DNA of 64,000 nucleotides from Ruminococcus bicirculans (ex Wegman et al. 2014) (GTDB lineage Bacteria; Bacillota; Clostridia; Oscillospirales; Ruminococcaceae). The stretch lies in assembly GCF_000723465.1 (NCBI RefSeq), contig NZ_HF545616.1:434001-498000 (forward strand), read 5' to 3'. A program made the position numbers and the translations under genes. This document shows, one piece after another, positions 1 through 64,000 of the stretch. Positions within the stretch are counted from its first letter, which is position 1. Each line of letters starts with the position of its first letter. A model generated the notes under the pieces. It had not been told where the DNA came from and ran no database searches. It saw only the letters and a list, made by a program, of their open reading frames with translations.

Positions 1-616
1 GATCGTCCATGCCGTCATAGCTGTTGTCAAAAATATCTCCTGCTATTATAACAATGTCAGCGTCCTGCTGGTTTATTTTCTCAACCATGTTGGTGATGTG
101 ATCCACACCGATAGCGTAACCCATGTGCAGGTCAGCCACAAGCACAGCTTTTAAATGCTTGTCACTGCCACATGACTTGTTGACAGTTACGCTGTATTCA
201 TTCACTTTGATGTTTCGTGCATTGAAAATGCCGTAAAGACAGGTCGCCACCGCACAAGCCACAACCACCGAACCTATGGAAATAACGCTTCCACGGGAAA
301 AAAGCAGCGTGTTTTTGAGCTTCGTGTGCTTTGCGATAAGTCTTAGCAGGTCAAAAAGCACCACATACAAGAGTGAGTAGAGCATAATGCCTATCCAGTA
401 TGTAGAAATTCGCCTTATGACGATAGCAACGGCGGATTTTGGAAGCAGAAAAGCTATAACAGGCGAAAGCGCCATGAAAAGATAGACCACTGCAAAAGGC
501 ACTTTGAAACGCAGCCAGTTAAATCTGTGGTTGCAGTGCTTCATCCAGTAGAAAAATCGGAACATCATGTATGATGATACGCCCAGATAAAAGGGCAGAA
601 GAAATAGAAATATCAT
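1..616 (-). CDS. Membrane metallophosphoesterase, C-terminal part cut by window edge
   Basis: About 205 residues are visible and the reading frame runs off the left edge. The start is the ATG at 616, preceded on the minus strand by AAGGTGG eight bases away. The first ~140 residues are strongly hydrophobic with about four membrane segments. They are followed by the first two blocks of a calcineurin-like metallophosphoesterase: ADLHMG (the D-x-H metal-binding block) and AGDIFDN (the GD-x-x-D block). The missing part should hold the GNH(E/D) and GHxH blocks. This architecture (membrane anchor plus YaeI/YkuE-like phosphoesterase) suggests a membrane-bound hydrolase of lipid or nucleotide phosphoesters, but the substrate cannot be read from the sequence. 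Confidence 0.85.
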   Translation of the reverse strand, partial: MIFLFLLPFYLGVSSYMMFRFFYWMKHCNHRFNWLRFKVPFAVVYLFMALSPVIAFLLPKSAVAIVIRRISTYWIGIMLYSLLYVVLFDLLRLIAKHTKLKNTLLFSRGSVISIGSVVVACAVATCLYGIFNARNIKVNEYSVTVNKSCGSDKHLKAVLVADLHMGYAIGVDHITNMVEKINQQDADIVIIAGDIFDNSYDGMDD

Positions 617-636
617 TATTATGCCACCTTATAGAT

Positions 637-676
637 AAGTGAGGAATGAGGAATTAAGGTATCGCCTGCGGCGATG
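637..676. repeat. Dispersed intergenic repeat, GAGGAATGAGG type, copy 1
   Basis: A purine-rich tract (GAGGAATGAGGAATTAAGG) followed by the small palindrome ATCGCCTGCGGCGAT. A copy identical over about 36 bases occurs at 55279-55332. Both lie downstream of coding regions and both are followed by a TGTAGGGG repeat. Confidence 0.85.
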
Positions 677-683
677 ACTTTTT

Positions 684-709
684 TGTAGGGGCGACCTTTG
701 TTCGCCTGT
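684..709 (+). repeat. TGTAGGGG-type palindromic repeat
   Basis: Core TGTAGGGGCGACC, then an inverted arm GTTCGCC. It is one of at least fourteen related copies in this window, nearly all intergenic (see findings). Confidence 0.8.
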
Positions 710-734
710 TTCACCGCTTGTGGCTGATGAGTTT

Positions 735-1841
735 TTATTCCTCTTTGAATCTCTCCAAAAAGCTGTGTCTGCCCTCGTCGTCTTTGTATGCAATGACCTG
801 ATTGAGCATAACATTCTCCACACTCTTGAAAATATTGTATTCTACCTGCGGATTAACAAGCTTTAGCTTTGCAATAAGCTGTTTTATCTCCATACGCTTT
901 GATACTGTCCTGCTGTCAGGTGCGCAGGTGGTGCAGGTGTCGGTGAACTTGCAGGCACACTGTATGAAACGCAGCCCGTTATAGTCACGCCAGCGCTTGA
1001 TATCGTCCTCTCTGACCATATAGAGCGGCCTTATGAGCTGCATACCCTCAAAATTCGTGCTGTTGAGCTTTGGCATCATTGTCTGTATCTGTCCGCCGTA
1101 AAGCATTGACATAAGTATGGTCTCGATAACATCATCATAGTGATGTCCAAGTGCGATCTTGTTACAGCCAAGCTCCTGTGCTTTGCTGTATAAATGACCT
1201 CTTCTCATTCGTGCGCACAGATAGCATGGATTTTTCTCCACATTGTATACAGAGTCAAAAATATCAGACTCAAACACTGTTATGGGTATTCCAAGCCGCT
1301 TTGCGTTGCGCTCGATTATCTCACGGTTTGCAGGGCTGTAGCCCGGATCCATAACAAGAAATTTTACCTCGAAAGGGAACTTGCTGTGGCGGTGAAGCAT
1401 TTGTATGAGCTTTGCCATGAGCATTGAATCCTTGCCGCCCGATATGCACACCGCTATCCTGTCATTAGGCTTTATAAGCTCATATTCGTTCACAGATTGT
1501 GTGAATCTGTTCCATATCTCCTTGCGGAATTTCTTTTGTATGCTCCGCTCAGCGTCCTGTGAGATATCTTCTACGACCTCTTTGGAAAGCTTTTCTCTCA
1601 GCCAGCCATAGTAGCCACCCTCTAGGTTTTCAGCGTCATAGCCAAGCTCTCGAAGCTTTTCTGCCTCAGTGTCGCTTATAAGTCCGCTTTTACAGCAGAT
1701 AAGAAGCTTTTTGTCCTTTGGCAGGTCGCTTTTATCAAGCTTTTCGGCAGGGATGTTCACTGCTCCGTCAATGTGACCATACTCAAAAGAAAGCTCGTCC
1801 CTTATATCTATTATCAGCGTGTTGCCGCTTGTGTTTATCAT
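735..1841 (-). CDS. Rhodanese / TtcA-family tRNA thiolation fusion
   Basis: 368 residues in two domains. Residues 1-90 are a rhodanese domain with the catalytic loop ICCKSGL (Cys49/Cys50). Residues 105-368 are an adenine-nucleotide alpha-hydrolase of the TtcA/TtuA type, with the PP-loop SGGKDS at 134-139, a CxxC pair at Cys206/Cys209, the LGHHYDD block at 231-237 and a Cys cluster around 294-306. TtcA-family enzymes activate a tRNA base with ATP and insert sulfur (2-thiocytidine 32 in TtcA). The fused rhodanese would supply persulfide sulfur. The ATG at 1841 is preceded by GGAGGT about ten bases upstream. It is monocistronic, and it faces away from the metallophosphoesterase start across a repeat-bearing gap. 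TtcA versus another thiolase of the superfamily is not settled. Confidence 0.88.
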   Translation of the reverse strand: MINTSGNTLIIDIRDELSFEYGHIDGAVNIPAEKLDKSDLPKDKKLLICCKSGLISDTEAEKLRELGYDAENLEGGYYGWLREKLSKEVVEDISQDAERSIQKKFRKEIWNRFTQSVNEYELIKPNDRIAVCISGGKDSMLMAKLIQMLHRHSKFPFEVKFLVMDPGYSPANREIIERNAKRLGIPITVFESDIFDSVYNVEKNPCYLCARMRRGHLYSKAQELGCNKIALGHHYDDVIETILMSMLYGGQIQTMMPKLNSTNFEGMQLIRPLYMVREDDIKRWRDYNGLRFIQCACKFTDTCTTCAPDSRTVSKRMEIKQLIAKLKLVNPQVEYNIFKSVENVMLNQVIAYKDDEGRHSFLERFKEE

Positions 1842-1923
1842 TTGTCAGTTGACCTCCGCAAAATTTATCACTATTCTTTATGATAGCATAAAAATCAACT
1901 TTTTTCAAGCTTTACGCAAAAAT

Positions 1924-1954
1924 AAAACGGCAAAGCCTGATACTTTGCCGTTTT
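1924..1954 (-). terminator. Terminator (bidirectional) after MATE gene
   Basis: 12-bp perfect stem AAAACGGCAAAG / CTTTGCCGTTTT with a 7-base loop and T-rich flanks on both strands, just downstream of the MATE stop. Confidence 0.85.
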
Positions 1955-1957
1955 GTT

Positions 1958-3268
1958 TTATGTCTTGTGTCTGTTTCTTATATAGAATATTATGGATATT
2001 GCCGCTACGATAAATTCCGTGACAGGATAAGCAAGCCATACGCCAGTTAATCCTGCTGCCTTGGACATAATGAAAGCCATTGGCACGATAAGAGCAAAGC
2101 CCCTTAATATGGTGATGGTCTGGGCTGGTATGATTTTTTCAGAAGCCGCAAAAAATGCAGATATTATTATATTGAAGCCTGAGAAAAACAATCCGGTGAA
2201 GTATATTTTCATGCCGTCCTCTGCCATGCGCTGAAGAGAGTCGATATGCTCGCTGTTGAATATAGCGGCGATAGGCGTTGTGAAAAATGCAATAGCAAGG
2301 TAAACCATAAGCGCAATCACAAGCTGTGATATAACAGAATATCTCAGCACTGCTCTAAGACGGTCTTTGTTGCCAATGCCGTGAGCAGCACTGATAAGCG
2401 GCTGACCGCCTTGTGCGATACCGGTGAATATGGATACAGCCACAATGGAAGTATTCGCTATCACTGCATAAGCTGCAACGCCTGTGTTGCCTGCAAGACC
2501 AAGTATTATTATATTGAACGCAAGCACTACGATGCCTGATGAAAGCTCAGTTATAAGCGACTGCACGCCTATGGACAATATGCCGCCAAAAGTTCTTCCT
2601 TCGTGCCTTGTCCTGACGATATGGAAGCTGTTCTTTTTGCGGAATTTGTATATGCTCAGTATGCAAAGGCTTATGACAGGCGAAAACCCTGTTGCAAGGA
2701 TAGCTCCGAAAATGCCCATATCCAGCGGGAAAATGAACACATAGTCAAGTATTATGTTTGAAAAGCTTCCCGTAAGCATTGCCGCCATTGAAAGCTTTGG
2801 GTTTCCGTCGTTTCTTATAAAGCAGTTGAAAGTGTCGTTAAGCACAAAGAATGGTCCGAACATCATAAGCACTTTTAGGTAGGTATTAGTCATGCCCACA
2901 ACGCTGCCCTTTGCACCAAGAAGCTTTGCAAGTGGCATTGAGAAAAACGCTCCGCCCAAAAAGTATATCGCTCCAAGCACCAGAGCCATAAGCAGTGCAC
3001 AGGTGAAAACTCTGCTTCCTGCTTCGTCACGTCCCTGACTTTTGTATATTGCAAACTTTGTCGCTCCGCCCATGCCGATCATAAGTCCGGTGCCGTGGAT
3101 AAGGCTGTATATTGGAATGGCGATATTCAGTGCAGTTACGCCGTCTGCACCCATGCCCTTTGCGACAAAGAACGTGTCCGCAAGGATATAGCACGATACA
3201 CCTATCATTCCAAGAACGTTCAGAGAAGCATATCTGGCAAAGTCCCTAAGATGTGAATTTTTCTTCAT
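1958..3268 (-). CDS. MATE-family multidrug/toxin efflux transporter
   Basis: About 436 residues with roughly twelve hydrophobic segments and the MATE pattern of two homologous six-helix halves. The N-terminal half carries ADTFFVAKGMGADGVTALNIA, typical of the family. The longest frame begins at 3307, but the ATG at 3268 has GGAGGG five bases upstream and is preferred. MATE proteins export cationic drugs or metabolites against Na+ or H+ gradients. A canonical promoter and a leader carrying a hairpin and an intrinsic terminator precede the gene, so expression is probably controlled by attenuation. A LysR regulator is divergent. Confidence 0.9.
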   Translation of the reverse strand: MKKNSHLRDFARYASLNVLGMIGVSCYILADTFFVAKGMGADGVTALNIAIPIYSLIHGTGLMIGMGGATKFAIYKSQGRDEAGSRVFTCALLMALVLGAIYFLGGAFFSMPLAKLLGAKGSVVGMTNTYLKVLMMFGPFFVLNDTFNCFIRNDGNPKLSMAAMLTGSFSNIILDYVFIFPLDMGIFGAILATGFSPVISLCILSIYKFRKKNSFHIVRTRHEGRTFGGILSIGVQSLITELSSGIVVLAFNIIILGLAGNTGVAAYAVIANTSIVAVSIFTGIAQGGQPLISAAHGIGNKDRLRAVLRYSVISQLVIALMVYLAIAFFTTPIAAIFNSEHIDSLQRMAEDGMKIYFTGLFFSGFNIIISAFFAASEKIIPAQTITILRGFALIVPMAFIMSKAAGLTGVWLAYPVTEFIVAAISIIFYIRNRHKT

Positions 3269-3290
3269 TTTTACCCTCCGTTTATCCCAC

Positions 3291-3344
3291 AAAAAAACGC
3301 CGAACACCGCTGTCTTTTAAAGCCTAACGACAGCAGGTCCGACG
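3291..3344 (-). terminator. Attenuator-like terminator in the MATE mRNA leader
   Basis: On the minus strand two consecutive 8-bp stems (CGTCGGAC/GTTCGGCG and CTGCTGTC/GACAGCGG, allowing G-U pairs, with one bulged base) form a long hairpin followed by seven T. It lies between the promoter and the Shine-Dalgarno sequence of the MATE gene, where it would stop transcription before the gene. Confidence 0.8.
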
Positions 3345-3348
3345 CAAA

Positions 3349-3370
3349 ACTTCTACCCGGCGGCAGAAGT
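3349..3370 (-). promoter_or_regulatory. First hairpin of the MATE leader
   Basis: ACTTCT and AGAAGT pair around a GC-rich loop immediately upstream of the leader terminator. A 19-codon GTG-initiated frame (3326-3385, minus strand) with six Arg codons runs through this hairpin into the terminator loop. No known riboswitch consensus was recognised. Confidence 0.5.
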
Positions 3371-3390
3371 AAGCCTTAAACACATAAGAT

Positions 3391-3419
3391 TATAACAGAG
3401 TATAAAGGCATTGTCAAGA
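3391..3419 (-). promoter_or_regulatory. Sigma-A promoter of the MATE transcript
   Basis: Minus strand TTGACA - 17 bases - TATAAT, a perfect consensus promoter. Transcription would start near 3384, giving a leader of about 115 bases before the MATE ATG. Confidence 0.85.
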
Positions 3420-3471
3420 GGTAAATGACTTTGCTTTATGTTAAATAAATGTTAAAAAACGCTCCTTGTGG

Positions 3472-3500
3472 TTGACAAGTTTTTAACAAAGCTTTATAAT
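3472..3500 (+). promoter_or_regulatory. Sigma-A promoter of the LysR gene
   Basis: TTGACA at 3472-3477, 17-base spacer, TATAAT at 3495-3500. It drives the LysR gene divergently from the MATE promoter. Confidence 0.85.
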
Positions 3501-3577
3501 GAAATTGACAGAAAGCATATATAATATTATATGACAGCCTTGAAATTTTATATACCGATAACAAAGAAGGGAAAACT

Positions 3578-4504
3578 ATGAATTTAACTCATCTCAGATA
3601 TATGGTAGAGGTCGAAAGACTTGGGTCTATCACAAAAGCAGCTTCAGCACTTTATATGGGTCAGCCTAACCTTTCAAAAGCCATAAAGGAAATGGAAAGA
3701 GAAGTTGGCATACCGATTTTTAAAAGAAGTGCAAAGGGTGTTGTTGCCACAGAAAAGGGCAAACAGTTCTTGCAGTATGCAAAGGCCATACTTGTGCAAA
3801 TGGATAAAATGGAGAGCCTTTATAAGGATAATGGTGAAAACGCTGTGAACTTCTCTCTGCTTTTGCCAAGGGCAAGCTATATAACCCACGCTTTCACTTG
3901 CTTTGTGAACAAGTTAGGCACGAATGTGGAACTTGACGCAAAAATAAGGGAAACAAACTCCATGGAAGCCATAAACGCAGTGGTGGAATGCGAATATAAC
4001 ATGGGTATAATCCGTTATCCTGTGGCGTATGAGAGCTTTTTCATGTCTATGATAGAAGAGAAAAATCTGAAATATCATAACGTGTGGGAGTTCGATTATG
4101 TACTTATCACAAGCGAAAACAGCCAGCTTGCTAAAGAAAAAGAGATAAACGAAACTGTCCTTGATAAATACATAGAGGTATTGCACGGCGATAATATCGT
4201 GCCGAACATCTCAGCGACTTACCAGAAGAAAAACGCTGAGCTTAATAATCACAGCAGGCATATTTACGTCTATGAGAGAGGAAGTCAGTTCGATATCCTC
4301 TCGGCTTGTCCAGACTCATTCATGTGGGTAAGTCCTTTGCCAAAGGAGATATTGAAGCGTTATGGCCTTGTGCAAAGAGTTTGTCATAGCTTCAAAAAGA
4401 CCAATAAGGACGTTCTTATCTATCAGAGCAATTACCGCCTTAGCCATGCGGATCAGATGTTCCTTGATGAGCTTGAAAGGGTAAGAAAAGAGATATCAGA
4501 ATAA
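3578..4504 (+). CDS. LysR-family transcriptional regulator
   Basis: 308 residues, the usual LysR length. An N-terminal winged HTH occupies residues 1-60 (NLTHLRYMVEVERLGSITKAA, then QPNLSKAIKEMEREVG, ending in the IFKRSAKG wing). The rest is a periplasmic-binding-protein-like effector domain. The ATG follows GAAGGG with good spacing. It is divergent from the MATE exporter, so control of that exporter is plausible but unproven; LysR regulators usually act on a divergent neighbour. The inducer cannot be inferred. Confidence 0.92.
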   Translation: MNLTHLRYMVEVERLGSITKAASALYMGQPNLSKAIKEMEREVGIPIFKRSAKGVVATEKGKQFLQYAKAILVQMDKMESLYKDNGENAVNFSLLLPRASYITHAFTCFVNKLGTNVELDAKIRETNSMEAINAVVECEYNMGIIRYPVAYESFFMSMIEEKNLKYHNVWEFDYVLITSENSQLAKEKEINETVLDKYIEVLHGDNIVPNISATYQKKNAELNNHSRHIYVYERGSQFDILSACPDSFMWVSPLPKEILKRYGLVQRVCHSFKKTNKDVLIYQSNYRLSHADQMFLDELERVRKEISE

Positions 4505-4520
4505 TTTTTAGCATAAAAAT

Positions 4521-4554
4521 GCGGGCGAACATGAAAGGTGTTCGTCCGCTTTTT
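4521..4554 (+). terminator. Terminator of the LysR gene
   Basis: 11-bp stem GCGGGCGAACA / TGTTCGTCCGC followed by TTTTT. Confidence 0.9.
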
Positions 4555-4582
4555 GTTTAACAAGATCTAAGCCCTGAGCATA

Positions 4583-5065
4583 TTATAGGTCAACGTGACT
4601 ACAGAATATGCCGCCGTCCTTTGTAATGTCGATATAGGCATAGCTTGCAGGCTTGCCGTCTCTCGGCTGACCTGCACTGCCGGGGTTTAAAATGTGGATA
4701 CCCTCCTCATAGGCATAGTAGCGGCAGTGTGTGTGTCCGAAAAGTGCTATCTGTGCGCCTATTTCCTTGGCTTTGTAAAAAAGTCTGTCGGTAGAGTATT
4801 TCACGCCCCACTTGTGGCCATGGGTGAAAAATATCTTTATACCGTTATCGGTCATGTATATGTCATTTTCGGGAGTGAGCGAAGCAAAGTCGCAGTTTCC
4901 TGATACGTTTACTATCTTTTTGTCAAGATACTGCACTCTCAGGCTGTCAAGGTCACGTTCACCGTCACCAAGAAAAATAAACAGGTCGGCGTCGCCGTTT
5001 CTCTTGAATATTTTGTGCATTGCAGAATAATTTCCATGAGTATCCGAAAAAACGATTATTCTCAT
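4583..5065 (-). CDS. YfcE/MJ0936-family phosphodiesterase
   Basis: 160 residues, a full-length small metallophosphoesterase. All metal-binding blocks are visible: SDTHG (Asp8, His10), GDGE (Asp34), GNCD (Asn57), THGH (His82, His84) and GHTH (His111, His113). YfcE-type enzymes hydrolyse model phosphodiesters using Mn2+; the natural substrate is unknown. AGGGGTG precedes the ATG. It is divergent from the following small operon. Confidence 0.92.
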   Translation of the reverse strand: MRIIVFSDTHGNYSAMHKIFKRNGDADLFIFLGDGERDLDSLRVQYLDKKIVNVSGNCDFASLTPENDIYMTDNGIKIFFTHGHKWGVKYSTDRLFYKAKEIGAQIALFGHTHCRYYAYEEGIHILNPGSAGQPRDGKPASYAYIDITKDGGIFCSHVDL

Positions 5066-5147
5066 AGTTACACCCCTTTACCAGTTATAACAAGCAATAT
5101 TATAACATAAATATTTATAAATACTATAGAAAAAAGGAGAATTTTTT

Positions 5148-5408
5148 ATGAGCGCAAAAAACAGCTTCAATTCTATGGATCCAAAAGCCATGCAGGCGCT
5201 TCTTGCAGTGGCTTCAAGAAAGCTAGGCACTACTCCTGATGTGCTGAAAGGTCAGCTTGAAAGCGGAGTTTATGACAGGGCGCTTCAGGGTATGCCACAA
5301 AACGAGGCTATGATGCTTCAAAAGGCTTTGTCAGATCCGAAAACTGCCGAGAAAATATTGTCCTCACCACAGGCAAGGGCGATATTCAAAAAGCTTCAGG
5401 GAAAATAG
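5148..5408 (+). CDS. Unrecognised small protein, first gene of a three-gene operon
   Basis: 86 residues, mostly helical in character, with no Cys, no signal peptide and no membrane segment. The central pattern is tandem short helices (AMQALLAVASRKLG, NEAMMLQKALSDPKTAEKIL, SSPQARAIFKKLQG). A strong AAAAGGAGA lies before the ATG. The next gene begins 39 bases downstream on the same strand. I do not recognise the family. The co-directional packing with two further small genes suggests a shared function. Confidence 0.75.
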   Translation: MSAKNSFNSMDPKAMQALLAVASRKLGTTPDVLKGQLESGVYDRALQGMPQNEAMMLQKALSDPKTAEKILSSPQARAIFKKLQGK

Positions 5409-5447
5409 TATTTTACAGGGCAAAAGCTTGAACAGGCGGTGAAATAA

Positions 5448-5900
5448 TTGGACGATCTGATGAACAAAATACAGAATGTGCTTAATGACGAGGAAAGCAT
5501 GAAGCAGATAAAGGAGCTTGCGGATATGCTCACGGCGGATAACGGCGGACAGGGAGAACAGGGCGGTCAGAGCGAAGCTCCACAAAGCCCTCAGAACATG
5601 GACTTTTCTCAGCTTCTCCAAAGCCTAGGCGGCGTTTCTCCACCTGCGGAAAGCAAGCCTGCGCAAGCGACACAGGCAGGGGGTCTTGATATTGCAAAGC
5701 TTATGAAGATACAAAGCATTATGCAGTCAGCTTCAAAGCCCGATAAAAATATCCAGCTTCTTCTTGCTCTGCGACCTCTGCTGAAAGAAGAAAATCAGGC
5801 GAAAATAGACAGGCTCATAAAAATATTCAAGCTTTTTGCGGTCTATCCCGCACTGAAAGAAAGCGGGCTTCTGGGAGGTGATCTGCTTGGCTTATTCTGA
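5448..5900 (+). CDS. Unrecognised protein, second gene of the operon (TTG start)
   Basis: 150 residues. The TTG at 5448 has GGCGGTG six to seven bases upstream; an ATG at 5460 is the alternative. There is an N-terminal acidic helix (residues 1-30), a Gly/Gln/Ser/Pro-rich low-complexity linker (about 34-80), then a helical domain rich in Leu and Lys ending in a hydrophobic tail GLLGGDLLGLF. The segment IQLLLALRPLL resembles IKLLLALGYLLL at the end of the third gene. The stop overlaps the next gene by 14 bases, indicating translational coupling. Function unknown. Confidence 0.75.
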   Translation: MDDLMNKIQNVLNDEESMKQIKELADMLTADNGGQGEQGGQSEAPQSPQNMDFSQLLQSLGGVSPPAESKPAQATQAGGLDIAKLMKIQSIMQSASKPDKNIQLLLALRPLLKEENQAKIDRLIKIFKLFAVYPALKESGLLGGDLLGLF

Positions 5901-6222
5901 TGACAATAATTTCACCACCATGCAGGAGGAAGCCATTCGCCGTGTGAGAGAAATGCAACGGCGTTCACGAAGCATTGTGGGCGCAAGCCCTGATAGCGAG
6001 CCTGCACCACCTAAAGCAGAGGAAACCCCTCGCACTCAGAATGCTCATAGCCCACAAAAATCCCCTCAGAGCAGTTCGCTTTTGAGCGGTCTGCTTGGGG
6101 GGAATTTAGGCGATATAAAGATAGACGAGGAAAAAGCCCTTATCGGTCTGCTTATTTACATATTATACAAGCAGGGCGCAGACATAAAGCTTCTTCTGGC
6201 GCTTGGTTACCTTCTTCTCTAA
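5887..6222 (+). CDS. Unrecognised protein, third gene of the operon (TTG start)
   Basis: 111 residues from the TTG at 5887, placed eight bases after GGAGGTG. A GTG at 5878 would sit on the ribosome binding site itself and is rejected. An N-terminal charged helix (EEAIRRVREMQRRSR) is followed by a Pro/Ser/Thr-rich linker and a hydrophobic C-terminus (EEKALIGLLIYILYKQG, then IKLLLALGYLLL), which could lie in or on the membrane. The gene meets the FliB-like gene tail to tail, with a 4-base overlap and no terminator between. Function unknown. Confidence 0.72.
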   Translation: MAYSDDNNFTTMQEEAIRRVREMQRRSRSIVGASPDSEPAPPKAEETPRTQNAHSPQKSPQSSSLLSGLLGGNLGDIKIDEEKALIGLLIYILYKQGADIKLLLALGYLLL

Positions 6223-7322
6223 AGCGTCCATTCAAGAAGTGCAAGCATAGAAGTATCGGAGAAAATATCGGAAAGATAGCTGTCGTCATATATCCTGTCC
6301 ATGTTGTCACCTGAGTATTCTATCTCCTTGCAAAGCTCCTTGACGGTTTCAAAGCGTGCGTGAGCGTCCTGCTCACGACTGAGGTTTATGACCTCTGCGG
6401 CAAAAACGAACACTATCATAGCCTTTATTTTTGACATCAGGTCGAAATCTCTCACAGCTTTAAGAAAATATCTGTATACAAAATACACCGCAAGCTTTTC
6501 GTACTCACCGCTCGTCTGAGCCTTTAAGGGTGCGGAAAGCTTTTTCACAAAGCGGCTTGCGTCTTTTATCTGCTGTGGGAGAATGTCGCCTATAAAGTCA
6601 AGACGTTCAAGATACGAAAGCATATTTTCGGCATTTTCCAAAGGCTTTTCAGGCAAAGCCTTTTTCAAGCTCTCCACACGCTCTGCAATTATCTCAGGGT
6701 GGGAAAGTTCCTGGGCAATGGCTTTTATCTCCTCTGTATCCTCTTCGTCAAGAGCATATTGTATCTCCGCTGACGCTGAAAGAACGTTCACAAGCCTGTC
6801 ATGGAGAGAATATTCCCTGTTTTGAAGCAGGTCAATGAAAGCCGTCCGTGCAAAAAGCATGGTTTCAAGAAGCTGGGGATCGAACTCAAGGTCGTCAGGC
6901 TCTTCATCTATCTCTTTGGTAAAAAATCTCACAGGTTCATCATCGGAAAGATACATTCTCACAGCTTCTTCGCAGGCAAGTCCCACGCCTGCCTCCTTGT
7001 AATCTCCAAACCACTCGTAAAACCTCGGGTGTTCACGGCATATGTCTGAGATGTTTTCCTCACCGTAAGCAAGCTGAACAGAGCAAAGCCCCTTTTTGTT
7101 GAGCATAGGGCATTTGCCGTCGCAGTGGACAAGATATTTCACGCCCTCGTCTTCCGTAACTGAGTTCACAAACTTCCTGCCTATATCATTGTCAAGCTTT
7201 TTGTAAAAGCCGTAGGTGTCTTCGTCTATCTCGATATCCCAATCGGTCATACAGCAGTTGTCAGAACACTGCGAGCCGGTGCAGACAAATTTATCAAATA
7301 TCTCAGGGTAAAAAAGCTTCAT
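6219..7322 (-). CDS. Flagellin lysine-N-methylase (FliB)-type Cys-rich protein
   Basis: 367 residues. The N-terminal Cys-rich block carries CTGSQCSDNCC (Cys14, 19, 23, 24), CDGKCPMLNKKGLC (Cys67, 71, 80), Cys95 in ICREHPR and Cys117. This is the FliB/YkgJ-like pattern expected to bind an Fe-S cluster or zinc. The remaining 250 residues are helical and acidic. FliB methylates lysines of flagellin in Salmonella, but the family is widespread in Firmicutes lacking flagella, and no flagellar gene is present here, so another protein target is likely. AAGGAGA precedes the ATG by seven bases. Confidence 0.85.
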   Translation of the reverse strand: MKLFYPEIFDKFVCTGSQCSDNCCMTDWDIEIDEDTYGFYKKLDNDIGRKFVNSVTEDEGVKYLVHCDGKCPMLNKKGLCSVQLAYGEENISDICREHPRFYEWFGDYKEAGVGLACEEAVRMYLSDDEPVRFFTKEIDEEPDDLEFDPQLLETMLFARTAFIDLLQNREYSLHDRLVNVLSASAEIQYALDEEDTEEIKAIAQELSHPEIIAERVESLKKALPEKPLENAENMLSYLERLDFIGDILPQQIKDASRFVKKLSAPLKAQTSGEYEKLAVYFVYRYFLKAVRDFDLMSKIKAMIVFVFAAEVINLSREQDAHARFETVKELCKEIEYSGDNMDRIYDDSYLSDIFSDTSMLALLEWTL

Positions 7323-7426
7323 ATAAATATCTCCTTATGAGGTGTTGACCTTATTATAATACTAATGCTTTTATCTGTCAACTTTCAGACTAAAAAAGGC
7401 AGACAAGCCACCTTGTCCACCTTTTG

Positions 7427-8359
7427 TCACTCTTGTGTGAAAACTATCCATTTTATGTTTTTGGGGCTTATCTCGTCAAGATACTCTGATGGCACTGTGA
7501 CAGTTATCTGCCGTTTTGAAGTCGCCCCTGCCTTGTTCTCGGGTATCTCTTTAGCCACATATATGAAAAGGGAATCCTTGTCCTTGACCGCCCTTACTGC
7601 TTTGTAGTCGATATGCTCATATCCCGAAAGCTCTCCTTTTAGAAAAATAACATGGTTGTTGAAGCCGCCTTCGTTTTCAAAAGCTTCCATATCCTTTTTC
7701 ATTTCCTGAATTTGCAGCTCACCATTGTATTTCAAATAATATTCACTGAAATCATCATAATTTGAAAACATTTTTTGATAGGGGAATGTCATGTTGGCTT
7801 CACTGCTGCACTTGTATATCTTTTGCTCAAAAGGAACGTCTGTAAGCTCACTTGTTACATTCTCTGTCTGATAAAGCTTGTTGCTTCCTGCATAATATAC
7901 TGTCAAGCCGTTTTCACAAACGCTGTAAAGGCTGTCGGCAGAAAGTTTTTTTGAGAAAAGCTTCATGCTGCCCTCAGAAAAGTCCTCAGATTCTATGGTA
8001 AGAACACCGCTGTCACCCTCCAAAGAGCTTTCAGCATGTATCACCTGCGTGCTTGTGCATACTGTTATCTCAGCCTCAGTGCCGCTTTTTACGCACTCAC
8101 AGAACTCAGCCCAGCGCATATCACTTTCTTCCGAAGAGTCCATGAAAAGCATACCATGCTCTTTAGCCGTGTCAGCGGTTATCTCACTGCCGTTCCATGC
8201 CGAGAAAAATATCTTTGCAGGGCTGTCAACGACTTCCTCTTGTTCGATAAACGAGGAGTTTTTAGTATTGACCACGCTCTCTTCAGATCGACCGCAGGCT
8301 GAAAAAAGGGTCAGGAAAATTGCAGCAGACAATGCACCGCAGATAATTTTTTTATGCAA
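7427..8359 (-). CDS. Putative lipoprotein of unknown function
   Basis: 310 residues from a TTG start at 8357-8359. A stop codon lies in frame a few codons upstream, so no longer version exists. The signal peptide KKIICGALSAAIFLTLFSAC ends in a lipobox with the acylated Cys at about residue 22, followed by GRSEES. The mature part is a Glu/Ser-rich beta-type domain with no recognised motif. A promoter (TTAACA-17-TATAAT at 8423-8451) and a hairpin (8387-8415) precede it. Likely an extracellular membrane-anchored protein; ligand unknown. Confidence 0.82.
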   Translation of the reverse strand: MHKKIICGALSAAIFLTLFSACGRSEESVVNTKNSSFIEQEEVVDSPAKIFFSAWNGSEITADTAKEHGMLFMDSSEESDMRWAEFCECVKSGTEAEITVCTSTQVIHAESSLEGDSGVLTIESEDFSEGSMKLFSKKLSADSLYSVCENGLTVYYAGSNKLYQTENVTSELTDVPFEQKIYKCSSEANMTFPYQKMFSNYDDFSEYYLKYNGELQIQEMKKDMEAFENEGGFNNHVIFLKGELSGYEHIDYKAVRAVKDKDSLFIYVAKEIPENKAGATSKRQITVTVPSEYLDEISPKNIKWIVFTQE

Positions 8360-8386
8360 CTTCCTGCCCCCTTGCTTTTATACTAT

Positions 8387-8415
8387 AAGGGCAACGCCTT
8401 CCAAGGCACGCCCTT
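8387..8415. repeat. Small nested hairpin in the lipoprotein mRNA leader
   Basis: AAGGGC...GCCCTT encloses GCCTT-CC-AAGGC. It sits just after the presumed transcription start of the lipoprotein gene. The sequence GGCAACGCC...AAGGCACGCC resembles the left end of the MITE-like element at 42684. Confidence 0.5.
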
Positions 8416-8422
8416 AAAACTC

Positions 8423-8451
8423 ATTATATCACATTTTGTTGATTCTGTTAA
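8423..8451 (-). promoter_or_regulatory. Promoter of the lipoprotein gene
   Basis: Minus strand TTAACA - 17 bases - TATAAT. Confidence 0.7.
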
Positions 8452-8579
8452 TATGTATTTTAATCAAATTAGTAAACGCCTATTTGGCTATAATGTCAAA
8501 ATATCGGTGTAAATATGGCAAATATCTCAAGAAGAGGGCTTGAAGAGTGAAATGTGACAATATTGTAATTAAACTGTCA

Positions 8580-8608
8580 TTGACATTGATGATAAAAAAT
8601 ATTATAAT
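8580..8608 (+). promoter_or_regulatory. Promoter of the SH3 membrane protein gene
   Basis: TTGACA at 8580-8585, 17 bases, TATAAT at 8603-8608. It lies inside the longest open frame (which begins at 8547) and therefore argues that translation starts further downstream. Confidence 0.85.
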
Positions 8609-8672
8609 ATATTTATGTACCTGTGCTTTGTTTGCAGGTGTGCAGGTGTGTTCCTGCAAAAGGAGGCGAAAT

Positions 8673-9224
8673 GTGACGGCTTGTGCCGTGCAATATATGG
8701 ATAATAACAAGAATAACGTTTCCCGCAAGGCTTCGGGAAATACGGCGAGCGTTGTCGCAATAATAGTTGTGGGCATATTTGTGCTATGCGTGATACTTCT
8801 GCTTGCCAAGGGGCTTTTTGCAAGCAATAGTTCAGAAGTGCCAAAGGGTATAAATACTGCCACCATAAATACAAATGAGTCTGTGGCTGAGCCAGTGAAC
8901 AGTACCGCCCCTGCGGATACGTCCGTTACTGATAACAGCAGTGTGGACGAAAGCGGTGCGGTAACAGATGTGTCCAGCGACGAGTCTAGCCAGACAGATG
9001 TGCTTGAAGTAATGTATGTCACAGAGTATGCTTATCTTCATGTGGCACCTGATAATGACGCTGAGAATATCGTTTGTATGTCACCGGGTGTTCAGGTAAA
9101 CGTTCTTGAATATGAGGATAACGGATATGTGAAGATAAATTTCATGAACATAGACGGTCCACTCACAGGATATATTTATAAGGATTATCTTACAACAGAC
9201 AGCTCTATAGCAGTACAGTGGTAA
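8673..9224 (+). CDS. Membrane-anchored bacterial SH3 protein
   Basis: 183 residues from the GTG at 8673, which has AGGAGG six bases upstream; the promoter at 8580-8608 excludes the longer frame. A short N-terminal tail precedes one membrane helix (VVAIIVVGIFVLCVILLLA), then a Ser/Thr/Val/Asp-rich linker of about 70 residues and a C-terminal SH3b-like domain (YAYLHVAPDNDAENIVCM...VNVLEYEDNGYVKI). The predicted topology is N-in, with the SH3 domain outside, probably touching peptidoglycan. A protein of the same architecture is encoded at 27457-28011. No catalytic domain is present. Confidence 0.85.
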   Translation: MTACAVQYMDNNKNNVSRKASGNTASVVAIIVVGIFVLCVILLLAKGLFASNSSEVPKGINTATINTNESVAEPVNSTAPADTSVTDNSSVDESGAVTDVSSDESSQTDVLEVMYVTEYAYLHVAPDNDAENIVCMSPGVQVNVLEYEDNGYVKINFMNIDGPLTGYIYKDYLTTDSSIAVQW

Positions 9225-9233
9225 AAAATACAG

Positions 9234-9262
9234 CGCCGCACAAAAGAATGTGCGGCGTTTTT
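9234..9262 (+). terminator. Terminator of the SH3 membrane protein gene
   Basis: 9-bp perfect stem CGCCGCACA / TGTGCGGCG, 6-base loop, then TTTTT. Confidence 0.9.
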
Positions 9263-9280
9263 GGATATGGGGGCTTTGAA

Positions 9281-9967
9281 GTGCCGAAATATAATACTTT
9301 TATCGAGGATAAAAACGGAGAGCGCATTGACTTTATCCTTGACGTTGCCAAAAGAAGTCGCCTTAATATGGGTATGCGTGACGGCACTTTGACAGTGCGT
9401 GTGCCTTACGGCTGTTCAAAGCAGCAGCTTGAAAGCTTTATTAATAACAATCTGGGCTGGATAAAAGAGCAAAAAGACAAGGCGGCGGTGGGTCTGCCGA
9501 AAGATTTCTGCCATGGCGAAAGGCTCAGACTTTTGGGAAACGAGCTTACCCTGACCTTTGTTCAGGCTGATAAGTATTTTTCTCCCAAGATAGAGGACGG
9601 CAAGCTTCTTATTGCCGTGAACAAAACCAGCGACCAGACCTATGTAAAAGAGCAGACCACTAAGTTCATAAACGATCTCACAGTGGCGGAGATAACAAAA
9701 AGTATGCAGAAAATGTCTGCCTCCACAGGGCTTGTGCCTGAAAAGGTCACAATAAAACCGCTGACAGCAAGCTGGGGAAGATGTATCTCAAACAGGCATA
9801 TTTCCATAAACTCAAAGCTTATCGTTTTCCGCAGAGAGTGCATTGATTACGTCTGCCTCCACGAGCTTTGTCATTTGGTCTTTATGGATCACAGCAAGGA
9901 TTTCTGGGCTTTGGTGGGCAAGTTCTGTCCCGATTGGCGAGGCATAAGAGAAGAAATGAAAGGCTGA
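9281..9967 (+). CDS. YgjP-like (DUF45) M48-type metallopeptidase
   Basis: 228 residues from the GTG at 9281, with GGGGG seven bases upstream. The longer frame from 9218 would run through the preceding terminator and is rejected. The C-terminal half carries the zinc-binding HELCH motif with a third ligand in FMDHSKDFW, followed by CPDWR; this is the YgjP/DUF45 signature (M.KWG/SWGRC...HELCH...H). The N-terminal half is the beta-rich domain of this family (LTVRVPYG). Cytosolic and conserved in bacteria; its cellular substrate is not established. Confidence 0.9.
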   Translation: MPKYNTFIEDKNGERIDFILDVAKRSRLNMGMRDGTLTVRVPYGCSKQQLESFINNNLGWIKEQKDKAAVGLPKDFCHGERLRLLGNELTLTFVQADKYFSPKIEDGKLLIAVNKTSDQTYVKEQTTKFINDLTVAEITKSMQKMSASTGLVPEKVTIKPLTASWGRCISNRHISINSKLIVFRRECIDYVCLHELCHLVFMDHSKDFWALVGKFCPDWRGIREEMKG

Positions 9968-10020
9968 CCATGCAGGCATACCCTACAAAATATACTCATG
10001 TGCTTTGTAGGTATTAACTA

Positions 10021-10049
10021 TTGACAAATACAAGATATTGTGGTATCCT
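10021..10049 (+). promoter_or_regulatory. Promoter of the NrdD-tail-like gene
   Basis: TTGACA at 10021-10026, 17 bases, TATCCT at 10044-10049. Confidence 0.75.
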
Positions 10050-10099
10050 TTTATTGTGGCAACAATATGTATAACAAAGAAAAATGGAGGTAATGTAAA

Positions 10100-10390
10100 A
10101 TGGTAAATGTGAACGTAACAGGCGGGGAGATGTCCCAGGCAGAGATAAATTCATATATCGACAGGGCTCAGAAGCTTTACCCTGAAAAGACTATCCAGAC
10201 TATCGACCTAAAAATAGACGGCGACTTTGTTGACGTTGATTATCACTTTGCAGATGTGCCTTTTCAGCGTATAAGAAGAATAACAGGCTATCTTGTTGGA
10301 ACTCTCGACAGATTTAACGACGCAAAGAGAGCGGAGGTCCGTGACCGAGTAAAGCATGGTCTTGCAAGCCCCAGCATATCAGAACAGTAA
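10100..10390 (+). CDS. Small protein resembling the glycyl-radical tail of anaerobic ribonucleotide reductase
   Basis: 96 residues with strong GGAGG before the ATG. Residues 58-88 (RIRRITGYLVGTLDRFNDAK, then RAEVRDRVKHG) match the C-terminal signature of class III ribonucleotide reductase NrdD, R-(V/I)-x-G-Y-L...RFN..K..E...RV.H, where the Gly carries the radical in full-length enzymes. There is no Cys, so the NrdD zinc site is absent. The N-terminal 57 residues are unlike NrdD. It has its own promoter and terminator and no nrdD or nrdG neighbour. It may be a stand-alone radical-domain homologue, or only share the fold. Databases often label such proteins as anaerobic RNR. Confidence 0.7.
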   Translation: MVNVNVTGGEMSQAEINSYIDRAQKLYPEKTIQTIDLKIDGDFVDVDYHFADVPFQRIRRITGYLVGTLDRFNDAKRAEVRDRVKHGLASPSISEQ

Positions 10391-10399
10391 AAATGAAAC

Positions 10400-10443
10400 A
10401 CGGCATATGTCACCGAAAAAGTGGCATATGCCGTATTTTTTTA
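10400..10443 (+). terminator. Terminator of the NrdD-tail-like gene
   Basis: 14-bp stem ACGGCATATGTCAC / GTGGCATATGCCGT, 7-base loop, then a T-rich run. Confidence 0.9.
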
Positions 10444-10466
10444 TGGAAGTGTATTGGTGTAGCTTT

Positions 10467-11288
10467 TTAGACCTTGTTTCCGCAAACGCTGCAAAATTTG
10501 GCGCCGCTCTTCAGCTCTGAGCCGCAGTGAGGACACTTTTCAGGTGCGGTCTGCTCCACAGGCTGTTCAGCCGTTTCTGTAGGTGGTTCTATAGGCTCTG
10601 TCTGTTGTGGTATCTCAGGCTCAACTACGCTCTGTGACATAACAGGCTCGGCATTGTCGGGCTTTCTGAACTGTGACATATCAGGCTGAGCAAAACTCTG
10701 TTCTTGCGGTGTAGTCATTGGGATAGGCGCAGGGGCCTTGTCAGGCGTCTTTGCGGCAACAGGTATCTCAACGGCGAAATCTTCGCCCATAAGTCTGCCT
10801 GCAATAACAAGTCCACCGATAAAAAGCAGGAAAGCCGCAATAAATGGCAGAACATCATCAGCAAGTGAAAGGGCTACCCTGAACTTGTCATTGTCATAGC
10901 CCATTGTTATAGCGTTTGAGAAGTGACCTTTTACCGTAACATAGTATATCATTATGCCCTTTGTTATCATCACAACAAGCGGGAAAAGGATAAGAAAGCC
11001 TGCGAATGCACCATCAAGCTTTTTCTTGCCCTTTGCTCTTGCAGATGTGAAAAACGCCACAAGGCTGAATATGGCGAGTGCGCATGAAAGACCATAGGTG
11101 TTCACATAAGCGAAAATGTCGGGGGTGAACAAAAAGTCTATCTTGTTTGTGAAAACGTTGTTGTAAACGAGCTTTCCCACAGGGTCAGCCAGTGCGCCTG
11201 CTGCCGAGAGAATGAATGCGAAAAAACTCAGCAGACACAGGGACATTCCTGCATATGTAAGCTTCTTTGTGTAGATCTTTTTTGCCAT
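10467..11288 (-). CDS. Four-helix membrane protein with C-terminal zinc ribbon
   Basis: 273 residues from the ATG at 11288, which has AAAGGA nine bases upstream; an ATG six codons earlier lacks a ribosome binding site. Four membrane segments fill residues 10-175. A cytoplasmic Pro/Gln/Glu-rich linker follows, then a zinc ribbon CPHCG...FCSVCGNKV at the very end. No catalytic motif. It has its own promoter upstream, but a hairpin-terminator lies between that promoter and the gene. Function unknown; such ribbons typically mediate protein contacts. Confidence 0.8.
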   Translation of the reverse strand: MAKKIYTKKLTYAGMSLCLLSFFAFILSAAGALADPVGKLVYNNVFTNKIDFLFTPDIFAYVNTYGLSCALAIFSLVAFFTSARAKGKKKLDGAFAGFLILFPLVVMITKGIMIYYVTVKGHFSNAITMGYDNDKFRVALSLADDVLPFIAAFLLFIGGLVIAGRLMGEDFAVEIPVAAKTPDKAPAPIPMTTPQEQSFAQPDMSQFRKPDNAEPVMSQSVVEPEIPQQTEPIEPPTETAEQPVEQTAPEKCPHCGSELKSGAKFCSVCGNKV

Positions 11289-11331
11289 TTTGATTAGTCC
11301 TTTCATTTGTGAAGTCTTTATCCGCTGTCCG

Positions 11332-11365
11332 AAAAAATAGGGGCGGATAGAATTTCCGTCCCTAT
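11332..11365 (-). terminator. Terminator after yfhO-like gene / attenuator before the zinc-ribbon gene
   Basis: 11-bp stem with one mismatch (ATAGGGACGGA / TCCGCCCCTAT) followed by TTTTTT on the minus strand. It ends the yfhO-like transcript, but also lies just after the promoter at 11367-11395, so it could attenuate the downstream gene. Confidence 0.75.
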
Positions 11366-11366
11366 T

Positions 11367-11395
11367 ATAATACTATTTTATAAAAGCCTTGTCAA
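11367..11395 (-). promoter_or_regulatory. Promoter upstream of the zinc-ribbon membrane protein gene
   Basis: Minus strand TTGACA - 17 bases - TATTAT, positioned between the yfhO-like stop and the terminator hairpin. Confidence 0.6.
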
Positions 11396-11420
11396 TAGAT
11401 TTTTTTCGCAGCTTTCGTCG

Positions 11421-14369
11421 CTATTTATCGTTTTTGCCGCTATCCTCGTCCTCGCCGAGAATATTTTTCATCATCTCGTTTATGTGCCGAAGCTTTTCGT
11501 CATCATCATTGTCAGGTCGGTATATCCTCAGTGGCTCGTCCGTTGTATCAGTTGTGTCATTTATCACAGGGGTTGTGGCTTTCTCACTGCTCTCAGCCGT
11601 AAAGTTAGCTTTTGCAAGCACCTTTTTCATGACTTTTCCACGCTTATATTCAAACAGGAATATAAGCACCAGCAGGGCAACACCAAAGCCCGTTATGATA
11701 AGAGATACTTTCCAATAGTCAGGTGAGAACTTCATTGTTATCTTGTTTTCACCCTGCTCCAAAGGGATAGTTATAAGGCTGTCAAGAGATTTTTCAGCCG
11801 TCACCTTTTTGCCGTTCACAGTGATAGTCCAGCCGTTTTCATATGGTATGGTTGTGAACAGTACAGAGCCGTCATTTTCAGCATTAACAGAGCCTTCGAG
11901 ATAAGTGTCCTTAAAGCTTGTGACCTCAAGCACATTTTTCTGCATATCAGCGCAGGTCTGTGCAAAGCTGTCATAATCAAAGGTGTAGAAAAGCTGGTCT
12001 TTCCAGTAAGCTTCGTTATCGTCATTTGCCACCGTTATGCGTATGCGAAGCTCCTGCCCCTCATAGAATTTGCCGAGATTCATAATGGAATAATTGTCAC
12101 CCACAAAGAACTGACCTGCATATTCCATAGGCTCAGAGCCGTCCATATAATCGTCCTCGTCCTGTATCCACACGTTGCAGGAACGTTCATATTTGGTTGG
12201 AAGATACATATAAAGATATGAGTCCTTATCCATTTTCACAACATAGTCAATGTGACATTCTGCAATGGAAGTGTCTGTAGGGAAGTATTTCGTGTGTCCG
12301 TCAGTGAGCTGAGATGTAGAAACGTTCTCCATTTCGCTGTTTATAACAGGTATCTTTGTGAAATATTCCTTTGTTGTGCCTGCGAGGGCGTTGAATACCA
12401 TGTTTTGATTTTCAAAAGGATTATCTTCAGAAAGTGACACGTCCTCAATACCAGGCGAAGATACCATGCCAAGACCAAGAGCGTTAGGGTTGTTGTAGAA
12501 TTTATATGTTGCGTCGCCCTCGGTGTATTCTGTAGTAAGCTTGTATTCCTCAGGGACTTTAACTCTTGTGCCTACAAAAGAGGTGTTACCCGTTTTGTCC
12601 ATAAGATATTTTATGTCAAACAGAGCGTCCGTCATGAACGTTGTGCCGTCATATTTTGTGTAGTGTCCGCCGTAAGCATAGCCAAGCTTGTGGAGCATCA
12701 TAAGGGCAGGTGCGTTCATTGTTGAGCTGGAGTGTGAAATGCCTTTGTAGCCTGTTCCGATAGGGTCGTTTACAGTTCTGTGGAAAGTTGCCTCCATGCG
12801 GTAGAAAAGCGATGGGTCATATTCCTTCATCATTGACACAGCGTTTCTAGTCTGGGTCATGTAAGGCTCATAGGAAGTGTATTTGCTGTATGCAACGTCA
12901 GTGTCTATCTTGTCGATAGTGTCAGCGCTGTTTGCAAAAAGCTCAACCGCAAGAACGCCTACCATTACGATACAAACAGCCTTTGATTTTGGATATTTCT
13001 TGATAAGATAGATAAGTGTGAAATATGCCGCCAGAGCTATCATGGATACCCATATGCCTTGTATAACGTTTGTGGTGTCGCCTGTTTCACTTGTCTTTGT
13101 TTCAAAAAGCTGGAAGTGAGAGTAGTTCTCACGCTCACACCAGAAGAGGAATACCATAAGTCCGAAGAAAATTCCGCCGATGTTCTTTGCGGTTATGCCC
13201 TCGAGGTTCTCAAACGCCCTGAATGCCATTACTATCATCAGGAATGAGAATATGAAAGAATATCTGTAAGGCAGCCAGTTCGGCACTTGGAAGCCGTGCA
13301 TTGCCATATCAGCAGGCTTTATATACATTAGTATTACTAGCAGGAAAGTGAGCAGACCTGTAGAGGTCTTTTCTTTCATTGTTATCCTGTCGTTCATAAA
13401 GAACAGCGGAACAAGTATCAATACAGCCGTTCCGCAGTATATCATAGGCATACCCTCAGGGTAAACAGTGTCATATGACATTGGGAAAAGCTTTGTTATG
13501 AACGTGAGAAAATCAAATTGCGTTGCAAGTGAGAAATCAGGGTCAGTGAACTCAAACTTGCCGAGCTTCAAAGAATTGTAAACGGTTATAAGAACGAATG
13601 CCGCACACATAAGCGCAACAAGCGTGCCCATACCGAAAGCTACACAGCGTGAGAAGAACTTTTTTGGCAATATCCTGCCCTCTCTTGAAAGGCAGTACCA
13701 GCAGAAGTAGAAAAACGTGAAAATTCCCACCATATAGCCGATGTAGAAATGTGCAATGAACATAAGCGCCAGCGGCACTATATAAGGCACAAGCTTGCCC
13801 TCATCAACGAGCCTGTGAACGCCCCAGCATATAAGCGGCAGATAGATAAGTCCGTCAAGCCACATAGGGTCCATAAGTTGTACCACCATGTATGACATAA
13901 GAGCATACATGGTAGGGAATATGATAAGTGAGATAGTCTTAGGCTTCTGCACTGATATCTTTTTTAAGAAGAACATGAACGTCACAGCCGCCGTGCCTAT
14001 CTTTGCAAGCTGTAAAATAAGGATAGAGGTCGCCATCATCGTTCTCGGCAGCAGCACAAGTATCAGCATAAAAGGACTTGCAAGATAATATGCAAACACA
14101 CCGAACATTTCTCCGCTGAGGTTTCGTGACCAGTTGTAGATAAAACTGCCGTTGCCATGGAAAGCGTCACGGAACTGCTCGTAGTAGTAAACATACTGGC
14201 CGTTCAAATCAAGCACAAGCACCGAGCTGTCGCCTATAGGGTGTATCTTGAAAAACGCATAGGCTGAAAACATTATTGCCACAGGCAGAAAAAACACAAA
14301 AAAGTACAGCCGCTTATCATAGCACCATTTTTTTATAAATGAAAGGGGAGATGTTTTAGTCTTTTCCAT
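11421..14369 (-). CDS. YfhO-family multi-pass membrane glycosyltransferase-like protein
   Basis: 982 residues. The N-terminal ~500 residues hold about twelve to fourteen membrane segments. A large extracytoplasmic beta-rich region follows (about 520-900), then one more membrane helix (VSLIITGFGVALLVLIFLF) and an acidic cytoplasmic tail. The pattern is that of YfhO (PF09586), a GT-C-like enzyme. In Bacillus subtilis YfhO works with CsbB to move a sugar from an undecaprenyl carrier onto lipoteichoic acid. Here the start overlaps the upstream CsbB-like glycosyltransferase gene by 14 bases, so the two are translationally coupled and likely form the same kind of pathway. The acceptor polymer is unknown. 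Confidence 0.88.
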   Translation of the reverse strand: MEKTKTSPLSFIKKWCYDKRLYFFVFFLPVAIMFSAYAFFKIHPIGDSSVLVLDLNGQYVYYYEQFRDAFHGNGSFIYNWSRNLSGEMFGVFAYYLASPFMLILVLLPRTMMATSILILQLAKIGTAAVTFMFFLKKISVQKPKTISLIIFPTMYALMSYMVVQLMDPMWLDGLIYLPLICWGVHRLVDEGKLVPYIVPLALMFIAHFYIGYMVGIFTFFYFCWYCLSREGRILPKKFFSRCVAFGMGTLVALMCAAFVLITVYNSLKLGKFEFTDPDFSLATQFDFLTFITKLFPMSYDTVYPEGMPMIYCGTAVLILVPLFFMNDRITMKEKTSTGLLTFLLVILMYIKPADMAMHGFQVPNWLPYRYSFIFSFLMIVMAFRAFENLEGITAKNIGGIFFGLMVFLFWCERENYSHFQLFETKTSETGDTTNVIQGIWVSMIALAAYFTLIYLIKKYPKSKAVCIVMVGVLAVELFANSADTIDKIDTDVAYSKYTSYEPYMTQTRNAVSMMKEYDPSLFYRMEATFHRTVNDPIGTGYKGISHSSSTMNAPALMMLHKLGYAYGGHYTKYDGTTFMTDALFDIKYLMDKTGNTSFVGTRVKVPEEYKLTTEYTEGDATYKFYNNPNALGLGMVSSPGIEDVSLSEDNPFENQNMVFNALAGTTKEYFTKIPVINSEMENVSTSQLTDGHTKYFPTDTSIAECHIDYVVKMDKDSYLYMYLPTKYERSCNVWIQDEDDYMDGSEPMEYAGQFFVGDNYSIMNLGKFYEGQELRIRITVANDDNEAYWKDQLFYTFDYDSFAQTCADMQKNVLEVTSFKDTYLEGSVNAENDGSVLFTTIPYENGWTITVNGKKVTAEKSLDSLITIPLEQGENKITMKFSPDYWKVSLIITGFGVALLVLIFLFEYKRGKVMKKVLAKANFTAESSEKATTPVINDTTDTTDEPLRIYRPDNDDDEKLRHINEMMKNILGEDEDSGKNDK

Positions 14370-15303
14370 TCTTTTTCTCCTCGTCGTCTTTTCTTATGAT
14401 ATCACGGATTATGTATCTAGGTCGCTGTTTTATCTCCTCGTATATCTTTGAGAGATAAAAGCCTATTATTCCAAGACTGAACATTATTATACTCGATGTG
14501 AGAAGCTGTAGGATTATGACAGTTGAAAATCCTACCGCCGACGCACCGATAAGCTTTTTGATAAGGGTGTGAAGTCCCAGTATGACAGAGAAAATAAACG
14601 TTATAACACCGCATACTGTCACTATCTGCAAAGGCGCAGATGTAAAAGAGGTTATGCTGTTTATGGCGAATTTGAAAAGCCCCTTTACAGACCACTTTGA
14701 TTCGCCTATCTCTCTGTCAGCAACGTCAAAATATACACGCTCCGTCTTGTAGCCTACCCAGCTTGACATTGCTCTGAAAAACGTCAGTCTTTCAGGCATT
14801 GCATTCAGTGAATCTACCACAGCCCTGTCAAGAAGCTTGAAATCGGAAGCCGCTTCCATGTCGAGTCCGCTTGACTTGTTTATCATCTTGTAAAACCACA
14901 GAGAGAAAAATTTGTATACAGGGTTTTCCTTTCCACGGGAATTTTTTCTGCCCTCAACAATGTCAACGTCATTGTTTTTCCAGATGTTGTACATCTCGAT
15001 TATGACCTCAGGAGGGAACTGCAAATCACAGTCCAGCAGTACGCAAGCGTCGCCCTTTGCAGTTTCAAGTCCTGCGAAAATTGCGCTCTCCTTGCCGAAA
15101 TTTCTTGAAAAATTCACGCCCACGATATGCTCGTCATTGCGTGCAAGGTTTGAGATTATATCCCATGTTCTGTCCTTTGAGCCGTCGTTTACAAAAACAA
15201 GCTCATAGTCTATACCGTTTTCGCTTAGAAGCTTTGAAACAACAGAAGCACATTTTGCAACGTTGCCCTCCTCGTTATAGCTTGGTATTATTATTGATAG
15301 CAT
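14356..15303 (-). CDS. CsbB/GtrB-like polyprenyl-phosphate glycosyltransferase (GT2)
   Basis: 315 residues. An N-terminal GT-A domain has IIIPSYNEEGNV at the start, VNDGSKDRT, NFGKESAIFAG and the metal-binding LLDCDLQFPPE block near residue 95. Two C-terminal membrane helices (residues about 230-295) and a basic tail follow. This is the DPM/GtrB architecture that loads a sugar onto undecaprenyl phosphate on the cytoplasmic face. AGGAGA precedes the ATG. It is coupled to the YfhO-like gene. A GtcA-type flippase, the usual third partner, is not seen next to it. Confidence 0.9.
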   Translation of the reverse strand: MLSIIIPSYNEEGNVAKCASVVSKLLSENGIDYELVFVNDGSKDRTWDIISNLARNDEHIVGVNFSRNFGKESAIFAGLETAKGDACVLLDCDLQFPPEVIIEMYNIWKNNDVDIVEGRKNSRGKENPVYKFFSLWFYKMINKSSGLDMEAASDFKLLDRAVVDSLNAMPERLTFFRAMSSWVGYKTERVYFDVADREIGESKWSVKGLFKFAINSITSFTSAPLQIVTVCGVITFIFSVILGLHTLIKKLIGASAVGFSTVIILQLLTSSIIMFSLGIIGFYLSKIYEEIKQRPRYIIRDIIRKDDEEKKNGKD

Positions 15304-15336
15304 TTTTCGTTCTCCTATTCTTTATTGCCTTTATAC

Positions 15337-15371
15337 ACAAAACAGAACGCCATTTGTGAACATGACGTTCT
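15337..15371 (-). terminator. Probable terminator between the membrane protein and the glycosyltransferase genes
   Basis: Minus strand AGAACGTCA / TGGCGTTCT stem (imperfect) followed by GTTTTGT. Confidence 0.55.
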
Positions 15372-15381
15372 TGAAATATCC

Positions 15382-15966
15382 TTATTTGTTTTCTCTTTCA
15401 CGGCGTTTTTCATAATCTGTCCTCAGCTTGTTGAAGTTGTAAAGCATGATGAGCAGGAAAATATACACAAGTATCTTTGCTATTGCCGCAATAACGCCTG
15501 CAAGGGTGGTGACGAACTCTATTGGTATTAGCCTGTTGAGCAGGTCGCCTCCAAAGTAAATAAACGTCATAAGAGCAAGCTTGTTGAAACTGCCCTGAAG
15601 CCTTACAATGTTTGAAACGTCTTCCACAAGCTCTCTGTGGCTGTCAAGCGCCACAAGGAACATTCTCATAAGGTTCAGTGACATATAGACAGTTGCCGCC
15701 GACAGCAAAATGCTTATAACGTTCGCCGCCATTGCCGCAGGGGAGAGAAGTTTCAATAGAAGCTGACATACCACCGCAAGAGCGCACATAGCGGAAGAAG
15801 TGTAAGCAGGCTTTTTAAGATGTGCGAAAGCGTCAGTGCGTTCTTCAGCCTCAGCCGTTCCCACTGCGAAAAATAAAAAGCCTACAAGCTTTATAACGTA
15901 ATTAGAAGTCCAGCCTGCGTTTAGCATGAAAAGCATGAAAAACGAGCCGACCATAAAGAAATTCAT
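15382..15966 (-). CDS. Unrecognised five-helix membrane protein
   Basis: 194 residues, largely hydrophobic, with about five membrane segments and a basic C-terminus (YEKRRERENK). AAAGGG lies about nine bases before the ATG. It is upstream of and co-directional with the csbB/yfhO-like pair, but separated by a probable weak terminator. It does not show the GtcA signature, so I do not assign it as the flippase of that system, although size and topology leave that open. Function unknown. Confidence 0.7.
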   Translation of the reverse strand: MNFFMVGSFFMLFMLNAGWTSNYVIKLVGFLFFAVGTAEAEERTDAFAHLKKPAYTSSAMCALAVVCQLLLKLLSPAAMAANVISILLSAATVYMSLNLMRMFLVALDSHRELVEDVSNIVRLQGSFNKLALMTFIYFGGDLLNRLIPIEFVTTLAGVIAAIAKILVYIFLLIMLYNFNKLRTDYEKRRERENK

Positions 15967-16014
15967 TGTTTAAGACCCTTTCGTAGCTGATTATACCTAT
16001 TTATTATATCTCAT

Positions 16015-16884
16015 TTATATACCCTTGTCAACCGAAAACGCCTTGTTTTCACCTTTTGTACACAAAGCGTCAGCCCTGTATTCCGTAGGTGACACACCCT
16101 TTGTCTTGTGGAATATCCGTGAAAAATAAAGGCTGTCATTATACCCTACCGACCTTGCCACAGCCGACACAGGAAGCTCAGTTTCTTCCAGTAAACGGCA
16201 GGCGGCGTTCACACGGAAATCAGTTATATACTGTGCAGGAGAAAGCCCCTCGTATTCCATGAAAGCTCGATATAGCGTGGCACGGCTCACGCCAACGAAA
16301 TCGGTGGCATTCTCGACCCCTATCCCAAGGGTGTAGTTATGTGCAATGTAGTTTTTCGCCTTTGTGACATATCCCTTTGCGGTGCTCCCCGAACGGCTTT
16401 GACTTCCCGAGCGTTCCATAAGAATGCCCAGCGTGATGTAAAGCTGACCTGTCATTTTCACAAGATCTGAGCTTCTGTTTCCACTAAGACGATAAATGCG
16501 TTCAAGACTGTCTTTAAGCTCGCTTCCAAAGTCTGCGGAGATAACGGGACATTCTCTTGTGAAGCCTGCACGATCAAGGATAAATTCAGCGTCAGAGCCG
16601 TTGAAGCCTGCCCAGTAGTATTCCCATGGGTCGTTCTTGTCGGCAGTGTATGTTATAACAGTGTAGGGGTAAATGAGAAAAGTGTCCCCTGCGCTAAGGT
16701 GATACTCTCCCTGCGGTGTTTTGTATACGCCCTTGCCACTTATGATGTGGTGGATAAGATAATGGTCACGAACACCGCTTCCCCAACTGTGAAGCCCCTG
16801 ACATTTTTCATAGCCCACGTTGTATACTGACAGCGAAAGTGCGTCCGTCTGGTCTGATTTAAAGGAATGGCGGTCTGTATTCAT
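16015..16884 (-). CDS. AraC-family regulator with cupin sensor domain
   Basis: 289 residues. An N-terminal cupin/AraC-binding domain (about 20-160; HHIISGKGVYKTPQGEYHLSAGD, YPYTVITYTAD) is followed by two C-terminal HTH motifs (about 185-280; VGVSRATLYRAF and VGYNDSLYFSRIFHKTKGVSPTEYR). This layout is typical of sugar-responsive regulators. AAAGGA precedes the ATG. It is divergent from galE across 170 bases, so galE is a candidate target along with a sugar locus elsewhere; no operator was identified. Confidence 0.92.
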   Translation of the reverse strand: MNTDRHSFKSDQTDALSLSVYNVGYEKCQGLHSWGSGVRDHYLIHHIISGKGVYKTPQGEYHLSAGDTFLIYPYTVITYTADKNDPWEYYWAGFNGSDAEFILDRAGFTRECPVISADFGSELKDSLERIYRLSGNRSSDLVKMTGQLYITLGILMERSGSQSRSGSTAKGYVTKAKNYIAHNYTLGIGVENATDFVGVSRATLYRAFMEYEGLSPAQYITDFRVNAACRLLEETELPVSAVARSVGYNDSLYFSRIFHKTKGVSPTEYRADALCTKGENKAFSVDKGI

Positions 16885-16983
16885 TCTGTGTGTTCCTTTC
16901 TGTGAGATGGTCTGTTATAGATATGATAGCATATTTTTATTCTCTTTGCAACAAAAATCCATGTGTTTGAAACAAAAATAGTA

Positions 16984-17011
16984 TTGCAAAAACGTGAAAA
17001 TATGGTATAAT
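16984..17011 (+). promoter_or_regulatory. Promoter of galE
   Basis: TTGCAA at 16984-16989, 16-base spacer, TATAAT at 17006-17011, 43 bases before the galE ATG. Confidence 0.65.
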
Positions 17012-17054
17012 GTAAGTGTAAGAAAAAACCTGACATATTTGGGAGGTAAAGAAT

Positions 17055-18065
17055 ATGGCAAAAATACTCGTTACAGGCGGAGCAGGATTTATCGGAAGCC
17101 ACACCTGCGTTGAGCTTCTTGAAGCAGGCTATGAAGTAGTTATAGTTGATAACTTTTCAAACTCAAAGCCGGAGGCTCTTAACAGAATAAAGAAGATAAC
17201 AGGCAAGGACTTTGCTTTTTATGAGGCAGATCTTCTTGACCTTGCGGCGCTCGAAAAGATATTTGAAGAGAACAAGATAGACGCTGTTATACATTTTGCA
17301 GGTCTTAAAGCGGTTGGCGAATCTGTTCAGAAGCCTGTTGAATATTACCACAACAACATCACAGGCACTCTCATGCTTATCAAGGCAATGAGAAAATACG
17401 GCTGTAAGAAGATAGTTTTCTCATCTTCCGCAACAGTTTACGGCCCTGTAAACAAAGCTCCATATACGGAGGATATGCCTACATCAGCAACAAACCCTTA
17501 TGGCTATACAAAGGTAATGATAGAGCAGATACTGAGAGATGTTTATGTTTCCGACAACGATTGGTCAGTTTCACTTCTGAGATACTTCAACCCTATCGGC
17601 GCACATAAGAGCGGTCTTATCGGCGAAGACCCTAACGGTATACCAAACAATCTGCTTCCTTACATTTGTCAGGTAGCAGTAGGAAAGCTTGAAAAGCTCG
17701 GCGTGTTTGGTGACGATTACGATACTCCTGACGGAACAGGCGTAAGAGATTATATCCACGTTGTTGACCTTGCTAAGGGTCACCTTTGCGCAGTCAAGTA
17801 TGTAATGGAAAACAAGGGTGTTGAAGCCGTAAACCTCGGCACAGGAAAAGGCTCAAGCGTTTATGACGTTCTTCACAGCTTTGAAAAAGCCTGCGGAAAG
17901 AAGCTTCCATATGTAGTAAAGCCAAGACGTGCAGGCGATATCGCAACCTGCTATGCTGATACAGCAAAGGCAAAGAAGGTCTTTGGCTGGGAAGCACAAT
18001 ATGGTCTTGATGAAATGACAGCAGATAGCTGGAACTTCATTAAGAATAATCCTAACGGACTTTAA
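17055..18065 (+). CDS. galE: UDP-glucose 4-epimerase
   Basis: 336 residues, the standard GalE length. The NAD-binding GGAGFIGS motif is at 8-15, the catalytic Ser in SSSATVYG at 123-130 and the Tyr/Lys pair in NPYGYTK (Tyr149, Lys153). RYFNPIGAH and the GVRDYIHVVDLAKGH block complete the SDR epimerase signature. It interconverts UDP-glucose and UDP-galactose for the Leloir pathway and for envelope glycans. GGGAGG precedes the ATG. Codon choice (frequent optimal codons) suggests good expression. Confidence 0.97.
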   Translation: MAKILVTGGAGFIGSHTCVELLEAGYEVVIVDNFSNSKPEALNRIKKITGKDFAFYEADLLDLAALEKIFEENKIDAVIHFAGLKAVGESVQKPVEYYHNNITGTLMLIKAMRKYGCKKIVFSSSATVYGPVNKAPYTEDMPTSATNPYGYTKVMIEQILRDVYVSDNDWSVSLLRYFNPIGAHKSGLIGEDPNGIPNNLLPYICQVAVGKLEKLGVFGDDYDTPDGTGVRDYIHVVDLAKGHLCAVKYVMENKGVEAVNLGTGKGSSVYDVLHSFEKACGKKLPYVVKPRRAGDIATCYADTAKAKKVFGWEAQYGLDEMTADSWNFIKNNPNGL

Positions 18066-18117
18066 TACGAAATATATTTAAAATATATTGTTATTGGTTT
18101 TATTATGGAGGATTATT

Positions 18118-18606
18118 TTGGACGACAGAACTTTTTACTTTTATACAATCGCTTTTATTTTATGTCTGCTTTTGTTATCATTAATTGTTCCATTGTATCG
18201 GAAACATAAAATTAATGACCAAATTAAAGGACTTGCAAACAATACGCTTGAAATGACGCCAAAACAATTTATGCAAATGCGTAAACAATCATTAGGTGGA
18301 CGTGGAAAGCCGTCATATGCTTTGAAAAAAAATTTTGCTGGTGTTTATATACTATACAATAAAACCAAGAATAAGTATTATGTTGGGCAGGCAAAACAGA
18401 TACTAAATAGGGTAAATGCTCATTTTACTGGTAAAGGCAATGGCGATGTGTATGCTGATTATAAGTATGGTGACGAGTTTACTATAAAAATGATTGCACT
18501 TGAAAATAGCGGCTATAAAACGTTAAATGAGTTGGAACGAAACACAATATCAGTATATAATGCATTTTCTAAAGGCTATAATAAAACTAGAGGAAATAAA
18601 GGGTAG
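18118..18606 (+). CDS. Membrane-anchored GIY-YIG domain protein (TTG start)
   Basis: 162 residues from the TTG at 18118, eight bases after GGAGG. One N-terminal membrane helix (FYFYTIAFILCLLLLSLIV) and a basic linker precede a GIY-YIG nuclease-fold domain (about 75-160): GVYILYNKTKNKYYVGQA carries the GIY and YIG elements (as VYI and YVG), followed by NRVNAHF with the conserved Arg and the downstream Glu in LNELERNTI. The gene is visibly more AT-rich than its neighbours, which suggests acquisition. Family members are usually soluble; the membrane anchor makes a DNA-uptake or surveillance role possible, but nothing proves catalysis. Confidence 0.85.
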   Translation: MDDRTFYFYTIAFILCLLLLSLIVPLYRKHKINDQIKGLANNTLEMTPKQFMQMRKQSLGGRGKPSYALKKNFAGVYILYNKTKNKYYVGQAKQILNRVNAHFTGKGNGDVYADYKYGDEFTIKMIALENSGYKTLNELERNTISVYNAFSKGYNKTRGNKG

Positions 18607-18633
18607 AGTAATTCAACATAATAATTTTCCTAG

Positions 18634-18669
18634 GCAGGGACACACAAAAAAGTGTGTTCCTGCTTTTTT
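18634..18669 (+). terminator. Terminator after the GIY-YIG gene
   Basis: 12-bp stem GCAGGGACACAC / GTGTGTTCCTGC with one G-U pair, A6 loop, then TTTTTT. Confidence 0.9.
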
Positions 18670-18760
18670 CACCCATACGATAATGCGACAAAAAAATCCC
18701 ACTGTAAGTGATAATATATTTTCAGCGGATAAAACGAAAAAATGAAAGGAATGATAAAGC

Positions 18761-19177
18761 ATGAATGTGGAGATAAAAAACTATCCGTCAGCCAGAACTC
18801 TTGTGGCAGAGATATGCGGCGATATCGACCACCATACAGCGAAATATTTCAGGGGAGAGATAGATAAAGCCATTAGAAGCCATAACCCTCTTACCCTTAT
18901 CCTCGACTATTCTCAGGTGACTTTTATGGATAGCTCAGGCATCGGACTTGTTATGGGCAGATACAGGATAATGTCAGAAATGGGTGGCGAGGTGATAGTG
19001 GCGTCGCCTCCTGCTTATATCCGAAAGGTCTTGCAGCTTGCAGGTATGCACAGACTCACAAAGATAGTCACGGATATTGCCCCGTATATACAAGAGAAGA
19101 AAGCAGCTCAGGAACAGAATGAAAGCCCCGATGACAAAACAAAGGAGAGTGATAAAATTGAAACGAAAACCCCTTAA
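18761..19177 (+). CDS. spoIIAA: Anti-sigma F factor antagonist
   Basis: 138 residues. A STAS domain with the phosphorylatable Ser in the FMDSSGIGLVMGRY motif (around residue 58). It releases sigma F from SpoIIAB when dephosphorylated in the forespore. There is a hydrophilic C-terminal extension of about 25 residues beyond the usual ~117. AAAGGA lies ten bases before the ATG. It is the first gene of spoIIAA-spoIIAB-sigF; the 3' end overlaps spoIIAB by 20 bases. Confidence 0.95.
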   Translation: MNVEIKNYPSARTLVAEICGDIDHHTAKYFRGEIDKAIRSHNPLTLILDYSQVTFMDSSGIGLVMGRYRIMSEMGGEVIVASPPAYIRKVLQLAGMHRLTKIVTDIAPYIQEKKAAQEQNESPDDKTKESDKIETKTP

Positions 19178-19598
19178 TGAAATGAAAGTCAGTTTTCCCA
19201 GCTATTCTGAAAATGAGCGCTTTGCTAGAGTTGCAGTCAGCGGTTTCCTTACTCAGCTTGACCCTCAGATCGACGAGCTTGCAGATGTCAAGACTGCAGT
19301 GTCAGAGGGAGTCACAAACGCCATTGTCCACGGATACCGAAACACCCTAGGGGAGATATTCATGCAAATAAGGATATTCGAGAACAGACACGTCTACATA
19401 AAAATAAGGGATAAGGGCTGCGGTATCGCTGATGTAGAGCAGGCTATGCAGCCGCTTTTCACCACTGCACCTGAGGAGGAAAGAGCAGGCCTTGGCTTTG
19501 CGGTCATGGAAAGCTTTATGGATAAAGTGAAGGTGCGCAGCAAGCTTGGAGAAGGAACTACCCTTATCCTTGAAAAAACCTTGAAAGAAAGAGTATAA
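19158..19598 (+). CDS. spoIIAB: Anti-sigma F factor, serine kinase
   Basis: 146 residues from a TTG at 19158; the frame is open further upstream, but this start gives the typical clostridial N-terminus (KPLNEMKVSFPS) and follows AAAGGAG. GHKL/HATPase kinase motifs are present: N box VSEGVTNAIVHGY, G1 box DKGCGIADVEQAM and G2 box GLGFAVMESFMD. It binds and inhibits sigma F and phosphorylates SpoIIAA. It overlaps spoIIAA and is one base apart from sigF. Confidence 0.95.
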   Translation: MKRKPLNEMKVSFPSYSENERFARVAVSGFLTQLDPQIDELADVKTAVSEGVTNAIVHGYRNTLGEIFMQIRIFENRHVYIKIRDKGCGIADVEQAMQPLFTTAPEEERAGLGFAVMESFMDKVKVRSKLGEGTTLILEKTLKERV

Positions 19599-19599
19599 A

Positions 19600-20265
19600 A
19601 TGAGCAGCATAGTCGAGACCCCTCTTGCAGAAGAAAATCTGGGGCTTGTTCACCTGTGCGCAAACCGCTTCCGCAACCGTGGCATAGAGTATGACGACCT
19701 CTACGGTGCAGGCTGTATAGGTCTTGTAAAAGCTGCGAAAGCCTTTGACAGCGACCGTGGTGTGAAATTCTCCACCTATGCAGTGCCAGTGATATTAGGG
19801 GAGATAAAAAGGCTTTTCCGTGACGGTGGCACGATAAAAGTGTCACGGAGCATAAAAGAGCTTTCCATGCGCCTTGTAAGAGAGCGTGAGCGATTTTCCA
19901 TACAGCAGGGGAGAGAACCTACAGTAAGCGAGCTTTGTGAGCTGTCAGGAGAAAGCGAAGAAGCCGTTACCCTTGCCATGAACGTCGCCCTGCCCCCTGT
20001 TAGTCTTACTGAAAGCTCAGATGAAGACGACCGCCACGGACAAATAGATATCCCTGTTGATGCTCCTGACATAGAAATTGCTGACAGGCTCTCTCTCCGC
20101 CAGGTCATAGCTTCCCTTGAAGCGGAGGATAGAAAGCTTATATACCTGAGATATTTTCAGAATAAAACTCAAATGGAAACGGCAAAACAACTTGGTATGT
20201 CGCAGGTGCAGGTGTCAAGGCGAGAAAAAAAGCTGCTCACTTTAATGCGTGAACAGCTTAAATAA
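19600..20265 (+). CDS. sigF: RNA polymerase sigma-F factor
   Basis: 221 residues. Regions 2 (NLGLVHLCANRFRNRGIEYDDLYGAGCIGLVKAAKAFD...FSTYAVPVILGEIKRLFRD), 3 and 4 (SLEAEDRKLIYLRYFQNKTQMETAKQLGMSQVQVSR) are complete. It is somewhat shorter than Bacillus SigF (about 255). Its place directly after spoIIAB identifies it as sigma F rather than sigma G. It directs early forespore transcription. A terminator follows. Confidence 0.95.
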   Translation: MSSIVETPLAEENLGLVHLCANRFRNRGIEYDDLYGAGCIGLVKAAKAFDSDRGVKFSTYAVPVILGEIKRLFRDGGTIKVSRSIKELSMRLVRERERFSIQQGREPTVSELCELSGESEEAVTLAMNVALPPVSLTESSDEDDRHGQIDIPVDAPDIEIADRLSLRQVIASLEAEDRKLIYLRYFQNKTQMETAKQLGMSQVQVSRREKKLLTLMREQLK

Positions 20266-20275
20266 TATCATTACA

Positions 20276-20303
20276 GTGGGCGGCTTTTGGTCGCCCATTT
20301 TTT
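20276..20303 (+). terminator. Terminator of the spoIIA operon
   Basis: 6-bp GC-rich stem TGGGCG / CGCCCA, 9-base loop, then TTTTTT. It touches the stop codon of the convergent gene. Confidence 0.8.
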
Positions 20304-21711
20304 ACAAATAAGACCTGAGTATCTCGATAGTTTCTTCATGTGAGCAAACAGCGTCAGAATCTATAAAGTGCTGAAAATAATCCCAGAAAGCCTGAACAAG
20401 GCTCGTTTCGCTTATCTTCAAATAAGAAAAATCAGAGAAGCAGTTGTTTCTGGCAATGATGTTAAGACTTGTGTTGTCAGAAATGTTGATACAAAGATTT
20501 TTCGACACCGCAAAATAGTCGTTCTTTATTATCCTGTAGTCTGCCATGCCGTTTTCACAAAGCGATATCATTATCTGAAGCATTATCTTGCGTTCTGCAA
20601 GAGTGGGAAAAGTATATGAATTTCTCGGAAGCTCAAAAATCTCTCCCGTCGTCATAAACTCTGCAAGACCCTTTTCACTGAACAGATTTACAAATTTGTG
20701 TTCAGAAAGAGCCTTCTTGCCCATGGTGAGCTTTGCTTTTACAAATTCCTTTGCGTCAGCTGGCAAAAGTGCATGGGCGTTGTATATATCCTCTGTAAGA
20801 CAAAGCATGGTGCATGGCTGAAAATCTACGCCGATGAAATTTGCGTTGTCATCGTACCAAAAGTAAACATATTCCAGAATATTCACGGCGTGGTCGAGAA
20901 GCTTTGCACATTTTGTCTTGAACTTTTCAAACTGCCGCATATAAAATTCTACCATAGGCTTAGATCTGTATATAACGCCCTCACAATAATCGCTGTCTGT
21001 TCTGATCAGAAAATTATTCGTTATCATTATGTTTGGCATGATGTTCGTGGAGTTGAAATATGCCGACGCACCCTCATAATAATAAAAAGCCTCATATTTT
21101 TCATGCTTTTGTGCAAGGTGACATATGAACGGAAAAATATCCAGATTGTATTTTGCGGTGTTTTTTTCGTATGAGGTGTTGTCAAAGAAGAACAGATGGT
21201 TTATGGTAGACTCGCTGCCTTCTGCGGCAATGGACAGCAGATTGGTAAGAAACTCTGTTGGCTGAGCGATGACCTGAATGTCAGAACCATTATGAACATC
21301 GCTGCATATAAGCACCTGCAGGTTTTTTCTAAGCTCACGTTTGTCGGTGTAGATGGATATCTCAGGCACAGAGTCAATATCAACTTCTGTCTTGAAAGTC
21401 AGAGCGTCAGGATCTTCCATGTTGGTGTTTGCCATATCGTGTATTATCTTTGACACCTGCTTGCGGCGATTGTAGACATCTTCCCCCATCTCAGAAATGT
21501 TATAAAGCTCCATGAGCCTGCTTTTATCCTCTGTGGAAAGCATGAGCTGCAAGCTTATATTTTCTACAAAATCTACGCTTGGCACTTTCCTTTCCCCTTT
21601 GAGTATCTTATGAAGATATGTTCTGTCGATACCACATTTTTCGGCAAGGGCTTTTATAGTAATATCTTTTTTCTTTATGTATTCTTTGAGAAGTTCCGAA
21701 AATTGTGACAT
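20302..21711 (-). CDS. XRE-type regulator with a large C-terminal domain
   Basis: About 469 residues. The ATG at 21711 lies ten bases after AAAGGA and gives an HTH at the extreme N-terminus (FSELLKEYIKKKDITIKALAEKCGIDRTYLHKILKGERK). Earlier in-frame ATGs sit too close to the ribosome binding site. The remaining ~400 residues are a helical/mixed domain with no recognised motif, perhaps a ligand- or peptide-sensing domain, although a tetratricopeptide pattern is not obvious. It is divergent from a D-2-hydroxyacid dehydrogenase and convergent with sigF. Function and ligand unknown. Confidence 0.8.
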   Translation of the reverse strand: MSQFSELLKEYIKKKDITIKALAEKCGIDRTYLHKILKGERKVPSVDFVENISLQLMLSTEDKSRLMELYNISEMGEDVYNRRKQVSKIIHDMANTNMEDPDALTFKTEVDIDSVPEISIYTDKRELRKNLQVLICSDVHNGSDIQVIAQPTEFLTNLLSIAAEGSESTINHLFFFDNTSYEKNTAKYNLDIFPFICHLAQKHEKYEAFYYYEGASAYFNSTNIMPNIMITNNFLIRTDSDYCEGVIYRSKPMVEFYMRQFEKFKTKCAKLLDHAVNILEYVYFWYDDNANFIGVDFQPCTMLCLTEDIYNAHALLPADAKEFVKAKLTMGKKALSEHKFVNLFSEKGLAEFMTTGEIFELPRNSYTFPTLAERKIMLQIMISLCENGMADYRIIKNDYFAVSKNLCINISDNTSLNIIARNNCFSDFSYLKISETSLVQAFWDYFQHFIDSDAVCSHEETIEILRSYL

Positions 21712-21920
21712 TGGCATCATATCCTTTCTGTAGAAAACAGGCATTTAAAGTATATTTAAAGTATATTTTTACATACCGATACCTATATTATATCCTATTT
21801 ACGCACAATTGTCAACCTTTGATAATTTTATCTTATTAAGGCAAAAACCGTATATTTTTATAAACAGCTGCAAAAAATACAAGCGTAAAATGAAATACTT
21901 TAAAATTTGGAGGAGTTTTC

Positions 21921-22910
21921 ATGAAAATAATATTCTATGACGCAAAGCAGTATGATATAGATTCATTTGAAAAGCAGCGAAAAAACTATCCCGATATAGA
22001 AAGCATCTACCTTGAAGCCGACTTGACGGAAGACACAGCAAGGCTTGCCGAGGGCTGTGAGGGCGTGTGTGCCTTTGTAAGCTCAACGATAACAGGCTCA
22101 GTGCTTAGACGGCTCCATGAACACGGTGTAAAGCTTCTTCTTATGCGATGTGCAGGCTATAATAATGTTGATATAAAAGCCGCCGATAAATACGGCATAA
22201 CAGTGCTTAGAGTGCCTGGGTATTCTCCGGAAGCCGTGGCAGAACACGCCATGGCGCTTGCGCTTGCAGTAACAAGAAGAATACACAAGGGCTATATAAA
22301 GGTAAGAGAGAACAATTTCAGCCTGAATGGTCTTATGGGACTTGATTTTCATGGCAAGACCGCTGGTATAATAGGCACAGGCAGGATAGGTGCGGCAATG
22401 TGCAGGATATGCCACGGCTTTGGTATGCGTGTTATAGCTTATGACGTTTATCAAAACCCTGACCTTGACTTCGTGAAGTATTATCCCCTTAGCGAAGTCC
22501 TGAGAGAAAGTGACCTTATCTCGCTCCATTGCCCCCTGACAGAATCAAGCTATCATCTTATCAATACTGAAACTATCTCCCTTATGAAAGAGAATGTTGT
22601 TTTCGTAAATACCTCCCGAGGTGCGCTTGTGAATACCGAAGACCTTATAAAGGGTATCAGAAGCAGAAAATTCCACGGAGTGGGTCTTGACGTTTATGAA
22701 GAAGAAACGGAGAACGTCTTTGAAAACCGACAGGAGGATATCCTAGAAAGCTCCGTGACCGCAAGGCTTCTGTCTTTTCCTAACGTTATCGTCACATCTC
22801 ATCAGGGCTTTTTCACCGAAGAAGCCCTAGCCGCCATAAGCCGCACAACGCTTGAGAATGCTTGTGCTTTTGAGCGTGGCAGGATAATAAAAGAAAATCA
22901 GGTCAAATAG
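21921..22910 (+). CDS. D-2-hydroxyacid dehydrogenase, D-lactate dehydrogenase type
   Basis: 329 residues, the size of D-LDH. The NAD motif GTGRIGAAM is at 152-160. The catalytic Arg233 (NTSRGALVNTEDL), a Glu in DVYEEE (260-262) and His294 (TSHQGFFTEEAL) are present. The N-terminal catalytic-domain elements RCAGYNNVDI and PGYSPEAVAEHAM are typical of LdhA. It reduces pyruvate to D-lactate with NADH as a fermentative electron sink. GGAGG precedes the ATG. Confidence 0.92.
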   Translation: MKIIFYDAKQYDIDSFEKQRKNYPDIESIYLEADLTEDTARLAEGCEGVCAFVSSTITGSVLRRLHEHGVKLLLMRCAGYNNVDIKAADKYGITVLRVPGYSPEAVAEHAMALALAVTRRIHKGYIKVRENNFSLNGLMGLDFHGKTAGIIGTGRIGAAMCRICHGFGMRVIAYDVYQNPDLDFVKYYPLSEVLRESDLISLHCPLTESSYHLINTETISLMKENVVFVNTSRGALVNTEDLIKGIRSRKFHGVGLDVYEEETENVFENRQEDILESSVTARLLSFPNVIVTSHQGFFTEEALAAISRTTLENACAFERGRIIKENQVK

Positions 22911-22945
22911 ACTTACGGGAACATTCACATAAGTCTGGCATGATA

Positions 22946-22977
22946 TAAAAAAAGCGGACAGTCAGTTGACTGTCCGC
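22946..22977 (-). terminator. Terminator of gdhA (also able to serve the dehydrogenase gene)
   Basis: 10-bp perfect stem GCGGACAGTC / GACTGTCCGC with a tetraloop; a T-rich run on the minus strand. Confidence 0.88.
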
Positions 22978-23007
22978 TTCGTATATAGCTTTGTTTATAC
23001 GCTTATA

Positions 23008-24405
<1,398 letters not shown>

Positions 24406-24431
24406 TTACTCATTCCGCACATCACCTACTT

Positions 24432-24460
24432 ATTATAGCACACTATTTTGCAATTTGCAA
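24432..24460 (-). promoter_or_regulatory. Promoter of gdhA
   Basis: Minus strand TTGCAA - 17 bases - TATAAT. Confidence 0.75.
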
Positions 24461-24700
24461 GTAGTAAAATGCAAAATTTCATAATTTTATTGAAATTGTA
24501 TAAAAATCATAGCCTTTTTTTGAAATGTGAAGTAAAATCACGATTATAAATTCATAATTCGTGTAAAATTTCCGTGAAATGTCGACAAATCAGTGCACTG
24601 TGACCAAAGCTGTTTCTGCCTGCAAAAATGACAAAACGCATTTTTATGCCGGTATAACGCACAAACCCGCTGGAATATCGTCCCTGATATGAAATTTTGG

Positions 24701-24729
24701 TTGACGAATCCTGCAAAAAAGTGTACAAT
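24701..24729 (+). promoter_or_regulatory. Promoter of nth
   Basis: TTGACG at 24701-24706, 17 bases, TACAAT at 24724-24729. The rest of the gdhA-nth gap (about 24461-24700) is AT-rich with nothing I can assign. Confidence 0.75.
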
Positions 24730-24769
24730 ATAAAGTAATAAAGCACTTATAAACAAAGGAGCAGTACCG

Positions 24770-25396
24770 ATGACAAAGAAAGAACGTGCACAAATGATAG
24801 TGGAAAGGCTGGAGCAGGTCTACCCCGAGGGCATATGCTCCCTTGACTATAAAAAGCCCCACGAGCTTATGATAGCAGGCAGGCTTTCTGCACAGTGTAC
24901 AGACGCAAGGGTGAATATCGTCACAAAAGATCTTTTTGCAAAATATAAGACTATTGAGGATTTTGCTAACGCAGATGTTGCTGATATTGAGGAGATAATA
25001 CGCCCATGCGGTCTGTATAAAACAAAAGCTCGCTCTATCGTAGCAATGTGCAGACAGATAATGGATAACTTTGGCGGTGAGATACCTGATACCATAGAAA
25101 AGCTCACTACCCTTGCAGGCATAGGCAGAAAGACGGCAAATCTTGTTATGGGAGATGTTTTTCATAAGCCTGCGGTGGTAACTGATACCCACTGTATAAG
25201 GATATGCGGCAGACTTGGGCTTACAAAAAATAAAGAGCCTGCAAAGGTGGAAGAGGATCTGAAAAAGATACTTCCCCCTGAGAGATCCTCTGATTTCTGT
25301 CACCGCCTTGTACTGTTCGGACGTGAATACTGCAAGGCAAGGGGAGAACGCTGCAGCGAGTGTCCCCTACTTGATATCTGCGGCAGCAGAAAATGA
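24770..25396 (+). CDS. nth: Endonuclease III
   Basis: 208 residues. The helix-hairpin-helix LAGIGRKTANLV carries catalytic Lys121, Asp139 sits in VVTDTHCIR, and the C-terminal [4Fe-4S] ligands are Cys188, 195, 198 and 204 (CKARGERCSECPLLDIC). It removes oxidised pyrimidines and cleaves the abasic site. AAAGGAG precedes the ATG. Confidence 0.96.
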   Translation: MTKKERAQMIVERLEQVYPEGICSLDYKKPHELMIAGRLSAQCTDARVNIVTKDLFAKYKTIEDFANADVADIEEIIRPCGLYKTKARSIVAMCRQIMDNFGGEIPDTIEKLTTLAGIGRKTANLVMGDVFHKPAVVTDTHCIRICGRLGLTKNKEPAKVEEDLKKILPPERSSDFCHRLVLFGREYCKARGERCSECPLLDICGSRK

Positions 25397-25471
25397 CCGC
25401 AGGCTGTTGAAATAATAATGCAAAAGTAGTATAATAAGGTCACAAGATGAAATGCAGAGGAGATGAGCGTT

Positions 25472-25999
25472 TTGATAAAGGCATGGGAGCATTTCAAGAC
25501 CATTACAAGACATCGCCACGGAGTGATAAAAAACTGCTATAAGGCAGGCATTTTGTGGCAGGGTCTGAGGCATGACCTTTCAAAATATTCCCCGGAGGAG
25601 TTTCTCAAGGGCTGTAAATATTATCAAGGCACACGTTCGCCCCATGAAGCAGAGCGTGAAGAATACGGATTTTCTTACGGCTGGATGCATCACAAGGGAA
25701 GAAATAAGCATCACTTTGAATATTGGACGGACTATGACCTGCGGACTAAGTTGATGACCCCTGTGAAAATGCCCCTTAAATATGTGAAAGAAATGTTCTG
25801 CGACAGAGTTGCCGCAAGCAAGATATATATGAAAGACAAATACGACGACGGTGCACCTCTTGCGTACTTTTTAAGAGCAAAAAAGACAAGAGCCATCCAC
25901 CCTGAAACATCAGACCTTTTGGAGAAGCTTCTTACAATGCTTCGTGATAAAGGCGAGGACTACACTTTCGCTTATATAAGACGTTTGAAAAAATATTAG
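25472..25999 (+). CDS. DUF5662-family protein
   Basis: About 175 residues. The TTG at 25472 lies nine bases after AGGAG; the ATG at 25463 abuts that ribosome binding site directly and is less likely. The sequence shows HFKTITRHRHGVIKNC, LRHDLSKYSPEEF and GWMHHKGRNKHHFEYW. The His/Asp pairs recall metal-binding HD-like folds, and the family is conserved in Firmicutes. Homologues are sometimes labelled catalase, for which I see no support. It lies in tandem with nth and a 67-residue gene. Confidence 0.82.
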   Translation: MIKAWEHFKTITRHRHGVIKNCYKAGILWQGLRHDLSKYSPEEFLKGCKYYQGTRSPHEAEREEYGFSYGWMHHKGRNKHHFEYWTDYDLRTKLMTPVKMPLKYVKEMFCDRVAASKIYMKDKYDDGAPLAYFLRAKKTRAIHPETSDLLEKLLTMLRDKGEDYTFAYIRRLKKY

Positions 26000-26010
26000 G
26001 GGGAATTTCC

Positions 26011-26214
26011 GTGGGAATTTTCAAAAAGAAAACTGTCAAGCCTGTCCCTGAGGAGTGCAGGGGAATGGAGATAAAAATAATGTCAAGCACCTGTACCGGC
26101 GAGAAAACTATCGGCTTTTATAACCGCAACACTCGTGAGATAATGTATCCCGAGCTTGTGAAAAGCGACAGCGATGTTGAGGCTTTTTATGAAAAATACG
26201 GATTGAAAAAATGA
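26011..26214 (+). CDS. Small conserved-looking protein, unknown
   Basis: 67 residues from a GTG at 26011 with AGGGGGA upstream. It has a basic N-terminus (GIFKKKTVKPVP), a TGEKTIGFYNRNTREIMYPELV segment and an acidic C-terminus; there are two Cys and no membrane segment. It begins 11 bases after the DUF5662 gene and is probably co-transcribed with it. Family not recognised. Confidence 0.65.
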   Translation: MGIFKKKTVKPVPEECRGMEIKIMSSTCTGEKTIGFYNRNTREIMYPELVKSDSDVEAFYEKYGLKK

Positions 26215-26488
26215 ATTATGTAGCATGAGAGAGTATATAAAAGAATGTAAATATTTAATGAACTTTGAAATGAAATATATGTAAGAATATTTTGTGGGTG
26301 ATTTTTACAAAGTGCGAAAAATAGGCGTTTATAAAAAAATAATGATGCTGATCGAAAGTTAATTATGGCTAAATTATAAATACTATTTCCAACGTGTGAA
26401 TAAGTACAAAAATCAAGCGGTGACTATGCCTCTTTTTTATGTAAAGCTACAAAGATTGCAAGAAAGCACGCAAAATCGGGCAATTTAT
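26215..26488. other. AT-rich gap without a recognisable gene
   Basis: No open frame with a ribosome binding site, no clear terminator and no repeat was found here. Confidence 0.6.
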
Positions 26489-26517
26489 TTGACAAGAGAG
26501 GTCAAATACGTTATAAT
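26489..26517 (+). promoter_or_regulatory. Promoter of the HU operon
   Basis: TTGACA at 26489-26494, 17 bases, TATAAT at 26512-26517, a perfect consensus, as expected for an abundant nucleoid protein. Confidence 0.9.
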
Positions 26518-26564
26518 AATAGCATAAAAACAATGTAAAAAATTATAACGGAGGTAGATTCAAA

Positions 26565-26840
26565 ATGACAAAAAATGATCTGATATCCGCAATAGCAGAA
26601 AAGGGCGGCTATTCTAAAAAGGAAGCAGAGCAGGCACTTGCGGCTGTAACAGAAACTATCACAGAGGCACTTGTAAAGGGCGAAAAGGTATCTATCGTAG
26701 GTTTTGGTGCATTTGAGGTAAGAGATCGTGCAGCTAAGGATTCTATCAATCCTGCAACAAAGAAGCCTATCCATGTTCCTGCAAAGAAGGTTCCTGCATT
26801 CAAGGCAGGCAAGGCTCTTAAAGAGGCTGTGGATAAGTAA
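26565..26840 (+). CDS. hup: DNA-binding protein HU
   Basis: 91 residues. The DNABII signature GFGAFEVRDRAAKDSINPATKKPIHVPAKKVPAFKAGKALK is spread over residues 46-86, with the N-terminal dimerisation helices TKNDLISAIAEKGGYSKKEAEQAL. It bends and compacts DNA. GGAGG precedes the ATG. It is followed 31 bases later by a Lys/Ala-rich protein gene under the same promoter. Confidence 0.97.
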   Translation: MTKNDLISAIAEKGGYSKKEAEQALAAVTETITEALVKGEKVSIVGFGAFEVRDRAAKDSINPATKKPIHVPAKKVPAFKAGKALKEAVDK

Positions 26841-26871
26841 TTAGTAACACTTTTAAAGGAGAGGTTTTACA

Positions 26872-27279
26872 ATGGCTGAAAAGAAGATCACCGCTGACAA
26901 GAAGGCAGAAGAAGCTGTAAAGGAAGTCAAGGCTGAGGTAAAGTCTGCTGCTGAAAAGACAGGCGCAGCAGTAAAGGAAACAGCAAAGAAAGCTGTCAAG
27001 ACGGCAGAAAAGGCAGTAAAGACCGCAGCAAAGGCAACAAAGGCAAAGAAGGAAACTGTAAAGAAAGCAGTTGAGGCTGAGATAAAGGACGAGGTATTCG
27101 TTCAGTTCGCAGGCGTAGAGATAAATGTTGAAGCTGTAGTGGTTGCTGCAAAGGCTGACTACAAGGCAAAGGGTCACAGAACACCAAAGACAGTTTCAGT
27201 ATACATCAAGCCTGAAGAGGGCGTTGCTTACTACACTGTAAAGGGCGTAGGCTCAGAGGATTACAAGGTAGAACTCTAA
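26872..27279 (+). CDS. DUF6465-like protein with a histone-H1-like Lys/Ala-rich N-terminal half
   Basis: 135 residues. Residues 1-80 are almost entirely Lys, Ala, Glu, Val and Thr in heptad-like repeats (KKAVKTAEKAVKTAAKATKA). Residues 82-135 form a compact domain (EVFVQFAGVEINVEAVVVAAKADYKAKG...VSVYIKPEEGVAYYTVKG) that I believe is DUF6465. AAAGGAGAGG precedes the ATG. Co-transcription with hup and the basic tail suggest DNA or RNA association, but the domain's activity is unknown. A terminator lies 78 bases downstream, beyond a TGTAGGGG repeat. Confidence 0.82.
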   Translation: MAEKKITADKKAEEAVKEVKAEVKSAAEKTGAAVKETAKKAVKTAEKAVKTAAKATKAKKETVKKAVEAEIKDEVFVQFAGVEINVEAVVVAAKADYKAKGHRTPKTVSVYIKPEEGVAYYTVKGVGSEDYKVEL

Positions 27280-27293
27280 TTGTAACATTTGTG

Positions 27294-27320
27294 TGTAGGG
27301 GCGAACAGCGTTCGCCCGCT
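27294..27320 (+). repeat. TGTAGGGG-type palindromic repeat
   Basis: TGTAGGGGCGAACAGCGTTCGCCCG; the GGGCGAAC/GTTCGCCC-type arms are self-complementary. It lies between the DUF6465-like gene and its terminator. Confidence 0.85.
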
Positions 27321-27356
27321 ATTTAACACGTTCTATCTGTATGATAAGCTACATCA

Positions 27357-27383
27357 AGCGGAGGACAACACCTCCGCTTTTTT
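27357..27383 (+). terminator. Terminator of the HU / DUF6465 operon
   Basis: 8-bp stem AGCGGAGG / CCTCCGCT, 6-base loop, then TTTTT. Confidence 0.9.
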
Positions 27384-27395
27384 GCGTATATAAAC

Positions 27396-27429
27396 AGAAA
27401 GTGCAGCATATTTCCATGCTGCACTTTCT
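27396..27429 (-). terminator. Long perfect hairpin after the second SH3 protein gene
   Basis: 14-bp perfect stem AGAAAGTGCAGCAT / ATGCTGCACTTTCT with a 6-base loop. The minus-strand T-run is short, so termination is probable but not certain. Confidence 0.7.
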
Positions 27430-27456
27430 GCGTTATTTAAGAAATCGTAAAACACA

Positions 27457-28011
27457 TTACTGTGGTGGTGTCGAGAAGAATGTCTGCCATGCGTAGCCCT
27501 TTGTGCCATTATATTCAACATAATACCAGCCGTTTTCGTTGCGGTAGTATTTGCAGGTCGCACCCGATGGGATAGTAAGAAGATTTTCACTGCTCGATGT
27601 AGGCTGTGGGTGGAGATAAACTGCACTTATGCACTGGATATCACCAACAGCGTCACCGTTGTCATCTTTATCACCGTCATATGGATCTTCGTCAGGCTCA
27701 GTGGTCTTTTTGGACTTTTTAGATGTTTCCTGCGGCTTTTCCGAAGTTGTGGTGGTCTTTGGCGGAATGTATTCCGTAGAAGTTATCGTACCGGTCTTTT
27801 TCGGAGTGGTGTTGGTGTTCACAAAAAGAGTTTTTGCAAATATCATTATTACTATGGCTACCACAAGTACAGTCAGCAGTATCGCTATTATTCCCTTTAC
27901 AGTAGGAGTGAGCCAAGTGGAGCTTTCCTGCTGCTGAGGTCTGTTCTGACCCTGCGGTCTGCGATCCTGTTCAGGACGATAGTAGCCTTTATTGTTTCTG
28001 TTGTCAGGCAT
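27457..28011 (-). CDS. Second membrane-anchored bacterial SH3 protein
   Basis: 184 residues. A Pro/Gln/Arg-rich cytoplasmic tail (about 1-35) is followed by one membrane helix (GIIAILLTVLVVAIVIMIFA), a Thr/Lys/Pro-rich linker with an acidic stretch, and a C-terminal SH3b-like domain (AVYLHPQPTSSSENLLTIPSG...NGWYYVEYNGTKGYAWQTFF). Same architecture as the protein at 8673-9224, with low sequence identity in the linker. GAAAGGA precedes the ATG. Probably a cell-wall-facing adaptor. Confidence 0.85.
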   Translation of the reverse strand: MPDNRNNKGYYRPEQDRRPQGQNRPQQQESSTWLTPTVKGIIAILLTVLVVAIVIMIFAKTLFVNTNTTPKKTGTITSTEYIPPKTTTTSEKPQETSKKSKKTTEPDEDPYDGDKDDNGDAVGDIQCISAVYLHPQPTSSSENLLTIPSGATCKYYRNENGWYYVEYNGTKGYAWQTFFSTPPQ

Positions 28012-28339
28012 TATTTATATTCTTCCTTTCGGTTCTTTGACTAGAGTTCGACACATTTCGTGTCTATATCTTTAATTATACAAAATATAAACTGTTCTGT
28101 CAATTAAAATTCGGTTACGATTTACATTTACTTTATAACAATATGGTGTAAATCAGGAGGCGTTTTTATGTAATAGATGTGAAAATTATCAAAGTGGATA
28201 GATATAACGTTTTATTGAAGGCTTGTTTTGTTACAAAGGGAAAAAATATGTTAATAAATTTTCATAACCCTTTTATTTGTATATATAATATGCTATAATA
28301 ATAACAAATATGAGAATTTTAATATTCTCAGTAAGCTGT
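28012..28339. other. AT-rich gap upstream of the phosphofructokinase gene
   Basis: It contains a TATAAT at 28294-28299 without a good -35, and otherwise nothing assignable. Confidence 0.5.
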
Positions 28340-28355
28340 AAGGAGATTGATGATA

Positions 28356-29555
28356 ATGAATATTGCCGTTGCACAATCAGGAGGACCTACCTGCGCTATC
28401 AACGCTTCATTGGTGGGAGTTTTCAAACAGGCTGTGAAAACACCACAGATAGACGCCGTTTTCGGCTCGCTCAATGGTATCGAGGGTATCATAAACGACC
28501 AGCTCATAGATCTTAAGCTTGTTATAAAAACAAACGAGGATATGGAGCTTCTAAGACAGACCCCGTCAACAGTTCTCGGCTCATGCCGTTATAAACTTCC
28601 TGATGTTGAGGAGGGCGGTGAAACATATGAGCGTATCTTGAACTGCCTTGAAAAGCATAGGATAGAAGCTTTCTTTTATATCGGAGGAAACGATTCTATG
28701 GATACCGTGGCAAAGCTTTCCGATTATCTTGCGGCAAGAAATTCAAAGATAAGAGTTATAGGCATACCAAAGACTATAGATAACGACCTGCCTGTAACAG
28801 ACCATACACCAGGCTTCGGCTCTGCCGCAAAGTATGTTGCCGCAACGGTTCAGGAGATAATCCGTGACAGCTCGGTTTATTCTATCGAGTCCGTCACTAT
28901 CGTTGAGATAATGGGCAGACACGCTGGCTGGCTCACAGCTTCCACCTGCGTACTCAGAGCAAATGACGAGATAGCCCCTCACCTTATCTATCTTCCTGAA
29001 AATAACTTTACCGCCGAAAAGTTCCTGGAGGACATAAGAAATCAAATGGCAAAGCACAAAGCCGTTATCATCGCAGTTTCCGAGGGCGTAAAGCTTAAGG
29101 GCGAGGAAAACAAGCCGAGAGTTGTGGATAATTTCGGTCACGAGTATCTCTCTGGCATAGGAAAGACCCTTGAACAGCTCGTTAAAGAGAATATCGGCTG
29201 TAAAGTCCGTTCTATTGAGCTTAACGTTATGCAGAGATGTTCTTCTCATATCTGCTCAAAGACGGATATAGACGAAGCCGAGGAAATAGGCTCAGCAGGC
29301 GTAAAAGCGGCTCTTGCAGGGAAAACAGGTAAAATGATGATATTCAAGCGTATCAGCGACGTGCCTTATGTTGTGACCGTTGACAGCGTTGACGCCCATG
29401 ATGCTGCAAATAAGGAAAAATTCTTCCCTGCCCAGTGGTTAAGCGAGGACGGCAATGACGTAAATCCGGAAGCCGTAAGATACTTCCTGCCACTTATCCA
29501 AGGCGAGGTAAAAATAGCAATGAAAAACGGTATGCCCGTTCATTTCAAGCTGTAA
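28356..29555 (+). CDS. Pyrophosphate-type 6-phosphofructokinase
   Basis: 399 residues from the ATG at 28356 (AGGAG upstream; an ATG at 28350 is also possible). N-terminal AVAQSGGPTCAIN, GGNDSMDT at 110-117 and PKTIDNDLP at 138-146. The Lys in PKTIDND and the D/N-D pair in place of GGDGS mark the PPi-dependent group rather than ATP-PFK. The catalytic loop Asp142/Asp144 and MGRHAGW (substrate binding) are intact. The first Asp of the usual GGDDS is Asn here. It converts fructose 6-phosphate to the 1,6-bisphosphate reversibly, saving ATP in anaerobic glycolysis. Confidence 0.92.
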   Translation: MNIAVAQSGGPTCAINASLVGVFKQAVKTPQIDAVFGSLNGIEGIINDQLIDLKLVIKTNEDMELLRQTPSTVLGSCRYKLPDVEEGGETYERILNCLEKHRIEAFFYIGGNDSMDTVAKLSDYLAARNSKIRVIGIPKTIDNDLPVTDHTPGFGSAAKYVAATVQEIIRDSSVYSIESVTIVEIMGRHAGWLTASTCVLRANDEIAPHLIYLPENNFTAEKFLEDIRNQMAKHKAVIIAVSEGVKLKGEENKPRVVDNFGHEYLSGIGKTLEQLVKENIGCKVRSIELNVMQRCSSHICSKTDIDEAEEIGSAGVKAALAGKTGKMMIFKRISDVPYVVTVDSVDAHDAANKEKFFPAQWLSEDGNDVNPEAVRYFLPLIQGEVKIAMKNGMPVHFKL

Positions 29556-29579
29556 GCGTAAATTCGTTTTTATGCAAGT

Positions 29580-29609
29580 TGTAGGGTACGGCGCCCTCGA
29601 CGTCCCGCT
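29580..29609 (+). repeat. TGTAGGG-type repeat, GGCGCCCTCGACGTCCC variant
   Basis: TGTAGGGTACGGCGCCCTCG then ACGTCCCG. It shares its arm with the copy at 44544. Confidence 0.8.
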
Positions 29610-29635
29610 TGTTTAAGTCTTTTTCAACACTCTCA

Positions 29636-29666
29636 GCAGAGCAGTTTCAAGCTGTTCTGCTTTTTT
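29636..29666 (+). terminator. Terminator of the phosphofructokinase gene
   Basis: 9-bp stem GCAGAGCAG / CTGTTCTGC (one G-U pair), 7-base loop, then TTTTTT. Confidence 0.9.
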
Positions 29667-29688
29667 CGTTCCATACCGTCATCAGCCC

Positions 29689-29717
29689 TTGACAATTCGG
29701 TGCAAAAGTGAGATAAT
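29689..29717 (+). promoter_or_regulatory. Promoter of valS
   Basis: TTGACA at 29689-29694, 17 bases, GATAAT at 29712-29717. The leader of about 195 bases carries a short open frame but no T-box. Confidence 0.75.
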
Positions 29718-29766
29718 ATTATAATAGGTGCAGTAATGCCATATCATGCGGAAAGGAAAGAATATA

Positions 29767-29841
29767 ATGTGTGATCTCAAATTCAGCTTTCAAATGAAAT
29801 TCACAGTTCCGTTTCGCAGACAGCCTAAGACACGAGTCTGA
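29767..29841 (+). CDS. Possible 24-residue leader ORF upstream of valS
   Basis: An ATG with a GGAAAGGAAAG ribosome binding site encodes MCDLKFSFQMKFTVPFRRQP followed by four residues, ending in Val and a stop 77 bases before the valS ATG. It lies within the valS transcript. It holds only two Val codons, so a classical valine leader peptide is unlikely; it may be a small protein or chance. Confidence 0.35.
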   Translation: MCDLKFSFQMKFTVPFRRQPKTRV

Positions 29842-29918
29842 CGGCAAAAAAGCAAAACCTCTTGGTCTTGCCACGATACTGTGATAGAAAAAATATTTGC
29901 GAAAGGAATTGTTTTATA

Positions 29919-32546
29919 ATGAAAAAAGAGCTTTCAAAGCTTTATGAGCCTAATAAGGTAGAAGATAAGATCTACAAATATTGGCTTGACGGCGGATTTT
30001 TCCACGCTGAGCCTGATTCCAAGAAAGAGCCATACTGTATAGTTATCCCACCACCGAACATCACAGGACAGCTCCATATGGGTCATGCCCTTGATGAAAC
30101 TTTGCAGGATATACTTATCCGCTGGAAGAGAATGAGCGGATATGCCGCAGAGTGGATACCTGGTACAGACCACGCTTCTATCGCAACAGAAGCAAAGATA
30201 GTTGAAGCTATGCGTAAAGAGGGTCTTACAAAGGACGATATCGGCAGGGACGGTTTCCTTGAAAGAGCATGGGATTGGAAAAAGAAATACGGCGGCAGAA
30301 TAGTTGAGCAGCTTAAAAAGCTCGGCTCTTCCTGCGATTGGGACAGAGAGCGTTTCACAATGGACGAGGGCTGTTCAAAGGCTGTAAAGGAAGTTTTCAT
30401 AAACTACTATAATAAGGGACTTATCTATAGAGGCGAAAGAATAATCAACTGGTGCCCGCATTGCCGTACATCTATCTCAAACGCAGAGGTTGAGTATGAA
30501 GATCAGGCCGGTCACTTCTGGCATCTGAAATATCCTCTTACAGACGGAAGCGGATATGTAGAGCTTGCTACAACACGTCCTGAAACACTTCTCGGCGATA
30601 CTGCTGTTGCAGTAAATCCAAAGGACGAAAGATATAAGGATATCGTGGGCAAGACACTTACTTTGCCGCTTGTTGGCAGAGAGATACCTGTTGTTGCCGA
30701 CAGCTATGTTGATATGGAGTTTGGTACAGGCGTCGTAAAGATAACTCCTGCCCATGACCCTAACGACTTTGAAGTCGGTAAAAGACATAACCTGCCTGTT
30801 ATCAACGTTCTTACTGAGGACGCAAAGATAGTTGACGATTATCCTGAGTATGCAGGTATGGACAGATACGAGGCAAGAAAGAAGATAGTTGAAGACCTTG
30901 AAAAGGGCGGCTTCCTTGCTTATGTTGAAGACCATGAGCATAATGTAGGTACTTGCTATCGCTGCGGAACAACAGTCGAGCCAAGAGTATCCCTTCAGTG
31001 GTTCGTTAAAATGGACGAGCTTGCAAAGCCTGCAATAAAGGCTGTTGAGGACGGCTCTATCAAGTTTGTTCCTGAAAGATTTGAAAAGAACTACCTTAAC
31101 TGGATGAACGATATCAGAGATTGGTGTATCTCACGTCAGCTTTGGTGGGGTCATCAGATACCGGCATTTTATTGCGACGATTGCGGTGAAACTGTGGTAA
31201 CAAAGGAAGACCACGCTTGCTGTCCTAAGTGCGGCAAGGAAATGCGTCAGGACCCTGATACACTTGATACATGGTTCTCATCAGCACTGTGGCCGTTCTC
31301 AACTCTCGGCTGGCCTGACAAGACAGAGGAACTTGAGTATTTCTATCCAACAAACACTCTCGTAACAGGCTATGATATCATTCCGTTCTGGGTATCCAGA
31401 ATGATAGTTGCAGGCATGGAGAACATGAAGCAGAAGCCTTTTGATACTGTTCTTATCCACGGTCTTGTTAGAGATTCACAGGGCAGAAAGATGTCAAAAT
31501 CTCTTGGCAACGGTATCGACCCGCTTGTTATCATCGACCAGTACGGCGCAGATGCCCTGAGATTTATGCTCGCAACAGGCAACGCACCTGGAAACGATAT
31601 GAGATTTATCGAGGATAAGGTAAAGTCCTCAAGAAACTTTGCCAATAAGATATGGAACGCCGCAAGATTTATCATGATGAATCTTCCTGACGATTTCAAG
31701 GCTGATAAGCTCCCTGAAAACCTCAATGTTGAGGATAAGTGGGTAATATCAAAGTTCAATACTCTTGCAAAGGAAGTAAACGATAATCTTGATAAGTTCG
31801 AGCTTGGTGTAGCAGTTTCAAAGCTTTATGACTTTATCTGGGATATCTATTGCGATTGGTATATCGAACTTACAAAGCCAAGAATAGCCGCAGGCGGTGA
31901 AACAGAGGCTACCGCACAGGCTGTTCTCGTGTGGGTAATGAAGGGTATGCTTAAAATGCTCCACCCATTCATGCCTTATATCACCGAGGAGATCTGGCAG
32001 GCTCTCGTAAATGACGGCACAGCTATCATGGTTCAGGATTACCCTGTATATGACGAAAAGCTTGAATTTGCCGACGAAGAGGCAACATTCGAGAAGATAA
32101 TCGCAGGCATAAAGAGCATAAGAAACTGCCGTGGCGAAATGAACGTTCCGCCGTCTGTAAAGGCAAAGCTTTATATTGAAACTGCACAGCCAGAAGTATT
32201 CTCACAGGGCGTAATGTTCTTTGAAAGACTTGCTTCTGCATCTGAGGTCATCATTACAGATAAGTGCGAGGAAAAGGATTGCGCCGCCGCTGTTACAGAC
32301 AGTGCAAGATTCTTCATTCCGCTTGCCGATATCATAGACGTTGACAAGGAGCTTGCACGTCTTGATAAGGACAGAAAGAATGCACAGAAGGATATAGACT
32401 TCCTTAGCAAGAAGCTCAGCAATCAGGGCTTCCTTGCAAAAGCCCCTGAACAGCTTATTGAGGCTGAAAAGGCAAAGCTTGCAAAGGCAGAGGAGAAGAT
32501 GTCAAAGATAATGGAATCTATCTCCGCTCTGGAAGCAAGAAAGTAA
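29919..32546 (+). CDS. valS: Valine--tRNA ligase
   Basis: 875 residues from the ATG at 29919, which follows AAAGGA; the frame stays open upstream to 29862 without a ribosome binding site. Class I motifs: PPPNITGQLHMGH (HIGH-type, residues 53-56) and GRKMSKSLGNG. The editing domain, zinc-like Cys clusters (CYRCGTTVEPR and a CDDCG...CCPKCG pair), the anticodon-binding domain and the C-terminal coiled-coil arm (about 800-875) are complete. It charges tRNA-Val. Confidence 0.97.
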   Translation: MKKELSKLYEPNKVEDKIYKYWLDGGFFHAEPDSKKEPYCIVIPPPNITGQLHMGHALDETLQDILIRWKRMSGYAAEWIPGTDHASIATEAKIVEAMRKEGLTKDDIGRDGFLERAWDWKKKYGGRIVEQLKKLGSSCDWDRERFTMDEGCSKAVKEVFINYYNKGLIYRGERIINWCPHCRTSISNAEVEYEDQAGHFWHLKYPLTDGSGYVELATTRPETLLGDTAVAVNPKDERYKDIVGKTLTLPLVGREIPVVADSYVDMEFGTGVVKITPAHDPNDFEVGKRHNLPVINVLTEDAKIVDDYPEYAGMDRYEARKKIVEDLEKGGFLAYVEDHEHNVGTCYRCGTTVEPRVSLQWFVKMDELAKPAIKAVEDGSIKFVPERFEKNYLNWMNDIRDWCISRQLWWGHQIPAFYCDDCGETVVTKEDHACCPKCGKEMRQDPDTLDTWFSSALWPFSTLGWPDKTEELEYFYPTNTLVTGYDIIPFWVSRMIVAGMENMKQKPFDTVLIHGLVRDSQGRKMSKSLGNGIDPLVIIDQYGADALRFMLATGNAPGNDMRFIEDKVKSSRNFANKIWNAARFIMMNLPDDFKADKLPENLNVEDKWVISKFNTLAKEVNDNLDKFELGVAVSKLYDFIWDIYCDWYIELTKPRIAAGGETEATAQAVLVWVMKGMLKMLHPFMPYITEEIWQALVNDGTAIMVQDYPVYDEKLEFADEEATFEKIIAGIKSIRNCRGEMNVPPSVKAKLYIETAQPEVFSQGVMFFERLASASEVIITDKCEEKDCAAAVTDSARFFIPLADIIDVDKELARLDKDRKNAQKDIDFLSKKLSNQGFLAKAPEQLIEAEKAKLAKAEEKMSKIMESISALEARK

Positions 32547-32558
32547 TATAAAAAAACC

Positions 32559-32589
32559 AATGGCGAGGTCTTTCACCTCGCCATTTTTT
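32559..32589 (+). terminator. Terminator of valS
   Basis: 11-bp stem AATGGCGAGGT / ACCTCGCCATT with a 5-base loop, then T-rich sequence. Confidence 0.9.
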
Positions 32590-32687
32590 GTGTTTTATGT
32601 AGGGGGAGCTGTGCATGGCTTATAACCCAAAACAAAAAAGGGAGGACAGCCCGAAAGCTGTCCTGCTTGATTTTTTATATCTCAGAA

Positions 32688-35600
32688 TTAGTTCTTCTTT
32701 ACGCCGATAGAAACTTTTTCGCCGTTGATGTCCCAATCCTTTTCGTTGCCGACATTTTCGCCAAGAACGATATCGTCTGCAAGAACGTCATGAGAAATAG
32801 CCTCTCTGTTCTTGTCAACAACAGCCATAACCTTTTCGCTGCCGCTTACAGAAACAGTGATGTGATCCATTACCTCAAAGCCCGAATCCTTTCTCATTGT
32901 CTGAACCTTGCTGATAACTTCTCTTACAAAGCCCTCTTCAATAAGCTCAGGAGTGAGAACAGTGCTGATAGCAACAGTAACACCGTTTTCAGAAAGGGTG
33001 TAGAAGCCCTCTTTCTGCTCAGACTCGATGAGAACATCATCCTTGTCAAGTGCTATCTCACCGCTTGAAAGCGTGAGTTTCAGGCTGCCAGTTTCGTTCA
33101 GTTCGCCCATAGCCTTGTGACCGTCAAGCTGTGAAAGCTGTGTTCTTATCTCACCAAGCTGCTTGCCGTACTTTGGACCAAGTGTCTTGAGCTGTGGCTT
33201 GAACTTATAATCAATATATGCAGATACATCATTTGAGAACTGAACGTCCTTGAGGTTAAGCTCGTCCCTGATGATGTCGATATAGTAGCTGTCAAGTGGG
33301 TGGTCTGCTGCAACGTACATCACGCTCAAAGGCTGACGGTTTTTAAGGCTTGCGCCGTTTCTTGCAGAACGTCCCAGAACAACTATCTCCAGAACTTCCT
33401 CCATGTCAGCTTCAAGCTTTTCGTCTATCATGTTCTCGTCGCAAACAGGATAATCGCAAAGGTGGATACTCTCAGGAGCGTCCTTGTCAACGCTTCTAAC
33501 AAGATTCTGATAGATCTCCTCAGTGATGAAAGGCACCATAGGTGCTGCACACTTGCAGAGCGTAACGATAGCAGTGTAAAGAGTCATGTAAGCGTTTATC
33601 TTGTCCTGTGACATACCCTGTGCCCAGTATCTCTCTCTGCCTCTTCTTACATACCAGTTAGAAAGATCATCAACAAACTCCTGCATAGCCTTTGCAGCCT
33701 CAGGTATTCTGTAGTTGTTAAGGTTATCGTCAGCAGCCTTTATCATAGAGTTCATCTTTGAAAGCAGCCACTTGTCCATTACAGAAAGCTTGTCATATTC
33801 TATCTCATGCTTTGTAGGGTCGAACTGGTCTATCTCAGCATAAAGCACATAGAACGCATATGTGTTCCAAAGCGTGCCCATGAACTTTCTCTGACCCTCT
33901 GTTACGCCCTTGTCATGGAACTTATTAGGCAGCCATGGAGCAGAATTGGTGTAGAAATACCACCTGATAGCGTCTGCACCGTATTTAGCCAGTGCCTCGA
34001 ATGGGTCAACAGCGTTGCCCTTTGATTTTGACATCTTCTGACCGTTCTCGTCCTGAACAAGTCCAAGCACGATAACGTTCTTGTATGGAGCCTTGTCAAA
34101 TATAAGCGTTGAGATAGCAAGGAGTGAATAGAACCAACCTCTTGTCTGGTCAACAGCTTCTGAAATGAAGTCGGCAGGGAACTGTGACTCGAAAAGCTCC
34201 TTGTTCTCAAATGGATAGTGGTGCTGTGCAAAAGGCATAGAACCTGAGTCGAACCAGCAGTCAATTACCTCTGATACACGGTGCATCTGCTTTCCGCACT
34301 TAGGACATTTGATAGTTACAGCGTCGATGTATGGTCTGTGAAGCTCGATATCATCAGGGCAGTTGTCTGACATTGACTTAAGCTCCTCGATAGAGCCGAT
34401 AGAATGTCTGTGACCGCATTCACATTCCCAAATGTTCAGCGGAGTACCCCAGTATCTGTTTCTTGAAATGCCCCAATCCTGAACGTTTTTCAGCCAGTCA
34501 CCGAAACGTCCCTTACCAATGCTCTCAGGAATCCAGTTGATAGTGTCATTATTAGCGATAAGTCTGTCCTTGACATCTGTCATTTTGATGAACCAAGTAT
34601 CTCTTGCATAGTAGATAAGAGGTGAACCGCATCTCCAGCAGTGCGGATAATCATGCTCGAACTTAGGAGCGGCAAAAAGCTTGCCTGACTTGTCAAGGTC
34701 TTTGAGTACCTCAGGGTCAGCGTCCTTTACGAACATTCCGGCATATGGAGTTTCAGCAGTCATGTCGCCCTTGCCGTCAACGAACTGAACGAAAGGCAGA
34801 TCATACTTCTTTCCGACCTTAGAGTCGTCCTCACCGAAAGCAGGCGCAATATGAACGATACCTGTACCGTCTGACATAGTTACATAGCTGTCACAGGTAA
34901 CAAAGTGACCCTTTTTGCCCTGCTTCTTTGCACTTTCGCCTGCGCACTCATAAAGCGGCTCGTATTCTATATATTCAAGATCCTTGCCCTTGTAAGTTTC
35001 AAGCACCTTGTATGCAGGCTTGTCCTCAGTTGCAAGCTTGCCGAGAACAGTGTCAAGAAGTGCTTCGGCAAGAATATAAGTGTAGCCGTCAGCGGCTTCT
35101 ACCTTGCAGTAAGTTTCATCAGGGTTTACGCAAAGGGCAACGTTTGAAGGGAGCGTCCAAGGAGTTGTCGTCCATGCAAGAAAGTATTCGTCCTTGCCAA
35201 CAAGCTTGAAACGAACGATAGCAGAACGCTCTTTAACTGTCTTGTAGCCCTGAGCAACTTCGTGAGAAGAAAGCGGTGTGCCGCAGCGTGGGCAGTAAGG
35301 AACTATCTTGAAGCCCTTGTAAAGCAAGCCCTTTTCATATATCTGCTTCAAAGCCCACCATTCAGACTCTATAAAGTTGTTGTCATAGGTAACATAAGGG
35401 TGTTCCATGTCAGCCCAGAAGCCAACAGTGCCTGAGAAGTCCTCCCACATACCCTTGTATTTCCATACAGATTCTTTACACTTCTTGATAAACGGCTCAA
35501 GACCGTATTCCTCGATCTGCTCCTTGCCGTCAAGACCAAGCATTTTCTCTACTTCAAGCTCAACAGGCAGACCATGTGTGTCCCAGCCAGCCTTACGAGG

Positions 35601-35837
35601 TACCTGATAGCCTTTCATAGCACGGTATCTTGGTATCATATCCTTGATAGCACGAGTGAGAACGTGACCGATATGCGGCTTGCCGTTAGCCGTTGGAGGT
35701 CCGTCATAGAAAACATAGGACTCGCCCTTTTTACGGCTGTCAATACTTTTTTCAAAGATATTGTTATCGTCCCAGAACTTTTCCACTTCTTTTTCTCTCT
35801 GAACGAAGTTCAGATTGGTGTCAACCTTTTTGTACAC
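32688..35837 (-). CDS. ileS: Isoleucine--tRNA ligase, type 2
   Basis: 1049 residues from a GTG at 35837, nine bases after AAAGGA. A longer frame to 36020 would run through the T-box terminator and is rejected. Class I motifs: DGPPTANGKPHIGHVL (HIGH at 55-58) and GQKMSKSKGNAVDPF. Length and N-terminus (YKKVDTNLNFVQREKEVEKFW) place it with the long type-2, eukaryote-like IleS of clostridia, a form known to tolerate mupirocin. It is regulated by the upstream T-box. Confidence 0.97.
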   Translation of the reverse strand: MYKKVDTNLNFVQREKEVEKFWDDNNIFEKSIDSRKKGESYVFYDGPPTANGKPHIGHVLTRAIKDMIPRYRAMKGYQVPRKAGWDTHGLPVELEVEKMLGLDGKEQIEEYGLEPFIKKCKESVWKYKGMWEDFSGTVGFWADMEHPYVTYDNNFIESEWWALKQIYEKGLLYKGFKIVPYCPRCGTPLSSHEVAQGYKTVKERSAIVRFKLVGKDEYFLAWTTTPWTLPSNVALCVNPDETYCKVEAADGYTYILAEALLDTVLGKLATEDKPAYKVLETYKGKDLEYIEYEPLYECAGESAKKQGKKGHFVTCDSYVTMSDGTGIVHIAPAFGEDDSKVGKKYDLPFVQFVDGKGDMTAETPYAGMFVKDADPEVLKDLDKSGKLFAAPKFEHDYPHCWRCGSPLIYYARDTWFIKMTDVKDRLIANNDTINWIPESIGKGRFGDWLKNVQDWGISRNRYWGTPLNIWECECGHRHSIGSIEELKSMSDNCPDDIELHRPYIDAVTIKCPKCGKQMHRVSEVIDCWFDSGSMPFAQHHYPFENKELFESQFPADFISEAVDQTRGWFYSLLAISTLIFDKAPYKNVIVLGLVQDENGQKMSKSKGNAVDPFEALAKYGADAIRWYFYTNSAPWLPNKFHDKGVTEGQRKFMGTLWNTYAFYVLYAEIDQFDPTKHEIEYDKLSVMDKWLLSKMNSMIKAADDNLNNYRIPEAAKAMQEFVDDLSNWYVRRGRERYWAQGMSQDKINAYMTLYTAIVTLCKCAAPMVPFITEEIYQNLVRSVDKDAPESIHLCDYPVCDENMIDEKLEADMEEVLEIVVLGRSARNGASLKNRQPLSVMYVAADHPLDSYYIDIIRDELNLKDVQFSNDVSAYIDYKFKPQLKTLGPKYGKQLGEIRTQLSQLDGHKAMGELNETGSLKLTLSSGEIALDKDDVLIESEQKEGFYTLSENGVTVAISTVLTPELIEEGFVREVISKVQTMRKDSGFEVMDHITVSVSGSEKVMAVVDKNREAISHDVLADDIVLGENVGNEKDWDINGEKVSIGVKKN

Positions 35838-35897
35838 GAAGATCAATCCTTTCTGATTTTGTAATAAACGATCAGTTACGCATAAAGATAAAATGCA

Positions 35898-36148
35898 ATA
35901 AAAAAGGCTTCCGCCCTGAAACAGGACGAAAGCCGTAAAGCCATTCGCAAACCACCTTTTCAGCATACTGACATATGCGTTCCCTTTAACGCAGGAAAAG
36001 CGGCGAAGCTTACTTATCATACTGATTTTCAGCCTGCAACTCGGAAGTGATATTCAGCCTAAAGCTAATCATACCGCCCTCTCACTGTCGGCGGCTCGCT
36101 GAGATTTTCGCATAAAGCCTACTGTCTTCGTCAACGTTTTTTACATAT
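35898..36148 (-). ncRNA. T-box leader of ileS (Ile specifier)
   Basis: Minus strand. The antiterminator element AAGGTGGTTTGCG near 35949-35960 matches the T-box consensus; the TGGT pairs with an ACCA tRNA end, as in tRNA-Ile. The terminator is a GGCTTTCGTCC / GGGCGGAAGCC stem (35906-35934) with a T-run. The specifier candidate is ATC in GAATATCAC on the 3' side of stem I. Uncharged tRNA-Ile would favour readthrough into ileS. Confidence 0.9.
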
Positions 36149-36154
36149 GAAATC

Positions 36155-36184
36155 AGTATATCACCATGCTGATGTTTTGTCAAT
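36155..36184 (-). promoter_or_regulatory. Promoter of the ileS T-box transcript
   Basis: Minus strand TTGACA - 17 bases - TATACT. Confidence 0.85.
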
Positions 36185-36201
36185 GGTTATTTTGTTAATT
36201 T

Positions 36202-36975
36202 TCATGTATCTGACTTTTTTATTTTTGATATAAAGTCATTGAGCCTGTGTCCGCGTTGCTCCTCACGCTGTTTGTCGCGATACTTTTTCAAATGCTCGCC
36301 AAGCCTTGCACCTGAGCCCATGGAAAGCATAAATCTGTATTTCTCTTTTCTCTCCTCTGAACTTTCTCTGATGTGCCGTTTGAACTCCTCGTATCTGATG
36401 ACCATATCGTTCTCTTCTGCGAACGTTTTTATCTTCTCTGCCAGCTTCAGGGAATAGAATAGGTCGATAGCAAAAACACCATAGAAAAAACCAATAAAGA
36501 ACGAGAACGCCAAATTATTCGCAAGCCAGTTGAGTGCGTCAAGAATGTATGGGTGTATAAAGAAATAATAGACCGCGCCCAGTGCTGCCCATATGAGCGA
36601 ATACAACGGACATATTATGCCTTTATAGTTGAATTTGTTTCCAGTGTAGTCCCACAGCTTGACGTGCATTTTTACAATGAATATCTCGCCTGCAATAAGC
36701 TCTATCACTGTCATTGCAATAGCCATAAGCAAAAAAAGTATAAACTTCTGCAAAGCAGTGTTGTCAGTGTGTATAAATTTTTCAAGTCCCGCCAGCAGAT
36801 AAAGGGAGCAAAGCCCGAAGCCGTATAAAGGCAGATAAGGACCAATAAGAAAGCCAGGATTTATCCATTTTCTTGCTTTGTTGTTAGGCTCAAATCGTCT
36901 GAAAATAACTTCTATCCCCCAGCCTATCAGACACCCTGCAAAGAAAAGGAATGCCAAAATAAGTATATTGCTCAT
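36202..36975 (-). CDS. CmpB-type putative ABC transporter permease (PF06541-like)
   Basis: 257 residues with about five or six membrane segments in the first 190. The pattern GCLIGWGIEVIFRRF, NPGFLIGPYLPLYGFG, ELIAGEIF...WDYTGNKFNYKGIICPLYS is typical of this family. A charged cytoplasmic C-terminal tail follows. AAAGGA precedes the ATG. No ATPase gene is adjacent, and transport by this family is not established. Confidence 0.85.
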   Translation of the reverse strand: MSNILILAFLFFAGCLIGWGIEVIFRRFEPNNKARKWINPGFLIGPYLPLYGFGLCSLYLLAGLEKFIHTDNTALQKFILFLLMAIAMTVIELIAGEIFIVKMHVKLWDYTGNKFNYKGIICPLYSLIWAALGAVYYFFIHPYILDALNWLANNLAFSFFIGFFYGVFAIDLFYSLKLAEKIKTFAEENDMVIRYEEFKRHIRESSEERKEKYRFMLSMGSGARLGEHLKKYRDKQREEQRGHRLNDFISKIKKSDT

Positions 36976-37089
36976 ATAAAATATCCTTTCAAGGTTTATA
37001 AAAGCATTGTACCATATTTGCCGTATTTTTTCAATACTTTCAGGTAAAAAAGTTTGACTTTAATCAAAAAACATCAGCCTGCCACCACC

Positions 37090-37136
37090 TGTAGGGGAGC
37101 GGCGCAATTTCTGCTTGGCAGAAATGCGATGTCCTG
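37090..37136 (+). repeat. TGTAGGGG-type repeat, AATTTCTGC variant
   Basis: TGTAGGGGAGCGGCGC is followed by ATTTCTGC-TTG-GCAGAAAT, a perfect 8-bp hairpin, then GCGATGTCC. Confidence 0.7.
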
Positions 37137-37182
37137 CTTCTTTCGTTTATCATCTGTGCTATTTTCCACTTCATTCCTCGCA

Positions 37183-37217
37183 AATAAAAAAAGGCAGGAA
37201 ACCGAAGCCTCCTGCCT
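37183..37217 (-). terminator. Terminator of the HTH/coiled-coil gene
   Basis: Minus strand AGGCAGG / CCTGCCT stem with a GGCTTCGG-containing loop, followed by a T7 run. Confidence 0.88.
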
Positions 37218-37240
37218 TATATGATTTGAATAAGATGCTA

Positions 37241-38431
37241 TTACATATAGCTCTTGAATTCGTTGTTTTCTTTTCTAATGCCTTCGATCTCAGCGTTTAC
37301 CTGGCTGATCTGAATATCGACCTGCTCCTTCTCGGCGTTGAGTGCCTTAGCCTTTTCCTGAAGCTTAACGATCTCCTCGTAGATATCGCTTGCCTGCTTA
37401 CCGAGATCCAAAGACTTTGCCTCAGTTTCAGCAATGCTTGCCTTAAGCTCGTCGATCTTCTTGTTGTTCATCTCGATCTGCTCCTGCGCAAACATACGCA
37501 TTTTTTCCATTGGACTCATACCCATATTCTCGCCCTCCTCATTATTATTTGTATTTTCAGCTTCCGCAGCTTTCTTTTCAGCTATCTCGTCTTCTATAGA
37601 CGGCATAGTAGACTCAGGGGCAGGTGAAACCACCATTGTGTCATCAAGGCTTATAGGCTCGATTGACGGCATCTCGACCTCGTCCATTGTAGGAACTTCC
37701 TCAGCCACAGTAGCTTCAGCCTTTGCATTTTCCTCTGCCTTAGCTTTTTCCTCAGCCTCTTTGAGAGCCTCAGGAGTAACAAGGTGAACGCTATTGTCCT
37801 CAGGAGGAACAGGAGCGGAAGCAGGTTCAGCCTTTGCAGGTGTTTCGATACCTGTTGCATACATATTGCTCTTTCTCTTTGCAATGCCGCTTGCAAGGCT
37901 TGCCGCCAGCGGATCAGTTATGTTCTGAGCAGGCTCTTCCTTATGCTCAGACGCAGGGTCGACCTTTGGACCCTTGTATGTATTCATTCTTTTGAAATGC
38001 TCGTCCATACAGCCCTGAACAGCCTTGATATCCTCAGGATCTTTATTAAAGAATCCTGCAATATCGTTTACGCTTCTGCCTTTCTGAAGCATTGAGGCGA
38101 TAGCCGCAACACTGTGATCAACAAATCCGTCATCGTCCATAGCCAGATTTACAGTTACCCTTGCAGGCTCAACATTCTCCTGCTTTTTGTTCTTCTTTCC
38201 GAAAAGCTCGCTTACAGACATATTGAAAACGCTCTTTTTTCCGTTGCCGTTTTCATCAGCACCCTCTCTTACAGGCTGTTCAAAGCTTGCATAGTCAGGG
38301 AAGTGCTTTTCAAGTATTCTCGGAACATTATCCTTAGGCATCTCCATTTCTTTTGCTATCTCAGGAATGGAGTAGCCCTCCTTATACAAACGAACGATCT
38401 TGTCGCTTATGCTTTCATTCTTCTTTGCCAA
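37241..38431 (-). CDS. Unrecognised protein with HTH-like N-terminus, acidic linker and C-terminal coiled coil
   Basis: 396 residues from a TTG at 38431, nine bases after AAAGGA. Residues 1-50 hold an HTH-like segment (KIVRLYKEGYSIPEIAKEMEMPKDNVPRILEKHFPDY is spread over this region), and a second similar one lies near 110-135 (MLQKGRSVNDIAGFFNKDPEDIKAV). The middle is a Glu/Ala/Pro-rich disordered linker. The last ~90 residues are a heptad coiled coil (MNNKKIDELKASIAETEAKSL onward). This resembles a DNA- or chromosome-associated structural protein, but I do not recognise the family. Confidence 0.78.
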   Translation of the reverse strand: MAKKNESISDKIVRLYKEGYSIPEIAKEMEMPKDNVPRILEKHFPDYASFEQPVREGADENGNGKKSVFNMSVSELFGKKNKKQENVEPARVTVNLAMDDDGFVDHSVAAIASMLQKGRSVNDIAGFFNKDPEDIKAVQGCMDEHFKRMNTYKGPKVDPASEHKEEPAQNITDPLAASLASGIAKRKSNMYATGIETPAKAEPASAPVPPEDNSVHLVTPEALKEAEEKAKAEENAKAEATVAEEVPTMDEVEMPSIEPISLDDTMVVSPAPESTMPSIEDEIAEKKAAEAENTNNNEEGENMGMSPMEKMRMFAQEQIEMNNKKIDELKASIAETEAKSLDLGKQASDIYEEIVKLQEKAKALNAEKEQVDIQISQVNAEIEGIRKENNEFKSYM

Positions 38432-38654
38432 AGCAATCAATCCTTTCAATCAATTTCCCAATACCGTGACTATTTGTAAATAAATACATTTCCACAATAA
38501 ACGTTTAAGTAATTATGAACTGTCACGGCGGCACTATATATATTATACAACACAAAGCAGGTTGTGTCAATATAAAATATGCATTTTTTCTTTAAAAAGA
38601 GCAGAAAAAATGAATATGGTTAAATGACTTATTATTTACATATAAATTAACAAA

Positions 38655-39314
38655 TCACGTTCCATGAGAGCAGTTTTCAGGCAGTATAAACTCCCGACCC
38701 TTGAGATCTATCAGCCCCTCACGGTGCATTTTTCCAAGCTCTGTTGACAGCGCACTGCGGTCAACGCAGAGAAAATCTGCAAGCTGTTGACGGTCGAAAT
38801 TTGTCGTGACAATGTGCGATCCGCTTTTCTTTGCAAGCGAAGAAAGATAAGCCATAACACGCTCTCTGATAGTCCTTGGGGTTATCACTTGTATTTTTTC
38901 GTTGAGCCTGAGATTTTTCATAGCCGTTATCTTTAGAAGCCTAGCCGTCAGCGTTGAACTTTCCTTTATAATAGACTCAGGGGATAAAAACAGCACTGTG
39001 CATTGCTCCTTTGCACATACGCTCACCCCCAGCGGTTCACCTGTGCAGGCATAGACCTCTCCGAAAAGCTGTCCTGCCTCTAAAGGAGCGATTATGCTCC
39101 TGCCACCCCAAAGCTCGTCACGTTCGATAAGCGCCTTGCCCTCCAGAAGTATGCCGAAATAAGCGGTCTTGTCTCCTGCGTGAAAAATATAGCTTTCCTT
39201 GCGAAAGCTTTTTATGCCACTGCCGTCAGGTCTGAGAAACTGAGTTATCTCCTCGTCGCTCATGCCCTGGAAAAGGGGAGTGCCTTTTATTATCTTAATG
39301 TATTTATTATCCAT
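38655..39314 (-). CDS. Crp/Fnr-family transcriptional regulator
   Basis: 219 residues. A cyclic-nucleotide-binding-fold sensor (about 10-130; GAGQLFGEVYACTG-like beta roll) is followed by a winged HTH (about 165-210; RQQLADFLCVDRSALSTELGKMHREGLI). There is no N-terminal Cys cluster, so it is not an FNR-type Fe-S sensor. GAGGAAG precedes the ATG. It is divergent from a 4Fe-4S protein; a perfect 14-bp palindrome lies in the shared promoter region. Confidence 0.92.
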   Translation of the reverse strand: MDNKYIKIIKGTPLFQGMSDEEITQFLRPDGSGIKSFRKESYIFHAGDKTAYFGILLEGKALIERDELWGGRSIIAPLEAGQLFGEVYACTGEPLGVSVCAKEQCTVLFLSPESIIKESSTLTARLLKITAMKNLRLNEKIQVITPRTIRERVMAYLSSLAKKSGSHIVTTNFDRQQLADFLCVDRSALSTELGKMHREGLIDLKGREFILPENCSHGT

Positions 39315-39353
39315 TTTATCTTCCTCATTTTTACGAAATAATTTTATGCTTAT

Positions 39354-39367
39354 GTTGTAATTACAAC
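39354..39367. promoter_or_regulatory. Candidate Crp/Fnr operator
   Basis: GTTGTAATTACAAC, a perfect 14-bp palindrome between the divergent Crp/Fnr and ferredoxin-like genes. Confidence 0.6.
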
Positions 39368-39461
39368 AGACTTTGCGATAAGATTATATTATAATCATAG
39401 CATAAAGTCAAGAGCTTTATGCCGAAACGAAATATATCAATAAAAATACGGAGGTAACCAT

Positions 39462-40154
39462 ATGATAAGACGAGTAATACAAATAGACGAAGAAAAGTGC
39501 AACGGCTGTGGTGCTTGTGCTAAAGCCTGCCACGAAGGCGCAATAGGCATGGTGAACGGCAAAGCAAAGCTTATGCGTGACGATTATTGCGATGGCCTTG
39601 GAGATTGTCTTCCAGCCTGCCCAACGAACGCCATATCCTTTGTTGAGCGAGAAGCTGCCGCCTATGACGAAAAGGCAGTGGAAGAAAACAAAAAACGCCT
39701 TGGCAAGCCTGTTTTCCATGGCTGCCCGGGCTCAATGATGAAAACATTTGCCAAAAAGCCAGCCCCGGTAGATACCCCGTCAGCAAAAACTCCGTCACAG
39801 CTTATGCAGTGGCCTGTGCAAATAAAGCTTGTACCTGTGAACGCACCTTATTTTGACGGTGCAGACCTGCTTGTCGCTGCGGATTGCACAGCTTATGCCT
39901 GCGGCAGTTTCCATTCCGATTTCATGACAGGCAAAATAACCGTCATAGGCTGTCCGAAGCTTGACGCCACAGACTATTCCGAAAAGCTTGGCGAGATAGT
40001 GAAAAGAAACAATATCTGCAGCATAACAGTAGCCCGAATGGAAGTTCCATGCTGTGGCGGAATAGAACACGCAGTAAGAAAAGCAGTAACCGACAGCGGC
40101 AAAAATATCCCCGTGGCAGTAAGAATAATCACCACAGACGGCAATGTGATATAA
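39462..40154 (+). CDS. 4Fe-4S ferredoxin-domain protein
   Basis: 230 residues. The N-terminal cluster motif is CNGCGACAKAC (Cys13, 16, 19, 23). The second is CDGLGDCLPACP (Cys43, 49, 53), in which the usual second Cys is Leu46. The C-terminal ~140 residues contain further Cys (HGCPGS, DCTAYACGSF, GCPKLD, CCGG) and a Rossmann-like segment. Such proteins are commonly encoded beside Crp/Fnr-type regulators and hybrid-cluster proteins and are thought to act in electron transfer during nitrosative or redox stress; that role is inferred. GGAGG precedes the ATG. Confidence 0.85.
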   Translation: MIRRVIQIDEEKCNGCGACAKACHEGAIGMVNGKAKLMRDDYCDGLGDCLPACPTNAISFVEREAAAYDEKAVEENKKRLGKPVFHGCPGSMMKTFAKKPAPVDTPSAKTPSQLMQWPVQIKLVPVNAPYFDGADLLVAADCTAYACGSFHSDFMTGKITVIGCPKLDATDYSEKLGEIVKRNNICSITVARMEVPCCGGIEHAVRKAVTDSGKNIPVAVRIITTDGNVI

Positions 40155-40160
40155 CACAAA

Positions 40161-40187
40161 AGGCAGGACAAAACGTCCTGCCTTTTT
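40161..40187 (+). terminator. Terminator of the 4Fe-4S gene
   Basis: 9-bp stem AGGCAGGAC / GTCCTGCCT, then TTTT. Confidence 0.9.
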
Positions 40188-40193
40188 CATATC

Positions 40194-40220
40194 TGTAGGG
40201 GCGGCCTCTTGCCGCCCGCA
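40194..40220 (+). repeat. TGTAGGGG-type palindromic repeat
   Basis: TGTAGGGGCGGCCTCTTGCC then GCCCGCA, followed by seven T. It could add a second terminator. Confidence 0.85.
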
Positions 40221-40255
40221 TTTTTTTGTGTCTGATTTATCTGACTGAGCGAAAT

Positions 40256-41428
40256 TTATTCACCCTTAGCCATGACCTCAGCCAACTCGCCCAAAGCCTT
40301 TTCCGAAGCCTCATTAAGCGTAGAGCGTATAGTCACAACAGGCTCAGCAATGGTAACATTCTTGAAGTTCTCCACATATCCCTTCATGACTCTTGCCGCA
40401 GTAGGCGCCCATGAGCCGTTCTCTACAAGACCTATCTTTCTGTTCTGATAGTTCTTTGACTTAAGGTGCATAAGGAAATCCTCCATAACAGGGAACACAC
40501 CGCCGTCATAACTGCTTGCCATAAGTACGATCCTGTCATATCTGAAAGCGTCCTCAATATTTTCTGCCATGTCGCTTCTTGAAAGGTCGCTGATAACTAC
40601 CTTCTCAGCACCCTTTTCTTTCAGCATCTCACCAAGCTTTTCAGCCGCCTTTGCAGTGTTTCCGTGTATTGAAGCATATGCAACGAATACGCCCTTGCTC
40701 TCAGGCTGATAGCTTGACCATGTGTTGTAAAGTCCAAGATAGTAACCAAGATCTTCTTTGAGTATAGGACCATGTAAAGGCAGTATCATCTTTATGTCCA
40801 GTGCCGACGCCTTTTTCAGCAGTGCCTGCACCTGTGCACCGTATTTGCCCACAATGTTGAAATAGTATCTTCTAGCCTCGCAAGCCCAGTCCTCCTCAAC
40901 ATCAAGTGCGCCGAACTTTCCAAATCCGTCAGCAGAGAACAACAGCTTTTCGCTCTGCTCGTATGTCACCATTACCTCAGGCCAGTGTACCATAGGCGCC
41001 ATTACGAACTGAAGTGTGTGGTTTCCAAGAGAAAGCGTGTCCCCCTCTTTTACCACAACAGACCTATCGTCAAGTCCGTCAATGGTGAAAAACTGCTTCA
41101 TCATAGGGAAAGTCTTTGCATTTCCCACTATCTTCATTTCAGGATATTTCTCCGCAAGCTTTTTGATGTTTCCTGCATGGTCAGGCTCCATGTGCTGAAC
41201 AACAAGATAATCAGGCTTTCTGCCGCCCAAAGCCTTTTCAAGATTGTCAAACCAAACGTCCGTTACCCTAGGGTCAGCAGTGTCCATTACCGCTATCTTC
41301 TCGTCAATGATAACATAAGAGTTGTACGAAACGCCGTTTGGCACAACATATTGGCTCTCAAAAAGGTCAATGTCATGATCGTCTGCACCAATATAAATAA
41401 CTGAGTCTGAAATTTTTGTGTCTGCCAT
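40256..41428 (-). CDS. Flavodiiron protein (FprA-type A flavoprotein)
   Basis: 390 residues. A metallo-beta-lactamase-like domain carries a full set of di-iron ligands: His79-x-Glu81-x-Asp83-His84, His148, Asp167 and His219. It is followed by a flavodoxin domain from about 247 (FVAYASIHGNTAKAAE). These enzymes reduce O2 to water or NO to N2O, using rubredoxin or other donors, and protect anaerobes. GGAGG precedes the ATG. It is convergent with the 4Fe-4S protein gene, consistent with a stress-defence neighbourhood. Confidence 0.95.
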   Translation of the reverse strand: MADTKISDSVIYIGADDHDIDLFESQYVVPNGVSYNSYVIIDEKIAVMDTADPRVTDVWFDNLEKALGGRKPDYLVVQHMEPDHAGNIKKLAEKYPEMKIVGNAKTFPMMKQFFTIDGLDDRSVVVKEGDTLSLGNHTLQFVMAPMVHWPEVMVTYEQSEKLLFSADGFGKFGALDVEEDWACEARRYYFNIVGKYGAQVQALLKKASALDIKMILPLHGPILKEDLGYYLGLYNTWSSYQPESKGVFVAYASIHGNTAKAAEKLGEMLKEKGAEKVVISDLSRSDMAENIEDAFRYDRIVLMASSYDGGVFPVMEDFLMHLKSKNYQNRKIGLVENGSWAPTAARVMKGYVENFKNVTIAEPVVTIRSTLNEASEKALGELAEVMAKGE

Positions 41429-41524
41429 TTTTATTACCTCCGTTGTACTTTTTCTAAATATACTATTTTAATATACTTTGATTTTATCACAAGCTCAGCA
41501 TTTTGTCAATAACTGAAACAATGT

Positions 41525-42520
41525 TTATGAGAATTTTACCTCCTCAAAGAAAAGGTCTTTCCCCATGACCTCTTTCACAGGCATTTCCTCCTGATTGTAA
41601 GCAAGCAGAAGCTTCATATAAGCCGCCACCGCTGAGGTGGTGTATATTGGTATGCTGCCTGCCTTTATTATCTCCGCCACAGTGGAGTATATAGGCACTT
41701 TTCTTTTCAGACCGCAAATATACACCATGATGTTCTTTGTTATGCACCGCTTGATAAATTCCGTCAGTGCATAGCTTTTCCCTTCTGAAACGTCAGTGCA
41801 AGCCGTCGCACTGTGATAAGGTGAGTAAAGCACCGCCGCCGTGTCCTCGTTTGGCACAAAGCACCCGAAGTCCATTGCAGGATAACCCTCTATAAAAAGA
41901 ACACGCTTCCCAAATTTGACATCATTATGGAAAATCCGTTCCCTAGGGCGTGACAGCATATTCTCGCTCACTCCGCTGAAAACAGAAAAGTCGTTGAAAC
42001 CGTCATAACCATATACCCCAAACCTGTCCCGACAGGTGTCTGCAGGTATCACCCTAGTAGGAAGCATGACCCTCTCGTACAGCGTGAAAACGCCCTTGTA
42101 TTTCCCCTCTTTTATAAGCCCCACCGCCGAGGTGAAGTTGAAAAGCCCGTTTGAACCTTTCTCGCCAATGGGCTTGTTGCTTGCGATAATAAAAAGGGGT
42201 ATATCAAAATGCCTGAAATACATTCCAAGCAGAGCAGAAGTGTAAGCAAGGGTGTCGCTTCCGTGGGTGAGGATAACTCCCGAGTATAAAGCCGTGTCAA
42301 TGCTGTTTATCTCGTGTATCATTTTCTCCCACCCCGAAAACCCCATGTTTTCGCTGAGTATATTAAGTACCTGTCGACATTCAAATTTCACATCATCGCC
42401 GTATGCACTCTTGTAAGCCTCCACAACAGCGTATTTTCCCTCACGCTCAACATCTATAATGCCGTCAGTAGTAATGCTCCCGATAGTTCCGCCTGTGAAA
42501 AGCACAAGTATCTTCTTCAT
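41525..42520 (-). CDS. L-asparaginase, type I-like
   Basis: 331 residues from the ATG at 42520 (GCAGGG upstream). The two catalytic triplets are visible: TGGTIGS with Thr12, and THGSDT at 85-90 (Thr85, Asp89), plus a Lys in SNKPIGEKG. There is no signal peptide, so the enzyme is cytoplasmic. It hydrolyses asparagine to aspartate and ammonia. Sequence spacing is slightly unusual, and a related amidase (e.g. glutaminase-asparaginase) cannot be excluded. Confidence 0.9.
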   Translation of the reverse strand: MKKILVLFTGGTIGSITTDGIIDVEREGKYAVVEAYKSAYGDDVKFECRQVLNILSENMGFSGWEKMIHEINSIDTALYSGVILTHGSDTLAYTSALLGMYFRHFDIPLFIIASNKPIGEKGSNGLFNFTSAVGLIKEGKYKGVFTLYERVMLPTRVIPADTCRDRFGVYGYDGFNDFSVFSGVSENMLSRPRERIFHNDVKFGKRVLFIEGYPAMDFGCFVPNEDTAAVLYSPYHSATACTDVSEGKSYALTEFIKRCITKNIMVYICGLKRKVPIYSTVAEIIKAGSIPIYTTSAVAAYMKLLLAYNQEEMPVKEVMGKDLFFEEVKFS

Positions 42521-42683
42521 ATTTTTATCCCTGCCTTTACCAAAAATCAACCCTTGACATTTGTTATAAATATAATATCATTTCACGATTGATTTGTCAA
42601 TAGTTGTACAAAATGCACAAAAGTGTGGATTATATTAATGAAAAATGAGTATTGAGAAATATGTCAGGATTTGATATAATAAT

Positions 42684-42876
42684 AAGGCAACACCGCACAA
42701 GGCACGCCTGTCGGCTTTGCACGCAATCTGCTTGCAGATTTTCCGTCATATCGCACTAAAGCTCTCAAGCTGGTTCACCAGCTTTGAATACGTTAGTATT
42801 CCTGCGTCGCTTTAGCACAATCTGACGAAAAATCTGACGGCGCATCTTACGCACAATCCTTGTGCGGTGTTGCCTT
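42684..42876. mobile_element. MITE-like element with perfect 19-bp terminal inverted repeats
   Basis: Ends AAGGCAACACCGCACAAGG (42684-42702) and its exact reverse complement (42858-42876). The 193-bp element is an imperfect palindrome throughout, with an internal hairpin AAGCTGG-TTCA-CCAGCTT. There is no open frame. No target-site duplication was evident at the flanks. Fragments resembling its ends occur at 50531-50572 and 8387-8415. Confidence 0.85.
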
Positions 42877-42973
42877 TTGTTGTATTTTGTACAGTTTAAC
42901 TATAGTTTCGCAGATATCTCATAAAATATAAATAAGCTGAGAAATTTAAGGACTAGAAACGTCATGCCACCCC

Positions 42974-42999
42974 TGTAGGGGCGAACATCGTTCGCCAGC
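42974..42999 (+). repeat. TGTAGGGG-type palindromic repeat
   Basis: TGTAGGGGCGAACATCGTTC then GCC, in the gap between the MITE-like element and the GH13 gene. Confidence 0.85.
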
Positions 43000-43068
43000 C
43001 CTTTTTCGGCAGATCTATATTACCTGCGAACAACATTTTCTATTAGTATCAGAAAGGAAGATAATATT

Positions 43069-44379
43069 ATGTGGGCATACGAAAGTGTATTTTATCAGAT
43101 CTATCCTCTTGGATTCTGCGGTGCGCCATTTGAGAATGACGGCAAAGAGGAAAGCAGAATATTAAAGGTAATAGATTGGATACCTCATATCAAAAAGCTT
43201 GGTGCCAACGCTATCTATTTTTCACCAGTGTTCGATTCCGACACTCACGGCTATAATACCAGAGATTACCGCAAGATAGATTGTCGCCTTGGCACAAATG
43301 AGGACTTTGCAAAGGTCTGCAAAGAGCTTCACGAAAACGGCATAAAGGTAGTTTTGGACGGCGTTTTCAATCACGTCGGCAGAGGCTTCTGGGCTTTTCA
43401 GGACGTTCTGAAAAACCGTGAGAACTCACCATATAAAGATTGGTTCCATATCAATTTCGGCGGCAACAGCAACTATAATGACGGACTTTGGTATGAGGGC
43501 TGGGAGGGTCACTTTGACCTTGTTAAGCTAAACCTTAACAATCCGCAGGTAGTGGATCATATCTTGGAATGCATAACAAATTGGGTCAAGGAGTTTGATA
43601 TAGACGGACTCCGCCTTGACGTTGCATATTGCCTTGATAAGAACTTCTTGAAGCGCCTCAGACAGCATTGCGATTGGCTCAAGCAGGATTTCGTTCTTAT
43701 CGGCGAGCTTCTACATGGTGATTATGCTCAGTGGGTAAATCCTGAAATGCTCCATTCCTGCACGAACTACGAGTGCTATAAGGGACTTTATTCAAGCTTC
43801 AATTGCATGAATATGTTCGAGATATGCCACTCTCTGAAAAATCAGTTCGGACCTGAGAACTGGTGCAGATACAGAGGAATGCACCTGCTGTGCTTTGTTG
43901 ATAACCATGACGTATCAAGAATAGCAAGCCAGCTCACAAATGAGCGTCATTTGCCACTTATCTATGGAATGCTCTTTGGTATGCCTGGTATCCCATGTGT
44001 ATATTACGGCTCTGAGTGGGGAACAAAGGCAAACAAGAGCGAGGGCGATCCTGCGCTCCGTGTAAGCTTTGAAAAGCCTGAGTGGAACGACCTTACAGAG
44101 CTTATCTCAAAAATGGCAGAGGCACATAAAAACAGCAAGGCTCTCTGCTATGGCTCTATCAAAATACCTGTTCTTACCAATAAGCAGTGTATAATCGAGC
44201 GTGAGTTCGAGGGTGAGCGTGTCCTTGTTGCAATAAACGCTGACGATCAGCCTTTCACAGCTCACTTTGATGCAGGCTGCGGTCAGGCAGAGGAGCTTCT
44301 CACAGGCACTATCCATGATTTTGGTGGCGGCAGCGAGCTTAAGCCATACTCTGTAGAGTTCTGGAAAATGGAAAGATAG
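43069..44379 (+). CDS. GH13 alpha-amylase-family enzyme, intracellular
   Basis: 436 residues, no signal peptide. The four GH13 regions are visible: DGVFNH at 97-102, GLRLDVA with nucleophile Asp184, GELL with acid/base Glu213 and FVDNHD with Asp281. It lacks the N-terminal domain typical of neopullulanase, so it is a compact (beta/alpha)8 enzyme with a short C-terminal beta domain. It probably hydrolyses maltodextrins or cyclodextrins in the cytosol. AAAGGA precedes the ATG. Confidence 0.93.
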   Translation: MWAYESVFYQIYPLGFCGAPFENDGKEESRILKVIDWIPHIKKLGANAIYFSPVFDSDTHGYNTRDYRKIDCRLGTNEDFAKVCKELHENGIKVVLDGVFNHVGRGFWAFQDVLKNRENSPYKDWFHINFGGNSNYNDGLWYEGWEGHFDLVKLNLNNPQVVDHILECITNWVKEFDIDGLRLDVAYCLDKNFLKRLRQHCDWLKQDFVLIGELLHGDYAQWVNPEMLHSCTNYECYKGLYSSFNCMNMFEICHSLKNQFGPENWCRYRGMHLLCFVDNHDVSRIASQLTNERHLPLIYGMLFGMPGIPCVYYGSEWGTKANKSEGDPALRVSFEKPEWNDLTELISKMAEAHKNSKALCYGSIKIPVLTNKQCIIEREFEGERVLVAINADDQPFTAHFDAGCGQAEELLTGTIHDFGGGSELKPYSVEFWKMER

Positions 44380-44395
44380 ACCTATATGAATATAG

Positions 44396-44436
44396 AAAAA
44401 GGACAGCATTTTTTTCCAAAGTGCTGTCCTTTTTTT
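44396..44436 (+). terminator. Terminator of the GH13 gene
   Basis: Stem AAAAGGACAGCA / TGCTGTCCTTTT, loop of about 13 bases, T-run. Confidence 0.88.
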
Positions 44437-44452
44437 GTGTAGCAATAAAAAA

Positions 44453-44480
44453 TGTAGGGGCGAACATTGTTCGCTCGTTT
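44453..44480 (+). repeat. TGTAGGGG-type palindromic repeat
   Basis: First of three copies packed in 44453-44656: TGTAGGGGCGAACATTGTTC then GC. Confidence 0.85.
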
Positions 44481-44543
44481 GGTTTACCTCAATTGTGTAG
44501 CGTACCAGTCATGTATCTTAGTGGCGACCGATAGTTCAAGCAT

Positions 44544-44571
44544 TGTAGGGGACGGCGCCCTCGACGTCCCG
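44544..44571 (+). repeat. TGTAGGGG-type repeat, GGCGCCCTCGACGTCCC variant
   Basis: Second of the cluster; same arm as the copy at 29580. Confidence 0.85.
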
Positions 44572-44629
44572 ATTTCGGAACGTTACCATTTGTAAGATCG
44601 CAAAAAACTTGTGTAATTTCGCCATATAT

Positions 44630-44656
44630 CGTAGGGGCGACCTTTGGTCGCCCGCA
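44630..44656 (+). repeat. TGTAGGGG-type palindromic repeat (CGTAGGGG start)
   Basis: Third of the cluster: CGTAGGGGCGACCTTTGGTC then GCCCG. Confidence 0.85.
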
Positions 44657-44704
44657 TATCACCTATCGCTTGCTTATTTTATATCATATGTTTCTGTATC
44701 CAGC

Positions 44705-46861
44705 CTACCTAACAATAACCATAACCGCCTGCGAAAAAGCCCCGTAAGAAGTCTTTCCGTTCACAGTTTTGTAAGCCCTTATCTTTACCATTCTAAGTGA
44801 GTAAGGCTCAAATCCTGATACGATAGCACTCTTTTTAGAGCCACCCACCTTTGCCGACTTCACATAATCACTGCCATTTGAAGAAGAGTATATCTCATAT
44901 CCACTTGCACCCCCAACAGCTTTCCATGATACCTCAATGCTGCCGCTGCCTGCTGATTTAGCCGTGCATGAAGCCTTTGCAGGCTTTGTGACAGCCTCTA
45001 CAGACTTTGAGTAGCTAGCCGAAATGTATTCTTTTCCGCCAGATTTTTTCACAGCCTTTACCTTGTAGCTGTACCCCTTTGCACGAGCAAGTCCGCTGTC
45101 AGTGAAGCTCACAGCCTTTACAGTTTTTATCCTCTGCCATTTCTTGCTTGTGTTGTCATATCTGTATATAGCGTAGCTGTCAGCACCCGTAACCTTTTTC
45201 CAAGAAAGCTTAACGCTCTTTTCACCGGTGGAAGAAACTTTTAGATTCGTCACTGTGGCAGGACGAATGTTGAAGTTCACAGTTTTTGTGCCTTTGTATA
45301 AGCCTTTGCCTGTTATTTTTACGCATGCCTGACCTATGGCTGTGTTCTTTGAGTAGCTCACAGTGTAGTCAGTGTTCTTTACAAGCTTTTTGCCACCATA
45401 TGTCACTGCAGGCGCAGGAGAAACCGCCTTCCCTGTGTAGCTTTGCGTCTTTATAGCCGAAATACTGCTGTCACTGATTTTACCCTTTACAGTGACGGTA
45501 CATTTAACATTTTTTCCTCCTGTTGTGTATGCCGTGATAGTTGCTCTGCCAACCCCTTTTGCAGTGACCTTTCCGTTTGACACAGAAGCAATTTTGCTGT
45601 TAGAAGACTTCCAGGAAACAAAGTCCGTCAGACCGCTTCCGCCACCCATTTTTGCAGAAATAACACTGCTTTTGCCCTTGTCAAGAGTCAGTGAAGCCTT
45701 ATCCAATGTTACCGAAGCCGCAGGCTTTATGCTAGCCTTTATAGTTTTTGTTGAGCTGTTTCCGTATTTGTCATAAGCCGTTATCTTAACGGTAAATTCA
45801 CCGCTTTTTACTGAATAGTCCTCAGCAGAAACATAAGCCGAAGCCTTGCCACCCGAAAGCTTTCCGCCTGCGTATTTCTTTGCGCTTTCACCATTTTTTG
45901 TAGGGTAAGCAGGGAAGACCACCTTTGAAACTCCGCTCTTGTCGCTCACATTGCAAGAAACATCAAAGCCCTTTGCTGTGATGTTCTCCACTTTTGCCCC
46001 CGATATGGTCGGCGCAGTTGTGTCAACATAAGTCTTTATGACCTGCTCAGAGCTGTTCCCGGCCTCGTCAGTAGCCGTTATGGTTGTGATATAATATCCG
46101 TCCTTGCCACCAAGGTCAGTTACCTTTACTGAGTGTGAAAGCGAGTTCACCGCCGATGTGTAAACACGGCTTATAGTCTTTGCCTTGTTGCCCTCAAAAT
46201 AAGTGGATACCTTTACCGAAGTCACAGCCCTGTTGTCAGAAATATCCGCTTTAACAGTGTAGCCTTTTCCAGTGATGTTCTCACAGCCTGCGTTTGCGAT
46301 AACAGGTCTTGTCGTGTCGATGTCAAGGCTTTGCGCAACGCCGTTTATGTAAAGTCTGTAGAAATAGTGATTGTTAGTAAGTACCTTTCTGTTTTTCACA
46401 GTGTAAACAGTGTCGTTCCAAGTCCATTTGTAGTTCTGCTCGATAAGCGTGGCTGTAGTTCCCTGACAGTCCTTTACAATGGCAACATGAGAGTAATCCT
46501 TGTCCTGCATTATGTCCCCGGCCTGCGGAGTTTTCACTTCACGAAGCTCCGCCCTTTTGCCGTAGCAGTACACGCTAGGCTTGTCGTCCACCATGTTTAT
46601 GTTGTATACTGTAACGCCGAACTTTTCTTCATAAAAACGTGAAACATATCCTGCACAGCAGTAATAACCGGTGTCGGAATAGCCGAGAACGTATTTAGCG
46701 TCAACGCCCTCAAAAGAGTCTATGACCTGATAATCATAGTCCACAGTGACGGTCTGTTCGCTGTAGCTCACCGCATTTGTCACCTGACAAAGCATGATTA
46801 TCATAACAGCACAAAATACTGCGCCCATAGCCGAAAAAACTTTTTTCAGCCCCTTTTCCAT
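44705..46861 (-). CDS. Large secreted multidomain protein, cysteine-peptidase-like N-terminus with Ig-like and Fn3 domains
   Basis: 718 residues. A signal peptide (about 1-31) precedes a CHAP/NlpC-like module: CCAGYVSRFYEEKFG (Cys68/Cys69), KDYSHVAIVKDC with His125 and an Asn/Gln soon after. Then come about two Ig-like domains (180-380), a BIG2-type domain (TLDKGKSS...KIASVSNGKVTAKG, about 385-460), a domain with the YTGKAVSPAPAVTYGGK motif (about 470-540) and two fibronectin type III domains (about 545-718). AGGGGG precedes the ATG. Probably a cell-surface peptidoglycan- or protein-cleaving enzyme; the amidase activity is inferred. Confidence 0.85.
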   Translation of the reverse strand: MEKGLKKVFSAMGAVFCAVMIIMLCQVTNAVSYSEQTVTVDYDYQVIDSFEGVDAKYVLGYSDTGYYCCAGYVSRFYEEKFGVTVYNINMVDDKPSVYCYGKRAELREVKTPQAGDIMQDKDYSHVAIVKDCQGTTATLIEQNYKWTWNDTVYTVKNRKVLTNNHYFYRLYINGVAQSLDIDTTRPVIANAGCENITGKGYTVKADISDNRAVTSVKVSTYFEGNKAKTISRVYTSAVNSLSHSVKVTDLGGKDGYYITTITATDEAGNSSEQVIKTYVDTTAPTISGAKVENITAKGFDVSCNVSDKSGVSKVVFPAYPTKNGESAKKYAGGKLSGGKASAYVSAEDYSVKSGEFTVKITAYDKYGNSSTKTIKASIKPAASVTLDKASLTLDKGKSSVISAKMGGGSGLTDFVSWKSSNSKIASVSNGKVTAKGVGRATITAYTTGGKNVKCTVTVKGKISDSSISAIKTQSYTGKAVSPAPAVTYGGKKLVKNTDYTVSYSKNTAIGQACVKITGKGLYKGTKTVNFNIRPATVTNLKVSSTGEKSVKLSWKKVTGADSYAIYRYDNTSKKWQRIKTVKAVSFTDSGLARAKGYSYKVKAVKKSGGKEYISASYSKSVEAVTKPAKASCTAKSAGSGSIEVSWKAVGGASGYEIYSSSNGSDYVKSAKVGGSKKSAIVSGFEPYSLRMVKIRAYKTVNGKTSYGAFSQAVMVIVR

Positions 46862-47149
46862 TCCAAACGCCCCCTAACTGACAGAATTATCTTATACGTT
46901 TTCGTATATCAACTTCATAATATCATAAAGGTTACAATTTGGCAACAGATTTTATCGCTTTTTTCCGAAATGACTAAAATATTTGTTTGTTTTCACAGGG
47001 AACACAAGTTCTATATTCAGATATATCCCCGAAATATAGACTGTTATATGCCATACGAACAAATGTCGGAGCAAAAATTACAATTTGTAACTTTTATACT
47101 TAACACGCTGTCAAAAACGTTTAAATTTACATATATCCCAGCAAAAAAC

Positions 47150-47175
47150 TGTAGGGGCGAACATCGTTCTCCCGT
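47150..47175 (+). repeat. TGTAGGGG-type palindromic repeat, one-base variant
   Basis: TGTAGGGGCGAACATCGTTC then TCCCG. It lies within a 493-base gap (46862-47354) that otherwise contains only the GH43 promoter. Confidence 0.8.
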
Positions 47176-47296
47176 CAAAGCTACTATCCCACTTAGATAT
47201 CCGTATCAATTGATCGCTTTACCCAAACGCAAAGATCGTAAAGTGAAATTTGTTTTTCATTTGCACAAAAATTCACCGATCCTGCACGAGAAGATA

Positions 47297-47325
47297 TTGA
47301 AAAGCCATCTGAAATAGATTATAAT
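47297..47325 (+). promoter_or_regulatory. Promoter of the GH43 gene
   Basis: TTGAAA at 47297-47302, 17 bases, TATAAT at 47320-47325. Confidence 0.75.
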
Positions 47326-47354
47326 GTCTGTATAATATAAACGGAGGTCACAAT

Positions 47355-48872
47355 ATGAAGTACATAAATCCGGTCATATCAGGCTTTTATCCCGACCCTA
47401 GCATCTGTAAGGCTGAGGGCAAATATTATCTTGTTTGCAGCTCTTTTCAGTTTTTTCCGGGCGTTCCTCTATATGAAAGCGACGACCTTGTGAACTGGAA
47501 GCAGATAGGTCATGTTCTCACAAGAAAAAGTCAGCTCCCATTGGAGGGCGCAGGCTCTTGGGGCGGCATCTATGCCCCAACTATCAGATACAATAACGGC
47601 AGATTTTACATGGTAACGACTAACGTCACAAATGGCGGAAACTTCTATGTCTATACTGACGATATCCACGGTGAATGGTCTGAGCCTGTTTATGTTCAGC
47701 AGGGCGGTATCGACCCGTCACTGTATTTTGAGAATGGCAAAGCCTACTTTATGTCCAATGGTGAAGACGATGAGGGCAACCATGGCGTTACACAGTGCGA
47801 AATAGATATCGAAACAGGCAAAAAGCTCACGCCAAGCAAGACCATATGGACAGGTGCAGGCGGACGTTTCCTTGAAAGCCCACACCTCTACAAAATAAAG
47901 GGCGAATACTACCTTATGGCGGCTGAGGGCGGCACGGAATACGGTCATATGATAGTCTATGCCAAAGGTAAGACCCCTTATGGTCCTTTTGAGAATTATC
48001 CTCACAACCCAGTTCTAACAAACAGAAATCTTGGTGGATACGAGATACAAGGGTGCGGTCATGGTGACCTTGTGGAGGACGAAAACGGCAACTTCTGGTG
48101 CGTCCACCTTGCGTTCAGAATGATAAATATGTGGGTGATGCACCACATTACAGGCAGAGAAGTCTATCTCGTACCAGTGACTTTCGACGAGAACGGCTGG
48201 TTCACAATGGGAGATAATGGCACAACTCGCAAGGAAGTTGAAACCGACAGACTCGGGGATATCAGGCAGGAGTTTTGGAAAGAATACACTTTCGAGAATA
48301 CCAAAGTCGGACGTGAGTGGTGCTTTATGCAAAACCCCGATATGAACCTTTATAAGCTCGATAAAAAACGCTTTGAGCTTACGCCAAACGAGCATACGAT
48401 CTTTGAGGCAGACGGCTCGCCTGCTTTTATCTGCATAAGACAGAAAGAAATGAATTTATACGTGGAGTGCAAAGTCGAGATAACAGAGGGCGAAGCAGGA
48501 TTGGTGTTCTACATGACCCCAGATCAGCATTATGAGATAGCGTTAAGACGCACAGATAAAGGCGTCGAGCTATTCCGAAGACTTTGCATAGGCGATATTC
48601 GCCATGAGGATCATGTCATAGCATTGCCACAGGGAGAAAGCTCGGCTGTGCTTTGCTGTAATGCTTCCAACTTTACATACAATTTCTCGGCGAAAACGCT
48701 TTCGGGAGATATAGACTTGGGCGGAGCTCAAACGAAGTTTTTGTCTACTGAGCTTGCAGGTAATTTCACGGGAGTTGTTATTGGTCTTTACGCTCAGAAA
48801 TATGAGGATAAAGGCAATAAAGCGGTGTTTACGGAATTCAGATGCGAAAATAAGGAAAAGTATGATAGCTAA
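47355..48872 (+). CDS. GH43-family beta-xylosidase/arabinofuranosidase-type enzyme
   Basis: 505 residues, no signal peptide. The N-terminal five-bladed beta-propeller carries the GH43 triad: Asp14 (GFYPDPS), Asp120 (GGIDPS) and Glu174 (FLESPHLYK). A C-terminal beta-sandwich (about 310-500) is typical of xylosidase subfamilies GH43_11/12. It probably removes xylose or arabinose from imported xylan oligosaccharides. GGAGG precedes the ATG. The PutP-type symporter gene next to it is convergent. Confidence 0.93.
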   Translation: MKYINPVISGFYPDPSICKAEGKYYLVCSSFQFFPGVPLYESDDLVNWKQIGHVLTRKSQLPLEGAGSWGGIYAPTIRYNNGRFYMVTTNVTNGGNFYVYTDDIHGEWSEPVYVQQGGIDPSLYFENGKAYFMSNGEDDEGNHGVTQCEIDIETGKKLTPSKTIWTGAGGRFLESPHLYKIKGEYYLMAAEGGTEYGHMIVYAKGKTPYGPFENYPHNPVLTNRNLGGYEIQGCGHGDLVEDENGNFWCVHLAFRMINMWVMHHITGREVYLVPVTFDENGWFTMGDNGTTRKEVETDRLGDIRQEFWKEYTFENTKVGREWCFMQNPDMNLYKLDKKRFELTPNEHTIFEADGSPAFICIRQKEMNLYVECKVEITEGEAGLVFYMTPDQHYEIALRRTDKGVELFRRLCIGDIRHEDHVIALPQGESSAVLCCNASNFTYNFSAKTLSGDIDLGGAQTKFLSTELAGNFTGVVIGLYAQKYEDKGNKAVFTEFRCENKEKYDS

Positions 48873-48884
48873 AAGATAAAATAC

Positions 48885-48916
48885 AAAAGGTCCGTGGGCG
48901 TACCCATGGACCTTTT
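48885..48916. terminator. Bidirectional terminator between GH43 and putP
   Basis: 13-bp stem AAAGGTCCGTGGG / CCCATGGACCTTT with a CGTA tetraloop (one G-U pair) and T/A runs on both sides. Confidence 0.88.
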
Positions 48917-48922
48917 ACTTTG

Positions 48923-50473
48923 TTATGCTTTTTCATCACAACCGCAGTTCACACCGTTCTTAACATCATCAAATGCCTTCAGCATTTCCTCGGACGGCTT
49001 CTTTGTGCAAAGGCTCACAATAATGATAAGTATAAGACTTACCGCAAAACCTACTACCAATGAGTAAAGCCCCGTCTTATCACCTAAAGTCTGTCCACCT
49101 GCAAGAGGTATGTAATCCCATATTATTACCGACAGCGCACCGCTGGCAACGCCTGCTGCCGCACCTGCGAGGTTTGTTCTCCTCCAATAAAGGGACATAA
49201 GTATTATCGGACCAAACGAAGCTCCAAGACCTGCCCATGCGTTTGAAACAAGACCCATTATACTGCTGTTAGGGTCAAGTGCTATTATGTATGCCACTAC
49301 CGCTACAGCAAGAACCGTTATCCTGCTCACAAGCAGTACCTTCTTGCTCTCTGCCTTAGGTGCAATACATGAGTGGTAAATATCCTCCGATACCGATGAG
49401 GCAGTTACAAGCAGCTGCGAATCAGCCGTTGACATTATGGCAGCAAGTATTCCGCAAAGGAAAATTCCGCCGACGAATGGCAGACCAATATCGGAGTTGA
49501 ATACCTTCTGTATCATCTCGATGAAAACATTCTCAGACTTGTTGTTTGCAAGTGCAGGCACAAGATAAGCCCTGCCCACGATAGCTATAAAGCAAGCGAA
49601 GCAAAGTGATATAGCACACCATACACAGCCTATAACTTTTGACTTTTTTACCTCTTTTTCAGAGCTTATAGCCATAAATCTTACCAGAATGTGCGGCATA
49701 CCGAAATAACCAAGTGCCCAGCCGAGCTTAGAGATTATGTCGATGGCTGAAAGGGTCTGACCCTTTTCATCATTGAATATGTTAAGATAGTGATGTGCCT
49801 CAACACCGCTTGCAGTGATGTTGTCCATAACATTTCCTGCTCCAACAAGGAAAAATGCGATGATAGGTATAGTCACAACTCCTGCCAGCATGAGCAGACC
49901 CTGAACAAAGTCCGTTACACATACTGCCATAAATCCACCCATGAAAGTGTATCCCAAAATTACTACCGCACCGATAGTAAGACATATCTTGTAGTCGATA
50001 CCGAATATAGAGTTGAAAAGCTTTCCACCTGCCGAAAGAGCAGACGCTGTGTAAACAAGGAAGAATATGACGATTGCCACCGACGATACCAAAAGCATTA
50101 TCTTGTGCTTGTCCTCAAATCTGTTTTCAAGATACTTAGGAAGCGTCATGGAGTTGTTCGCTCTTATAGTGTATCTTCTCAGTCTGCCTGAAACTATCGC
50201 CCAGTTAAGTATAGTGCCGATAAGCAGACCTACAGCTATCCATATCTGCCCCGTTCCGAATGCGTAAACAGCGCCAGGCAGACCCATGAGCATCCAGCCT
50301 GACATATCAGAAGCCTGAGCCGAAAGTGCCGCTACCCAGCCGTTAAGTCCTCTGCCACCAAGGAAAAAGTCCTCGGAGCTTTTTGTTTTCTTCATATATG
50401 CAACACCTATGAGAAGCATTCCTGCCAAATAGAATGCAAATGCCACAAGCGTCCAGATCATATCTGATTTCAT
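48923..50473 (-). CDS. putP: Sodium/proline symporter
   Basis: 516 residues, about thirteen membrane helices. SSS-family features include GRGLNGWVAALSAQASDMSGWMLMGLPG, YKICLTIGAVVILGYTFMGGF, CGILAAIMSTADSQLLV (Na+-site region) and WAGLGASFGPIIL. Length and motifs match PutP. It ends in a short cytoplasmic tail with Cys residues (NCGCDEKA). AGAGGT precedes the ATG. Confidence 0.93.
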   Translation of the reverse strand: MKSDMIWTLVAFAFYLAGMLLIGVAYMKKTKSSEDFFLGGRGLNGWVAALSAQASDMSGWMLMGLPGAVYAFGTGQIWIAVGLLIGTILNWAIVSGRLRRYTIRANNSMTLPKYLENRFEDKHKIMLLVSSVAIVIFFLVYTASALSAGGKLFNSIFGIDYKICLTIGAVVILGYTFMGGFMAVCVTDFVQGLLMLAGVVTIPIIAFFLVGAGNVMDNITASGVEAHHYLNIFNDEKGQTLSAIDIISKLGWALGYFGMPHILVRFMAISSEKEVKKSKVIGCVWCAISLCFACFIAIVGRAYLVPALANNKSENVFIEMIQKVFNSDIGLPFVGGIFLCGILAAIMSTADSQLLVTASSVSEDIYHSCIAPKAESKKVLLVSRITVLAVAVVAYIIALDPNSSIMGLVSNAWAGLGASFGPIILMSLYWRRTNLAGAAAGVASGALSVIIWDYIPLAGGQTLGDKTGLYSLVVGFAVSLILIIIVSLCTKKPSEEMLKAFDDVKNGVNCGCDEKA

Positions 50474-50530
50474 CTATTACCTCTTTCCCGAAGCGGATTT
50501 TATCCTGTCCGCCCCATATTTTATAAACGG

Positions 50531-50572
50531 CAACGCCGCACAAGAGAAACTCCCCCTGTGCGGTATCGCATA
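50531..50572. repeat. Hairpin resembling the ends of the 42684 MITE-like element
   Basis: CGGCAACGCCGCACAAG ... CTGTGCGGTATCGC: the two halves match the MITE ends with few changes. It also forms a CCGCACA/TGTGCGG stem after thrS and may terminate it. Confidence 0.55.
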
Positions 50573-50595
50573 AAACGTCTGTATAACAAAGCCGA

Positions 50596-52542
50596 TTACT
50601 TCGCCTTAGTCTTTATCTCCTCATCAAGCTTAGCGATAAGCTCGTCAACTGGCATTGCAGGAAGCTCGCCCTCTTTTCTCGAACGAACTGTAACAGTGTT
50701 GCTGTTTACTTCGTTGTCGCCAATGATGAGCATATAAGGTATCCTCTCAAGTCTTGCAGCCTTGATCTTAGTACCAATGTTCTCATCTCTGTTGTCAACA
50801 GTAACTCTCATGCCCATAGCAGTCATTCTGTCGGCTATCTTCTGAGCGTATTCAGCATGACCCTCCTTGATAGGAAGAAGTCTTACCTGCTCAGGAGCGA
50901 GCCACAGAGGAAGAACGCCGTTGAAATGCTCAAGCATATAAGCAAGTGTTCTTTCAAAGCAGCCAAGTGAAGTTCTGTGAATGATGTAAGGAAGCTTCTT
51001 CTGACCATCCTTGTCAACATAGTACATACCAAATCTTTCAGCCAAAAGCATATCTATCTGGATAGTAACAAGCGTGTCTTCCTTGCCGTAAACGTTCTTG
51101 TACTGAATGTCAAGCTTTGGACCATAGAACGCAGCCTCGTCGATACCGATATCGTAATCAACGCCAAGGTCGTCAAGAATAGTTTTCATTGCAGCCTGTG
51201 CGTGTTCCCACTGCTCAGCCGTACCCTCGTACTTGTTCTTAGGGTTAGCAGGATCCCACTGTGAGAATCTGAATGTGCAGTCATCAAGCAGACCAACAGT
51301 GTCAAGGAAATACTTAGCAAGCTCAAGACAACCCTTGAACTCTTCCTCCAGCTGGTCAGGTCTGAGAATGTAGTGACCCTCAGAGATAGTGAACTGTCTT
51401 ACTCTGATAAGACCGTGCATCTCACCGCTGTCCTCGTTTCTGAACAGCGTAGAAGTCTCTGTCAATCTCATTGGAAGCTCTCTGTATGAACGCTGTCTGT
51501 TAAGAAATACCTGATACTGGAATGGGCAAGTCATCGGACGAAGTGCGAAGCACTCTTTTTCCTCATCATAAGGGTCGCCAAGAATGAACATTCCGTCAAG
51601 ATAGTGATCCCAGTGACCTGATATCTTATAAAGATCTCTCTTTGCGAAAAGCGGAGTCTTTGTAAGCAGACAGCCCTTTGCCTGCTCGACATCTTCTACC
51701 CAACGCTGAAGAAGCTGGATAACTCTTGCGCCCTTTGGAAGCATAACAGGAAGTCCCTGACCGATACAATCAACAGTTGTGAAATATTCAAGCTCTCTGC
51801 CTATCTTGTTGTGGTCACGAAGCTTAGCTTCCTCCTGCTGTTTAAGGAACTCATCGAGCATTGAAGCCTTAGGGAATGCAGTTCCGTAAATTCTTGAAAG
51901 CTGCTTGCCGTCCTCTGCCTTGCCCCAGTATGCACCTGTGCATGAAAGAAGCTTAACAGCCTTGATAGGTGCAACGCTCATTATGTGCGGACCTGCGCAA
52001 AGGTCAACGAAATCACCCTGCTTGTAGAATGAAAGCTTTTCACCCTTATCGTCATGCTTGTGGATAAGCTCTACCTTGTAATCTTCGTGTCTTTCCTCCA
52101 TGAGCTTTATAGCCTCGTCAGCAGAAAGCTCAAAACGCTCCAAAGCATAGCCCTCTTTTGCAAGCTTCTTCATTTCAGCCTGTATCTTTTCAAGGTCAGC
52201 AGGCGTAAAAGGCTTTTCTACCTCAAAATCATAGTAGAAGCCTGTGTCTGTAGCAGGGCCTCTTGCAAGCTTTGCCTCAGGATAAAGACTTTTTACAGCC
52301 TGCGCCATAAGGTGAGAAGCTGTGTGCCAGAAAGTTTCCTTACCAGCCTTTGAGTCAAAAGTCATGACCTCAAAATGGCAGTCATGGTCAACGACAGTTC
52401 TCATGTCGAAAACTTCGCCGTCCAGCTTTACGCAGCAGGCAGCCTTGTAAAGTCCCATGCCGATATCCTTGATTATCTCGCTTGCAGGCATTGCCTTTTC
52501 GATCTCACGGACAGAGCCGTCTTTTAATTTCAGCTTGATCAT
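50596..52542 (-). CDS. thrS: Threonine--tRNA ligase
   Basis: 648 residues. N-terminal TGS domain (about 1-62), the second additional domain with HTASHLMAQAVK, then the class II catalytic core with motifs around RNEDSGEMHGLIRVRQFT and the C-terminal anticodon-binding domain (QVRLLPIKEGHAEYAQKI). GGAGG precedes the ATG. It lies 132 bases after a small membrane-protein gene that follows a Thr-type T-box leader; no strong promoter was found immediately upstream of thrS, so it is probably controlled by that T-box. Confidence 0.97.
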   Translation of the reverse strand: MIKLKLKDGSVREIEKAMPASEIIKDIGMGLYKAACCVKLDGEVFDMRTVVDHDCHFEVMTFDSKAGKETFWHTASHLMAQAVKSLYPEAKLARGPATDTGFYYDFEVEKPFTPADLEKIQAEMKKLAKEGYALERFELSADEAIKLMEERHEDYKVELIHKHDDKGEKLSFYKQGDFVDLCAGPHIMSVAPIKAVKLLSCTGAYWGKAEDGKQLSRIYGTAFPKASMLDEFLKQQEEAKLRDHNKIGRELEYFTTVDCIGQGLPVMLPKGARVIQLLQRWVEDVEQAKGCLLTKTPLFAKRDLYKISGHWDHYLDGMFILGDPYDEEKECFALRPMTCPFQYQVFLNRQRSYRELPMRLTETSTLFRNEDSGEMHGLIRVRQFTISEGHYILRPDQLEEEFKGCLELAKYFLDTVGLLDDCTFRFSQWDPANPKNKYEGTAEQWEHAQAAMKTILDDLGVDYDIGIDEAAFYGPKLDIQYKNVYGKEDTLVTIQIDMLLAERFGMYYVDKDGQKKLPYIIHRTSLGCFERTLAYMLEHFNGVLPLWLAPEQVRLLPIKEGHAEYAQKIADRMTAMGMRVTVDNRDENIGTKIKAARLERIPYMLIIGDNEVNSNTVTVRSRKEGELPAMPVDELIAKLDEEIKTKAK

Positions 52543-52625
52543 TTTTGATTCCTCCGATTTATATAATATTGTAATTCTTTATTATAACGTGCATAAACAC
52601 GTTGTTTCTTTTGTAATGCGTCAAA

Positions 52626-52648
52626 TATCACACGCTTTTTTTGTGGGC
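52626..52648 (-). repeat. TGTAGGGG-type repeat on the minus strand
   Basis: Reverse complement orientation: GGTCGCCCCTACA preceded by GGGCAAACTGA, between the small membrane protein gene and thrS. Confidence 0.75.
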
Positions 52649-52674
52649 AAACTGAGGTCGCCCCTACAGGCATA

Positions 52675-53031
52675 TTATTTGAAGTTCAGCAGTTCAGTAT
52701 ACTGCGAAACATACACATATATCCAGAAGCAAAGAAGCACTACGCTAAGCACCGTTGAAATGTCGCTCAAAACGTGCCTTGCCCTTTTTTTGATAGCCCA
52801 TTGCCTGGAGCCGTCTTTTTTCACCCTGCAAACAAGCTGAGAGAAAAATGTGTTGAACCAGTATGATACTATCCATATGGGCAGAAAGGTGAGAAACCCT
52901 TGCTTGTCGGATATAGTCCCGTTCCATGATAACCAGCAAACATATCCTGCTGCACCATAAGCGCAAAACCCAATGGTATAGCAAATGATCGCAAGGATAC
53001 GCCTTGTTTTCATGGCTTTCCTGTCTTTCAT
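52675..53031 (-). CDS. Unrecognised three-helix membrane protein between T-box and thrS
   Basis: 118 residues. About three membrane segments (ILAIICYTIGFCAYGAAGYVC, FLTFLPIWIVSYWFNTFF, VLSVVLLCFWIYVYV) with basic loops. GAGGGTGAT precedes the ATG. It is the first gene after the threonine T-box terminator and is co-directional with thrS 132 bases on. I do not recognise it. Confidence 0.7.
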   Translation of the reverse strand: MKDRKAMKTRRILAIICYTIGFCAYGAAGYVCWLSWNGTISDKQGFLTFLPIWIVSYWFNTFFSQLVCRVKKDGSRQWAIKKRARHVLSDISTVLSVVLLCFWIYVYVSQYTELLNFK

Positions 53032-53055
53032 AGTATCATCACCCTCTTACATGAC

Positions 53056-53336
53056 AAAAAGTCCCATAGGATACAAATATCCTATGGGACGATGATATCG
53101 TGGTTCCACCCAACTTCATGCGCAGTTTCCTGCACAACTCATTAGCTGCTCCTTTAACGCTGAGCCTGCGGCGTGTATTAAACGCACTCAGGGGCGGTAT
53201 CCTCACTCTGCATAGTCCTGCACCGCTCACAGCTCGTATAAAAAACGTGCGGCGCTCTCTGAAAAGACCTTTCGCCGAGGGGCTTCCCCGTCAAAGCTTT
53301 CAAGTATAACTGCAAAAGACTTTATCTTTTGCTTCG
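53056..53336 (-). ncRNA. T-box leader (Thr specifier) upstream of the membrane gene and thrS
   Basis: Minus strand. Antiterminator element GGGTGGAACCACG (53099-53111); its TGGA pairs with a UCCA tRNA end, as in tRNA-Thr of Firmicutes. The terminator is an 11-bp stem GTCCCATAGGA / TCCTATGGGAC (53061-53090) with TTTTT. Specifier candidate ACC (Thr) in GGATACCGCC on the 3' side of stem I. Uncharged tRNA-Thr should promote readthrough. Confidence 0.9.
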
Positions 53337-53342
53337 ACTAAC

Positions 53343-53371
53343 ATTTTAACACCTCTTCACCCGCTTGTCAA
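53343..53371 (-). promoter_or_regulatory. Promoter of the thrS T-box transcript
   Basis: Minus strand TTGACA - 17 bases - TAAAAT. It is back to back with the rny promoter. Confidence 0.85.
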
Positions 53372-53420
53372 GGGGTTTGTTAGAAAATATATAATTTTGT
53401 GGATTTAACTAAAAAAATTC

Positions 53421-53449
53421 TTGACAACAGAGAAGTTTTATTATACAAT
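53421..53449 (+). promoter_or_regulatory. Promoter of rny
   Basis: TTGACA at 53421-53426, 17 bases, TACAAT at 53444-53449. The resulting 190-base leader includes a TGGATATC/GATATCCA pairing that encloses a TGCGT/ACGCA hairpin near 53565-53615. Confidence 0.85.
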
Positions 53450-53645
53450 AATATTATGCATTATAATTTTTATATAACTGAAAGATGAAGTATAGTTTTT
53501 TGTATTATTCTGATGTTTTTTATAAAATAAATTTTGCAATTTTGTATCTTTACAATTTAATATCAGGTGGATATCTTTTTTTCATGCGTTTTTTTACGCA
53601 CAAAATATGGATATCCATACTTTCTAAGAAGGAGGAAAGCTATAC

Positions 53646-55211
53646 ATGGAACCAGGTATTGCTATTCTACTATGTGTAGTTGCTCTTGTTCTTGGTGCCG
53701 GTGTGAGCGGATTTATCTGCTTCAAACAGGGTATAAGCTATCGCAAAAAAACAGCCGAAGCTGCTGTAGGCTCTGCGGAAAAGGAAGCGGAGCGTATCGT
53801 TGACGACGCAAAGAAAAACGCTGAAACTCTGAAAAAAGAGGCATTGATCGAGGCGAAAGACGAGATCCACAAGTCACGCCAGGAAACGGAAAAAGAGCTT
53901 AAAGAGAGAAGGATCGAAGTTTCCAGACAGGAAAGACGTGTTCAGCAGAAAGAGGAGTCTATCGACAGAAAGCTCGATAATTTGGAGAAAAAGGAAGAAA
54001 CTCTCCAGAACAAGCTGAAAAATGCTGACGAAAAGGTAGCTGAGGCTGACAGGATCAAGAAGTCACAGCTCGATATGCTTGAAAAGATATCTCAGTTCAC
54101 TGTTGATCAGGCTAAGGATTATCTGCTTTCAAAGCTGGACGAGGATCTGGTGCATGAAAAGGCTGTGAGGGTCACAAACTTTGAAAATCAGGTGAAGGAT
54201 GACTGTGAGGCTAAGGCCAGACAGTATATCTCGCTTGCTATCTCAAGGTGTGCTGCCGATCAGGTGTCTGAGTCAGCAGTGTCAGTCGTTGCATTGCCTA
54301 ATGATGAGATGAAGGGCAGGATAATCGGACGTGAGGGAAGAAATATCAGAACTATCGAAACTCTCACAGGCGTTGATCTTATCATTGACGATACTCCTGA
54401 GGCTATCACCATCTCGTGCTTTGATCAGGTGAGAAGAGAGGTCGCAAGGATCGCACTTGAAAAGCTTATCCAGGACGGACGTATACACCCTACACGCATT
54501 GAGGAAATGGTAGAAAAGGCTAAGCGTGAAGTCGAGCTGAAGATCAAGCAGGAGGGCGAGAGAGCTATTCTCGAAACCAATGTTCACGGTGTGAACCACG
54601 AGCTTGTTAAGCTTCTTGGCCGTCTGCGCTATAGAACGAGCTATAGACAGAACGTGCTTAACCACTCTATTGAAGTCGCTCACCTTGCAGGAATGATGGC
54701 GTCAGAGCTTGGCGTTGACGCAAATCTGGCAAGAAGAGCAGGACTGCTCCACGATATAGGAAAGGCTCTCAGCTATGAGATAGAAGGCTCGCACGTTCAG
54801 ATAGGTGTTGACGTATGTAAGAAGTATAAGGAAAGTCCTGAAGTTATTCATGCTATCGAGGCTCACCATGGCGACGTTGAAACAAGAACTGTTGTTGCGG
54901 CACTTGTTCAGGCGGCAGACGCAATAAGCGCCGCTAGACCGGGAGCAAGAAGCGAGAACTATGAGAACTATATCAAGAGGCTCCAGAAGCTTGAGGAGAT
55001 CTGCACGTCCTACGAGGGTGTTGAGAAATCCTTTGCTATACAGGCAGGCCGTGAGGTTCGTATCATGGTACAGCCTGAGAAGATCAACGATGAAAAAATG
55101 GTGCTCGTTGCTCGTGAGATCGCTAAGAGGATCGAAACTGAAATGGATTATCCGGGACAGATCAAGGTCAATCTTATCCGTGAGAGCAGAGCTATCGAAT
55201 ACGCAAAGTAA
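53646..55211 (+). CDS. rny: Ribonuclease Y
   Basis: 521 residues, standard length. N-terminal membrane anchor ([21 protein letters not shown]), then a long coiled coil (about 35-190), a KH domain with [15 protein letters not shown] (about 215-270) and an HD domain with LLHDIGKA (about 345-440). It is the membrane-bound endoribonuclease that starts mRNA decay in Firmicutes. GGAGG precedes the ATG. A terminator follows. Confidence 0.97.
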
Positions 55212-55223
55212 ATTGTGTAAACA

Positions 55224-55256
55224 GCGGGCAGACTTTAGGGTTTGCCTGCTTTTTTA
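55224..55256 (+). terminator. Terminator of rny
   Basis: 9-bp stem GCGGGCAGA / TTTGCCTGC (with G-U pairs), then TTTTTT. Confidence 0.85.
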
Positions 55257-55278
55257 TTTCCCCGCACCGCTTCGCTTT

Positions 55279-55332
55279 AAGTGAGGAGTGAGGAATGAGG
55301 AATGAGGAATTAAGGTATCGCCTGCGGCGATG
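55279..55332. repeat. Dispersed intergenic repeat, GAGGAATGAGG type, copy 2
   Basis: Contains three GAGGARTGAG-like units, then AATTAAGGTATCGCCTGCGG and CGATG, the same as the copy at 637-676. Confidence 0.85.
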
Positions 55333-55380
55333 TATTTTTAATTTTCAATTATCATTTCTTTGTTTATAATTTAATATTCT

Positions 55381-55510
55381 TGTAGGGGCGAACAGCGTTC
55401 GCCCGTTTCGGTCATATCACTGTGATTTTAGAGTACTATTTTCAATGTGATATGCAAAGTGTAAAAAAACAAAGGTCAAACCAATTTCGGGCGAACATTT
55501 CGCCCCTACA
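55381..55510. repeat. Pair of inverted TGTAGGGG repeats (mini-transposon-like)
   Basis: TGTAGGGGCGAACAGCGTTC (from 55381) and, in the opposite orientation, GGGCGAACATTTCGCCCCTA then CA (55489-55510) bracket about 85 AT-rich bases just upstream of the O-antigen-ligase-like gene. The arrangement resembles a MITE with 12-bp ends. Confidence 0.75.
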
Positions 55511-55550
55511 TAAAACAATAAAATATCTATGCTTTTTGGGGGATTTTTAT

Positions 55551-57050
55551 ATGTCAAAAGCAAAAGAGAAAAAAGAGGTCACTACCAATCAGGGTAAAAA
55601 GCACCTTTTCGGCAGTTCGGAAAAGTCGGATTTTATTCTGAATATGTCTGCCGAGTCTGCACAAAAGCTGTGCGGAGTTTACAGCATTATCGCTGTGCTT
55701 GTTCTGTGTGTTATCACAATTCCGTATTATTTCACACAGAATATCAAATACGGTATGGACGAAAGCGTCAACCGTACTCTTTATCTAAACGAAAAATTTA
55801 TATTCTTTATATCTGCCGCTGTGCTTGCGGTCGGCTTTGTTGGATTTATCATTTTCCTTATTGCCAACATGAAAAAGCAGGTGGAGCTTAAAGACAACAA
55901 GAGCCTTATCGTACCACTTGTAGTGGTGCTTCTGTCGGTGGTATCTTGCTTGCTTTCAGCGGATATCTTCACATCTTTTTATGGCTATCTCGACCGCTCC
56001 GAGGGTATGCTCACCATACTTGGCTATTGGGGACTTTTTGCCGCAGGAATGACAGTTACGGCTGACGACCGCAGGATAAAGCTTTCAGACTTTATCGTAG
56101 GAATAGGCGCATTTGAAGCTATCGTGGGAATTTTGCAGGCTATACCTGCTACCGCAAAAATAGTTCCAAACTATTTCAAAGAGATATTCTCGGGCTTCTC
56201 ATCAGGCGGTATGACCTATACAAAGGAATATATCGCAACAGGCTTTTTGTGTACGCCTTTTGCATTGGCGGCAGTGCTTACAGTGATATCTGCCTTTGCG
56301 CTTAATGGTATGCTCTATGATGATAAAAAGGCAAGAAAGATATTCTATGCTATCTCCCTTGCCCTTATGACAGCGGCTGATATCCTCGCCTGTGTTGTCC
56401 CTGCTATCTTGGGACTTGGTGCGGTTTATGTTATATCTCTTATTATTGCCGCTGTAAAGTCGGGCTTTGCAAAGGATAAGAAGCCTTTTATAGCCTGCCT
56501 TGTGACTTTTATAGTCGCAGGAGGGATCTTTGCGGGACTTTTCGCCTCAAACGAGTTCAGACTTATGGACGAGAAAATAATCTTCCATGACAGCTTCGAC
56601 AGACTTTCTATCACAGGCACCGGCAGAGGCGATGATACCGAACAGTGGATATATCCTTATCTGTGGGACGACGGAATGTATACTGCCGAGCAAAACCTTA
56701 TCTGGGGAACCGGTCCAGACAACTGGGGAACGATATTCGAGTCAGGTGCTATAATAGACCGCTCTTATAATGAGTATATCGACCTTTTGCAGTCAAGAGG
56801 ACTCATCATTTTCGCACTTACAATAGTATTCCTTATTATGACTATAGTAAAAATGTGCAAGCTCGTAGCAGGCTTTATGAAAGACAAAAACGGCTGGACA
56901 GGCTGTGCAGTATCAGCGGCAGTTCTTTGCTATCTGGTACAGGCGTTTTTCAACATAAGTTCTGTTACATCATCACCATACTTCTGGATCGCGGCTGGAC
57001 TTGTGTGGAGTTTCACAGCGGTAAAATCCAGTGCAAAGAAAAAGAGCTAA
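55551..57050 (+). CDS. O-antigen ligase / Wzy-like membrane protein
   Basis: 499 residues from the ATG at 55551 (GGGGGA upstream); the open frame extends back through the repeat pair but without a ribosome binding site. About ten membrane segments. The Wzy_C-like segment includes LDRSEGMLTILGYWG, GTGPDNWGTIFESG and RSYNEYIDLLQSRGLIIF, typical of O-antigen ligases and polymerases in Gram-positives. It would join or polymerise undecaprenyl-linked glycans at the outer face of the membrane. No glycan gene cluster is adjacent. Confidence 0.83.
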   Translation: MSKAKEKKEVTTNQGKKHLFGSSEKSDFILNMSAESAQKLCGVYSIIAVLVLCVITIPYYFTQNIKYGMDESVNRTLYLNEKFIFFISAAVLAVGFVGFIIFLIANMKKQVELKDNKSLIVPLVVVLLSVVSCLLSADIFTSFYGYLDRSEGMLTILGYWGLFAAGMTVTADDRRIKLSDFIVGIGAFEAIVGILQAIPATAKIVPNYFKEIFSGFSSGGMTYTKEYIATGFLCTPFALAAVLTVISAFALNGMLYDDKKARKIFYAISLALMTAADILACVVPAILGLGAVYVISLIIAAVKSGFAKDKKPFIACLVTFIVAGGIFAGLFASNEFRLMDEKIIFHDSFDRLSITGTGRGDDTEQWIYPYLWDDGMYTAEQNLIWGTGPDNWGTIFESGAIIDRSYNEYIDLLQSRGLIIFALTIVFLIMTIVKMCKLVAGFMKDKNGWTGCAVSAAVLCYLVQAFFNISSVTSSPYFWIAAGLVWSFTAVKSSAKKKS

Positions 57051-57060
57051 CAAACCTATC

Positions 57061-57087
57061 TGTAGGGGTGGCCTTGGGTCGCCCGCT
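57061..57087 (+). repeat. TGTAGGGG-type repeat
   Basis: TGTAGGGGTGGCCTTGGGTC then GCCCG, ten bases after the ligase-like stop. Confidence 0.8.
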
Positions 57088-57107
57088 CTTTCATCAATAC
57101 ATTGATA

Positions 57108-57143
57108 AAAAAATCGGACGCAGTAAAATGAGTCCGATTTTTT
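57108..57143 (+). terminator. Terminator of the O-antigen-ligase-like gene
   Basis: 12-bp stem AAAAAATCGGAC / GTCCGATTTTTT, 12-base loop. The remaining gap to the next promoter (57144-57353) holds nothing assignable. Confidence 0.9.
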
Positions 57144-57353
57144 ATGCCTTTTTTTGCAGGCAATGATATAAACATATTAGCTTTTACATATATTGAAATA
57201 TGGCTATAGACCTGTGCCGAATTTTTTTTGCCCATAAATAACGAGCGGATTTGAACGAACGAGAATAGGTGAGATTGCAAGAGATACAGCGAGCTAAATC
57301 AAAAAATCTGTTCACTGCTGACTTCCGCTGACTTCCCCGAACTTTGTCGGACT

Positions 57354-57382
57354 TTGCTAATTTGTAAGGCTTATGATATAAT
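57354..57382 (+). promoter_or_regulatory. Promoter of the band-7 gene
   Basis: TTGCTA at 57354-57359, 17 bases, TATAAT at 57377-57382. An ACCAAAGG / CCTTTGGT hairpin follows in the leader. Confidence 0.6.
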
Positions 57383-57460
57383 CATATTAAACCAAAGGAC
57401 AGAAAGCCTTTGGTTAGACGGCAAGTCGAAAGACTTTGTTTTATACGAAAGGAAAAAATC

Positions 57461-58330
57461 ATGAGCAAAGAAAAGGTCATTGACATTTCAACAAGAAAAA
57501 CAGGAAAGATCGTTGGCATTTGTGCGGCGGCAGTTGCGGCTATAATAGTGGTCGTATCCTCCGTATCCATAGTTCCGGCAGGCTGTACGGGCGTTGTGAC
57601 GACCTTCGGCAAGGTATCAGACACTGCACTCAACGAGGGACTGCATCTGAAAGTGCCTTTTGCACAGCGTGTAACAACAGTGTCAAACAAGATACAAGTT
57701 TATCAGGCTGACGCTGACGCAGTTTCAAAGGACTTGCAGACTGTGAACTCTACCATAGCGGTGAACTTCCGAATAAAGTCGGCTTCTTCTGCAAGCATTT
57801 TCAAGAATATCGGCTCAGATTACGAGAACGTTATCCTTATGCCAACAGTGCAGGAATGTATGAAGTCGGTATGTGCAAAATATACGGCTGAACAGCTTAT
57901 CACTGACAGAGCGCAGGTGGGCGAGGAAATAAAGGCACAGCTCGTTTCAAAGGTGGATGAATACGGTATCGAGATAGAGAAATTCAACATTGTGAATTTT
58001 GATTTCTCATCTGAATTTAATGAAGCCATAGAGGCAAAGCAGGTAGCAGAGCAGAATCTTTTGAAAACAAAGACCGAGCAGGAGCAGGCTATAGTTGTAG
58101 CTGAGGCGGAGGCTAAGAAAAAGGTTATTGCCGCAGACGCTGAGGCAACTTCCATAAAGACCAAGGCTGAAGCTCAGGCAGAAGCCAACAAAACTATCTC
58201 TGAATCTCTTTCAAACGAGCTTATAAAGTATCAGACCATCGATAAGTGGGACGGCGTTCTGCCTAAGGTGGCCAATGACGCAAACCCTCTGATATCTCTT
58301 GACCTTGACGAGCAGAAAACCGCTGAATAA
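57461..58330 (+). CDS. Prohibitin/HflC-like SPFH (band 7) membrane protein
   Basis: 289 residues from the ATG at 57461 (AAAGGA upstream). N-terminal membrane segment (GKIVGICAAAVAAIIVVVSSV), then an SPFH domain (VPAGCTGVVTTFGKVSDTALNEGLHLKVPF onward, about 40-200) and an Ala/Glu/Lys-rich coiled coil (about 200-260). SPFH proteins form membrane scaffolds, often with proteases such as FtsH. It precedes a separate operon containing a second, different SPFH protein. Confidence 0.92.
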   Translation: MSKEKVIDISTRKTGKIVGICAAAVAAIIVVVSSVSIVPAGCTGVVTTFGKVSDTALNEGLHLKVPFAQRVTTVSNKIQVYQADADAVSKDLQTVNSTIAVNFRIKSASSASIFKNIGSDYENVILMPTVQECMKSVCAKYTAEQLITDRAQVGEEIKAQLVSKVDEYGIEIEKFNIVNFDFSSEFNEAIEAKQVAEQNLLKTKTEQEQAIVVAEAEAKKKVIAADAEATSIKTKAEAQAEANKTISESLSNELIKYQTIDKWDGVLPKVANDANPLISLDLDEQKTAE

Positions 58331-58442
58331 CGCTGATTCCTGACAGAACGGCTGTCAATCGTTAAAAACACCAATGAGGGGTATAAAAATATGTTTAAAT
58401 GAACAAAAAAGAACGTTTCTTTAACGTATTATGACATATTTC

Positions 58443-58471
58443 TTGACATAAAAAGCGTTTTCTGTTATCAT
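58443..58471 (+). promoter_or_regulatory. Promoter of the ydjGHI-like operon
   Basis: TTGACA at 58443-58448, 17 bases, TATCAT at 58466-58471. It separates the operon from the band-7 gene. Confidence 0.75.
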
Positions 58472-58539
58472 AAATATATGTGAACATATTTTACTTTTAT
58501 GGCATAAGGCTGTAAAATATGGAGTTGGGAGGAGAAAAA

Positions 58540-58824
58540 ATGTTGAAAAAGCTATACCGCACATTAGGCTTTGCACTTATTTCCTGCAATTTGTTTTTCA
58601 CCCCTGTCATGGCATATGCCGACAGCAGTGTGAGCGTGGGAACAAATATGTGCTTTGCTATACCGGGAGGACTTATAACAGGCTTTGTGCTTGTTTCAAT
58701 GAGCCGCACAAAACAGAAAGCTACCAAGGCAGATAAATACATAAAGAGTAATCTTAAACTCAATGGGCGTAACGACACCTATCTGCGTACAACCACTGAT
58801 AAGACTAAGATAAAAGACGATTGA
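58540..58824 (+). CDS. Small membrane protein resembling the C-terminal tail of TPM-domain proteins
   Basis: 94 residues from the ATG at 58540 (GGGAGGAG upstream). A signal-peptide-like N-terminus (LGFALISCNLFFTPVMAYADSS) precedes a second hydrophobic segment (CFAIPGGLITGFVLVSM) and a basic tail SRTKQKATKADKYIKSNLKL...NDTYLRTTTDKTKI. The tail resembles the cytoplasmic end of TPM-domain (YgcG-like) proteins, while the TPM domain itself is missing. First gene of the operon; 15 bases separate it from the next. Confidence 0.72.
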   Translation: MLKKLYRTLGFALISCNLFFTPVMAYADSSVSVGTNMCFAIPGGLITGFVLVSMSRTKQKATKADKYIKSNLKLNGRNDTYLRTTTDKTKIKDD

Positions 58825-58839
58825 TAGGGGGTACGGAAA

Positions 58840-59940
58840 ATGGCTGTTAATATTTCTTATAAATGCCCTAACTGCGGAGCGGAGCTTTTCTGGAGTGCTG
58901 ACAAAAACTGCTGGGCATGTGAATACTGCGACGGACAGTTTACTTTAAAAGACCTTGAAGAAGCAGGCGGTGACGCTAAAAAGGCGGAGGAACTCAACAA
59001 GGATAACGTTGAAAAGCATGAAGAGGTCGATAAGGACGAATACAGTATGTCAAATGACGGAACTGTAGGAAATGACCTTGTAAAGTATACCTGCTCACAC
59101 TGCGGAGCGGAGATAATCACCGACCGCTCAACTGCAGCAACAGTTTGCGTTTACTGCGGAAATGCGGTAATAATGGGAGAGCAGATAATAGACAATTTCT
59201 CCCCTGACTATGTTATACCTTTTAAAGTGCCGAAAAATCAGGTAATGGACACTTTCCAAAAATTCAGCAAGAAGCCTCTTACACCGAAAGATTTCAACTG
59301 CGATAGGGTAGTGGACAAGATGCAGGGTGTTTATATCCCGTTTTGGCTCTATTCAGGAAACTGCGAAGGCTCTATTACTGCAGAGGGTATAAACACAAGA
59401 ACATGGACTTCGGGAAATTACAGATACACAGAGAAAAAGTATTATTCAGTTTACAGAAACGGAAATCTCAATTTCAAAGCTGTTCCTGTGGATGCTTCTT
59501 CAAAGACTGACGATGACGCTATGGACTCTATCGAGCCTTTTGATTACTCGGAAATGACAGCGTTCAACCCGGGTTATCTTTCGGGATATCTTGCAGAAAG
59601 ATATGACGAGGATAAGGATAAGTGCCTGCCTAGGGCTAAAGAACGTATCGAGAACACAACTCGTGACGAACTTAGAAATACTTGTAACTACAACAGCGTA
59701 AACGTTCAGTCATATGAAAAGCACACCGAGATAAAGGACGTTAAATATGCTATGCTTCCAACATGGCTTTTGTATACAACCTATCAGGATAAGCCTTATT
59801 TCTTTGCAATGAATGGTCAGACAGGTAAATTTATCGGAAACCTGCCTATAAGCAAGGGAAAGCTTGTGGCTTACTCGCTTCTTGGTGGCGTGGGCGGATA
59901 TATTATCGGAGCTATACTTCAGATAATGGGAATATTCTAG
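58840..59940 (+). CDS. Double-zinc-ribbon membrane protein, YdjG-like
   Basis: 366 residues. Two N-terminal zinc ribbons are visible: Cys9/12 with Cys27/30, and Cys85/88 with Cys103/106, separated by a charged Asp/Glu/Lys linker. A beta-rich domain follows (about 120-335; VIPFKVPKNQVMDTF, MQGVYIPFWLYSG, MLPTWLLYTTYQDKPYFFAMNGQTGKFIG). One C-terminal hydrophobic hairpin (LLGGVGGYIIGAILQIMGIF) could anchor it. The general layout recalls Bacillus YdjG of the pspA-ydjGHI operon; the match is by architecture and neighbourhood. No enzymatic motif. Confidence 0.8.
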   Translation: MAVNISYKCPNCGAELFWSADKNCWACEYCDGQFTLKDLEEAGGDAKKAEELNKDNVEKHEEVDKDEYSMSNDGTVGNDLVKYTCSHCGAEIITDRSTAATVCVYCGNAVIMGEQIIDNFSPDYVIPFKVPKNQVMDTFQKFSKKPLTPKDFNCDRVVDKMQGVYIPFWLYSGNCEGSITAEGINTRTWTSGNYRYTEKKYYSVYRNGNLNFKAVPVDASSKTDDDAMDSIEPFDYSEMTAFNPGYLSGYLAERYDEDKDKCLPRAKERIENTTRDELRNTCNYNSVNVQSYEKHTEIKDVKYAMLPTWLLYTTYQDKPYFFAMNGQTGKFIGNLPISKGKLVAYSLLGGVGGYIIGAILQIMGIF

Positions 59941-59957
59941 TAGGGGGTATCAGCTAA

Positions 59958-60677
59958 ATGCCTGAAATATCAACGGCACTTATAATAAAAATAATAGTTA
60001 TAGCGGTCGCTATAGGCGGTGGTATAGCAGTGATATATTCTGTGAAAAAAGCGGTATCGAACGCCATTGGCAGACAACTGAGCCGTGCCAACGACCTGCT
60101 AAGGACCATAAATGACGCAACTGAGGAAAGACAGAACAACGCCATGCAGTTTACTTATGTTGACCCTAATGTGGTGAACAACATAAAGAGAGATTTTCCT
60201 GACTATGATGAAAATATAGCAAAGAGCATAGTGGAAAACACTGTGATGAAATATTTTCTTGTTATAAACGGAGAAGCAAGCGAGAATCAGCTTGAATACT
60301 GTACCGAAGCGTTCAAGCAGAGAGCAGCCACGATGGCAAAAGACAACTTGTCAACGGTTACGCCAAAGCATTATGACGATATACATATCCACAAGTCGCA
60401 GGTGGCGTCTTATCATAGAGATCATGACGCTGCAACGGCAAAGTTTCAGGTATCTCTTGAATACAAGCTCAACGGGATAAAGGCACAGCACATTTATGAG
60501 GCGGATTATTCATACTATCTTTCAATGGGGATAGAGGGCGAAAACGCCAGCCTTATATGTCAGTTCTGCGGAGCACCTGTGGACACCGCAGGCTCAGTTT
60601 GTCCTTACTGCGGTTCTGAGATACACAGCTCTGTAGAGCGCACATGGAAAGTCAGCAGGATATCCATGCTGAGATAG
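59958..60677 (+). CDS. Membrane protein with Tim44-like domain and zinc ribbon, YdjH-like
   Basis: 239 residues. One N-terminal membrane helix (IIKIIVIAVAIGGGIAVIYSV), a helical linker, a Tim44-like domain (about 75-190; AFKQRAATMAKDNL, then KSQVASYHRDHDAATAKFQV) and a C-terminal zinc ribbon (CQFCGAPVDTAGSVCPYCG). AGGGGG precedes the ATG, 17 bases after the previous stop. Architecture and gene order suggest a partner in the same complex as the YdjG-like and YdjI-like proteins. Confidence 0.8.
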   Translation: MPEISTALIIKIIVIAVAIGGGIAVIYSVKKAVSNAIGRQLSRANDLLRTINDATEERQNNAMQFTYVDPNVVNNIKRDFPDYDENIAKSIVENTVMKYFLVINGEASENQLEYCTEAFKQRAATMAKDNLSTVTPKHYDDIHIHKSQVASYHRDHDAATAKFQVSLEYKLNGIKAQHIYEADYSYYLSMGIEGENASLICQFCGAPVDTAGSVCPYCGSEIHSSVERTWKVSRISMLR

Positions 60678-60732
60678 ACAAGTTTAAAACCCCTTGGGGT
60701 GAAATAATACAGACAACGAAAGGAATTTAACT

Positions 60733-62208
60733 ATGGGACTTATTAAGATGTTTACATCAGCAGTCGGCTCAACATTTGCCGATCAGGTAGTAGAGTACTT
60801 CAGATGTGAGGATATGTCAACTAAGATACTCTGCCAGCCGGCTACTCTTGTTAAGAGAGGAAAGACTGTGAACAACGGCACAGAGGGCGTTATCTCAAAC
60901 GGTTCACGCTTTGACGTTGCGGTAAATCAGGCGGCTTTGCTTATCGAGAACGGCAGAGTACACGATTTTGTTATCGGTACACAGGAAACAGCAGGTCAGT
61001 ATAAGTATGATTCAACTGTATCTCCGTCACTTCTTGGCGGCGGCTGGGGTGACCTTGGCGCTTCTATCAAGGAGATAGGCAGAAGATTTACAGCAGGTGG
61101 TCAGGCTATGAACACCATGCGTCTTATCTACATAAACCTCAGACCTCTGCCTGGAAACAAGATAGGCTTCGGCAAGATACCTTTCAGAGACGGCGAAATG
61201 AACCTCACTCTTAACGCACAGGGTCATGGTCAGTATGAACTTCAGATCGTAAACCCTATGAACTTCTATGAGAACGTTGTTCAGAACGTAAATAAGGTAC
61301 TTACTGTTGACAGCCCTGACGGCGTGGCAGTTCTCGGCCAGCTTAAGGCTGACATGACACCTAAGTTCCAGAAGGCTCTTACAAGGATATCCGCTCAGAA
61401 AATACCATACGATCAGCTTGGTCTTTATCCTGATGAGCTTGCTGAAGCAATGAATGCAGAGCTTGAAGAAAAGTGGGCTACAAAGGGTGTTAAGATAACA
61501 AGCCTTGCTATTGAGCTGAACGTGGATGAAGAGTCAAAGCAGAGAATCGCAAAATTCCAGGAGGCAAAAACTGTTGGAAGTGATCCTTCAATGCTCTATG
61601 CTATGGACAGAATGTCTATCAACAAGGCAAGAGAGGCAGCGGCAAGCAACGCAAACGGTGTTATGGCAGGCTTTATGGGCATGGGCATGGCAGGCGGCAT
61701 GATGGGTCAGCCAATGGACGCAACAATGTATCAGCAGCAGATGCAGCAGAACATGATGAATCAGCAGGCTGCACAGGCAGCTCCACAGCAGGCAGCACCA
61801 GCGGCTGCACCAACACAGGCTGCACCAACACAGGCTGCACCTGAGAACGGCTGGACTTGTGCTTGCGGAACAAAAAACACAGGAAAATTCTGTGCTAACT
61901 GCGGACAGCCTAAGCCTGAGCCAAAGCCGGCAGCAGACAGCTGGAAGTGTTCATGCGGCACAGAGAACACAGGAAAGTTCTGTGCAAACTGCGGTTCACC
62001 AAAGCCTGAGCAGCCAGTAGGCTGGACTTGCTCATGCGGAGCAGTGAACAAGGGCAAGTTCTGCGCTGAGTGCGGAAAGCCAAAGCCTGCATCAGAGCCG
62101 CTTTACAAGTGTGACAAGTGCGGCTGGGAGCCTGAAGATCCGAAAAATCCTCCTAAGTTCTGCCCGGAATGTGGAGATCCATTTAACGATAACGATATTC
62201 AGAAATAA
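60733..62208 (+). CDS. SPFH / virion-core-like protein with four tandem zinc ribbons, YdjI-like
   Basis: 491 residues. The SPFH-type region (about 20-280) has the YdjI/virion-core pattern (DQVVEYFRCEDMSTKILCQPATLVKRGKT, spread over 18-44; AGQYKYDSTVSPSLLGG, YELQIVNPMNFYENV). A Met/Gln/Ala/Pro-rich linker (about 310-372) leads to four ribbons at about 373-394, 403-424, 430-451 and 458-484; the first three are near-identical C-x-C...FCANCG repeats. Bacillus YdjI lacks such an array as far as I know. AAAGGA precedes the ATG. Last gene of the operon; a terminator follows. Confidence 0.88.
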   Translation: MGLIKMFTSAVGSTFADQVVEYFRCEDMSTKILCQPATLVKRGKTVNNGTEGVISNGSRFDVAVNQAALLIENGRVHDFVIGTQETAGQYKYDSTVSPSLLGGGWGDLGASIKEIGRRFTAGGQAMNTMRLIYINLRPLPGNKIGFGKIPFRDGEMNLTLNAQGHGQYELQIVNPMNFYENVVQNVNKVLTVDSPDGVAVLGQLKADMTPKFQKALTRISAQKIPYDQLGLYPDELAEAMNAELEEKWATKGVKITSLAIELNVDEESKQRIAKFQEAKTVGSDPSMLYAMDRMSINKAREAAASNANGVMAGFMGMGMAGGMMGQPMDATMYQQQMQQNMMNQQAAQAAPQQAAPAAAPTQAAPTQAAPENGWTCACGTKNTGKFCANCGQPKPEPKPAADSWKCSCGTENTGKFCANCGSPKPEQPVGWTCSCGAVNKGKFCAECGKPKPASEPLYKCDKCGWEPEDPKNPPKFCPECGDPFNDNDIQK

Positions 62209-62225
62209 TTCTTATAGTTATTTTG

Positions 62226-62258
62226 AGCCGTCCTGCGGAATGCGGGGCGGCTATTTTT
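62226..62258 (+). terminator. Terminator of the ydjGHI-like operon
   Basis: 11-bp stem AGCCGTCCTGC / GCGGGGCGGCT (with G-U pairs), then ATTTTTG. Confidence 0.8.
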
Positions 62259-62313
62259 GTGGGGCGATGTTCGGAAATGTGTTGGTTTATATAGTTTGTT
62301 TACATATGAAATA

Positions 62314-62342
62314 TTGAAATCATCACGGATATGTGATATAAT
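62314..62342 (+). promoter_or_regulatory. Promoter of fhs
   Basis: TTGAAA at 62314-62319, 17 bases, TATAAT at 62337-62342. No tetrahydrofolate riboswitch consensus is apparent in the short leader. Confidence 0.75.
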
Positions 62343-62413
62343 ATGTAGCGTATGATATTATATATGGGTCTTTACCGATATACTAAAAATTTTTCCGAAA
62401 GGACTTGATCTAA

Positions 62414-64000
62414 ATGCTGTCAGATATCGAAATCGCAAAGCAGGCGAAAATGCTCAAAATTGGGGAGGTCGCTGCTAAGCTCGGCATCTCAGAAGATGAA
62501 TATGAGCCTTATGGTCACTACAAGGCTAAGCTTTCTGAGTCGCTTTATGCTAAAACTAAAAATGATCCAGATGGTAAGCTTATTCTTGTTACCGCTATAA
62601 ACCCTACGCCTGCAGGAGAGGGCAAGACCACTATTTCCGTTGGATTGGCTGAGTCTATGAACAAGATAGGCAAGAAAGCTATGCTCGCTCTGAGAGAGCC
62701 TTCACTTGGCCCTGTTTTTGGTATCAAGGGCGGTGCAGCTGGTGGTGGATACGCTCAGGTCGTTCCTATGGAAGACATCAATTTGCACTTCACAGGAGAT
62801 ATGCACGCTATAACTGCGGCTAACAACCTGCTCTGCGCCCTTATCGACAACCATATGCAGCAGGGAAATGAGCTTCACATTGACCAGAGAAGGATACTTT
62901 TCAAGCGCTGCCTTGACATGAATGACAGAGCGCTGAGAGATATCGTTATCGGTCTTGGCTCAAAGGTAAATGGTATTCCTAGAGAGGATTCTTTCCAGAT
63001 AACTGTCGCTTCTGAGATAATGGCTATTCTTTGCCTCGCTTCCGATCTGGCTGACCTTAAGGCTAGAATTGAGAAGATACTCGTTGCTTACACAACTGAC
63101 GGAAAGCCTGTTTATGCTAAGGATATAGGCGGTTGCGGTGCTATGACTGCTTTGCTGAAAGACGCTTTGAAGCCTAACCTTGTTCAGACGCTTGAGAACA
63201 ATCCTGCGCTTATCCATGGCGGTCCATTCGCTAATATCGCTCACGGCTGTAACTCAGTAAGAGCCACAAAGCTTGCTTTGAAGCTTGCTGACTACACTAT
63301 CACTGAGGCTGGCTTCGGCTCTGACCTTGGCGCTGAGAAATTCTTTGATATCAAGTGCAGATACGCTGGTCTTAAACCAAGTTGCGTAGTTCTGGTGGCT
63401 ACTGTAAGGGCATTGAAATACAATGGCGGTGTTCCGAAAACTGAGCTTACTAACGAAAATGTTGAGGCTCTCGAAAAGGGTATCGTAAACCTGAAAACTC
63501 ATATTGAGAATATGCACAAGTTCGGTGTGCCTGTAGTGGTGGCTATAAATAGATTCCATACTGATACTGAGGCTGAGCTGGATGTTATCGAGAAAGTTTG
63601 CGGTGAAATGGGTGTTGAGTTCTCACTGGCTGAGATATTTGCAAAAGGCTCTGAGGGCGGTATCGACCTTGCGGAAAAGGTTTGCAAGACTATCGAAACA
63701 AAGCCTTCTGAGTTCAAGCCACTTTATGACGAGAAGCTCCCTATCAAGGATAAGCTTGATATACTTGCGAAAGAGATATACCGTGCAAACGGCGTGATCT
63801 ATACAAAGCAGGCTGAAAAGGCTATAAAGGAGATCACTGACCTTGGATTCGGGGATATCCCTGTTTGCGTGGCTAAGACGCAGTATTCACTGTCTGACGA
63901 CCCGACAAAGCTTGGCAAGCCTGAGAATTATGAGATAACAGTAAGAGATGTAAGGCTTTCAGCCGGTGCAGGATTTGTGGTAGCTTATACGGGCGATATT
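62414..64000 (+). CDS. fhs: Formate--tetrahydrofolate ligase, 3' end cut by window edge
   Basis: 529 residues visible of about 556. The P-loop TPAGEGKTT (about 66-74), [36 protein letters not shown] spread over 95-130, [11 protein letters not shown] and [17 protein letters not shown] are diagnostic. It makes 10-formyl-THF from formate, ATP and THF for purine synthesis or one-carbon flow. AAAGGA precedes the ATG. No other folate gene is in view. Confidence 0.97.

Follow-up and report, generated by a model that had tools for sequence, protein, structure and literature searches.

How does a membrane scaffold of the YdjG–YdjI kind assemble when its YdjH is reduced to a transmembrane helix and a cytosolic tail, in a genome that lacks PspA? 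An operon of Ruminococcus bicirculans, lying within the 64,000-nt stretch of DNA analysed here (the window), poses this question. In Bacillus subtilis, the pspA-ydjGHI operon is under sigma-W control. The window operon resembles it in encoding a YdjG-like double-ribbon membrane protein, a YdjI with SPFH and zinc-ribbon parts, and a YdjH-derived membrane protein; unlike it, the window operon and genome are without PspA, the YdjH is cut to transmembrane segment plus tail and encoded first, and an additional Tim44-like protein, C, gives the order A-B-C-D. According to the parts of PMC8581546 available to us, two-hybrid assays detected YdjG-YdjH, YdjH-YdjI and YdjH-PspA interactions, and YdjI foci require YdjG and YdjH, yet persist without PspA.

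The operon and its YdjH tail protein

The ORF list of the window holds A, B, C and D as four plus-strand ORFs at the location where the first-pass annotation had put four co-directional genes between one promoter and one terminator (Table 1); the genes are confirmed, and both flanking signals are consensus matches. Across the window, the consensus scans gave 15 promoter-like sites against 11.4 +/- 3.6 in shuffles and 8 terminator-like sites against 5.2 +/- 2.3. An upstream SPFH gene (57455-58327) was tried as a further member of the system and rejected, having no other match at E<1e-3 among the ORFs of 84 loci, many of them shortened by contig ends.

Table 1 Features of the operon in window coordinates.
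Feature	Position	Strand	Basis
Sigma-70-like promoter	58443..58471	+	TTGACA-17-TATCAT, TG preceding second hexamer, 11/12 matches; consensus scan, not evidence of function
Gene A, stand-alone YdjH tail protein, 94 aa	58540..58824	+	ATG start, GGAGG ending 7 nt upstream
A residues 1-27, positive start and hydrophobic signal-like segment ending AYA	58540..58620	+	sequence reading
A residues 39-54, transmembrane helix	58654..58701	+	hydrophobic stretch aligned to that of full-length TPM proteins
A residues 73-90, predicted tail beta-strand (L064 407-424)	58756..58809	+	AF2 of natural fusion, covariation, mapping
Gene B, YdjG-like	58840..59940	+	two N-terminal zinc ribbons, beta-rich domain, C-terminal transmembrane helix
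B residues 193-210, predicted partner strand of tail	59416..59469	+	covariation register i+j=609 (L064 numbering), mapped
Gene C	59958..60677	+	N-terminal transmembrane helix, Tim44/NTF2-like domain (from relatives), C-terminal zinc ribbon
Gene D, YdjI-like SPFH protein	60733..62208	+	Band_7_1 22.8 bits, E 7.8e-5, slightly below 24-bit cut-off; conserved family
D, four C-terminal zinc ribbons	61852..62181	+	cysteine pairs read from sequence
Intrinsic-terminator-like hairpin	62226..62252	+	12-pair stem, 8 GC pairs, then ATTTTTG; consensus match

Gene A, of which the ORF tool lists a longer version beginning at 58519, has an N-terminal signal-like helix, a short outer loop, a transmembrane helix and a cytosolic tail. 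Pfam gave no match for it, the TPM domain (PF04536) included. Built without A, a profile from 25 full-length TPM proteins matched it at E=4.7e-5 among 7344 ORFs searched, and the alignment covers model positions 177-247 of 269, that is, transmembrane helix and tail only; this profile is not wholly independent of A, since its members were gathered by an iterated search started from A. The TPM domain itself was detected in the three full-length relatives tested (E 1.9e-33, 9.9e-32 and 3.2e-28). By sequence comparison with these relatives, A is homologous to full-length TPM proteins of the YdjH type over their transmembrane helix and cytosolic tail, which bears out the earlier description of a TPM tail that lacks its TPM domain. 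A profile match to the signal region of A is not independent, as the model included A. At E<=0.01, the window genome contains a single tail match, A itself, so no full-length protein with TPM domain and tail was found there.

The assignments of B as YdjG-like and of D as a YdjI-like SPFH protein with four zinc ribbons at its end both stood up. B carries two CxxC..CxxC ribbons, for which the Pfam zinc-ribbon matches are sub-threshold, and a C-terminal hydrophobic helix; its beta-rich domain is predicted from the structure model of a relative (L064, below). A B. subtilis ydjG primer given in the accessible portion of PMC8581546 translates to MIISYKCPNC, and ISYKCPNC occurs near the start of B. 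In D, the cysteines of ribbons 1, 3 and 4 are invariant in a 16-row alignment (A3); a PDB sequence search with D found nothing.

The reading of C as a Tim44-like zinc-ribbon protein holds by way of its relatives: Tim44 (PF04280) was found in 5 of 15 aligned family members at E<=1, the best (L077, 7.7e-25) over the cut-off, and window C itself gave zinc-ribbon-type Pfam matches only, all below cut-off, with no Tim44 match. An AF2 model of C (pLDDT 77.5) retrieved weak Foldseek matches to ARC6/PARC6 and Tim44 (best E 1.1e-3; Tim44 2cw9 E 5.5e-3), and a PDB sequence search gave three weak matches, none useful. These weak matches suggest a fold class shared with the Tim44 C-terminal and ARC6-PARC6 NTF2-like domains; unlike those proteins, window C adds a C-terminal zinc ribbon. 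Because two loci (L072 and L082) carry D-B-C without a tail, we considered C as a substitute for the TPM protein. This was rejected, as C-D-B-TPM clusters exist and a locus of the window clade (L009) has a tail without C. Such clusters of the same family (L200, L201, L203, L204, L206, L207) combine the YdjG, YdjI and C families with a TPM protein on one strand, and differ from the window in the presence of the TPM domain and in gene order; the TPM proteins of four clusters (L201, L203, L204, L207) stay below the threshold of the tail profile.

Recurrent TPM-less forms and their linkage to YdjG

Stand-alone tails adjoin YdjG in 24 of 131 YdjG rows, and in eight more the tail is fused to YdjG without a TPM domain (L064, L126, L134, L135, L139, L140, L189, L190). 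The fusion proteins share with A a tail lacking the TPM domain, here attached to the YdjG C-terminus. Of 101 tail-bearing ORF records, 97 lie within 600 bp of a YdjG gene or form part of one (overlapping loci being counted twice); the other four are L037, L107, L109 and L125. The loci are a non-random sample: L005-L084 are the 80 most D-like loci among the matches listed, and most others were picked because they matched the tail or had a short or a long open frame.

On a quick YdjG tree of 122 rows with long branches (88 full-length, 24 stand-alone tail, 8 fused and 2 of undetermined state), the change between full-length and TPM-less states occurs at least 11 times, and a single TPM-less clade is rejected (p-AU 1.9e-102). 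The fusions fall in about six places, and the window clade comprises 10 rows, all with stand-alone tails (SH-aLRT 100). The tree omits 9 of the 131 rows (L036, L039, L060, L063, L072, L082, L141 and two L119 paralogues) for a long branch, lack of a tail state or truncation; 20 loci representing smaller or duplicate copies of others were skipped beforehand, and L218 and L219 are not in it. TPM-less forms recur in the class of the window and are also present in another class. Gene A is therefore not a degraded copy unique to the window.

Several genomes with a TPM-less form (G110, G205, G235, G371, G617) hold elsewhere a tail protein with a TPM domain, YdjG-linked or longer, and a further one (G112) has a 486-aa tail protein with TPM at a contig end. 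Some of the TPM-less forms are thus second copies. The window genome yielded no second tail protein with the tail profile. A C-terminal [GSRK][KRSHGN][FY] end, a motif defined after the sequences were inspected, is found in 84 of 91 full-length proteins, in none of 25 stand-alone tails (one of which, the 56-aa L195 with no YdjG nearby, is a doubtful member) and in none of 8 fusions, ORFs running off contigs being excluded. For the joint loss of the TPM domain and this end, six supported independent pairs gave a median p of 0.0625.

Predicted docking of the tail on YdjG

We modelled the natural fusion L064 with AF2 (pLDDT 86.8, pTM 0.80). The alignment used, A6, does not contain the window-clade tails; it replaced a larger mixed YdjG and tail alignment (A4), in which tails were misplaced, and places them at residues 366-428 except for the first few residues. 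The tail forms a strand at 407-424, with pLDDT of 93, 89 and 79 for residues 401-410, 411-420 and 421-430. Its partner was inferred from DSSP: the tail of the model contains no other strand of three or more residues, and the partner must therefore lie in the YdjG part. A Foldseek search of the PDB with the fusion model turned up no convincing relative (best E 2.3e-2, probability 0.09), and the relation of YdjG to YpeB/NTF2 described in the available part of PMC11237479 is thus not confirmed.

Covariation was computed on 111 separate YdjG/tail pairs (119 minus the 8 fusions). The register favoured is antiparallel, mostly with YdjG strand 186-210; mapped onto the window proteins, covarying positions include B 195 and 207 and, in the tail, A 76 and 91. 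Seven of the top 25 covarying pairs, involving five distinct tail residues, fall in one antiparallel band, as compared with at most 5 for the best band of any register in 200 global shuffles and 4 in 300 local shuffles; when the top 50 pairs are taken, it again contains 7, and no shuffle exceeds 6. By whole-diagonal score, the best register reaches 3.88, which is matched by the local shuffles (best of 60, 3.87) and exceeded by the global ones (best of 40, 4.17), and a parallel diagonal comes close at 3.87. Together, model and covariation suggest that the tail docks on YdjG as a strand.

The tail might instead have YdjI (D) or the Tim44-like C as its docking partner, its link to YdjG reflecting co-transcription only. 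The YdjH-YdjI two-hybrid interaction cited above speaks for the former, and for the latter the existence, judging by entry titles, of a crystal structure of PARC6, a top structural match of C, together with PDV1. Yet the tail adjoins YdjG even at loci without YdjI and C (L115, L118, L119), its fusions other than to TPM proteins are seen with YdjG only, and it covaries with YdjG, the one partner for which covariation was computed; we consider this arrangement rather unlikely. It is more doubtful still that A is a functionless, decaying ydjH remnant retained in the operon by chance. A is short, has no Pfam domain and is without the end seen at the C-terminus of full-length proteins, and selection constrains it less than B: its dN/dS reaches 0.47 (as in L005-L007), against 0.02-0.20 for B where measurable. 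However, its dN/dS is below 0.5 (0.04-0.47) in all 13 pairs with unsaturated dS, out of 28, it is kept in 10 of 10 window-clade rows, comparable forms are present in other lineages through the repeated changes on the tree, and the eight in-frame fusions and the covariation both join the tail to YdjG.

A scaffold probably independent of PspA

The first-pass annotation had also noted the absence of PspA and taken it to mark a rewired system, with shared zinc ribbons as putative mediators of assembly. The absence holds genome-wide, with no PspA (PF04012) match at E<=1 in the window genome (2.97 Mb, 99.95% complete); the step from it to a rewired system is not supported. That the complex is a rewired stress system distinguished by PspA loss is highly improbable: PspA is indeed a partner in B. 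subtilis (PMC8581546, as far as its available parts go) and missing here, but across 197 family genomes it occurs independently of YdjI (PspA in 20 of the 109 with YdjI and in 16 of the 88 that lack it; odds ratio 1.01, p=1.0), and 7 of 47 genomes searched from the 80 D loci hold it above cut-off, two tail-only loci (L038, L053) among them. Among tail-bearing genomes, PspA is present in 3 of the 14 that have a TPM-less form and in 14 of the remaining 71. Nor is pspA a constant neighbour of such clusters: of the 20 family genomes that have both genes, one (G089) shows it beside that for YdjI among the matches listed, with positions read by eye in partly fragmented genomes. Absence of PspA is ordinary in the family, and the YdjG-YdjI scaffold is more than a PspA appendage.

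We thus lean, with some reserve, towards a PspA-independent YdjG-YdjI scaffold in which A is YdjH minus its TPM domain and clips its tail onto YdjG by beta-strand addition. Gene A would keep the signal-like helix, transmembrane helix and cytosolic tail of YdjH, and the tail would join the YdjG sheet as an antiparallel strand (L064 186-210, corresponding to 194-218 of window B), so that a two-protein membrane anchor could still form. By analogy with YdjG/YdjH in B. subtilis, this anchor may recruit the soluble SPFH protein YdjI (D), and C, held by its own transmembrane helix, would be another putative accessory linked to YdjI. In full-length proteins, the TPM ectodomain together with the Gly/aromatic C-terminus would then be a removable unit, perhaps a sensor or chaperone, missing in the window lineage. 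More speculatively, and with clearly less confidence, YdjH could be a two-part signalling device whose reversible clip-on strand is gated by the TPM domain and the Gly-Phe end; TPM-less and fused tails, lacking both of these control parts, would be locked on, making the scaffold constitutive, and the whole module would be an independent SPFH system for organising membranes, with PspA a later partner in certain lineages only, Bacillus among them.

The genes of the YdjG/YdjH/YdjI scaffold were already known from Bacillus, and the new part is the predicted docking of the tail on YdjG. The recurrent loss of the TPM domain suggests that the tail is the part which clips onto a partner. A naturally minimised YdjH separates this putative docking piece from the outer domain, which bears on how YdjG and YdjH form a membrane receptor for an SPFH protein, and points to residues that could be mutated in B. 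subtilis.

Operon layout and the origin of gene A

The open reading frames, promoter-like site and terminator-like site lie where the first-pass annotation had placed them, as re-found in the sequence. Gene A encodes a charged N-terminus, a hydrophobic segment whose last residues are AYA, 11 more residues, a transmembrane segment (residues 39-54) and finally a positively charged tail of 40 residues. Gene B (YdjG-like) has a C-terminal transmembrane segment and two zinc ribbons, gene C (Tim44/NTF2-like) an N-terminal transmembrane segment, a domain and one ribbon, and gene D (YdjI-like) an SPFH region and four ribbons, with a Band_7_1 score of 22.8 bits, slightly under the Pfam cut-off of 24. 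Among the matches listed, the genome has a single tail gene, a single YdjI gene and one strong match to YdjG. A second SPFH gene adjoins the operon, with no further match among the ORFs of the 84 loci.

Coordinates of the operon start and of accompanying features
Feature	Location	Strand	Details
Gene A	window, start ATG 58540	+	GGAGG ending 7 nt upstream; 94 aa
HflK/HflC-prohibitin-type SPFH gene	window 57455-58330		immediately upstream of the operon; Band_7 3.8e-35
PspC-family gene	L225, own genome C1:2088894-2089064		64-aa open frame
Diverged TPM match	L001:856-1986 (own genome C1, about 1.80 Mb)		376 aa; hydrophobic segments, C-terminal zinc-ribbon cysteines
Two enlarged YdjG paralogues	L119:285-4446		544 and 530 aa, either side of a tail-less TPM protein, immediately upstream of a YdjG/tail pair
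Tim44-like gene C	L006:5898-7954		three diverged tandem copies; same gene set, three copies each, in L007 and L008
YdjG-like beta-rich domain	L064:1489-2784		model mc1b1923f6894

By sequence, gene A is predicted to be a trimmed YdjH, the TPM-type protein of the Bacillus subtilis pspA-ydjGHI operon. Among relatives of D collected from public genomes (best 80 used), the loci yielded 44 YdjG rows, 26 with a full-length TPM neighbour, 10 with a stand-alone tail, one with a fused tail and seven with none of the three. The full-length proteins (243-440 aa) comprise a signal-like start, TPM domain, transmembrane segment and tail; three given to Pfam matched PF04536 at E = 1.9e-33, 9.9e-32 and 3.2e-28. 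A profile of 25 full-length proteins, which includes no short form and was gathered by iterated search started from A, matches window A at E 4.7e-5 (7344 ORFs searched) and the ten remaining stand-alone forms at 6.9e-19 to 0.022. The weakest of these, L010, barely outscores an unrelated ORF (0.033) and owes its place in the family to a close match with the window protein (1.5e-27). Significant matches in short forms span the transmembrane segment and tail end only. The tail has about 43 residues, roughly MK.QLKTVR..A..Y...GS..LT..rD.FLyr.V.R in the alignment, and is about as conserved as the TPM domain among full-length proteins (mean pairwise identity 0.347 versus 0.346).

Recurrence of TPM-less tails

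A tail without its TPM domain, as proposed for the window, is present there and recurs in other loci; the operon is a genuine variant of the YdjG-YdjH-YdjI scaffold that lacks the TPM domain and occurs repeatedly. Members of the window clade (window, L005-L010, L117, L122, L123) encode A as a protein of its own, ahead of B. Elsewhere the tail comes after B, either as a protein of 65-120 aa (L038, L053, L066, L118, L119, L120, L180, L181, L182, L184, L192) or inside a 156-165 aa ORF (L035, L115, L183), and in eight YdjG proteins it is fused to the C-terminus, with the TPM domain absent. Two tails of 70 aa (L218, L219) come from beyond the window's own class. Tail matches occur in 85/197 family genomes (E<=0.01), and in 87/391 class genomes and 11/299 phylum genomes (E<=1e-4). 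Locus reading confirmed a stand-alone or fused form in 14 of the 85; for the remaining 71, open-frame length was mostly the sole criterion, and they include a few chance partial matches (G088, G119).

The 122-row YdjG tree requires at least 11 changes between full-length and TPM-less forms and rejects a single TPM-less clade (p-AU 1.9e-102). The tree itself gives no direction; we interpret them as losses, given that YdjH of B. subtilis carries a TPM domain, according to excerpts of PMC11237479, and window A keeps a signal-like segment. Five genomes (G110, G205, G235, G371, G617) pair a TPM-less form with a YdjG-linked full-length copy, and G112 also carries, at a contig end, a 486-aa protein with both TPM domain and tail; some TPM-less forms are therefore second copies. 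The own genome's diverged TPM protein (table) is distant from the cluster and has no tail match.

A C-terminal [GSRK][KRSHGN][FY] end after a Ser/Thr/Gly-rich linker, a pattern picked after the sequences were viewed, occurs in 84/91 full-length proteins, 0/25 stand-alone tails and 0/8 fusions. Primers for ydjH in the available part of PMC8581546, translated here, point to SRGSF as the C-terminus of B. subtilis YdjH. Across six independent supported tree pairs, TPM domain and C-terminal end shift together in 5.3/6 on average and never oppositely (median p 0.0625). Because the two traits move together and the end is confined to full-length proteins, the outer domain and C-terminal end look like one removable unit.

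Association of the tail with YdjG

The tail belongs with YdjG: of 101 ORF records that carry a tail, 97 are part of a YdjG gene or no more than 600 bp away from one (overlapping loci enter twice). Across genomes, the tail and YdjI genes occur together with an odds ratio of 36. We folded the natural fusion L064 from an alignment of L064, 18 YdjG proteins and 21 separate tails, the tails all drawn from outside the window clade (AF2; pLDDT 86.8, pTM 0.80). The model has helices at 332-358 and 366-388 and a tail strand at 407-424; DSSP gives no second tail strand of at least 3 residues, and the strand must therefore pair with the YdjG part. A Foldseek search of this model against the PDB returned no convincing relative of the YdjG-like beta-rich domain.

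An initial covariation pass over 119 pairs, fusions included, suggested i+j of about 609 in L064 numbering. With the eight fusions removed, leaving pairs from separate genes, the antiparallel band i+j=609 +/- 3 contains 7/25 top inter-protein pairs, joining YdjG residues 182, 186, 187, 197 and 199 with tail residues 410, 412, 422, 423 and 425, mostly within model strands 186-210 and 407-424. For any register or orientation, shuffled pairings reached at most 5 (200 global shuffles) or 4 (300 shuffles among similar YdjG proteins); among the top 50 pairs the band holds 7 versus a shuffle maximum of 6. Counting against this register, the whole-diagonal score (3.88) offers no gain over the best local (3.87) and global (4.17) shuffles, and a parallel diagonal is level with it (3.87).

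Gene C, PspA and the scaffold

Tim44 matches occur in 5/15 C proteins; window C, modelled with AF2 (pLDDT 77.5, pTM 0.61), shows weak structural matches to ARC6/PARC6 and Tim44 (best 1.1e-3, none at E<=0.001). By hand count among the matches listed, C lies immediately upstream of YdjI in 15/17 family genomes with a C match above 100 bits (exceptions G159, G238), and six fetched loci have the order C-D-B-TPM. Because C adjoins YdjI and such clusters exist, the window operon resembles a union of two known pairs, tail-YdjG and C-YdjI, minus the TPM domain.

PspA, which the first-pass annotation had called absent from the complex, was not found in the window's genome, although a PspC-family gene is present (table). 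The proposal that the absence of PspA marks a rewired complex is not supported, since PspA occurs in 20/109 family genomes with YdjI versus 16/88 without; the window's lack of PspA is ordinary. Among the matches listed, PspA adjoins YdjI in one of the 20 genomes with both (G089). In B. subtilis, the accessible part of PMC8581546 reports that YdjI foci form without PspA and that YdjI and PspA foci need YdjG and YdjH. Publications on the operon of B. subtilis and surveys of PSP systems are among the literature covered; in that coverage, which takes in parts of PMC8581546, PMC11237479, PMC9239133 and PMC10936438, neither a stand-alone tail nor a YdjG-tail fusion is described. The new element, as a computational prediction, would be the YdjH tail as a separable YdjG-docking strand, and the scaffold may better be regarded as a unit of which PspA makes use in certain lineages.
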